This document shows, in pieces, positions 1 through 30,980 of a stretch of 30,980 nucleotides of DNA (positions within the stretch are counted from its first letter, which is position 1; every line of letters begins with the position of its first letter). Made by a program: the position numbers and the translations under genes. The notes beneath the pieces are model-generated. The model had not been told where the DNA came from and searched no databases. It saw only the letters and a list, made by a program, of their open reading frames with translations. The DNA is from a virus. The stretch lies in IMG/VR virus record IMGVR_UViG_3300032285_001860, positions 1 to 30,980 of that record. One strand, given 5' to 3'.

Positions 1-306
1 ATGGAAAAATCTCACGATACTATAGACTGCAAAATCATACTCTTGACCATTGAGGTCCTTAACATGATGCTCTTGCCAGTCGTTGAAGCGTTGATGCTGA
101 CGACCAAAGCCAGGGATCTCACCCCTCAGATGCGGAAATACATCCTCTTTTGGAGGTAGACAGAATCCTTGAATATCCTGATCGCTACTTCCATGAATTG
201 CAGCGCCATAACTCTCACTACCTACAATCGCAAGATAGGCCGTATTGTGCGGAAGCCACTTGGGGGGATGGATCAGCTGACGCTGATAAAGATTGTCCAG
301 TAGCAT
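1..306 (-). CDS. rlaP: RlaP-type nucleotidyltransferase, N-terminal 102 residues (cut by window edge)
   Basis: The reading frame opens at ATG 306-304 and stays open to base 1, so only the first 102 codons are present and the C-terminus lies outside. A purine-rich GAGGGGAG sits 9-10 bases before the ATG, and a near-consensus sigma70 promoter lies just upstream. Around residues 26-40 is the motif GSESYGAAIHGSSDQDIQGF, the G-S...D-x-D type active site of the DNA-polymerase-beta superfamily. The wording fits the predicted nucleotidyltransferase family PF10127 (RlaP), known as a partner of RNA ligases in RNA repair. The substrate is not known for phage members, and whether an RNA ligase gene follows cannot be seen. 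Family assignment is from recall of the motif. The truncation is the window edge, not a mutation. Confidence 0.72.
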   Translation of the reverse strand, partial: MLLDNLYQRQLIHPPKWLPHNTAYLAIVGSESYGAAIHGSSDQDIQGFCLPPKEDVFPHLRGEIPGFGRQHQRFNDWQEHHVKDLNGQEYDFAVYSIVRFFH

Positions 307-335
307 GGTTCAGTGCTCCCCTCTTGAATAGCAGC

Positions 336-364
336 AATATAAACTGGTTGCGGGGCAGTGTCAA
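336..364 (-). promoter_or_regulatory. Sigma70-type promoter for the RlaP gene
   Basis: The -35 TTGACA (359-364) is consensus. It is followed by a 17-base spacer and -10 TATATT (336-341). The RlaP ATG is 29 bases beyond the -10 box. Confidence 0.75.
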
Positions 365-378
365 CCGCTTTTTTCATT

Positions 379-642
379 TTACTTTCGTAAAGCCTTCTCA
401 ACCTTGACGCTCTTGCTGCCAGGTATAAGCACATTGTTACGCTTTGCAAAGAAATCGCCCAGTAGATCCCACAGACGCAAAAAAAGGAGAATAGGCCAAA
501 TAAGCACGCCAATCCAGACCTTCTTGAAATCATCTACTGTAAAATCAATACCTTCGCTGTAAAAATGGGTGTAAATTTCCCAAATGGTTACAGCTACTCC
601 AATAACCAAGTAAGAGACTAGCCAAACAAATAAAATACTCAT
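379..642 (-). CDS. Small membrane protein, 87 aa
   Basis: Unrecognised protein. Residues 1-22 form one strongly hydrophobic helix (SILFVWLVSYLVIGVAVTIW). A second hydrophobic stretch (VWIGVLIWPILLFLRLW) lies at about residues 42-58, after a short acidic loop. The C-terminus is basic (KSVKVEKALRK). The likely topology is two transmembrane helices. ATG 642 lies 3 bases after the TGA of the upstream 62-aa membrane protein, so the two are probably translationally coupled; the upstream bases give only a weak GGTGGA. Paired small membrane proteins in phages can be holin/antiholin or superinfection-exclusion factors, but nothing here decides that. Confidence 0.6.
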   Translation of the reverse strand: MSILFVWLVSYLVIGVAVTIWEIYTHFYSEGIDFTVDDFKKVWIGVLIWPILLFLRLWDLLGDFFAKRNNVLIPGSKSVKVEKALRK

Positions 643-645
643 TGT

Positions 646-834
646 TCAAATCCACCAAATCATTGCTAGAGCTATCACCATAAATGTGACCCCACTGAAC
701 AATAACCCGCGAAGGGTTCCCATCTGTTGCATACTAAATCGCATAGGCAAATCAGTGATATTGTCCATGGCTGCTATGATGGTGATGGGGGTCAACGCCA
801 TCAACAATCCAAAAAGGAGGAGCACACTATTCAT
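646..834 (-). CDS. Small membrane protein, 62 aa
   Basis: Unrecognised protein with two hydrophobic segments, at residues 3-22 (SVLLLFGLLMALTPITIIAA) and 43-62 (LRGLLFSGVTFMVIALAMIW), separated by a short polar loop. The predicted form is a two-helix integral membrane protein. ATG 834 lacks a good Shine-Dalgarno sequence. A TTGACT/TAAAGT promoter-like pair lies just upstream, and the 87-aa membrane gene follows within 3 bases. No function is assigned. Confidence 0.55.
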   Translation of the reverse strand: MNSVLLLFGLLMALTPITIIAAMDNITDLPMRFSMQQMGTLRGLLFSGVTFMVIALAMIWWI

Positions 835-841
835 ACTGCCA

Positions 842-869
842 ACTTTAGTGTGATACCTTCATAAGTCAA
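842..869 (-). promoter_or_regulatory. Probable sigma70-type promoter before the small membrane-protein pair
   Basis: -35 TTGACT (864-869), 16-base spacer, -10 TAAAGT (842-847). The TGA stop of the upstream 103-aa gene (866-868) lies inside the -35 box. Confidence 0.4.
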
Positions 870-1177
870 ACACTTAGTTGATGCCAAACTAGGAATTGAT
901 GCATTTGATCCGGTTGTATAAATCTGATTCCCAATGTAAGATCTGGATCAGTCTCAGCTTGCCAACCCATCTGTTGTAAAATCTCAATCAGTTGGATCAA
1001 CCTGATTTCACTTTCATACAACCAACGTTCTGCTAAAAAAGTGCGAGCATTCCATGAACCGGGGAACACCACCCCTATGCGATGGTGTATCCAATCCACT
1101 TTCCAGATGCGGCATTCAGTGAGTACCTTGACCCCATCTGATTCTACACTGGTCAGAGTGTGGATCCTGAAAGTCAC
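866..1177 (-). CDS. Hypothetical protein, 103 aa
   Basis: Unrecognised. The protein is rich in Trp and Ile (CRIWKVDWIHHRIGVVFPGS, then ERWLYESEIRLIQLIEIL), which suggests a small folded alpha/beta protein without membrane segments. The GTG start at 1177 overlaps the TGA stop of the upstream 187-aa gene by four bases (GTGA), a coupling arrangement. It is the last gene before the promoter at 842-869. Confidence 0.6.
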   Translation of the reverse strand: MTFRIHTLTSVESDGVKVLTECRIWKVDWIHHRIGVVFPGSWNARTFLAERWLYESEIRLIQLIEILQQMGWQAETDPDLTLGIRFIQPDQMHQFLVWHQLSV

Positions 1178-1737
1178 AACTGATTCCAGCTAAAAAGAGC
1201 ATTCACATGTGCTTGAGTATCCAACACACCCTTTAGCGTGGTTTGTGTGTCAGCACCTGGCTGCCAAGGTATAGCCACATCTTGATCAAACAAGATGACC
1301 TCCACGGGATGTATGTTGTGCTTGCACAAATGCACATATACTGTGGCCAAACAGTGTTCCAGTTCTGAATCCTTTATGTCAAACAACTCTTGTTGATTCT
1401 CTGCACCCTTCACTCGCTTATGTTGTAACATGTAATGTGTAAGGTATTCACTCCGGGTCAGATTATCCTCCACATGGATTTCTGCATAAACCCTGAACTC
1501 TCCTCCACCTTCATTCCGTTGTCTGAACATGCTGGTTAGGGCCACACTCTTGCCCACTTTGAAATATCCTCTGGCTTGCACACCTGTGTCCACATCCCAC
1601 AAATGTTGCCTGCCCCAATAAACCACCTGTCTATAGTAAGCCGGCTCTTCCAGCCAGCTAACCTTTACGTTTTCTCTACAAGCACGCCAATTACGATAAG
1701 CTTGGCTGCCAATGCCCTTTTTAATCTGAGATGCCAT
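1174..1737 (-). CDS. Hypothetical protein with weak GIY-YIG/T5orf172-like pattern, 187 aa
   Basis: ATG 1737 follows a good ribosome site (AAAGGGA, 7 bases). Residues 57-64 read GYFKVGKS, followed by a block around residue 80 (EFRVYAEIHV), a helix with basic residues, and QQELFDI near residue 116. This order (Y-x-V-G-K-S, then a strand, then E-x-F) resembles T5orf172/MUG113-type GIY-YIG nucleases, although the first GIY element is poor and the catalytic Glu is uncertain. Phages often carry such proteins as free-standing nucleases. An unrelated fold is possible. Confidence 0.5.
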   Translation of the reverse strand: MASQIKKGIGSQAYRNWRACRENVKVSWLEEPAYYRQVVYWGRQHLWDVDTGVQARGYFKVGKSVALTSMFRQRNEGGGEFRVYAEIHVEDNLTRSEYLTHYMLQHKRVKGAENQQELFDIKDSELEHCLATVYVHLCKHNIHPVEVILFDQDVAIPWQPGADTQTTLKGVLDTQAHVNALFSWNQL

Positions 1738-1764
1738 AAACCAATCCCTTTTAGACCATTCTGT

Positions 1765-1792
1765 ATCTTATTGGATTATGGCGTCAGATCAA
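1765..1792 (-). promoter_or_regulatory. Possible promoter for the 187-aa gene
   Basis: TTGATC (1787-1792), 16 bases, TAAGAT (1765-1770). A weaker match than the other promoters, but correctly placed before the ribosome site of the 1737 start. Confidence 0.3.
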
Positions 1793-2152
1793 ATTACTGT
1801 CATGTGCCTCCACAAATAATTTGAACCATCTGTCCTGCACACAGTAGACTCTATGATACAAGCAGATAAAGCAGGGCGGTAACTGGCATCCGCTGGCGGA
1901 AGGGATGGGGAACCCATCAGGAACGCAACCACATGGTCATTTCTGCTGACCGACCGGGAAGTAACCGCTGCTTCATGACCCAAACTCCACAGTGCGAGCC
2001 CGGAATATAAATCATCCCATTGGTGTGCTGCACCAAATACAAAATGGATCCCTCTGACGGTCACTGTCAAGGATCATGACTCTGATATGGTGACTGAATC
2101 CCAGTCAGAGTAGTCCGCTGTTAAACGTAACCCGTTTGAGATGTCAGACCCT

Positions 2153-2239
2153 TCAGGTACCGAACAACCGCCTGAGTCTCTTAATGAGACAGTCTGCAAA
2201 TTCAGTCTGTGTGAAGGCCCTATGCCAAGCCAGTTTCAT
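2153..2239 (-). CDS. Possible 28-aa basic peptide
   Basis: ATG 2239 is preceded by GGAGGAG at slightly short spacing. The 28-codon product ends in a basic amphipathic segment (CLIKRLRRLFGT). The ribosome site lies in the 3' arm of a 9-bp hairpin with one mismatch (CTCCCCCAT/ATGGAGGAG), so translation could be controlled by folding. It is too short to separate firmly from chance. Confidence 0.25.
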   Translation of the reverse strand: MKLAWHRAFTQTEFADCLIKRLRRLFGT

Positions 2240-2303
2240 TCTCCTCCATTATGCATGGGGGAGAGTGTGTCTATGCTCCTACCCTGTCCAAAAGATCAAG
2301 GTT

Positions 2304-2525
2304 TCAATCATGGCCATAAACCATCATCACTGATACTGCATCTTCACGGTGGCGGAATAACCAACCCAGGGGATATGTGATCCAGGAATCTCCGGCATCA
2401 CCCATGAGGCGAGAACAGTAGTGGGATACTTGTTCCCACTTGTTATATTCATCTAGACGAGATACTTTCACCAACCAGGGCCAGTCAGATCTTTCACTGG
2501 CAGTGAGCACCAGAAAAGCAGTCAT
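2304..2525 (-). CDS. Hypothetical protein, 73 aa
   Basis: Unrecognised. The ATG at 2525 overlaps the TGA of the upstream exonuclease gene (ATGA), so it is co-translated with it. The sequence is Trp-rich and soluble-looking (SDWPWLVKV, EYNKWEQV, WITYPLGWLFRH). It may be a small partner of the exonuclease, inferred only from the coupling. Confidence 0.55.
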   Translation of the reverse strand: MTAFLVLTASERSDWPWLVKVSRLDEYNKWEQVSHYCSRLMGDAGDSWITYPLGWLFRHREDAVSVMMVYGHD

Positions 2526-3094
2526 GGGCTCTTCTGGTCTCGCAGGTGTTCCAGCATTTTCATGAAGGTGTAGCCCTGCTCCCTGGCATCATCCAATGCA
2601 TAATGGTTATGACTTATGGTGGGATGGAACCAGTGCTGGGGCCAGTTCCTCTTGGTGGCATGGCGATAATTTCCTCCCAAGCAGACCCAGGCTAAAGTTT
2701 TCATATCAATGCAACTGAAACTGAAGGGACTACCACCGTCAAACCTGTTTGAATAATACCAAATCCAGCTGAAATCAAAGCCTGCAGGAAAAGCCACAGC
2801 TACTGGAACTCCGCCCAGGGTTTCCACCCAACTACGGAAATTTTTCATAACCATTGCTGGATCCTGTGTGTTTTGTCGGGTGGCCTCATACATTTCAGGA
2901 AACTTGCTCCAGAACTCAGTTTGTGTGCGAGGATGAGGTTGAGCCTCAGGCAGTAATTCCAAGTTGGCATAAAACTCGCCCAGTTCACCCTCGCCTTCGC
3001 GGAAGGCCACTGCTCCCAAGCTCAACATGCTGTTGAGTCCAGGACAAGGACCATCGGTTTCAATGTCAATGCTAATGTATATTTCTTTGTTCAT
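2522..3094 (-). CDS. DnaQ-like (DEDD) 3'-5' exonuclease, 190 aa
   Basis: The three exonuclease motifs are present: ExoI as SIDIETDGP near residue 10 (Asp10, Glu12), ExoII as PAGFDFSWIWYY near the middle, and ExoIII as HYALDDAREQ near residue 171 (His and Asp five residues apart). This is a DEDDh exonuclease fold of the DnaQ/RNase T superfamily. The polymerase in this window has its own proofreading domain, so this enzyme is more likely to act in RNA or DNA trimming. I chose ATG 3094 over the in-frame GTG 3103. The promoter -10 is only 7 bases before this ATG and there is no Shine-Dalgarno sequence, so the mRNA may be nearly leaderless. Confidence 0.82.
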   Translation of the reverse strand: MNKEIYISIDIETDGPCPGLNSMLSLGAVAFREGEGELGEFYANLELLPEAQPHPRTQTEFWSKFPEMYEATRQNTQDPAMVMKNFRSWVETLGGVPVAVAFPAGFDFSWIWYYSNRFDGGSPFSFSCIDMKTLAWVCLGGNYRHATKRNWPQHWFHPTISHNHYALDDAREQGYTFMKMLEHLRDQKSP

Positions 3095-3101
3095 AGTTGA
3101 C

Positions 3102-3129
3102 ACTATGACATAGAACAGTCATCTGTCAA
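3102..3129 (-). promoter_or_regulatory. Sigma70-type promoter for the exonuclease gene
   Basis: TTGACA (3124-3129), 16 bases, CATAGT (3102-3107). The TGA stop of the 340-aa gene is embedded in TTGACA. The start of transcription is expected near the ATG at 3094. Confidence 0.6.
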
Positions 3130-4148
3130 CCGAACCAGAGTTTTTGAACCTTATCCAAACCTTGTTGAATGCTGGCACGGTCACGATCTGCACGGGCCTG
3201 AGCGCTGGGTGTTTCTGCTTTGAGACGCTTGGGGTTGTTGATCTCAGCCACGGCCTTGGCCTCATAGCTGTGCCAGAACTTGGTGAGGAAATCTTGTGCA
3301 TTGGTGTAGTCTTTGAGAACACCCTTGCCAAACAAAAGGTTGTCTTGTAGTGCTTGCGCCAATCCATGTATGCCACGCACCATCACATTTATGTCAGGAT
3401 TGGGCCATTTTACTCCAGGATTGGCTTTGAGATCTGCATTCAACTGGAGATCTTCCAGGGGCTTGTCAGCAAGGTAAGTGAGCAAATCCAAAAACATGCG
3501 ACGAGGATTGTGAGTGATGGTGTGTATGATCACACCTTTTTGTTTGCTGAAAGGCACTGGAACACCATTGCTCAGCTTTATTTGCACTCCGGAATGTTGC
3601 ATGCTCATCATCAGCATACTGCCCAAAACACTGAACAAGTTACCATTGAGCAGACCCTTTACTCCACGGGGCGGAACACTGCGGGCTAGGCCCCATTCTG
3701 CCTTGTTGGGCTCATGCCACATAAAATCCACCTGAACCAATTCACCTGTGGGCAGTTCCAGTATGGGATGGCCAGGTGTGCTGGCTTCAGGTTGGATACC
3801 CTTGGGTTGATCTCGGGCCACCCATTCATCCCACATGTGATTCCATTCACTGCTGTAGGTGCTGTGACTGTGCTGCCAGGGATTGGGAGCCACCATCTGC
3901 AGGTCAATGTCACCATATTCTTTGGATTCAGGATCTTGCTGATAGTAGTGTCCACTGCCAGTGGGTGGGCCCAAATCCACTCTCAGATTGCTATCTTGCT
4001 GAGCCAACCAGTTGTTGAAGGACTTTACATGATCCTGCAACTGTGATAATGCCAGTTTGACTGTGCTGGGTCTGATTTGAGTCTGTTGGGTGGCAGTTGT
4101 TGCCCAACCGCCTTCTAGTAATGTTTGGAGTAGTGCATATGCTGTCAT
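3126..4148 (-). CDS. Nucleotidyltransferase-fold protein, 340 aa
   Basis: Around residues 63-84 the protein reads GSGHYYQQD...EYGDIDLQMV. This is the G-S and D-x-D signature of the polymerase-beta nucleotidyltransferase fold. A third acidic position (VQVDFMWHE) follows about 55 residues later. All three metal-binding acids therefore look intact. The C-terminal half is helical and lysine-rich. Possible roles are RNA 3'-end addition, nucleotide second-messenger synthesis or protein nucleotidylation; the sequence does not decide. ATG 4148 has no Shine-Dalgarno sequence and directly follows a perfect 7-bp inverted repeat (4149-4165). Confidence 0.72.
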   Translation of the reverse strand: MTAYALLQTLLEGGWATTATQQTQIRPSTVKLALSQLQDHVKSFNNWLAQQDSNLRVDLGPPTGSGHYYQQDPESKEYGDIDLQMVAPNPWQHSHSTYSSEWNHMWDEWVARDQPKGIQPEASTPGHPILELPTGELVQVDFMWHEPNKAEWGLARSVPPRGVKGLLNGNLFSVLGSMLMMSMQHSGVQIKLSNGVPVPFSKQKGVIIHTITHNPRRMFLDLLTYLADKPLEDLQLNADLKANPGVKWPNPDINVMVRGIHGLAQALQDNLLFGKGVLKDYTNAQDFLTKFWHSYEAKAVAEINNPKRLKAETPSAQARADRDRASIQQGLDKVQKLWFG

Positions 4149-4165
4149 GGTGTAATATTTACACC
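4149..4165. repeat. Inverted repeat abutting the ATG of the 340-aa gene
   Basis: GGTGTAA and TTACACC are perfect 7-bp arms around a 3-base centre, ending at the base before ATG 4148. The stop codon of the 74-aa gene lies inside it. It could be an operator or an mRNA hairpin. Confidence 0.6.
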
Positions 4166-4383
4166 AGCTTGTGGTTGACTGGTTGGCTCAGTATCCAATG
4201 TGCTTGATCATCAGGGTCAGTGAAAGTAAGCACAACTTTGACTTTTTGGGTAACTGCATCATCATGCACCTCAATACTCACAGAGTCGTAAAGATCTTCC
4301 AATTGTGATTCCAACATTGCCAACTTGAGGTCACTCAAACGATCATTATAAAACTCAAATACAATAGGCTCACACAAGTGCAT
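4159..4383 (-). CDS. Hypothetical acidic protein, 74 aa
   Basis: Unrecognised. A leucine-rich N-terminal half with heptad-like spacing (LSDLKLAMLESQLEDLYDSV) leads into a beta-rich C-terminal half (VTQKVKVVLTFTDPDDQAHW). It starts at ATG 4383, with no Shine-Dalgarno sequence, inside the 3' arm of a 7-bp inverted repeat. It lies 10 bases before the 340-aa nucleotidyltransferase gene, so the two probably share a transcript. Confidence 0.6.
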   Translation of the reverse strand: MHLCEPIVFEFYNDRLSDLKLAMLESQLEDLYDSVSIEVHDDAVTQKVKVVLTFTDPDDQAHWILSQPVNHKLV

Positions 4384-4407
4384 GTGAGTATTTAAATCAG
4401 CTCACAT
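4382..4407. repeat. Inverted repeat enclosing the start of the 74-aa gene
   Basis: On the minus strand the arms ATGTGAG and CTCACAT are perfect, with a 12-base AT-rich centre containing TTTAAATA. The stop of the 92-aa gene (TGA) and the ATG of the 74-aa gene both lie in the arms. Confidence 0.5.
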
Positions 4408-4680
4408 ATCGTTCTTGATAAACCTTTGTGCAAACTGTTCTGCATAATGATCCACATTGGCTTTTAAATGATCAATGCCGCCTGATGAGTGCAGCGCAGT
4501 GGTCTTCAAGAGAGTGTTCAGAACAACTGTGGGCAAACTCTGTTCAATCATTTCATATATTTTTTGCTTGCGGCCCAACTCCATGTCACGTGCGGCATAA
4601 GCCAGCATTTCGGCAACACGGCCTGTAATTTCAACAGCCAATTCACTCAGTTGTGTGGCAATGCTTGTGGAATCTGTCAT
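4402..4680 (-). CDS. Hypothetical helical protein, 92 aa
   Basis: Unrecognised. It is almost entirely helix-forming (ATQLSELAVEITGRVAEMLA, then KIYEMIEQSLPTVVLNTLL) and looks like a small cytoplasmic bundle. The ATG at 4680 is preferred to a TTG two codons upstream. Upstream are two overlapping promoter-like pairs. The gene leads a three-gene run with the 74-aa protein and the 340-aa nucleotidyltransferase. Confidence 0.6.
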   Translation of the reverse strand: MTDSTSIATQLSELAVEITGRVAEMLAYAARDMELGRKQKIYEMIEQSLPTVVLNTLLKTTALHSSGGIDHLKANVDHYAEQFAQRFIKNDM

Positions 4681-4685
4681 GACCA

Positions 4686-4726
4686 ATTATTGCAGATTAT
4701 TGCTCTTTAAATCAAATAAAAGTCAA
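4686..4726 (-). promoter_or_regulatory. Promoter-like region for the 92-aa gene
   Basis: TTGACT (4721-4726) stands 19 bases from AATAAT (4696-4701), and TTGATT (4710-4715) stands 18 bases from a second AATAAT (4686-4691). Neither spacing is ideal. The TGA stop of the preceding gene lies in TTGACT. Confidence 0.35.
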
Positions 4727-5028
4727 AGATTGGCAAGTTTCCATTCCAAAAGTCGGGGACAATAGGCACCAAAGATCAAACCTTCTTCGCGTCCATAGTT
4801 CACATAAAGGTTGTGGTCAGTTTTGTCATCAATTCCATATCGGCTACGAAAATAGTAAACACACCAGCCCACAGTTCGCAACCTCTGGGCTACCAGTCTC
4901 CAATCCAAAAGAAACACAAGCTGAGGATCGTTGGGATCAATCCCCAGCTCATGTAACAACTGTCTTAGTAACTGTCCACTCCTAGTCCATGGCTGATACG
5001 GAGTCATACCGCTTACAACCAGTTTCAT
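4723..5028 (-). CDS. Hypothetical protein, 101 aa
   Basis: Unrecognised. Starting at ATG 5028 gives MKLVVSGMTPYQPWTRSGQL, followed by a helical segment (LLRQLLHELGIDPNDPQLVF) and an aromatic C-terminal half. An upstream in-frame start would add 14 residues, but those codons overlap a 12-bp stem-loop that ends right before this ATG. There is no Shine-Dalgarno sequence. It follows the VWA gene directly. Confidence 0.55.
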   Translation of the reverse strand: MKLVVSGMTPYQPWTRSGQLLRQLLHELGIDPNDPQLVFLLDWRLVAQRLRTVGWCVYYFRSRYGIDDKTDHNLYVNYGREEGLIFGAYCPRLLEWKLANL

Positions 5029-5068
5029 GTGCGTGATTGACTCAGTTTGAATTTTACAAACTGCGCAC
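5029..5068. repeat. Stem-loop between the VWA gene and the 101-aa gene
   Basis: On the minus strand GTGCG-CAGTTTG, loop TAAAATT, CAAACTG, a 9-base bulge, then CGCAC ending one base before ATG 5028. All 12 pairs are perfect. There is no T-run, so an mRNA control hairpin or processing site seems likelier than a terminator. Confidence 0.5.
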
Positions 5069-5073
5069 ACACA

Positions 5074-6330
5074 TCAAACAGCTCCCACATCTGTAACACC
5101 AATATCCCGTTCATAGCGAACCCAGGATCCAAATTGCGGAACAATCTCTTTGTTATAGGGGTTGTTGATCAACCAAAGAACATTCTCACAATAGTCAGGC
5201 GGACCATGATCATAGCACTCCAGGTCAGTGAACACAATCAGCAGCTTGGGACGGATGTCATGCTTTTCATAGTAGTTCCAGAAGGCATAAAAATCTGTGC
5301 CACCACCACCCTTGGGTTCATAGCTGAGCATTTCTTCTGCATTCTCAGCAGTAAACACCTGACGGTTGTAGAGCTTGGTGTCAAACGTGCTCACGCCAAT
5401 ACGGAAACTGTGATACTGCTGCGTGATACCATACACCTCACTGAGGAAGTCCTGCGCCATTTCTGTGCTGATACTGCCGCTCTGGTCAATTGTGACTTCC
5501 ACGTCAATTTCCTCTTCCTTGATCAGGTTGGGGAAGATCACATCGCTGCCATGGTGGCGGCGATTAGGACGCTGGTAAGCATAGTCAGCAGTGATTTGGC
5601 TTTGAACCACTTCACGGATATAGTCACGCCAGTTGATCTTGGGCTCTACAAGGCCATCAATCAGGCGTGCAATACTGGCCGGCAGCTTGCCCTGTGCGGC
5701 CTGAGCAGCCTGTAGCACCTTGTCCTTGAGCTCTTCCCGGATCTTCTTGAGCTCTTCCTCGTCAATCTCAATGGGGATGCCATTGCCCTGCATCTGCTTC
5801 TTGCCGTCACCGTTCTGGGCATCCTTGCCCAGTTCCAAGTGAACGTCCAGTGTGAGCTGCTTCTTGGCTCCGCGCTTGATCAGATCATCATAAACTGCTT
5901 CACTGGTCCAGCCATAATACTTGGGATCATACAACCCCACGCGCTGGCTGCCCTTGTCCGCACCTTCTTTGATCTCTACAGGCTTGGTGGGCATAGCACC
6001 AATTTTTTCATGAATGAGCATGGCATTGATCACATAATCACTAGCCATATTATGCAATTGTGGATCACGGTGTCCGCGACGGCCCAAGTGGTCATATACC
6101 ACGTGCATCACTTCATGACACAGGACGAACACAATCTCATCCACTGAGAGTGTGCTAAAAAATTCCAGATTTACATAGATCTTGCGACCATCCACAGCAG
6201 CGGTGGGGATCCAATCTGCCGTTTCGATGGGCAGTTGCATGGTCAACGTTCCAAAAAAGGGCTGGTTAAACAGCAATTGGAGCCGCGCCTTTTTGATCTT
6301 GGTGATCACGTCTTTGCTATTTGCACTCAT
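5074..6330 (-). CDS. VWA-domain protein with metallopeptidase-like N-terminus (DUF2201 type), 418 aa
   Basis: The N-terminal half carries CHEVMHVVYDH with the zinc motif H72-E-x-x-H76. It is followed by an acidic, lysine-rich linker (about residues 160-215). The C-terminal half holds a von Willebrand A domain with an intact MIDAS, DQSGSIS at residues 282-288. This architecture matches the VWA-like proteins (DUF2201) that work with MoxR-type AAA ATPases, and the MoxR gene lies directly upstream in transcription. Such pairs are thought to act as remodelling chaperones; the phage target is unknown. ATG 6330 has a good ribosome site (GAAAGG) and its own promoter. Confidence 0.85.
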   Translation of the reverse strand: MSANSKDVITKIKKARLQLLFNQPFFGTLTMQLPIETADWIPTAAVDGRKIYVNLEFFSTLSVDEIVFVLCHEVMHVVYDHLGRRGHRDPQLHNMASDYVINAMLIHEKIGAMPTKPVEIKEGADKGSQRVGLYDPKYYGWTSEAVYDDLIKRGAKKQLTLDVHLELGKDAQNGDGKKQMQGNGIPIEIDEEELKKIREELKDKVLQAAQAAQGKLPASIARLIDGLVEPKINWRDYIREVVQSQITADYAYQRPNRRHHGSDVIFPNLIKEEEIDVEVTIDQSGSISTEMAQDFLSEVYGITQQYHSFRIGVSTFDTKLYNRQVFTAENAEEMLSYEPKGGGGTDFYAFWNYYEKHDIRPKLLIVFTDLECYDHGPPDYCENVLWLINNPYNKEIVPQFGSWVRYERDIGVTDVGAV

Positions 6331-6360
6331 TTGGCATACCTTTCGCTTGATAATACAGCT

Positions 6361-6388
6361 ACTATATAGGCTATCACGTATGTGTCAA
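6361..6388 (-). promoter_or_regulatory. Sigma70-type promoter for the VWA gene
   Basis: TTGACA (6383-6388), 16 bases, TATAGT (6361-6366). Confidence 0.7.
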
Positions 6389-6431
6389 CACTTAAAAGCA
6401 GCTTGATGGGGTTATGGGGATTATATGAGAC

Positions 6432-6450
6432 GAGGGGCACACTGCCCCTC
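6432..6450 (-). terminator. Hairpin terminator after the MoxR ATPase gene
   Basis: The perfect 8-bp stem GAGGGGCA/TGCCCCTC has a 3-base loop, 30 bases after the MoxR stop. The trailing strand is only moderately T-rich (CGTCTCATATAAT), so termination may be partial. Its position between the two promoter-driven genes supports the call. Confidence 0.55.
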
Positions 6451-6479
6451 TTCCCATCAACACCTGTGTGATCCAGTTC

Positions 6480-7688
6480 TCAGAACTGGATGGCTGGAAT
6501 CAGTGCCGCATACCGCTGCACAAAGGTCTTCCAGTTCTTGACGTTGGTTGGACGCACTGGAGTATCGCGAGTGTTGGCCATAAAGCCACGTGCAGCCATC
6601 ACCACCATCTCGTCTTCAAAGTTGTCCATGCAGAACTGGAAGAAGTTCTCCAAGCTCTTGAACACTTCATCGTGGCTGTTCTTTTCGCCAGCCTTCTGAG
6701 CAGCGTGAGCCTTTTGCACATCGTCAGTAAGTTCATACACCAGCGCGGTGCTGAGTGCGTAAACCACGTCAATGTTCTTGACCTGAAGCTTGGTAACATT
6801 GCCACGCAGGATTTCACGAGCGTTGGGCAGGTTTGCAGCCTGCTTGCGGTAGGTCATGAACTTGATGGCAGGACCTTCACCCACAGTGCCCTTGATCAGA
6901 TCGCCCAACACTTCAGTGGGCAGATGAGTGTCGTTATACTCGCCATTTGCACCGCGCTCATACAGCAGCTCGCTTACAAAGCTCCAAGAACGGGGGGTAG
7001 CAAAAGCGTAGCTCTCACGGCGCGGATCAAAGTCAAACAGCTCGTTGGGCTGGAAAGTAAGATACCCCACCACGTCCTTGTGGACGCGGTTCTTCATGGC
7101 CCATTCCTGCCAGTCATCAAAGTCAGTGGCCAGGGTTGCGTGAATGAAACGGTTGGCCAGCGGAGTGGGCATGTTGTAGGCCACCCCCTTGTCCTTGACA
7201 CGGTTACCAGCAGCCACAATCACCACATCCTTAGGCAGCTCATAAGTGCCAATCTTGCGGTTAAGGATCACCTGATAGGTGGCAGCCTGCACGCTGGGAG
7301 GAGCAGCGCTCATCTCGTCAAAGAACACAAGAGCACGACTGTTGGGGTCCGTGGGCAGATCGCTGGGGTTACTCCACTTGAAGATCTTCTCAGTGAGTGC
7401 AACACCATTTTCGTTGACAACCACATTGCCATCCTTGTCACGGATGGTCACATCCACCAGGTGCGGTAGGCCGCGGATGTCAGTGGCTTCCAGCAGCGGA
7501 AGCCGAATATCAATAAGTGGGCGCTTCTGCATACGAGCAACTTCAGCAACAATGTCGCTCTTGCCAATGCCTGGAGGACCACTCACAAAGATTGGACGCT
7601 GACGCTCGGTGCAGTGAGCAATCATGCTCTTGAGCCGGCTGGGCGTAACAGTAGTGATGGTGTTGATTTTCTCAGGTGCTTTTGCCAT
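6480..7688 (-). CDS. MoxR-type AAA+ ATPase, 402 aa
   Basis: Walker A is GPPGIGKS at residues 37-44 and Walker B is ALVFFDEMS at about residues 119-127. A sensor-like segment (VVIVAAGNRV) and an arginine-containing segment (TPLANRF) follow, as in MoxR and other dynein/midasin-related AAA+ ATPases. Residues 84-102 form a charged insertion. It is a cytoplasmic ATP-driven remodelling chaperone, expected to work with the VWA protein encoded next. ATG 7688 follows a strong ribosome site (AGGAG, 7 bases). It has its own promoter and is followed by a hairpin terminator, so it can be expressed independently of the VWA partner. Confidence 0.88.
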   Translation of the reverse strand: MAKAPEKINTITTVTPSRLKSMIAHCTERQRPIFVSGPPGIGKSDIVAEVARMQKRPLIDIRLPLLEATDIRGLPHLVDVTIRDKDGNVVVNENGVALTEKIFKWSNPSDLPTDPNSRALVFFDEMSAAPPSVQAATYQVILNRKIGTYELPKDVVIVAAGNRVKDKGVAYNMPTPLANRFIHATLATDFDDWQEWAMKNRVHKDVVGYLTFQPNELFDFDPRRESYAFATPRSWSFVSELLYERGANGEYNDTHLPTEVLGDLIKGTVGEGPAIKFMTYRKQAANLPNAREILRGNVTKLQVKNIDVVYALSTALVYELTDDVQKAHAAQKAGEKNSHDEVFKSLENFFQFCMDNFEDEMVVMAARGFMANTRDTPVRPTNVKNWKTFVQRYAALIPAIQF

Positions 7689-7721
7689 AACGCACTCCTA
7701 TTTGCGTGTTTCAATAAGCCA

Positions 7722-7749
7722 AATATACACTCTCACAGCGATGCGTCAA
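7722..7749 (-). promoter_or_regulatory. Sigma70-type promoter for the MoxR gene
   Basis: TTGACG (7744-7749), 16 bases, TATATT (7722-7727). Confidence 0.65.
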
Positions 7750-7783
7750 CATGTTTTTCACATTTGAAAAAGCTGGAGAATGC

Positions 7784-8176
7784 TTAGAGAAAGCTCTGAC
7801 ACCAGTGTTTGAAGTCCCGTTGCACCATTTCAATTTCCAGTGCATATTCGTTACCAAACACATAAAACAGCTTGCGGTCCCAGTAGTAGGGAACCTTCAC
7901 ATGACGATGAAGACCCAGAATCATCTGACCTTTTTGAAGCTCCATTTCCCCTGCTTCGCCCAAGGGAAAACTCCACGACTGATATATTTTGGTGAGAAGG
8001 AGGAACCCATCAGAGGTCAATCGGAGGCTGGGAAAGTTATCTGTGTAGTTTTTGAACATGGTTGTGCAAAATTTGCGTTGATCCATGTTGTCCAGGCTGC
8101 TGCCTGATCCCAGTGCAGGGTTTTCTTTGAGAATGTTTTTTATGTGATCAAAAATTATCGCGTGTGCTGATTTCAC
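7784..8176 (-). CDS. Hypothetical phage protein, 130 aa
   Basis: Unrecognised function. Mid-protein is LRLTSDGFLLLTKIYQSWSF, and then VPYYWDRKLFYVFGNEYALE, a style I associate with conserved T4-like phage proteins of unknown role. The GTG start at 8176 overlaps the TGA of the 99-aa gene by four bases, so the two are coupled. It ends just before the MoxR promoter. Confidence 0.62.
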   Translation of the reverse strand: MKSAHAIIFDHIKNILKENPALGSGSSLDNMDQRKFCTTMFKNYTDNFPSLRLTSDGFLLLTKIYQSWSFPLGEAGEMELQKGQMILGLHRHVKVPYYWDRKLFYVFGNEYALEIEMVQRDFKHWCQSFL

Positions 8177-8472
8177 TGCTTGGGCCGGGCAACCTTGACT
8201 GTGGCTGTCATTTCATAAACTTCAAATTTGTCTGTCTTGAACAGTTTATTGAGTTTTTCAGCCAGATTCAAGGCGTGGCCAGGACTTTCTGGAAAGCAAG
8301 TTCTGCGATATTTGGGGCTCTGATCGTTTATGAGACTGTGAACAGCCTTGAGGTTTATGGGCTTGCCGTCGTAACATATGCTATAGATAGCACGAACTGC
8401 CAATACCTGCTCACTTATATAGTTCTTGGGGTTGGTGTGACTGAGTAACACCTTAGGCTTGGGACGGCTCAT
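8173..8472 (-). CDS. Hypothetical phage protein, 99 aa
   Basis: Starts at ATG 8472 (MSRPKPKVLLSHTNPKNY); a GTG four codons upstream is less likely. It resembles in style a small protein seen in T4-like cyanophages that begins with an R-P-K-P-x-VLL motif and contains GHALNLAEKLNKLF, but its function is unknown. It is soluble and basic. Upstream is a T4-late-like AATAAATA and nested inverted repeats. It is coupled to the following 130-aa gene. Confidence 0.62.
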   Translation of the reverse strand: MSRPKPKVLLSHTNPKNYISEQVLAVRAIYSICYDGKPINLKAVHSLINDQSPKYRRTCFPESPGHALNLAEKLNKLFKTDKFEVYEMTATVKVARPKQ

Positions 8473-8480
8473 TGTTTTTT

Positions 8481-8516
8481 CCACGCTGATAATGTCAGCT
8501 ATTTATTGAGCCGTGG
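8481..8516. promoter_or_regulatory. Nested inverted repeats with a T4-late-like box before the 99-aa gene
   Basis: The outer arms CCACG/CGTGG (8481-8485, 8512-8516) enclose a hairpin GCTGA/TCAGC (8485-8499) and, on the minus strand, AATAAATA (8500-8507). That box is one base from the T4 late consensus TATAAATA. No TTGACA is present here, unlike most other upstream regions in the window. Confidence 0.35.
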
Positions 8517-8519
8517 ATT

Positions 8520-8942
8520 TTACGCCATCACAGGCTTATACCCCGAATTTGTAGCTTCTGTGAGCATATATTCAAGATTTTGATAGATCTTGTTTTTATC
8601 CAGAGCATTTTGCTTTTGTAAAGAGCCTTGAATTACGGAGGCCATGTATTCCAAGCAGCCCACATCACTTTCCTTGCGGAAAAATGCTGGGCGGCTGTTC
8701 AGATTCTCCAAAATTTCATTTATTTGCGGGGTGTTCAGATTTTTACGGAACACTTTGGCTCCGCTCATGAGCCAAAAGGACATGGCCACATAACATTCCA
8801 AGGGCATCAGCCATTCATAAGCTGCAACTAGCGGTTCAGCATGATTGTCAATGCGCACCCAGTCCATCACAGGAACCTCTGCTAGCAGGGCTTGTGTGCG
8901 CAAGCTGGCCAGGTCTTCCGTATTTAATACTCCAAAACGCAT
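8520..8942 (-). CDS. Hypothetical helical protein, 140 aa
   Basis: Unrecognised. Mostly helical, with a hydrophobic mid-section (AAYEWLMPLECYVAMSFWLM) that is probably packed rather than membrane-spanning. ATG 8942 overlaps the 3' end of the upstream nucleotidyltransferase gene by 19 bases and has a GGGGAT ribosome site. That suggests the two proteins are made together, possibly as partners. Confidence 0.6.
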   Translation of the reverse strand: MRFGVLNTEDLASLRTQALLAEVPVMDWVRIDNHAEPLVAAYEWLMPLECYVAMSFWLMSGAKVFRKNLNTPQINEILENLNSRPAFFRKESDVGCLEYMASVIQGSLQKQNALDKNKIYQNLEYMLTEATNSGYKPVMA

Positions 8943-9616
8943 TCAAAATCCCCATCGTTGATCAGTTTTGCTGCTTCCAGCAACATACTGGGAGGAACCT
9001 CAAATCCATATGTGTAGTGCTTGAAGATACGCATAGCACGATTGCGCTTGTTTGTGCTGTTATGGTCCCTTAAAACATTGTCCTTGAGGTCCTGTTCGGC
9101 TTGAGGAAGCCAATACACCCTACTCTTGTCCGCAGCAAAGCAGCTGACAGTAAAGTCAAAATCAGTCCACAGATCCTGGAGGCTGTGACTATAACGAGTC
9201 TTGATCAGCTGAATTTTTATGGGCCTTTGATGCTGATTGTCCATAACCACCTGATAGGTGTCTGCATTGGGAGTGTGTAAAGTTTTGCGTCCCCAGAATA
9301 GGGTTTTGGCAGGTGGTGTGGCAGGAGAACAAACAAGTGTTGCCCACACATCCTTGGCCTTCTGTAATATTGACTCCAGAAAGGGGTCAGCAGGATGTTG
9401 GATACTCTTTTCAAAACTTTCCTGCCAAATTGTCCTCTGCTGATCACTGGCAAAAAACACGTCCACATCACCTGAACTCCAATCTTTAGCCTGGAACAGT
9501 TTGCGAGCACTTCCGCCTGCTATCCAAGGTCCAGCTTCAGAATTCAGCTCAGGTAAATTTTTCATAAGCTGACTCCACTGGGGATCCTGGATCATTTTAC
9601 TGGGAATGGTAATCAA
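8924..9616 (-). CDS. CCA-enzyme-like nucleotidyltransferase, 230 aa
   Basis: Residues 33-57 carry AGGSARKLF, then SGDVDVFF, matching the G-G and D-x-D active site of nucleotidyltransferases. The third acid lies in DFDFTVSCFA, which resembles the D-F-T-I-N-A segment of tRNA CCA-adding enzymes and poly(A) polymerases. A helical RNRAMRIFKHYTYGFEVP segment follows, also like that family. At 230 aa it is shorter than full CCA enzymes and lacks most of the tRNA-binding part. It starts at TTG 9616, which overlaps the preceding stop by four bases and has an excellent GGAGG site at 6 bases. Confidence 0.72.
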   Translation of the reverse strand: MITIPSKMIQDPQWSQLMKNLPELNSEAGPWIAGGSARKLFQAKDWSSGDVDVFFASDQQRTIWQESFEKSIQHPADPFLESILQKAKDVWATLVCSPATPPAKTLFWGRKTLHTPNADTYQVVMDNQHQRPIKIQLIKTRYSHSLQDLWTDFDFTVSCFAADKSRVYWLPQAEQDLKDNVLRDHNSTNKRNRAMRIFKHYTYGFEVPPSMLLEAAKLINDGDFECVLEY

Positions 9617-9861
9617 AACTTTCCTCCATTGAGATTTACATCGCCAATGCTAGCAGATGCTGGGGCTTGTTTCAACAGCTTTTCCTGCAACACCATTATC
9701 TGTTGACTAAGATTGCGTTCTTGTAGCAATAACAAGCTGATGCTGGTGCTCAGGGCCTCGGCATCCTGTATGTTGAGCTTGACTTCCTTGCTGTTGTAGG
9801 CCCTGCTCTGGGTTACGCTTCTGATAAAGCGCTCAACTGCATCACTGTTGAAGGTGCTCAT
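9613..9861 (-). CDS. Hypothetical coiled-coil protein, 82 aa
   Basis: Unrecognised. It is helical, with a leucine-rich coiled-coil stretch (TSISLLLLQERNLSQQIMVL) and a short glycine/asparagine tail. ATG 9861 overlaps the stop of the 64-aa gene by four bases. Its last codons contain the ribosome site of the nucleotidyltransferase gene, so translation of that gene is likely coupled to this one. Confidence 0.62.
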   Translation of the reverse strand: MSTFNSDAVERFIRSVTQSRAYNSKEVKLNIQDAEALSTSISLLLLQERNLSQQIMVLQEKLLKQAPASASIGDVNLNGGKF

Positions 9862-10052
9862 GGATTACTCAACCTAAAAAATGTATATGTTTCTTCGTCT
9901 CTAAAATAGAGAACATATCTCCAAGGAGTTGCACTAGTGCAACTACTTTGCCAGCTGCCGTTGGGCAGATGACGGATACACCAGTCTTCCAAATGTTCAT
10001 ACATGGTAGCTCGCAACTCACTGGTGCACCATGCACTGTGGATCAAGCTCAC
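9858..10052 (-). CDS. Hypothetical protein, 64 aa
   Basis: Unrecognised. A small Trp/Cys-containing soluble protein (EHLEDWCIRHLPNGSWQSSC, then WRYVLYFRDEETYTFFRL). The GTG start at 10052 overlaps the TGA of the 157-aa gene by four bases, and the next gene overlaps its stop in turn. It is a link in a coupled run of small genes. Confidence 0.55.
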   Translation of the reverse strand: MSLIHSAWCTSELRATMYEHLEDWCIRHLPNGSWQSSCTSATPWRYVLYFRDEETYTFFRLSNP

Positions 10053-10522
10053 TTCTTCAATTCTCTGTTCTTGTTGGTGAGCACAGTGTTCAGTTCCAGT
10101 TTTGTGGGAAAAGGTCCCACATGAGGGTATTCATCCAGTGTGGCTGCCTTGGGACAAAAACTGCCACTCCAGCCATTGACAAATTTGATAGCGTAATAGC
10201 CAGCAGCAAAGAACACGTTGCTGGTGCTGGTTTTGGTATAGCTGACTCGGGGTTCGTTGACCACGTTTTGCGGATTGGGGTGTTTGACGGGTAGGTTACC
10301 AATCTTGTCCTCGGGCTTTTCTTCCAGTTCAGCTCTCTCCTGGAATTCAATGGTCCATCCTTTGACCTCTTCCAGGATCTCCAAAGTTGCAGCTTCCTGA
10401 TTTAGGTTTGCACCCAGCACGCTCCACTTGTTATCACTGCTGCTGAGAACGCCCACACGATTGCCCCATTCCATGAGCATCCAACTAGTTGGCGTTAGTG
10501 GATGAGCTTGAATCTTTTTCAT
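10049..10522 (-). CDS. Hypothetical protein, 157 aa
   Basis: Unrecognised. The N-terminal half looks beta-rich (RVGVLSSSDNKWSVLGANL), followed by an acidic stretch (ERAELEEKPEDKIG) and an aromatic, glycine-containing C-terminal half (SNVFFAAGYYAIKFVNGWSG). ATG 10522 follows AGGGTG at 8 bases and overlaps the 178-aa gene by 38 bases. Confidence 0.62.
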   Translation of the reverse strand: MKKIQAHPLTPTSWMLMEWGNRVGVLSSSDNKWSVLGANLNQEAATLEILEEVKGWTIEFQERAELEEKPEDKIGNLPVKHPNPQNVVNEPRVSYTKTSTSNVFFAAGYYAIKFVNGWSGSFCPKAATLDEYPHVGPFPTKLELNTVLTNKNRELKK

Positions 10523-11021
10523 TGGTAATCACCCTAAGCATTTGGCGACGAACTTGTGCCTGTTTTTCAGTAGTCCAACTCTTGAGTAATTGTGCCACGT
10601 GATCCAGCTTCTGCCAAGTTTCAGGATCATTTTCTTTGAGATTCCTGTTCTCTTTGCGACGCAAATGCTTGCGTATCTCACTTCCCCAAATGTTGAAAGT
10701 CACATCACTGCTGAGCACCGTGTAATTGAACTCTTTGCCTTCAAATTTGAGATCCACATCCAAGCCCTGCTTTATCCAGATAGTGCTGGCTGTGCTGATC
10801 AGATTTTGTTGCCAGTCAAAGCAATAGGGAGTAATTTTTAGTAATTTTGGATGTGCTGTATCTATTATTTGCCAAACATTCATCAAATCCAGATGATTGT
10901 CTTGTTTGGGTATGGCTGTTTTGAGCCACCAGTTGGGACCAGGGTGTAGTCCCAACTGATAGTGTGTGATTTCAGGAGGAACACTATTTTCCAGTTTGTC
11001 CCAAACACCTTCAAAATTCAT
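10485..11021 (-). CDS. Hypothetical protein, 178 aa
   Basis: Unrecognised. It has a Trp-rich N-terminus (GLHPGPNWWLKTAIP), a central beta-like part and a basic helical C-terminus (EIRKHLRRKENRNLKEND, then KQAQVRRQMLRVI) ending in a serine-rich tail. The basic half could bind nucleic acid. The ATG at 11021 overlaps the TGA of the exonuclease gene (ATGA), so it is probably translated with it. Confidence 0.6.
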   Translation of the reverse strand: MNFEGVWDKLENSVPPEITHYQLGLHPGPNWWLKTAIPKQDNHLDLMNVWQIIDTAHPKLLKITPYCFDWQQNLISTASTIWIKQGLDVDLKFEGKEFNYTVLSSDVTFNIWGSEIRKHLRRKENRNLKENDPETWQKLDHVAQLLKSWTTEKQAQVRRQMLRVITNEKDSSSSTNAN

Positions 11022-12004
11022 GCCTTATTTAGGAGAACACCCTGATAGCCTTTGCTGAGGCACTGAGAATAATCAGCTGCGTTTTGCTCAATACGAACCA
11101 ACCCCCACTTGTTGGCAAACTTCATGAGACTGAACCCTACTTGGGTGCGACTGTTTTGATTTACTGATTGTGCAATGGACTGATCAAAAGACTCAACCAA
11201 GTATTCAGGCTGGGCGCTCAAATCAATCAGTACGCGGTTGCGTTCAAAACTGTCCTTGACTCGCACTTCCTCGCCGTTGTGATCAGTCCACTTGCTGAGC
11301 ATGAGATTGTTCCAGGCATAGCCCTGCTCATGCCGATTTTCAAAGGCTTCAGTGATCTTTTTGGTTCGCACACCAGGATATGCACTCATGATGTTGTCAC
11401 CAGGATCTCCGCGCATGATCTTTTCAAACAGTAGCCACTCAGGCTTGGGAGTGGCCATGGGTTCACCCTTTTTGTTTAGTGCAGCATTGCCCTCTTTGTC
11501 CCATACTCCAGTTGTGGTGTAAAGGAAACCACTAACGCCATTGTAGATTTTCACATTGGGAGCCAGCAGTTGCATGAAGTCACTGTCTGTGCTCACCAAC
11601 ACATGTTCATCATTGGGATGCAGTGCAATCCAACGTGCAATCATGTCGTCTGCTTCACCCTCAGAATGGCGCACCACAGTGGCATTGGTTTTGTTGATCA
11701 GGAAGTCTGTGAGATCGCCAAATGCGTCAAAAAACAGCTGATCATCAGCCACTTCCTGTTCTGTGCGCTGGGCTGCCAGATCACGGCGATGGGCCTTGTA
11801 GGGTTTGTAGACATCCTTGCGCCAGCTGCGACCCTCCAGTGCAAACACCAGATGGTCTGCATTGAACTGGGTCCACACTTTCTTGACACTGTTGAAGATC
11901 ATGTGGATAGCCAAACCAACAGTTGTCTCCATGTCTGGAGCTCGCATTCCGTGTCGCACACGGAATGCCAGGTTCATACTATCCACAATAACATAAGTAG
12001 CCAT
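11018..12004 (-). CDS. rnh: 5'-3' exonuclease / RNase H-flap nuclease, 328 aa
   Basis: The start at ATG 12004 has AGGAAAG upstream and gives MATYVIVDSMNLAFRVRH with the first catalytic Asp at residue 8. SEGEADDMIARW and VSTDSDFMQLL supply the central acidic cluster, and MRGDPGDNI begins the helix-hairpin-helix region. This is the standard order for FEN/PIN-fold 5' nucleases such as T4 RNase H, which removes RNA primers and works with the sliding clamp and polymerase, both also encoded here. An upstream in-frame start would add 14 residues but has no ribosome site. It has its own promoter at 12037-12065. Confidence 0.86.
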   Translation of the reverse strand: MATYVIVDSMNLAFRVRHGMRAPDMETTVGLAIHMIFNSVKKVWTQFNADHLVFALEGRSWRKDVYKPYKAHRRDLAAQRTEQEVADDQLFFDAFGDLTDFLINKTNATVVRHSEGEADDMIARWIALHPNDEHVLVSTDSDFMQLLAPNVKIYNGVSGFLYTTTGVWDKEGNAALNKKGEPMATPKPEWLLFEKIMRGDPGDNIMSAYPGVRTKKITEAFENRHEQGYAWNNLMLSKWTDHNGEEVRVKDSFERNRVLIDLSAQPEYLVESFDQSIAQSVNQNSRTQVGFSLMKFANKWGLVRIEQNAADYSQCLSKGYQGVLLNKA

Positions 12005-12036
12005 AAACAGATCTTTCCTGATAATGCCAATAGTTG

Positions 12037-12065
12037 AGCCTAGCACTCTAGCAGTCTAGTGTCAA
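12037..12065 (-). promoter_or_regulatory. Sigma70-type promoter for the exonuclease operon
   Basis: TTGACA (12060-12065), 17 bases, TAGGCT (12037-12042). The -10 and following bases (TAGGCTCAAC) closely match those before folE (TAGACTCAAC). The TGA stop of the upstream gene lies in the -35. Confidence 0.6.
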
Positions 12066-12673
12066 CTGTATTCAGCTTTGCCCTTTTTGCCTCTGGGCTT
12101 CTTGCGAGTCACAGGGGCTGTGCTCACAAAGGAGGGATCGTCATCAATCATTTCTCCAGCCACTGCACGACATACGTCGTTCAACCACTTTTCCACAATC
12201 GCATCATCACTCACGCCCTGATAGCCATTGCTGCGCAGATAAGTGACAAAGTGGTCGTTGTAGTCCAGTTCAAAATAACTGCGACTGGGATCAGCTGGAT
12301 CCCACTTTACATCTGGCATGGCTACCCAGGGCTCACCGCGCAAGTCAGCAACCTTACGATCATGTTCCTGCTTGCTGATACGATGATGTTTGAGTTCCAG
12401 ATCCAACAACACTTCCTCTAGGAGAGGATCACCCTCCAACTTGATGGTGTTGTGCTCCACATCATATGTGTACTGATCCAGCTGGTTGTATTTTAGTCGC
12501 ACATCCAGCTTGGCCAGATTTTGGGCCTTTTCGTCTTCATTGTTGATTTCGGCCAGGCGTAGATCCAGATCCATGCCTTCCAGTTCATATTCAGCACGGG
12601 CAATGTCTCGGGTCTTGCCCTTGAGCCCCCAGTGTCCTGGCATCAATCCAAATGGTATTTTGGGTTTATTCAT
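12062..12673 (-). CDS. Hypothetical protein with two SHOCT-like repeats, 203 aa
   Basis: Function unknown. The N-terminus is MNKPKIPFGLMPGHWGLKGK. Two related segments follow about 40 residues apart (LDVRLKYNQLDQYTYDVEHN and LDLELKHHRISKQEHDRKVA), each with the L-x-x-x-x-x-I-x-x-x-E/D-x-x pattern of SHOCT oligomerisation motifs. The C-terminus is very basic (RKKPRGKKGKAEYS). ATG 12673 has AAGGAA upstream, 10 bases after the queE stop, so it shares the queE transcript. An assembly or scaffold role is possible but unproven. Confidence 0.62.
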   Translation of the reverse strand: MNKPKIPFGLMPGHWGLKGKTRDIARAEYELEGMDLDLRLAEINNEDEKAQNLAKLDVRLKYNQLDQYTYDVEHNTIKLEGDPLLEEVLLDLELKHHRISKQEHDRKVADLRGEPWVAMPDVKWDPADPSRSYFELDYNDHFVTYLRSNGYQGVSDDAIVEKWLNDVCRAVAGEMIDDDPSFVSTAPVTRKKPRGKKGKAEYS

Positions 12674-12682
12674 GGTGTTTCC

Positions 12683-13510
12683 TTAGGGAAGATTTGCATA
12701 CAAATGGGTTTGAAGTTGAAGTGTGAATCCATGACGCATTGCCAGCAGTGCTGCATACTCGTGATTGCCTTGGTTGCTATTTGGATCCAAGAGACCTGGT
12801 GTCCAGAATGAAATTCTTTCATCAACTTCACTGCGCATCTCCAAGCTGGCATTGTTGCCCACCTTTTCAGGCGCACGATTGTAGATGTTCATGGGGCTCA
12901 CATACACACTGCGTGGACCCTTCTGCTTGCGGAAGTCATGTGCAAACTGAGGCACTTCATGATGATTGCTGGCAGTGTCTGCGCTTACCACAAACTTGAG
13001 AACATTGGCACGTTCAAACACATCTGGACGAATGTCTCCATAATGTCCTGTGTTCTCGTTGGCCTTGGGACTTACCACCAGGGTAGTTTTGGCTGGTAGT
13101 GGACGTAGGAAGTCCCCGTTGCTTTCAATCTGAGTGCGGAAGCCCTGTTCATGTAGGAATTCCAGGAAGGCAGTAAGATTGCGCTGTAGCATGGGTTCCC
13201 CACCTGTTACCACAATCAGCAAGTTGTCCATGAAGCTTTCACGCACAATACAGTTGTTCTCCACTTCCTTGTCCACTGCTCCATGGATCTTGCTCAAGAT
13301 TTGATCAAAAGTGAGGATGTCACCGCTGTCAAACCAAGTGTCGCAGAATGCGCAAGCACGGTTGCACTTGCTGAGCCTCACAAACACTGCTGGCTCTCCA
13401 CTGAAGGGGCCCTCACCTTGCAGTGTAGCAAAGCAGCTGGTTACCATAACCTCATTGGGCTTTAGATCTTTGAAGAAGGTGGGACTGACTATTTCATTTT
13501 TACCAAACAT
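12683..13510 (-). CDS. queE: QueE, 7-carboxy-7-deazaguanine synthase (radical SAM), 275 aa
   Basis: The radical-SAM cluster motif C-x3-C-x2-C is at Cys49, Cys53 and Cys56 (CNRACAFC). VVTGGEP near residue 110 binds SAM, and LQTHLYANLP is the characteristic QueE C-terminus. QueE converts carboxy-tetrahydropterin, made by QueD, to CDG, the first 7-deazaguanine. FolE, encoded directly upstream, supplies the pathway's first step, and DpdA, four genes further upstream, inserts the finished base into DNA. At 275 aa it is somewhat longer than many bacterial QueE proteins, with an insertion around residues 80-105. ATG 13510 follows CAGGAA at good spacing. Confidence 0.9.
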   Translation of the reverse strand: MFGKNEIVSPTFFKDLKPNEVMVTSCFATLQGEGPFSGEPAVFVRLSKCNRACAFCDTWFDSGDILTFDQILSKIHGAVDKEVENNCIVRESFMDNLLIVVTGGEPMLQRNLTAFLEFLHEQGFRTQIESNGDFLRPLPAKTTLVVSPKANENTGHYGDIRPDVFERANVLKFVVSADTASNHHEVPQFAHDFRKQKGPRSVYVSPMNIYNRAPEKVGNNASLEMRSEVDERISFWTPGLLDPNSNQGNHEYAALLAMRHGFTLQLQTHLYANLP

Positions 13511-13537
13511 GGCTGATTCCTGTTATCTATTAGGGTA

Positions 13538-13566
13538 AGTTTGATGTGTTTGCGGTTGTATGTCAA
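13538..13566 (-). promoter_or_regulatory. Possible promoter for queE
   Basis: TTGACA (13561-13566) is consensus; 17 bases on is a weak CAAACT (13538-13543). It lies in the 67-base folE-queE gap. Confidence 0.4.
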
Positions 13567-13577
13567 AAGTAAAGGGA

Positions 13578-14327
13578 TCAATAGACCCCCTTGCCTCCTG
13601 CTGACTGCTGTAGCTTGATATTATCAAAGAATTCCTTTTTGGTGGAAGGATCTTCCTTGAATCGCCCATATAGCACAGTCGTTTGTGTGAGTGAGCTGGT
13701 GGCCATGATTCCTCTGTTGGTGCAACAACCATGTTCGGCACCAATATGAACTGCCACATTCTCTGTGCCAGTGGCCTTCTTGATCTCTTGAGCAATGTCA
13801 GTGCAAAGTTCCTCTTGTAGAGTTCCACGTCGGGCACACCACTGAGCAATGCGTGTGTATTTGCTTAGACCAATCACTTTGCCATTGGGAATAATACCCA
13901 CATAGGCCACCCCAGTCACTGGTTGATGGTGATGACTGCACACGCTCTTGAGTTCACTTCTGATCACCAACATGCCATCATAGGCAGTGTCACCTTCATT
14001 GGGAAAGGCTGTCACATTGGGACTGGGATAGTATCTGCCGCGCATGATTTCATGCACATACATTTTGGCCAGTCGTCTGGCTGTGTCATGACTGTTGGGA
14101 TCGTTGTCAATATCAATTACAAGGCTTTCCAAAACACCCTGGAACTTTTGTTGGATTTCATCCACCAAAAGATCTCGTTCCTCTTGAGAAACAAACTCAC
14201 TGATGTTGTCGTTGGCAAAGAAACGTCCGCCACGGTTTTGTATGCGTTGTTTGATCACTTGGCTGATGGGAGCACAAGTGCAATCTAGGTCACTTGTACC
14301 ATCGTCTGCTTGAAATTGGTTGTTCAT
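13578..14327 (-). CDS. folE: FolE, GTP cyclohydrolase I, 249 aa
   Basis: Zinc ligands are visible: Cys130 and His133 in SVCSHHHQPVTG, and Cys201 in EHGCCTNRG. The conserved VIGLSKYTRI helix follows at residues 151-160. FolE converts GTP to dihydroneopterin triphosphate, the first step toward both folate and 7-deazaguanines. Beside queE and dpdA it most likely feeds deazaguanine synthesis. The first 35 residues carry an extra Cys-x-Cys segment (DLDCTCAP) not needed for catalysis. ATG 14327 has AGAGGA upstream, and two stacked promoters precede it. Confidence 0.92.
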   Translation of the reverse strand: MNNQFQADDGTSDLDCTCAPISQVIKQRIQNRGGRFFANDNISEFVSQEERDLLVDEIQQKFQGVLESLVIDIDNDPNSHDTARRLAKMYVHEIMRGRYYPSPNVTAFPNEGDTAYDGMLVIRSELKSVCSHHHQPVTGVAYVGIIPNGKVIGLSKYTRIAQWCARRGTLQEELCTDIAQEIKKATGTENVAVHIGAEHGCCTNRGIMATSSLTQTTVLYGRFKEDPSTKKEFFDNIKLQQSAGGKGVY

Positions 14328-14354
14328 TTTTATCCTCTAGATAGGTATGCACTG

Positions 14355-14405
14355 ATTATAATGCATGTGTGGGTTGAGTCTAGTGCTGGGAGTCACAGTT
14401 GACAA
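14355..14405 (-). promoter_or_regulatory. Two overlapping sigma70-type promoters before folE
   Basis: P1: TTGTCA (14400-14405), 17 bases, TAGACT (14377-14382). P2 may reuse TAGACT as -35, with TATAAT (14355-14360) 16 bases on. The TATAAT is a perfect -10. Confidence 0.6.
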
Positions 14406-14421
14406 TATATTTGACGCTACA

Positions 14422-14802
14422 TCAGCCACGAAATGCTTGAATAAGTCTGGCGATCAATCCTGGCTTGCTTGCTCTCTTCTCCTTGGAGTCATTCATGATG
14501 TGTTCCAGTTGGGATCTCGACACTAGCCTGGATTTTTTATTGTTGTTTGTAGTGGACCTGGAGCTCAAACTGAGTTTGGCATGAACTGGGTCAGTATCAT
14601 TATCAATGCAATAATTGATAGTTGCATTTAGGTTGGCCAGTTCATGATTTAATTTGTCCAACTTGTTTTGAAGTTCCAGGAAGTTGTCTCTGGATTCGTC
14701 CACTTGTTGGGAAAGAATGTTGGCTTCCAAACGTAAGAGGCGCCACTCCTCAACCAGGGGCAGCAGTTCCTCTGTTTTTACTTCATACACTGGTTTTGCC
14801 AC
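14422..14802 (-). CDS. Coiled-coil protein, third of three tandem paralogues, 126 aa
   Basis: Function unknown. A long N-terminal coiled coil (about residues 10-65) leads into INYCIDNDTDPVHAKLSLSS. It shares with the two genes upstream the pattern aromatic/hydrophobic-x-x-D/G-x-x-P-x-x-A-x-L after the coil. The C-terminus is basic, ending KPGLIARLIQAFRG, an amphipathic helix. The GTG start at 14802 overlaps the previous gene by 20 bases. It is the last gene of the dpdA operon before the folE promoter. Confidence 0.68.
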   Translation of the reverse strand: MAKPVYEVKTEELLPLVEEWRLLRLEANILSQQVDESRDNFLELQNKLDKLNHELANLNATINYCIDNDTDPVHAKLSLSSRSTTNNNKKSRLVSRSQLEHIMNDSKEKRASKPGLIARLIQAFRG

Positions 14803-15235
14803 TGTGAGTTACAGAACTGGTATATGTTGTGGATCCTCCGCCCACACCGCCGCAGGAAATAGTAATAGGACTGGCACTCAAGGTGAGAGTGGAGTGTGGA
14901 GTCAGTGTGGTGGCCGAGACTCCTGAATGACCCACCATTGTGTTATACACGCTGGCGGCACCTGCAATGCTGGACATATTGTACACAGTGCCACTTCCCA
15001 ATTGTTTTCTCATCTGTTCCCTAGTGTGCTTTAACAAGGCTTCAGTTGGCTGTTCGCCAGTCAACACGCACCAATCAATCAGCTCTTTCATCTGAGCAAT
15101 TTCAGAGTTTCTCTTATGCTGCTGTAGGTTCATTGCCTCCCTCTTTTGTTCCAGATGTGTGATCCGGGATTGATGGATATGTGCTTGCTTTATCTTTTTG
15201 CGAAATTCTTTTATCAAGGAATTGAGTGTTTTCAT
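14783..15235 (-). CDS. Coiled-coil protein with Ser/Thr/Gly-rich tail, second paralogue, 150 aa
   Basis: Function unknown. Residues 1-55 are a basic coiled coil. The shared paralogue motif is LIDWCVLTGEQPTEALLKHT, and residues 80-150 are low-complexity Ser/Thr/Gly/Val, with little predicted structure. The ATG at 15235 overlaps the stop of the first paralogue (ATGA). The distinct tail suggests that this copy has diverged for a surface-exposed or linker role. Confidence 0.68.
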   Translation of the reverse strand: MKTLNSLIKEFRKKIKQAHIHQSRITHLEQKREAMNLQQHKRNSEIAQMKELIDWCVLTGEQPTEALLKHTREQMRKQLGSGTVYNMSSIAGAASVYNTMVGHSGVSATTLTPHSTLTLSASPITISCGGVGGGSTTYTSSVTHSGKTSV

Positions 15236-15663
15236 GTTTTGTCCTTTGTGGCGTTGGCCAGGCCCCGTCGCATGGCATCCACCATGCGGCTTTTGTAAAT
15301 ATCCCGTGCCGCAGCGTGCTTCTCTGGTCCCATATCGGGATAATTGGTGTGATTATCAAAAAAGTTGTAGTCTGATCCTACTGCTCCCAGTAGTTCGAAC
15401 CTAGACTGTTGGGTTTTTCGCTCAATCTCTTTTTGACTGAGCTGCAGACTGGCAGCCACAGGGTCCTCGCCTGTTTCCAGCACATAATCCAAAAGCCTAC
15501 GTTGTTGATCAATATCGTTTTGGATTTGATCGTTTAGTTGGTCCAAGGTGTTGATCTGCTGCCTTAGTGCTTTGATCTGTTCCTTGTTGGAGGCCACAGA
15601 TTGGCGTAACTCCAAAATCTGTCCCACAACTTCTGTAACACTTGCCTTGAGATTGTCTTCCAT
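15232..15663 (-). CDS. Coiled-coil protein, first of three tandem paralogues, 143 aa
   Basis: Function unknown. Residues 5-60 are a heptad-rich coiled coil (ILELRQSVASNKEQIKALRQ). It is followed by LLDYVLETGEDPVAASLQLS, the motif that recurs in the next two genes. The C-terminal third is basic (AARDIYKSRMVDAMRRGL). ATG 15663 lies 8 bases after the dpdA stop with a usable GGAG site (GTAAGGAGAATC), so it belongs to the dpdA transcript. Confidence 0.7.
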   Translation of the reverse strand: MEDNLKASVTEVVGQILELRQSVASNKEQIKALRQQINTLDQLNDQIQNDIDQQRRLLDYVLETGEDPVAASLQLSQKEIERKTQQSRFELLGAVGSDYNFFDNHTNYPDMGPEKHAAARDIYKSRMVDAMRRGLANATKDKT

Positions 15664-15671
15664 GATTCTCC

Positions 15672-17324
15672 TTACAGCAGACCCAAATCCATGCTGATGG
15701 AGTTGTCTGCATCCATTCCACTCAAATTACAAAGCATCTTCTGGTGCTTGTCAATCAGCGTCATAGGCTTTTCACTTGTGAGGATCTGTTCACAAAGTCC
15801 ACTGGCAAACTCCAGCACATCAGGTGTGAGTATTTCCTTGGCTTGGCTGATGGGCAAGTCCTGTGCAGCGCATGCTTGCTGAATTGCATCAATGTGTAAT
15901 TCCACATTGTGATTCATGAGCAGCACATAGCTCATGCCGTCCATGCTGCTGGGCCACTTGACCTGATACTTGTTACGTTCGTCATCAAACTCATTAGCAG
16001 TCCAGTCAAACAAACCACCATGATCACCATGATGGGTCATGTATTCCTTGTAGGCATCACTGTAACGGAACGTGTCACCTGCCCTACCTTCAGGAGTCAG
16101 TGGATACCAATCACTTTCCAGTTCTTTCTTTGTGAAAGCCACCTTCTTGTGCTTTAGATCCTCATAGCCCTTGCAGCATACATCACCCAGGGTGATGGCT
16201 TTGCAGATCTCGCTTTCACGATGTGCCCATTTTAGGTTGCGAGCGTTGATCCATTCCTGGATCAATTGTGGATTACCCTTGAGCGCCTTGTCGTCAGGAA
16301 TGTTACCACCCTTGAACGCAATATTCTGTGGGCTCAGTTCCCAGCTATAGTAAATGTTACCCTTGGCCACATTCACAAACGGGCTAGCAGCATCATAGCT
16401 GAGCGTGACCTTCTCATTGATATGCTTGCGCCACACTCTCTGGAGGGTTGTAAGGGCACATCCCATTTTGATCTTGCCATTGCCCAGATAGTGGATCCAG
16501 TCACGCCCATCCAAATACTTGCTATCCCTCTGTAGAATGATACGTCGCAAATTGATGGCAAAGTTGCTGGCCTGCACATTTGAGTAGGCCCAGGTTTCAA
16601 AAGGCAAGTCCTTGACCACATCCCACCACACATCACCTTCCTCCTGGTTACGACCCTGAAGCACGTTCATGAACCTGGTGGCACCTTCCTTGCGATTACG
16701 AATAAAGAAGTCATGATTTTCCATGCTGCTGTTCAAACAGTCACGGAAGTTCTTGACTCCAGGATGCAAGTTTTCTCCAGTAACCGGGTCGTTACCAAAC
16801 TTGAGCAAGCTGCCAGTGGGCACGTCCAGCACCATGCTGTAATCACATGAGTGTTCCAGCCAGCGCAAAATTTGCATACGAATGGCATCTTTGTCCTTGA
16901 CCCAGCTGGCATCGTCCTGGTTGGGCTTTTTCTGCCAAGGCCATTTGAGCACACCAGTTGCAATTTGATAACCACCACTGTCGCCAATGATCACAGTCTT
17001 GTCCTTGGCTCTCTTTTGTACCATGCTTTCCACAACATCACTCTGCTCCAGATCCCACACACTGTGGCCGCTGGAGTAGAGCGAGATGGGATAAAAGAAC
17101 AGATTGGTTTTATGATCCAAAAAGTCCAAATCTCGCAGCCCACCCTTTAGTCCAGCAGGAATTCTGCTGGTAGGGTCACTCTGTTGGCGTGCATAGATTG
17201 CCGAAATGCTCGGCAAAAATACGGCATAGTCCTTATTGCTAGTCCATAGATCCTTGCCAGCAACTTCGCCCATGTTGTCATAGGTCTGCGCCACATGTGG
17301 ATTGGGGCTTGTGAGTTTTTTCAT
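15672..17324 (-). CDS. dpdA: DpdA, 7-deazaguanine DNA transglycosylase (TGT superfamily), 550 aa
   Basis: It resembles tRNA-guanine transglycosylase. IIGDSGGYQIATG gives the substrate-binding Asp115 of the D-S-G-G-F/Y-Q motif. VLDVPTG gives Asp167. After a VLQGR segment (residue 221), LSYDAASPF gives Asp311 at the place of the TGT nucleophile. The TGT zinc motif C-x-C-x2-C is absent, as expected for DpdA rather than tRNA-TGT. DpdA swaps guanine in DNA for a 7-deazaguanine and protects phage DNA from restriction. At 550 aa it is longer than TGT. The ribosome site is weak, so it is probably coupled to the upstream glycosyltransferase. Confidence 0.82.
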   Translation of the reverse strand: MKKLTSPNPHVAQTYDNMGEVAGKDLWTSNKDYAVFLPSISAIYARQQSDPTSRIPAGLKGGLRDLDFLDHKTNLFFYPISLYSSGHSVWDLEQSDVVESMVQKRAKDKTVIIGDSGGYQIATGVLKWPWQKKPNQDDASWVKDKDAIRMQILRWLEHSCDYSMVLDVPTGSLLKFGNDPVTGENLHPGVKNFRDCLNSSMENHDFFIRNRKEGATRFMNVLQGRNQEEGDVWWDVVKDLPFETWAYSNVQASNFAINLRRIILQRDSKYLDGRDWIHYLGNGKIKMGCALTTLQRVWRKHINEKVTLSYDAASPFVNVAKGNIYYSWELSPQNIAFKGGNIPDDKALKGNPQLIQEWINARNLKWAHRESEICKAITLGDVCCKGYEDLKHKKVAFTKKELESDWYPLTPEGRAGDTFRYSDAYKEYMTHHGDHGGLFDWTANEFDDERNKYQVKWPSSMDGMSYVLLMNHNVELHIDAIQQACAAQDLPISQAKEILTPDVLEFASGLCEQILTSEKPMTLIDKHQKMLCNLSGMDADNSISMDLGLL

Positions 17325-17333
17325 ATTACAATC

Positions 17334-18434
17334 TTACTTGGTTGTGCCGTGAGTTTCAACATAGTTCAACATGTATCTGTACATGACGTCAGCCTTGAGA
17401 TACTCCCGTAGAAGAATCTGCGTCTGCCTGTGCATGGCGTCTCTATACTCATGACTGTTGTCTAGACGATGTTGGATAAACTGCATGAGCTCATCCTTGT
17501 GTTTGCGGTAATTGTTCCAATCCTGAGTCCATTCACTGGGATACAGGAATTCGGGCAAATACATTTCCTGATAGCTGCAACGATTGGGCAGCACAGGAAT
17601 CACACCAGCCAACACTCCCTCCATGACACTGATACCCAGGTTCTCATGTAGGCTGCAACTGAACATTACCCGATGATCAGCAAGAGTCTGGTAATATTCA
17701 TGCTTGTTGAGCTTCATCTTTTGGGTGATACACCAGGGCTGGTCCATGCTGGAACTCAAATCTTCAGCAATCATGGGCTGTTTGTCCGCGTTATACCTGT
17801 GTGGCCAAATCACACCCGATTGCACACCTGCTTGACTGGTCACCTGTTCCATGTGACTGATGATGGCACTGTGTGGCTGTCCACTCACCACAGCACGATA
17901 CTGATCTTCCAAGGGAATGTTCAGGTTCTTGAGAAACATTTGACGATGAAAGTCAGTGGCATAAAACACATAGTCACAGGCATAATACCAAGCACGCTCC
18001 TGATGCCAGGGCCAGGGCTTGCTCATCTTCATGCCCAAAATGTCGCTGGGATCATAAGCACCCGCATGAAAAATTCCCATGATGCCCACTGGGATATCCA
18101 ACAACTCGCTCATGTAGCGCAGGGCGGTGATTCCAAAGTGCCAAGCATCTGTAAACAGAAACACATCACCAGCCTTGACGTCGCCACGTGCAAACATGTG
18201 ACTGATGGCCTCAACTTGCGTAGATTTGAAGGAGTTGGTGTGTGCAAAGTTTAAAAAGGCACCACTTGTGGTTGCGTCCACTGTGGGTTCCACACCATCC
18301 ACGTTCAGCACTTGAACATTGGAGATACCACGTGATTGCATGGTGTTGCGCAAATCACTGGGAATACTTGTGTACCATTGTGCCGTGTAGCGGCTATCAA
18401 TACGCTCTAGCGGCACAATATAGATATTGGTCAT
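17334..18434 (-). CDS. GT4-like glycosyltransferase resembling tRNA-queuosine mannosyltransferase (QTMAN), 366 aa
   Basis: The C-terminal half has IWPHRYNADKQP at residues 209-220, a sugar-nucleotide-site segment FSCSLHENLGISVMEG (258-273) with the GT4 E-x7-E pattern, and VLPNRCSYQEMYLPEFLYP (281-299). From memory, these blocks resemble QTMAN/GTDC1, the GT4 enzyme that mannosylates queuosine in animal tRNA-Asp and has bacterial homologues. The N-terminal half is a Rossmann-like acceptor domain. The gene sits 9 bases upstream of dpdA on one transcript, which suggests that it decorates the deazaguanine DpdA installs. A cell-surface target remains possible. ATG 18434 has AAGGAC upstream. Confidence 0.72.
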   Translation of the reverse strand: MTNIYIVPLERIDSRYTAQWYTSIPSDLRNTMQSRGISNVQVLNVDGVEPTVDATTSGAFLNFAHTNSFKSTQVEAISHMFARGDVKAGDVFLFTDAWHFGITALRYMSELLDIPVGIMGIFHAGAYDPSDILGMKMSKPWPWHQERAWYYACDYVFYATDFHRQMFLKNLNIPLEDQYRAVVSGQPHSAIISHMEQVTSQAGVQSGVIWPHRYNADKQPMIAEDLSSSMDQPWCITQKMKLNKHEYYQTLADHRVMFSCSLHENLGISVMEGVLAGVIPVLPNRCSYQEMYLPEFLYPSEWTQDWNNYRKHKDELMQFIQHRLDNSHEYRDAMHRQTQILLREYLKADVMYRYMLNYVETHGTTK

Positions 18435-18461
18435 AGATTTGTCCTTGAACTTTGTATTATG

Positions 18462-18490
18462 AGTGTAGTTGAGAATCAGATTCAGTGCAA
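18462..18490 (-). promoter_or_regulatory. Sigma70-type promoter for the glycosyltransferase-dpdA operon
   Basis: TTGCAC (18485-18490), 17 bases, TACACT (18462-18467). The spacer contains CTGATTCTC, which also occurs in the spacer of the next promoter upstream (18952-18980). Confidence 0.5.
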
Positions 18491-18549
18491 GGCTGCTTGA
18501 TCAACTTTTCATAATAGCTGCACAGATCAGATAACAACGGATTTAAATG

Positions 18550-18927
18550 TCAGGGTTGGAACTCAACATACGCACCATTGATGCCTTCTTCACTGATGTC
18601 AATACGAATTTCCATGCCTGGGTAACGCTCACTCAGCTTTGCATACAAGGCTTCTGCCAGCATCTCGCAGCTTTGATGATCCATCTCCAGACTGTTGGTC
18701 TTGTAAAGATTTTCAATCCATCGCCTGAGCTGAATGAACTCAATCTCACGATTGTTGTGATTGACTTGCACCCACACCTTGAAGTTGAAGTAGTGCATAT
18801 GCCTTAGTCCCAGATGGCCCACATCATATTCATCGCCTGTGGCATATGTGGGGTTGGTGTCAGCACCTGGGAAATAATGATAGCCTTCCTTCTGGAAGGT
18901 GCAATAAACAAAAGTCTTTTGAGTCAT
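18550..18927 (-). CDS. PTPS/QueD-like protein lacking the catalytic cysteine, 125 aa
   Basis: Small protein of the 6-pyruvoyl-tetrahydropterin synthase/QueD fold. Zinc-binding histidines are at His17 (GYHYFPGA), His43 and His45 (RHMHYF). EFIQLRRWI matches the conserved acceptor segment, D83-H84 the catalytic pair, and ISEEG the pterin-binding Glu. In QueD and PTPS a Cys stands four residues before the H-x-H; here it is Leu39. The activity may therefore be altered, or the residue supplied differently. Its setting among folE, queE and dpdA fits QueD. ATG 18927 (after TGGAGA) is chosen; the longer upstream frame has a non-PTPS leader. Confidence 0.68.
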   Translation of the reverse strand: MTQKTFVYCTFQKEGYHYFPGADTNPTYATGDEYDVGHLGLRHMHYFNFKVWVQVNHNNREIEFIQLRRWIENLYKTNSLEMDHQSCEMLAEALYAKLSERYPGMEIRIDISEEGINGAYVEFQP

Positions 18928-18951
18928 AGATATTCTCCATATTGTTGTGTA

Positions 18952-18980
18952 AAGATATCGGAGAATCAGTGTTATTTCAA
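18952..18980 (-). promoter_or_regulatory. Sigma70-type promoter for the PTPS gene
   Basis: TTGAAA (18975-18980), 17 bases, TATCTT (18952-18957). The TGA stop of agt lies inside TTGAAA. Confidence 0.55.
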
Positions 18981-19981
18981 GTGTTGGTGGAGGATATTTT
19001 GATAAGTGACTGTTCAAAAATGTCAGTGCAAGACTTCCAGGAATACAGCTCACTGGTTGCCCTCACCACAGTTCGATCCAAGCTTACGCATTGATCTATT
19101 GCTGTGTGGAGGTCAGTGTCCAAGTATCCATTTGTTCCTGGTTGTATGACATCTTTGGGGCCAGTAACAGGATAGGCAGCCACAGGAGTGCCACACGCCA
19201 GGGACTCCAACATCACCACTCCAAAAGTGTCTGTTTTGCTGGGAAATACAAACACATCTGCATTGGCATAATAATGTGCCAAACTTGATCCAGATTTGTA
19301 ACCTGTGTAGATCACATCTGGATATTTGCTTTTCAGTTCTGCCAAGTAGGGGCCATCGCCTACTAAAATTTTGGTTCCTGATGTTTGTAAGGAACAGAAA
19401 TCATCCAGCCCTTTTTCATGACTGGCTCTGGATACACACAATATGACAGGTTTGCTGGCTATGTGATTGCTCCTAGACACAGGTGAAAACAACTGGTTAT
19501 CCACTCCTCTGTTCCAGACAATCAAGTTTTGGAATCCGCGAGCTTCCAGTTCATGTTTCATAGATTCGGTTGTTACCAAAACTCTGTGGCTGAATTTATG
19601 AAAAATTCGCATCCAAAAGTAACCCACGCTTATGGGTAGGTTATAATGCATTTTCAAGTATTCGGGAAATTTGGTGTGATAGCTGCTGTTAAAGGGCTTG
19701 TTGTTGATTTTGCAGTATAATCTGGCAGCCAAGCCCAGTGGTCCTTCTGTTGCTATGTGAATACAGTCTGGATTGAATTGGCTGATAATCCTGCCTGTTT
19801 TCCAGATGTTCCAGGCAAATTTGATTTCTGGATATCCTGGACAACCAATGGTGTGAAACTGACTGGGCTCAATCACCAACAGCTGATGCCCCCGTGCTTC
19901 CATCTCTTTGACAGTGGCTTTCAAGGTGGTCACCACACCGTTGATGTTATTCCACGTGTCTGTAACAATTACAATTCGCAT
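18977..19981 (-). CDS. agt: Agt-like GT4 glycolipid glycosyltransferase, 334 aa
   Basis: The N-terminal Rossmann domain starts MRIVIVTDTWNNINGVVTTL, followed by HIATEGPLGLAARLYC near residue 74. The C-terminal donor domain has LCVSRASHEKG (near residue 191) and VFVFPSKTDTFGVVMLESLA (about residue 248), with the GT4 E-x7-E. It matches my recollection of the alphaproteobacterial GT4 enzymes (Agt/MgtA type) that glycosylate diacylglycerol during phosphate limitation. Those genes are paired with plcP, and here the plcP-like gene ends 1 base before this ATG. Agt would turn the diacylglycerol left by PlcP into glycolipid at the membrane. A sugar-lipid acceptor in lipopolysaccharide is the alternative. 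Confidence 0.72.
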   Translation of the reverse strand: MRIVIVTDTWNNINGVVTTLKATVKEMEARGHQLLVIEPSQFHTIGCPGYPEIKFAWNIWKTGRIISQFNPDCIHIATEGPLGLAARLYCKINNKPFNSSYHTKFPEYLKMHYNLPISVGYFWMRIFHKFSHRVLVTTESMKHELEARGFQNLIVWNRGVDNQLFSPVSRSNHIASKPVILCVSRASHEKGLDDFCSLQTSGTKILVGDGPYLAELKSKYPDVIYTGYKSGSSLAHYYANADVFVFPSKTDTFGVVMLESLACGTPVAAYPVTGPKDVIQPGTNGYLDTDLHTAIDQCVSLDRTVVRATSELYSWKSCTDIFEQSLIKISSTNT

Positions 19982-19982
19982 G

Positions 19983-20750
19983 CTAGTGTGTAGCTACTAT
20001 GTCCATGTTGCCTTGACTATTCAAAACAAGCAGTTGAAATTCTCCATCCAGGGTCTCAACTAGGGCACTGCAACTCTCTACCCAATCTCCATCATTGGCA
20101 TACACTATTCCATCCATGAGTTTGATGGTGGGGGTGTGAATGTGGCCGCAAATGACTCCATGGGCATGATTGTTTTTGGCATGTTTGCTCAAATGCTCTT
20201 CAAACTTGCACACAAAGTTTACTGCCTGCTTGGTGTGTGATTTGATATATTTGCTTAAACTCCAGTATCCCAATCCAAACATGGACCGGAACCTATGAAC
20301 TAGACCATTGCTGGCCAGCAACAAGTTATAAGCTTGATCCCCCAGCACACTCACCCAACGGTAATGTCTTGTGACCTGATCAAACAGGTCCCCATGCGTG
20401 ACTAGCCATTTGCGGTGTTTGACATCTGTATAGGTGGCCTGGTTGGTAATACTTATGTTGCCTATTACCAGTTTATGTTTGAGCCAGGATCTGAGGAATT
20501 CATCATGGTTGCCCACAACATACACAATCTTGGTGCCGCGTTTTGCTTTTGTGAGAATCCTTCTCAAAACATCACTGTGAGATTGAGGCCAAAACCAGGT
20601 TTTGGACAATCTCCAACCATCTACTATATCACCCACAAGGAAAAGCGTTTCACAGTTGTTATCTTTGAGAAATTTGCAGAGTTGATGGGCTTTGCAACCT
20701 CTGCTGCCCAGATGTATATCGGATATCCATATTGTTTTATAATCAGCCAT
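19983..20750 (-). CDS. plcP: PlcP-like metallophosphoesterase (phospholipase C type; LpxH-related), 255 aa
   Basis: Calcineurin-like metal sites are visible: ISDIHLGS (Asp11, His13), LVGDIVDGWR (Asp41), VVGNHDEF (Asn81, His82), VTHGD and CGHIHTP. GDIVDGWRL, TWFWPQSHSDV, DGDWVESCSALVE and a long GYWSLSKYIKSHTKQAVN segment are as I remember from the PlcP family of alphaproteobacteria. That family cleaves phospholipid head groups under phosphate limitation; it is often mis-annotated as UDP-2,3-diacylglucosamine hydrolase, its relative. Adjacent agt strengthens PlcP over LpxH. ATG 20750 has no clear ribosome site and follows the zinc-protein stop by 4 bases. Confidence 0.74.
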   Translation of the reverse strand: MADYKTIWISDIHLGSRGCKAHQLCKFLKDNNCETLFLVGDIVDGWRLSKTWFWPQSHSDVLRRILTKAKRGTKIVYVVGNHDEFLRSWLKHKLVIGNISITNQATYTDVKHRKWLVTHGDLFDQVTRHYRWVSVLGDQAYNLLLASNGLVHRFRSMFGLGYWSLSKYIKSHTKQAVNFVCKFEEHLSKHAKNNHAHGVICGHIHTPTIKLMDGIVYANDGDWVESCSALVETLDGEFQLLVLNSQGNMDIVATH

Positions 20751-20754
20751 CAGA

Positions 20755-20973
20755 TTATTTACATGAGCCTATGAAATCCAACACACATTTGGGATTGCAG
20801 AACTCCAGTCTTGTTGCATCTGGCTGGTCCAAAAAATATTCAGGCCACACATCTATATGAACACAAAATATCTGACCTTGATTGTTGTTCATCCACTTTT
20901 CAGAAGGCTTCAAGCCACTGCTACAAGAGTGGCAGATCATGCGAGGAACATTTGCCGGTTCAAGGTTTTTCAT
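20755..20973 (-). CDS. Small zinc-ribbon protein, 72 aa
   Basis: Function unknown. Four cysteines form two pairs: C-H-S-C at residues 14-17 and C-N-P-K-C near residue 59, as in zinc-ribbon or treble-clef folds. Between them lies an aromatic, acidic region (HIDVWPEYFLDQPD). It may bind protein or nucleic acid. ATG 20973 overlaps the CYTH gene by 14 bases, so it is translated with it. Confidence 0.62.
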   Translation of the reverse strand: MKNLEPANVPRMICHSCSSGLKPSEKWMNNNQGQIFCVHIDVWPEYFLDQPDATRLEFCNPKCVLDFIGSCK

Positions 20974-21517
20974 TTTTTAGTAGATCGCGAACAGAAACTT
21001 GTGTTTTTTTGATGTTGGCTAGATTTTTATTGTTGAATCTCTTATCGCCCACATCAATCCATCGTAGAGCATAGGGTTCAAGCACAGGATGTATATCCGG
21101 AGTTTCCGTTTCGAATTCGGGCATTTCAGCTTCCGCCATGGCCAAATAAACTGATCCGTTTTTGGGTTGTTTAAAAAAATCAATGTCCCAAGTGTAAGCT
21201 TCTTGGAAGAACTTGACCCGGGTTTTGAGAACAACTGGCTTGGCCACTAGGAAAAGTTTGTGATAGTCGTGTGTGCTGATTTCTGTTTCAATCTCCACAG
21301 TGCTACCAGCAACTTTGGTTTTGTATGTGAAGATGTGCTGCTCTGGTGCTTGGCTGTGAGGCACAACATGCCTGATTCGGGCGCTGCCACTCAGATAGCT
21401 TTGTGTGATGTCGTAAAAGTTGGCTGAAAGCTCAACCTTTTTCTTTTTAAAATCAGCCAATAGTTCTTGTGCTCTGGAGGTATCCAGCAGCAGTTTTCGT
21501 TCATTTTCAATGGCCAT
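20960..21517 (-). CDS. CYTH-domain triphosphatase-like protein, 185 aa
   Basis: The CYTH signature E-x-E-x-K is present as IENERKLLL at residues 3-11. It is followed by YLSGSARIRH, FTYKTKVAGSTVEIETEI, TRVKFF, WDIDFF and MAEAEMPEF. These are the charged strands that line the CYTH tunnel and bind triphosphates and metal. Family members hydrolyse inorganic triphosphate or thiamine triphosphate, or make cAMP; the phage substrate is unknown. The start is ATG 21517 (AGGAAA upstream) rather than the ORF start 7 codons earlier. The gene lies after the clamp terminator and may be read by leakage through it. It heads the run leading to plcP and agt. Confidence 0.8.
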   Translation of the reverse strand: MAIENERKLLLDTSRAQELLADFKKKKVELSANFYDITQSYLSGSARIRHVVPHSQAPEQHIFTYKTKVAGSTVEIETEISTHDYHKLFLVAKPVVLKTRVKFFQEAYTWDIDFFKQPKNGSVYLAMAEAEMPEFETETPDIHPVLEPYALRWIDVGDKRFNNKNLANIKKTQVSVRDLLKNEKP

Positions 21518-21541
21518 GTTGTGTTTTCCTATAAACAAAAT

Positions 21542-21562
21542 GGGCGGACATTTAGTCCGCCC
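21542..21562 (-). terminator. Hairpin terminator after the clamp gene
   Basis: The perfect 8-bp GC-rich stem GGGCGGAC/GTCCGCCC has a 5-base loop, followed on the minus strand by ATTTTGTTT. It stands 9 bases after the clamp stop. Confidence 0.72.
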
Positions 21563-21570
21563 AAATCACC

Positions 21571-22329
21571 TTATCGCATCTTGGCTGGGAAAATATACCG
21601 GTATTCACCAATGCCAGTGTTTAGTGTTAGCTGGATTGCTCCCTTGACACTAAACTTGAGTTCTGCATCAGCTTCGCCCACAAGCTTGAGTGCCTGACTG
21701 AGTAGTTGAATCTGCCACTTGTGGTTGCTGTCAAACTCGCCCTTGACATCAGCAGCAAACACAACACCACCACGCTGGCTGGCTGCATTCTCTTCGCCAA
21801 TAAAGAACTTGAGATTGCCATCCACAGTCTTGGGGATAAAGTATTGCTCATAGCTGCCCAAGCTGCCCGCTGCCCAGTTGAACTGCTGGATGCTGGACTT
21901 GACAGGCTTGACAACCACATCCCACACTGGCTCGTTATACTTGGGCTGATCAGGCACCAGGTCCTTGCTGATGAACCTGTAGCTGATAAAGCTCTTGCTG
22001 CGGTTGGTATAGTGCAGCTCAGTGGGCACATCCTGCCCGCCCTTTTGTTCCACAATCAATTCCAGGCTGCTGTCCTTGTGAGTAAACTCACTGTCGCCTG
22101 AAATGGATGCCAACAGGTTGAGATTTGCCAAACCAAACTCACCCTCCCAATCCTGCACAGGATTAAGTGTGCGGGCCTTGAGAATAACCTGCTTGTTGGT
22201 TTCCATGGCCTCAATCACTGTTCCCTTGTTACTGGAAGTGATCTTGATCTTATCAAAAAATCCAGTGCTGGTCACATTCTTGACCAGGTCCTGAATAGCG
22301 TCCTTCATTAGTACATTTGTTGCTGCCAT
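21571..22329 (-). CDS. 45: gp45-like sliding clamp, 252 aa
   Basis: The overall arrangement and segments such as NLNLLASISGDSEFTH, YRFISKDLVPDQP and a beta-strand-rich C-terminus match the T4 gp45 trimeric clamp family (about 228 aa in T4). The clamp encircles DNA, tethers the polymerase and, in T4, couples replication to late transcription. Its partners here are the split gp43 polymerase and the RNase H-like exonuclease; clamp-loader genes are not in the window. ATG 22329 has AAGGGA at 8 bases, shared with the 3' end of the 63-aa gene. A hairpin terminator follows. Confidence 0.85.
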   Translation of the reverse strand: MAATNVLMKDAIQDLVKNVTSTGFFDKIKITSSNKGTVIEAMETNKQVILKARTLNPVQDWEGEFGLANLNLLASISGDSEFTHKDSSLELIVEQKGGQDVPTELHYTNRSKSFISYRFISKDLVPDQPKYNEPVWDVVVKPVKSSIQQFNWAAGSLGSYEQYFIPKTVDGNLKFFIGEENAASQRGGVVFAADVKGEFDSNHKWQIQLLSQALKLVGEADAELKFSVKGAIQLTLNTGIGEYRYIFPAKMR

Positions 22330-22331
22330 AA

Positions 22332-22523
22332 TCAGTATCCCTTTGCTCCAATTTGCTTTTTGGCGTCTGCCTCTTCCTGCAACATTTGCAGGTTTAGTTT
22401 CAACTGTTCATCTGTCCAACCCAGCATGTTCTTGAGCACAAAACGCTTGCTCAGATAGCTGGGCATGTTTTGAAGAGCCTCAAACAACAGTTTAATCTCT
22501 TCGGGTTTGTATTGCTGTTTCAA
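22332..22523 (-). CDS. 63-aa protein preceding the clamp
   Basis: Function unknown. Helical; residues 24-52 (SKRFVLKNMLGWTDEQLKL, then QEEADAKKQ) recall the C-terminal tail of T4-like portal protein gp20, which has an R-K-x-I-L-x-x-T/S-D-E-x-I pattern. The match is short and could be chance. It starts at TTG 22523 with AAAGGA 10 bases upstream, has the clamp promoter, and its 3' end carries the ribosome site of the clamp gene. Confidence 0.55.
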   Translation of the reverse strand: MKQQYKPEEIKLLFEALQNMPSYLSKRFVLKNMLGWTDEQLKLNLQMLQEEADAKKQIGAKGY

Positions 22524-22579
22524 CTTGGTGTTATCCTTTAATTTTTGTAGTTATGCACACTCTCTGAATTTCATAGCAA

Positions 22580-22608
22580 AGGATAGTCATGCTCCTGAGT
22601 AATGTCAA
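22580..22608 (-). promoter_or_regulatory. Sigma70-type promoter for the 63-aa gene and the clamp
   Basis: TTGACA (22603-22608), 17 bases, TATCCT (22580-22585), placed just after the Thg1 terminator. Confidence 0.68.
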
Positions 22609-22621
22609 GGTGGCTAAGAAA

Positions 22622-22648
22622 AAGGCTGGAATTTAAAATTCCAGCCTT
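22622..22648 (-). terminator. Rho-independent terminator after the Thg1-like gene
   Basis: The perfect 12-bp stem AAGGCTGGAATT/AATTCCAGCCTT has a 3-base loop, followed on the minus strand by TTTCTT. It lies 7 bases after the Thg1 stop. Confidence 0.85.
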
Positions 22649-22655
22649 GAACAAT

Positions 22656-23465
22656 TTATTGAGTATTTTGCTGCGGATCAGCTTTGAGGAACAGAGTTTC
22701 CACCCTGTTGGTGATCTTTTGCAACGGGGGCAAATCCCAAGCGTGCATTTCGGACCTTAGCAACAAAGTGCCCAGGTCAGGCCTGTGGTTGAGCGGAATA
22801 GATGCCCATTCTTGCGGATCAAAGGCGCGCTGCACCAAATGCTTGCGGACAAATGTGCCACGCTTGAATGCACTGGGATAATCGTTAAAATTTACGGCTT
22901 TGGCGAACAGCATTTCCTGCTTTTCTGCCCCACTCTTGCCCTGTAGCTCTGCGTGGCTGTAGTAGTGGTGAGCAGCCATGCTGATGGCATTTTTGGTGCA
23001 GTCCAAGTTGCGCCACAAAAAGCAGTTGGCCAGCTCATCCAGGTTGGGCACCTGGAACACACGGCAGTCAAAGTGAGGCATGCGACTAAAATACTGCTGC
23101 CAGTCTGAGAAGTTGTGGATGATACCATCCACAAATGACACAGTGGCCATGCTTGCTAGCACACTTGTGAGCTTGTGAATCTTACCTCCAAACCAAGGCT
23201 CACTGGTGTGATCTGTGTTGGCCCAGGCCAAGCTGATCTCATCACTTTGCACATAGCCCAGGGTAGCCTGACTCTTGTCCACCAAATATTTGGTGGCGTG
23301 TATCATGGCAGCGGTCATGCGACCGTCAAAAGGTCTCTCCATGTCCCTTGTAAACTTGCTAAAGCCGCGCCCATCAATTCGTGCATAAATGGGCACACCA
23401 GGTAAAAACCTTTGCTCAGTTTCTCGTGCCTCATAGGATTTGAGACGATCGCCTAGATCATCCAT
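22656..23465 (-). CDS. Thg1-like 3'-5' RNA polymerase (tRNA-His guanylyltransferase family), 269 aa
   Basis: The Thg1 catalytic residues are present: IYARIDGRGFSKFTR at residues 26-40 (Asp31, Gly32) and YVQSDEISLAW at 71-81 (Asp75, Glu76). The family adds nucleotides in the 3'-5' direction to the 5' end of tRNA; bacterial and phage relatives (TLPs) often repair truncated tRNA 5' ends. With RlaP and two more nucleotidyltransferases in the window, an RNA-repair role against host tRNA cleavage is plausible but inferred. ATG 23465 with AAAGG upstream is preferred over the 15-codon longer frame. It has a perfect-spacing promoter and a strong terminator, so it is its own unit. Confidence 0.85.
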   Translation of the reverse strand: MDDLGDRLKSYEARETEQRFLPGVPIYARIDGRGFSKFTRDMERPFDGRMTAAMIHATKYLVDKSQATLGYVQSDEISLAWANTDHTSEPWFGGKIHKLTSVLASMATVSFVDGIIHNFSDWQQYFSRMPHFDCRVFQVPNLDELANCFLWRNLDCTKNAISMAAHHYYSHAELQGKSGAEKQEMLFAKAVNFNDYPSAFKRGTFVRKHLVQRAFDPQEWASIPLNHRPDLGTLLLRSEMHAWDLPPLQKITNRVETLFLKADPQQNTQ

Positions 23466-23497
23466 CAGCAAGCCTTTCTGTCTGCATTTTATAGCCC

Positions 23498-23526
23498 AGT
23501 ATATCAGCAAATACAGACAGTGTCAA
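23498..23526 (-). promoter_or_regulatory. Strong sigma70-type promoter for the Thg1-like gene
   Basis: TTGACA (23521-23526), 17 bases, TATACT (23498-23503): the -35 is perfect and the -10 is one base off. Confidence 0.8.
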
Positions 23527-23534
23527 CCGTGTTA

Positions 23535-23768
23535 TTATTCGCTGATGGAAGGAGTCTTGATAGCACGTGGCTTGCGTGCCTTGGGCTCCTTGGCAGTCTT
23601 GGGGGCAGCAGGCTTCTTTGCCTTCTTGGGCTTTGGCGCCGTAGCGGGCTTGGCAGCAACTGGCCTAGTTTCTGGCCTCTTAGCAGCTTCCACAACCACA
23701 GCAGAGGAGCCTGCAATTGACTTTCTCAGCACTTTGGTGTTGAACCATGCAATGATTTTCTTGAACAT
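23535..23768 (-). CDS. Lys/Ala/Pro-rich basic protein, 77 aa
   Basis: After a short N-terminal helix (MFKKIIAWFNTKVLRKS), residues 27-77 are almost entirely Ala, Lys and Pro (KPATAPKPKKAKKPAAPKTA). This is the composition of histone-H1-like tails. It probably binds nucleic acid non-specifically and may help condense phage DNA; a low-complexity tail like this can also be a linker. ATG 23768 has AAGGAA upstream and its own promoter. Confidence 0.65.
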   Translation of the reverse strand: MFKKIIAWFNTKVLRKSIAGSSAVVVEAAKRPETRPVAAKPATAPKPKKAKKPAAPKTAKEPKARKPRAIKTPSISE

Positions 23769-23845
23769 GTTTATTCCTTAATTTTATCGCCTCCTCAAAA
23801 AAAGAGGCCCTAGCATTCTGTTAAAACAAAATGGTAATGGTAATA

Positions 23846-23874
23846 ATTATGCAACCACTTGGTGACGCTGTCAA
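23846..23874 (-). promoter_or_regulatory. Sigma70-type promoter for the basic protein gene
   Basis: TTGACA (23869-23874), 17 bases, CATAAT (23846-23851). The TGA stop of the preceding frame is embedded in TTGACA. Confidence 0.68.
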
Positions 23875-24061
23875 ATATCTGAGTCTTCACTCTTGGATAA
23901 AATTGGCTTACTCCATTCACTGAGAGCCTTGACCCATGCACGATAAATGATCAGAGCATTTCCTCCTGTGGCACCTCCAAGGGCATGTTCATGGTGATTT
24001 TCAAATAGGGCTGAAAAGTGTTGGGATCCACAAGTGGGCCTTGCATGTCTACAATTTTCAT
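23871..24061 (-). pseudogene. Apparently frameshifted small gene (about 62 aa if joined)
   Basis: From ATG 24061 one frame reads protein-like MKIVDMQGPLVDPNTFQPYL and on to EVPQEEML, then stops at 23951-23953. The -1 frame takes over exactly there with LIIYRAWVKALSEWSKPI to the stop at 23871-23873. Joined, they give one sensible helical protein, whereas the long -1 frame extended upstream is His/Cys-rich and looks like shadow. The junction contains AGGAGGAAATG. Either one base is missing, through mutation or assembly error, or there is programmed -1 slippage. Function unknown. Confidence 0.5.
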
Positions 24062-24075
24062 AATGGTTTTGCTTT

Positions 24076-24237
24076 TTAAACAAGTTCTTGTGTTATTACT
24101 CTCAGCACTGTGATAGAATTTTCTCTCTTGACCAGAACTCGTGCTCTCAGTCCCTGATCCACATATTCAACGAACTCAGCGTGAACCACCTGCTTGTTCC
24201 TCATGAAGCTGACAATGTCACCTTTTGTGTATGTCAT
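24076..24237 (-). CDS. Small SH3-like protein, 53 aa
   Basis: ATG 24237 lies 11 bases after the polymerase C-part stop and follows AAGGAA. The product MTYTKGDIVSFMRNKQVVHA and the rest (FVEYVDQGLRARVLVKRE, then ITVLRVITQELV) alternates charged and hydrophobic residues like a five-strand SH3/KOW-type barrel. Function unknown. It shares the polymerase transcript. Confidence 0.6.
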   Translation of the reverse strand: MTYTKGDIVSFMRNKQVVHAEFVEYVDQGLRARVLVKRENSITVLRVITQELV

Positions 24238-24248
24238 GGCATGGTTCC

Positions 24249-25268
24249 TTAAAAACTAAACAGGTCTTCAAAAGTTTCATTCTTGCGAGCGTCGTTGAGA
24301 TTCCAACCCATTACTCCCAACAAGTTTTCAACCTTCTTGGTGATCAGACTTTCACTCATTTCCTCATCATCAAAAGGCATCTCCTTGAACCAGTCTGGAA
24401 GGATCAGCTGGTCCACAGGATATGCCACACTGGTCAATCCCAGAGGATTTTGCTTGAGCTTGCAAACGATAACCTTGTAGCCGTCTTGTATTTCCATGCT
24501 GTTGTTGTCGCTGTAAACTTTGCGCAACCTGTTCCAGTTTAGGCTTGCACGAACATGGCCTGGAATGGCCTTGTTGGCACCATGCTTACGCTCATCAAAC
24601 ACATTGCCCATACCGCCTTCCTGCTTTCTCATAAGGTCTCCATAGTATGTGAGCTTGTTGACTCTCTTGGGGGTGCCCTTGGCCCAGCTGGGCCATCCAG
24701 CAAACTCTTCCCTAAACAGTTTGATCTGTTCAAACACAGCTTCCTTGGTGCCATCTGTGAGCACGTTCACCAAAACATTGCTCAAGAACTCTTGCACTGG
24801 CTTGGGAGTATCACTGCGCTTGAGGTCCAGGCCCATAGCCTTGATTTCTCCAGGCTTTCCATCCTTGTCCTTGCGCTTGCCCTCCTTGTCAAAGATCAAC
24901 ACAGCATATCGTTTCTTGGTAATAAACATTCCCTTGCTGGCGCATAGTTCACGTCCTGCCTTGATCACACTGTTTGATTCTGGAACGTTGAAGTTCTTGT
25001 TCATGAATTCTGGAAAGCTTTGATTGGTTATTTCAGCAATTTGATCATACAACTTTACCACATCTGCCTTGTCCCAGCCAAAGTCACTGAACTCCGCCTG
25101 ATTCTTCATAATGGGATATGCGCTAAAATAAATTGAATCAGTGTTGTGTAGGAGGATATCGTTACCAAAGAAATAAGGGTCTTGATTCTTTACACTTATG
25201 TCATAGACGTAGTCATCTACCTCACCCAGGCACTCTACCTTGGTTACTCTTGTGTATTCTGTATCCAT
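24249..25268 (-). CDS. 43: DNA polymerase (gp43-like) C-part preceded by C-intein, 339 aa
   Basis: ATG 25268 has AAGGAA 9 bases upstream. Residues 1-42 are a C-terminal split-intein half: block F VYDISVKNQDPYFFGNDILL, then the terminal His-Asn. The first extein residue is Thr43, in TDSIYF, the second half of polymerase motif C. About 297 residues of palm and thumb follow, with KAMGLDLKRSDTPK resembling the K-x-Y region of family-B polymerases. Alone it has only one of the motif-C aspartates and cannot polymerise. After trans-splicing with the N-part it gives a polymerase of about 990 residues. Its frame differs from that of the N-part. Confidence 0.88.
   Translation of the reverse strand: MDTEYTRVTKVECLGEVDDYVYDISVKNQDPYFFGNDILLHNTDSIYFSAYPIMKNQAEFSDFGWDKADVVKLYDQIAEITNQSFPEFMNKNFNVPESNSVIKAGRELCASKGMFITKKRYAVLIFDKEGKRKDKDGKPGEIKAMGLDLKRSDTPKPVQEFLSNVLVNVLTDGTKEAVFEQIKLFREEFAGWPSWAKGTPKRVNKLTYYGDLMRKQEGGMGNVFDERKHGANKAIPGHVRASLNWNRLRKVYSDNNSMEIQDGYKVIVCKLKQNPLGLTSVAYPVDQLILPDWFKEMPFDDEEMSESLITKKVENLLGVMGWNLNDARKNETFEDLFSF
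25143..25268 (-). other. C-terminal half of a split intein (42 aa)
   Basis: From its own ATG to the terminal His-Asn at 25143-25148, followed by Thr as the +1 nucleophile. Its length and block F are typical of split-intein C halves. No homing-endonuclease sequence is present. Confidence 0.87.
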
Positions 25269-25326
25269 TCTGCTACTTCCTTCAATACTTGTTCTTTGTG
25301 GAATATCATTTATTATGCGCAAGATA

Positions 25327-27759
25327 TCATAATAGCAAGGTAATGATATTATCTGTATCTCGAATCTCATTCGGTTTGACCTCAACAAGGAGTCCATCTC
25401 GATCAACCATAAGACTGTGATCCTCAGTTACAGTTATTTGCTTACCATTATCAGTGGTAATGCGATATAATTTCTTGCGAGTCTTGTGGCGCATAACAGC
25501 CTCAACACCACTCAATACCGGCTCCATTTCGTGTCCATTGAAACCAATAACCCTGGCTAGGCTCCAGAGCCCATACTCCTTACCATCCCTGGTAGTGCTG
25601 TGCTCCAGACATTCGTTAAAAAGTTGTTCAATAGTCACATTGCCTTTGTCAGTGCGGATGATTGTATCACCTGTAACACTGTCTCCGTAGATAACACTTG
25701 CCCCTTTATGATTATAGTCCCCAGCAATCAACTCATTGATCTTACTGCCCATGTGACGCACGATACAACGGCCTGTGAGAGTAGTGCTTTGAGCAATGCG
25801 ACTGTCATGCCAGGCTGAGCTGGCATTACCAATAGCGCCATATAGGCTGTTCAGCAAAATTTTACGAATCAGCTGGCGTCTATCCCAAAAGTCTCTCTGA
25901 ATTTTAAACTCGTTAATCACATCTGGATCTTGACTTCTTAGAATGATCTTGTGGTGTTCCAGTGTAACATTGTATTTGCGCATGAACGCAACCACAGCAG
26001 CATAATTGCCCTTTTTCATGAGCTCAACTAGGCCATGCTGTCCGTCCCAAGTGCCTTCAATATTAGGATCGTTTAGTGCAGATTCCAAGGGCTCTGCATA
26101 CTTTTCCAAACCATCCTTGAGCTCAATGCCACCGCTGAGCAGGTCCACGTATTCACGTGCTTGAGCCTGCATCTGTTTCCTCTGGGAATACCAACGTGCC
26201 AACAAACCTGGAACAATTCCTTCTCTGTCCACACTGAAGATGGTGCCGTTGGCACTCACGCACATCTTACGCTTGGGATTTTCAAAGATCCACTGATACA
26301 ACTCGTCCCCGCTCATGTTCACATTGCTGCCATCGTTTAAGTCTACAGTGAGAATCACCTGCTCACGGTTCATCATCTGCGCATATTCCAGAATGCTGAA
26401 CATCTCATTCCAGGAATCAGCAAAGCTGCGCTTTTCCTCTTTCATGCGTTTTTGGATCAGGCGGTTGGTGGCATCCATGCGGATTTGCCCCACCACTGTT
26501 TCCTTGCTCATGTTGAGTGTGCGAATGGCTGATGGATACAGACTGTTGATGTCCACTCCTCCAATCCAGTCATGCATTCCTTGAACTGGGTCTGCCACGT
26601 AAGCGCCCACGATGCCCTTGGGCGTTCCATCCCCCAGCTCATCGTCATCTTCCACAAGCTCTTCGTCTCGGAACTCTCTGGGAGGACGAGCTGGAATATG
26701 GTAACCCAGGTCATGTGCTTCATTGGTGATGGCATTGTCAATCAACAACACTGAGCCCAGTGTGGTGTTGAGCAACACTCCGTTGGTGTGTGCCAGATCG
26801 TTGCTCAGCTCAATGAACTTGAGCTTGTTGTCGATTTTTACCAGCAGCATCACATCCTGACGGTTGTAGGCAATAAACTTTTCAAAGTCTTCGTTGTAGA
26901 GCTTGTCAAGGCTGCCTTCATATGCAATCTTGTGATCACCTACTTCATACTCGCCCACAAAGTCCAAGCGATAGCTGTGCATTTCATGATAGGTGTGCTT
27001 GCGATACAAGTCCAAATAGTCCAAATGCACGCGCCCAAACAAGTCATATGTGAACTGAGTCTTGCCATACATTTCATATTCACGCTTCTTGGGAAACTTG
27101 TTCCACAAGCACAAGCGGCGAGTTTGCTCGCGACTCATCACCTGCACAATACGATTGTGCAAATAGGGAATATCGTAGCCTGAGCTGTTCCAACCTGTGA
27201 GCACGTCTGCATCTTCAATGATGCTCAAAAACACATCCAACAGTTGCTCTTCTGTGTCACACAACACAGTGTTTTCAAACTTTTCGCAAATGTCCTGTGC
27301 CTGTTCATATGTGTAACTCTTGGGTTTGATCACCAATGTGAAGTTGGTGCTGAGCCAGTTACAATACACACTCACAGCAGTGATGGGATTGAAAGCCTCT
27401 TCAGTGCTGCTGAATCCCTTCTTTTTGTCAAAGTCCACTTCCAAGTCAAAATAGGCAATATGCAACTGCGGACTGGCAGTGTTGCGATAATGGTCATAAA
27501 AACAACGGAAAATGGGATTGATGTCGCTCTCATAACGCTTTTCAGGAGCAATCATTCGCAGCTCTTTTTGGAACTCCTCCCATCTATTGGTTTCAAACTT
27601 GTCCAGTGGTTCACCATAGATGCTTGTGTATTTGCCCTTGATGCTGGGAAACATCACCACATGACGACTGGGATAGCTTACAAACCGCCTCTCACCATTC
27701 ACACGCTCAACCACATCAATACTGTGTTTGTCTTTGTTCCAAACAGCGTCTACATACAT
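25327..27759 (-). CDS. 43: DNA polymerase (gp43-like) N-part followed by N-intein, 810 aa
   Basis: Family-B polymerase with proofreading motifs ExoI (YFDLEV, Asp105/Glu107), ExoII (LTGWNSSGYDIPYL) and ExoIII (YNRQDVM). The polymerase motifs are A (GGVDINSLYPSAI) and B (RKILLNSLYGAIGN), and motif C begins VIYGD. The extein stops after YGD at residue 693. Residues 694-810 are an N-intein starting Ser-Val-Thr-Gly-Asp-Thr, with block B TEDHSLMV. The frame ends at TGA 25327, and the rest of the enzyme is a separate gene. ATG 27759 has AGGAGA at 8 bases. It is transcribed with dsbA and a membrane-protein gene from the promoter at 28372-28400. Confidence 0.9.
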   Translation of the reverse strand: MYVDAVWNKDKHSIDVVERVNGERRFVSYPSRHVVMFPSIKGKYTSIYGEPLDKFETNRWEEFQKELRMIAPEKRYESDINPIFRCFYDHYRNTASPQLHIAYFDLEVDFDKKKGFSSTEEAFNPITAVSVYCNWLSTNFTLVIKPKSYTYEQAQDICEKFENTVLCDTEEQLLDVFLSIIEDADVLTGWNSSGYDIPYLHNRIVQVMSREQTRRLCLWNKFPKKREYEMYGKTQFTYDLFGRVHLDYLDLYRKHTYHEMHSYRLDFVGEYEVGDHKIAYEGSLDKLYNEDFEKFIAYNRQDVMLLVKIDNKLKFIELSNDLAHTNGVLLNTTLGSVLLIDNAITNEAHDLGYHIPARPPREFRDEELVEDDDELGDGTPKGIVGAYVADPVQGMHDWIGGVDINSLYPSAIRTLNMSKETVVGQIRMDATNRLIQKRMKEEKRSFADSWNEMFSILEYAQMMNREQVILTVDLNDGSNVNMSGDELYQWIFENPKRKMCVSANGTIFSVDREGIVPGLLARWYSQRKQMQAQAREYVDLLSGGIELKDGLEKYAEPLESALNDPNIEGTWDGQHGLVELMKKGNYAAVVAFMRKYNVTLEHHKIILRSQDPDVINEFKIQRDFWDRRQLIRKILLNSLYGAIGNASSAWHDSRIAQSTTLTGRCIVRHMGSKINELIAGDYNHKGASVIYGDSVTGDTIIRTDKGNVTIEQLFNECLEHSTTRDGKEYGLWSLARVIGFNGHEMEPVLSGVEAVMRHKTRKKLYRITTDNGKQITVTEDHSLMVDRDGLLVEVKPNEIRDTDNIITLLL
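25330..25680 (-). other. N-terminal half of a split intein (117 aa)
   Basis: Starts with Ser directly after Tyr-Gly-Asp of motif C, has block A (SVTGDTIIRTDKG) and block B (T-E-D-H), and ends at the stop codon. It is inserted at the same motif-C position (YGD/TDS) used by archaeal family-B polymerase inteins. Confidence 0.87.
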
Positions 27760-27771
27760 AACTCGAATCTC

Positions 27772-28065
27772 CTAGATGAGTAAAAGTGCAATGCCCACCA
27801 GATTCATTATCAGGTAAAACATGCTTAACAAAGTCCACATCAAATTTTTACGCAAAACCCCAGCAGTACTCAAGGAGACACTGCCCACCAACCATAATAA
27901 AAACACAGCCATCATGCCAGCCAGCTGAAAGCTTACCATAACACTGGCTATCATGCTAGTGATGGTGCCCACTGTTTCACAGCACACCACAAAGGGACGA
28001 CAAGAGAATTCCTTGCGAAATTCTCTTGCCAGATCAACAATCAACGACAGTATTTTTAAAGTCAA
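27772..28065 (-). CDS. Small membrane protein, 97 aa
   Basis: Unrecognised. There are three hydrophobic segments at roughly residues 34-54, 51-68 and 78-97 (SFQLAGMMAVFLLWLVGSVS, then FYLIMNLVGIALLLI). The N-terminal 30 residues are basic and amphipathic. It starts at TTG 28065, overlapping the dsbA stop by four bases, and its own stop overlaps the ribosome site of the polymerase gene. It is probably an inner-membrane protein co-expressed with replication genes. Confidence 0.6.
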   Translation of the reverse strand: MTLKILSLIVDLAREFRKEFSCRPFVVCCETVGTITSMIASVMVSFQLAGMMAVFLLWLVGSVSLSTAGVLRKNLMWTLLSMFYLIMNLVGIALLLI

Positions 28066-28337
28066 GCCACACCAGCGGCCTTGAGTAGGCCTTCCAGAGT
28101 GTCCAGCTCTTCCTGTGCATCTTCCACAACATTCTGGTTCTTGGCGCTGGCCTTGTAGGCCATGCGGATAGCCTTGTTGAGTACAGCAGGCTTGAGATCC
28201 ATTTCCTCACCCACTGCTGAAACAGTATCCTTGAGGCCTTCCTTGAGTGTGGCAATTTCACGCATGGTATCAATGCCGCTGTTGATCAAATTTTGAATAC
28301 GTGCCTTATCAGCAGCACTTAGTACGCCCAGACTCAT
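28062..28337 (-). CDS. dsbA: DsbA-like dsDNA-binding late-transcription protein, 91 aa
   Basis: It is close in length to T4 DsbA (89 aa) and shares its layout: a helix, then LKEGLKDTVSAVGEEMDLKP, then a tyrosine-containing helix MAYKASAKNQNVVEDAQEEL and an acidic helical end. T4 DsbA binds double-stranded DNA near late promoters and aids gp55-dependent transcription. Its presence suggests a T4-like late programme outside this window. ATG 28337 has TGGAGA upstream and heads the polymerase operon. Confidence 0.7.
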   Translation of the reverse strand: MSLGVLSAADKARIQNLINSGIDTMREIATLKEGLKDTVSAVGEEMDLKPAVLNKAIRMAYKASAKNQNVVEDAQEELDTLEGLLKAAGVA

Positions 28338-28371
28338 TTTACATCTCCATTGAGGTTATAATAACACAGTG

Positions 28372-28400
28372 AGTATGTTGTGGGCTGGTGATTATGTCAA
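28372..28400 (-). promoter_or_regulatory. Sigma70-type promoter for the dsbA-polymerase operon
   Basis: TTGACA (28395-28400), 17 bases, CATACT (28372-28377), 1 base after the stop of the BNR-repeat gene. Confidence 0.7.
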
Positions 28401-28401
28401 A

Positions 28402-29433
28402 CTATCCCAACCAAGCGTAGGCGTGAACTCCATTATTGAATCCAGTGAGCTGGAGGGTGGGGTTGGCCTCGTTGGTGAAGGTGCCAAAGAAACCTGTGTA
28501 TTGGTTCAACCGGCTTGTGCAACCAAAATACCATTTGGTTCCATCCCAATAGGCACTTTTAAAGTTGTAACCAGGCACAGTAATGCTTGTGTAATCGTAT
28601 TCGTTCTGACTCCAGAAAATGGTGTCTCCGCTCAGCGCCATGCCTGTGACTGGGCCCGACAAGAAACCAAATGTGTTCACAAGTGTTGTAATGGCTTTGG
28701 GTTTGCCGTTTCTCAACAGCCTATTATTCACAACCCAATCACGAGTGTTTGGCCCTTGCCAGGTGGCGGTGGCCACAAAACCATTGCCACCAATACGAAT
28801 AATACTATTGAATCCATCAGTTACAACACTATATAAAGGACCCGTGATAGTAGAGGGCAACGGAATGGGATTCCAGGTGAGAGTATCACTGCTCCAAAGT
28901 AATAGTGGGCTGCCGAAACTATTCACGTAGCCCACTGCAAAATAATTGTTGTAATCCATTGCACTCACATCAAACAAACCACTGTAAGTGTCTGTGCTGA
29001 TCCATCTGCGTTCCCAAGTGCTGCTGTCATATCCAGTGTCTGTATAAACAATAACTGCCATTTCTGCACGGGTGGTGAGATTCTTTTCATAGCCAACTGC
29101 CAGGAATGGGCTGCTGGACGAGGTGTTTACCACCTTGTTGAGCTGCCAGCTGGGATTTTCAAAAGCATAGGTGGTCCAGTTTACTGGATCATTGCTGCCA
29201 GAGGTGGGGGTAATAACACTGATGGCACCATCACCACCATTGCTCAATGCAATCACATGTGTGTTTGGAGAAACGTATCCTGAGGCAGCACTGATAAGCT
29301 GGCGATGAACTGGAAAAGGGGCTGCAACATCAGTCCAGGACAGTCCATTATCCACAGTCTTTTTTATCTTGCTTTTGCTATAATAAGCAAGAGGATCTGC
29401 ACCCAGGGCATAGCGTTCAGTATAGATTACCAT
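28402..29433 (-). CDS. BNR/Asp-box repeat beta-propeller protein, 343 aa
   Basis: It contains repeated S-x-D-x-G-x-T/S-W-like segments: TVDNGLSWTDVAAPF (residue 30), YTDTGYDSSTWERRW, WSSDTLTWNPIPL and SGDTIFWSQNEYDY. Strand-loop-strand spacing between them fits a sialidase-type beta-propeller without an obvious catalytic set. Such folds in phages are usually tail-fibre or host-adhesion domains, or decoration proteins. It has no signal peptide and no Shine-Dalgarno sequence; ATG 29433 follows TTAAATATTGGC and starts 15 bases after the glycosyltransferase stop. The neighbouring glycosyltransferase may modify it. Confidence 0.66.
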   Translation of the reverse strand: MVIYTERYALGADPLAYYSKSKIKKTVDNGLSWTDVAAPFPVHRQLISAASGYVSPNTHVIALSNGGDGAISVITPTSGSNDPVNWTTYAFENPSWQLNKVVNTSSSSPFLAVGYEKNLTTRAEMAVIVYTDTGYDSSTWERRWISTDTYSGLFDVSAMDYNNYFAVGYVNSFGSPLLLWSSDTLTWNPIPLPSTITGPLYSVVTDGFNSIIRIGGNGFVATATWQGPNTRDWVVNNRLLRNGKPKAITTLVNTFGFLSGPVTGMALSGDTIFWSQNEYDYTSITVPGYNFKSAYWDGTKWYFGCTSRLNQYTGFFGTFTNEANPTLQLTGFNNGVHAYAWLG

Positions 29434-29448
29434 GCCAATATTTAAGGA

Positions 29449-30980
29449 TTACACAACAAGAGTTGTTTTGGTGAGATGGCCCAGTTTTAGCCCAGTGTCC
29501 ACCACCACACGATAGCCTTTGGCTCTGGCTTTGGTACAAAAATCCACATCTTCACTCACAACCTTGCTGAAATCAATGCTGCTCCTGTACTCGAACCAGG
29601 GGTTGCCCACTGCTTGGAATACATCTGTTCGCACCAGGCAGCAACCAAAGCCCACTCCCTCAACCTCAATGAGATCAGATCCTTGAACATTTTCAATGGG
29701 CATGTTCATTTGTCCACCTGTGGAGGGATTGTGAACAAACACTTCAGGGATTTTTACACCTTCCTTGCGTTGGATATAAACACCACTGGTGACAGCAGTT
29801 TTTTCATCCTGTATCTCCATGAGCCTGCTCAGCGCATGAGGCGGCATCACAATGTCACTGTCCACGTTGAGCATATAGTCAAACTTGTTTTGCAAACACC
29901 ATTTGACCATGATGTTACGCACTTGCTCCACATTGTAACCCCAAAAGTATTGGAAGTGAGCTTCACAGTTGGCTGGTACAATCTGATCATAGATGCTCTT
30001 GAATGTTTCCACTTCAATGTAGCGTGCTGTGGGAACTCCAATCAGTATCTGCTTGGGTCTCACCAATGTGGGTGCAGGCATTGGTGCTGGTGCTGGTGTG
30101 ATGTTCATGGATGGCTTTTCTTGAGCAGCTGGGGATGTGAGGGGAACAATAGGGGCTTGCACAGTCATTCCCAACACCTTGCGTGCTGTTTGGTTTTGCT
30201 CTTCGCTGTTTACTTTGTAGTCATTGAGTGGGTTTGTGTCATTGTAGTTCATGACAATGTCCTGCACAGCACGAACCTTGGAGGGATCAGCAGCTTCAAT
30301 CAGACTGTAAAATACACTGGTGTCCCCGCCAGCCCTGAACCATTTTTGATTTTCATCCTGCCATTGATCTGGCTTGATTGTGTTGAACAACTGCATACGA
30401 AAAGCTCTCAGGTGGGTATAGGGCATGAGCCAGTTGAACAAATGCTTTCGATAGCTCTTGTCTTGCTTGACATGGGGTGGATATTCCTGGGCTACAAGGG
30501 GAATATTGTCCGCCAGGCTCCAGCAACTGCCATATGTAAATTCAGTGTTTTGATCAAACAGCTGGTTGTAAAAACTAAACAAATCGTTTCGGTTTACCAG
30601 ACAGTCATCACCATCCAGTAACATGACAATGGCATCACTGCCGTGGTTGCCCCTTGCATATTCCAACATCTCAAACTGATTCTGCACTGCGCCCTGATTG
30701 CTGGTGTTTTTTTGTAGTATAAACCTATGCTGAATGTCAGGAGACAGGCTCTCAATAACAGATTGGGCCACCTGGTAACTGGAATCTGTGCTGGCATCAT
30801 CCCTCAACACATGCACATAGTTACCATAGCTTTGGGTGGCCACACTCATGATACATCTTACAATATATGATTGGCAGTTGTAAAAGGGTGTGATCACAAC
30901 AATGGGCTGCTGTGGTTTACTAACAGTGTTATGATCTTCCAGGTTTGTGTATCTGCGACCAAACACTTGCTGCCAGCGAA
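29449..30980 (-). CDS. Two-domain GT-A glycosyltransferase (GT2-like), 5' end at window edge
   Basis: Domain 1 (about residues 20-220 of the visible part) is GT2-like: PIVVITPFYNCQSYIVRCIM, RDDASTDSS and LLDGDDCLV, the last holding the D-x-D metal motif. A Pro/Ala-rich linker (APAPMPAPT) leads to domain 2. Domain 2 is a second GT-A domain, with ILIGVPTARY, NVDSDIVMPP (D-x-D), SEDVDFC and a late GHLT histidine. The frame stays open to base 30980; GTG 30966 could be the start but has no visible ribosome site. It may glycosylate virion proteins or host surface sugars. Two active sites could make a disaccharide. Confidence 0.78.
   Translation of the reverse strand, partial: RWQQVFGRRYTNLEDHNTVSKPQQPIVVITPFYNCQSYIVRCIMSVATQSYGNYVHVLRDDASTDSSYQVAQSVIESLSPDIQHRFILQKNTSNQGAVQNQFEMLEYARGNHGSDAIVMLLDGDDCLVNRNDLFSFYNQLFDQNTEFTYGSCWSLADNIPLVAQEYPPHVKQDKSYRKHLFNWLMPYTHLRAFRMQLFNTIKPDQWQDENQKWFRAGGDTSVFYSLIEAADPSKVRAVQDIVMNYNDTNPLNDYKVNSEEQNQTARKVLGMTVQAPIVPLTSPAAQEKPSMNITPAPAPMPAPTLVRPKQILIGVPTARYIEVETFKSIYDQIVPANCEAHFQYFWGYNVEQVRNIMVKWCLQNKFDYMLNVDSDIVMPPHALSRLMEIQDEKTAVTSGVYIQRKEGVKIPEVFVHNPSTGGQMNMPIENVQGSDLIEVEGVGFGCCLVRTDVFQAVGNPWFEYRSSIDFSKVVSEDVDFCTKARAKGYRVVVDTGLKLGHLTKTTLVV

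Follow-up and report, generated by a model that had tools for sequence, protein, structure and literature searches.

In a freshwater phage, three small genes adjoin a gene for DNA-base modification, and each of their products carries a coiled coil followed by the same short motif. Are these proteins truly related, do they recur together in other phages, and what might they do beside such a gene? We addressed these questions in a 30,980-base IMG/VR virus record, the whole of which is called the window below.

Layout of the trio and its neighbours

The three open reading frames (ORFs), here called genes A, B and C, lie exactly where a first-pass annotation of the window had placed them and have the sizes it gave (143, 150 and 126 amino acids). 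The two motif sequences that it quoted are also correct (Table 1). Its overlaps of 4 and 20 nt stand in part: A and B share 4 nt (ATGA), while the 20-nt overlap of B and C holds only if C starts at GTG 14802. In locus L008, gene C starts at a GTG within B, 8 nt from its end; by this comparison, GTG 14790 is the more likely start of C in the window, which would leave an overlap of 8 nt. Start and stop codons of the trio overlap or nearly touch in several relatives' genomes too, and these junctions support the proposal that the three genes are laid out for translation together.

Table 1. Features of the window, and leader RNAs of related contigs (contig handle before the colon).
Feature	Position	Strand	Remarks
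Gene A	15232..15663	-	143-aa ORF, paralogue
Gene B	14783..15235	-	150-aa ORF, paralogue
Gene C	14422..14802	-	126-aa ORF, paralogue, basic tail; likely start GTG at 14790, giving 122 aa
Gene A motif LDYVLETGEDPVAASL	15445..15492	-	residues 58-73
Gene B motif IDWCVLTGEQPTEALL	15032..15079	-	residues 53-68
Gene C motif INYCIDNDTDPVHAKL	14572..14619	-	residues 62-77
dpdA-like gene	15672..17324	-	TGT-superfamily transglycosylase by motifs; DSGGYQ (115-120), YDAASP (310-315)
Promoter-like site TAGACT-16-TATAAT	14355..14382	-	in the gap separating C from folE; matches the consensus, nothing more
folE	13578..14327	-	GTP cyclohydrolase I (preQ0 pathway), downstream of trio; Pfam PF01227, E 2.5e-41
queE	12683..13510	-	7-carboxy-7-deazaguanine synthase-like radical SAM protein; phrog_2076, E 5e-46
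Leader RNA	L076:16678-16746	-	
Leader RNA	L077:5659-5727	-	
Leader RNA	L070:13549-13617		
Leader RNA	L075:3522-3592		
Leader RNA	L072:9702-9767	-	
Leader RNA	L118:7812-7879	-	
Leader RNA	L161:11180-11249		
Leader RNA	L163:350-414	-	
Leader RNA	L137:3708-3776	-	
Leader RNA	L102:7237-7306	-	
Leader RNA	L095:2054-2124	-	

The stop codon of the dpdA-like gene (550 codons) is separated from the start of gene A by 8 nt. The trio closes this gene run, as the first-pass annotation had it, but does not end the deazaguanine cluster, because folE and queE follow it beyond a gap of 94 nt, with no change of strand. That gap contains the promoter-like site of Table 1; such sites are no more numerous in the region than in shuffles. 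The QueE-like product also matches TIGR04322 at E 2.6e-24, which is under the curated cutoff.

The name dpdA, given from motifs and context only, appears a fair one because the product has TGT-like motifs and its neighbours belong to the preQ0 pathway. It carries the two marks of the TGT superfamily, DSGG[FY]Q and a catalytic Asp in an FDxxxP-like motif, and its probable nucleophile is Asp311. The forms DSGG[FY]Q and [FY]D-x-x-SP are invariant across eight relatives, and E. coli TGT has DSGGFQ and FDCVMP. At the family level no profile match was found, with no Pfam hit and an hhalign probability of only 5-6 per cent.

Three further features of the window were noted. Its folE (window 13578-14424 region) is of a different type from that of most relatives, with 36-40 per cent identity to theirs, and has a different leader; the folE of G009/L011 resembles it in size and start. 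A single replacement may have exchanged both the gene and its leader. By eye, the DNA polymerase frame (24249-27759, minus strand) is split into two overlapping ORFs, with the intein-like sequences YGDSVTGDTII and NDILLHNTDSIYF at the break and a change of frame within the insert. Finally, the product of 22656-23510 (minus strand) looks by eye like a tRNA-His guanylyltransferase (Thg1-like) and is conserved at 66-75 per cent in G002, G004 and G006.

Paralogy and predicted fold

The first-pass annotation had taken the three proteins for paralogues, a view that a motif no better than expected for unrelated coiled coils would refute. We built profiles from A (eight sequences), B (ten) and C (four) and aligned them with hhalign. 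All three pairs matched strongly (A-B: probability 98.6, E 1.2e-15; A-C: 96.4, E 1e-9; B-C: 95.0, E 3.8e-8). The twenty-two-column motif alone scored 43.0 (A-B), 31.3 (A-C) and 21.3 (B-C), and beat every one of its column shuffles, sixty for each pair, the maxima of which were 13.1, 9.8 and 15.0. The coil alone also scored above its shuffles, and coil plus motif scored far above coil plus shuffled motif. Because motif, coil and the two together all exceed their shuffles, the family is real, and A, B and C are genuine paralogues with a similarity far beyond chance; the refutation that the first-pass annotation had proposed fails. The motif (consensus hh-D/N-aromatic-C-hh-x-T-G-E/D-x-P-x-x-A-x-L) directly follows the coiled-coil head and is gap-free in twelve paralogues from five genomes.

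AlphaFold2 models gene A as a helix (residues 2-64), a turn, a short helix (68-74), another helix (77-105) and a less certain, variable tail helix, with pLDDT above 90 across most of the long helix. The model of gene B has a long helix (4-59), helices at 63-69 and 72-80, and a disordered Ser/Thr/Gly-rich tail (84-150). Both models show the same succession of helix, turn, short helix and helix, with high confidence in the head, and A and B are predicted to share one fold, in which a long helix bends sharply at a Gly/Pro turn into two short helices and a variable tail. From these helix boundaries, the motif would therefore be a cap, made of the end of the long helix, the Gly turn and the short helix that starts at Pro. 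Almost every member shows a significant heptad periodicity in its head, the best period being about 3.5. The window's own B is the weak case (best period 3.8, with 18 per cent of shuffles as strong); its close relative L4B passes the same test.

Across A, B and C the tails vary in length, charge and composition. A Ser/Thr/Gly-rich tail and a basic tail had both been described before and both exist, the former in B (51 per cent S/T/G/N); the strongly basic one belongs to C (net +8), and the tail of A is predicted to be helical with a net charge of +2.

That no known family could be recognized was borne out by the searches. In Pfam, PHROGs, NCBIfam, PADLOC, the PDB and 50,697 phage records, A, B and C match nothing beyond the coiled coil: the libraries and PDB sequences gave scattered coiled-coil matches only, and nothing in the first four was above the curated cut-off or covered the motif consistently. 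One candidate, phrog_18116, aligns repeatedly and in the same register with the motif of B and C members, but it is unspecific and also gives matches in eight of fourteen control genomes. Foldseek against BFVD returned a best E of 2.5 (probability 0.11). The TG turn after the coil prompted a comparison with T4 gp57A, likewise a small coiled-coil protein of a phage, whose coil is followed by a short C-terminal segment. Homology was rejected (hhalign probability below 1 per cent, coil only); gp57A is single-copy, in contrast to the tandem triplet here, and lacks motif similarity. A hypothetical protein of Xanthomonas phage PhiXhv-15 (P0001) ends in LLMDWCIKHGKTPTEAFF, which is closely motif-like. 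Its coil and motif are non-continuous, however, and it was found through a non-significant hit (E 5); this likeness is probably chance or convergence.

Distribution and evolution in related contigs

Relatives were gathered by dpdA-guided and B-guided scans of viral contigs (loci L002-L026). The first-pass annotation had suggested looking for the same triplet beside dpdA in other phages, and it does recur there: all three genes lie directly behind dpdA in L004, L007 and L008, and also, with frame damage, in L009. Three other loci (L005, L006, L023) have only A and B behind dpdA, and L010 has B alone. The family shows tandem copies in one gene run behind dpdA, with G001 (A and B without dpdA) and G002 (B only) as exceptions. 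A and B occur together in every intact locus except one, and of the three B is conserved best and spread most widely. Several related phages lack C, and in L004 (L004:8520-8807) a short deletion truncates it to ninety-six amino acids. At L008:6025-6180 part of the gene A tail has recently been duplicated.

G001 is a 71-kb contig in which A and B are present and dpdA is not detectable. It also encodes RIIA/RIIB, a DNA polymerase, a virion protein and a DnaK-like protein. Because G001 may be a fragment, dpdA could still lie elsewhere in that phage. Tandem leucine-rich-repeat-like small proteins (NxLTSLxGxPxHVGxxF) occur in multiple copies both at L005:11182-12485 and in the G001 contig (L065, L068), and are common to dpdA phages and this contig.

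The family is absent at the profile level from PA5oct and Phosso, and it is also missing from five further contigs with a 32-42 per cent identical dpdA; phages whose dpdA is 29-42 per cent identical lack it. G009 has dpdA and lacks the trio. BLAST found no significant relative in isolated phage genomes, and a pattern search of a bacterial genome collection with one short stretch, which is non-exhaustive, gave no match. A profile match in OLIVR5 (E 0.008) has a stop inside and was judged to be coil noise.

A tree of the heads recovers a B clade and a C clade (support 0.96 each) and sets A apart with a weaker 0.76. Because the tree separates B and C from A, the duplications are old and predate the divergence of these phages. 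In the pair of the window and L004, the three genes have dN/dS values of 0.25-0.33 (0.25 for gene A), and for B in L005/L006 the value reaches 0.53, compared with 0.06-0.11 for dpdA in close pairs. Heads are tighter than tails in most of these comparisons. Head identity is about 25-46 per cent where dpdA is 73-87 per cent identical; for example, between the window and G004, B has 27 per cent identity, dpdA 84 per cent and QueE 83 per cent. A, B and C are under purifying selection, yet evolve far faster than dpdA; they are functional, fast-changing proteins.

A conserved RNA fills the 70-nt leader that separates folE from the last coiled-coil gene in relatives. Its three hairpins are followed by a ribosome site, and CGU may pair with ACG of the third loop in a 3-bp pseudoknot. 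Across six sequences 98 per cent of cells pair and eight pairs change on both sides, a number reached by none of 500 shuffles; sliding the register destroys both pairing and covariation. Eleven sequences (Table 1), five of them from distant-dpdA phages and one from a phage in which no dpdA was detected, bear out the first and third hairpins. The elements CCGTTG and ACGATAGA are invariant. Every full match precedes folE, mostly in dpdA phages, and in L137, L102 and L095 a GIY-YIG endonuclease gene lies between leader and folE, directly behind the leader's ribosome site. No Rfam family matched at its gathering score; a weak freshwater-2 match in one leader (E 1.6) was not seen when seven leaders, the same member included, were searched together. 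We regard the leader as a candidate riboswitch or other new cis-regulatory RNA for the preQ0 pathway. When the window was searched with a covariance model of these leaders, no copy was found.

Possible functions

We favour a lineage-specific, hetero-oligomeric adaptor: A, B and C would be made together as a non-enzymatic coiled-coil protein set with a constant core and exchangeable tails, aimed at a variable partner. Our confidence in it falls a little short of even. Three anciently duplicated subunits of one small phage family would each consist of a coiled-coil helix, some 55-60 residues long, at the N terminus, a conserved cap in which the chain breaks at Gly and resumes as a short helix at Pro, and a fast-changing tail. 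Translated together, the subunits would probably zip through their coils into a mixed oligomer, the cap setting register or oligomer state. Such an oligomer would display helical (A), Ser/Thr-rich (B) and basic (C) tails, which may bind a partner that itself varies; a factor of the host or a phage component that evolves fast would be the likeliest. Since the genes constantly occur together and are coupled in translation, we infer that the three are probably parts of one complex. The analysis shows paralogy, old duplication, one predicted fold for A and B, overlapping genes, and purifying selection combined with fast divergence, all of which speak for the adaptor. Counting against it, C is truncated in L004. 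Fast evolution could also reflect weak constraint on a coiled coil instead of a changing partner. A strict, obligate A-B-C complex is excluded for all genomes because L010 keeps only B.

A role in the virion or its assembly is possible but doubtful. The trio would then be small coiled-coil scaffolds or tail-fibre chaperones, acting as the coiled-coil protein gp57A does for the tail fibres of T4, with the B tail as a structural extension. That tail is Ser/Thr/Gly-rich with short beta-prone runs, a gene of virion-structural phrog_13349 lies in the same strand run, and the 71-kb contig has a virion structural protein about 5 kb from A and B. However, the similarity to gp57A is limited to the coil, the trio sits amid DNA-metabolism genes, and fast turnover and loss of members would be unusual for core assembly factors.

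We consider it unlikely that the trio is a counter-defence complementing 7-deazaguanine modification, inhibiting nucleases that attack modified DNA as T4 internal protein I or Arn would. Like T4 IPI-IPIII and Arn, these proteins are small, fast-evolving, and paralogous or clustered near DNA modification functions; the fold of the T4 proteins differs from the trio as far as known, and no sequence match was seen. The location beside dpdA, folE and queE, the strong divergence and tail turnover, and the varying number of paralogues fit such a role, whereas matches in PADLOC and the other libraries amount to coiled-coil noise only and A and B lie away from dpdA in the 71-kb contig.

It is very improbable that the trio are accessory subunits of the DpdA transglycosylase, for DNA recruitment or sequence choice: they are its immediate, close-packed neighbours in close-lineage contigs with a readable dpdA 3' flank, except G009, but phages with a more distant dpdA (PA5oct, Phosso, G012, G013, G015-G017) lack the family, G009 has dpdA without the trio, G001 has A and B with no dpdA found in 71 kb, and trio and dpdA evolve at very different rates. 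Since members are lost, A and B occur without dpdA in G001, and distant dpdA phages lack the family, essential or obligatory DpdA subunits are unlikely, and a dedicated link to DpdA is weakened.

Taking the adaptor further, it is a long shot that the trio represents a new class of modular phage hetero-oligomer, with a fixed core of coil and cap and three exchangeable tails, that is made in step with the base-modification enzyme and provides a second layer of protection, this one of protein, against host nucleases. If the trio does act beside base modification, it would show a phage coupling chemical DNA protection to protein counter-measures; if it serves in the virion or in assembly, it would show tandem duplication diversifying small coiled-coil parts. 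This coherent family is present in none of the searched libraries, and its diagnostic motif now makes it possible to find its members and put them to the test.
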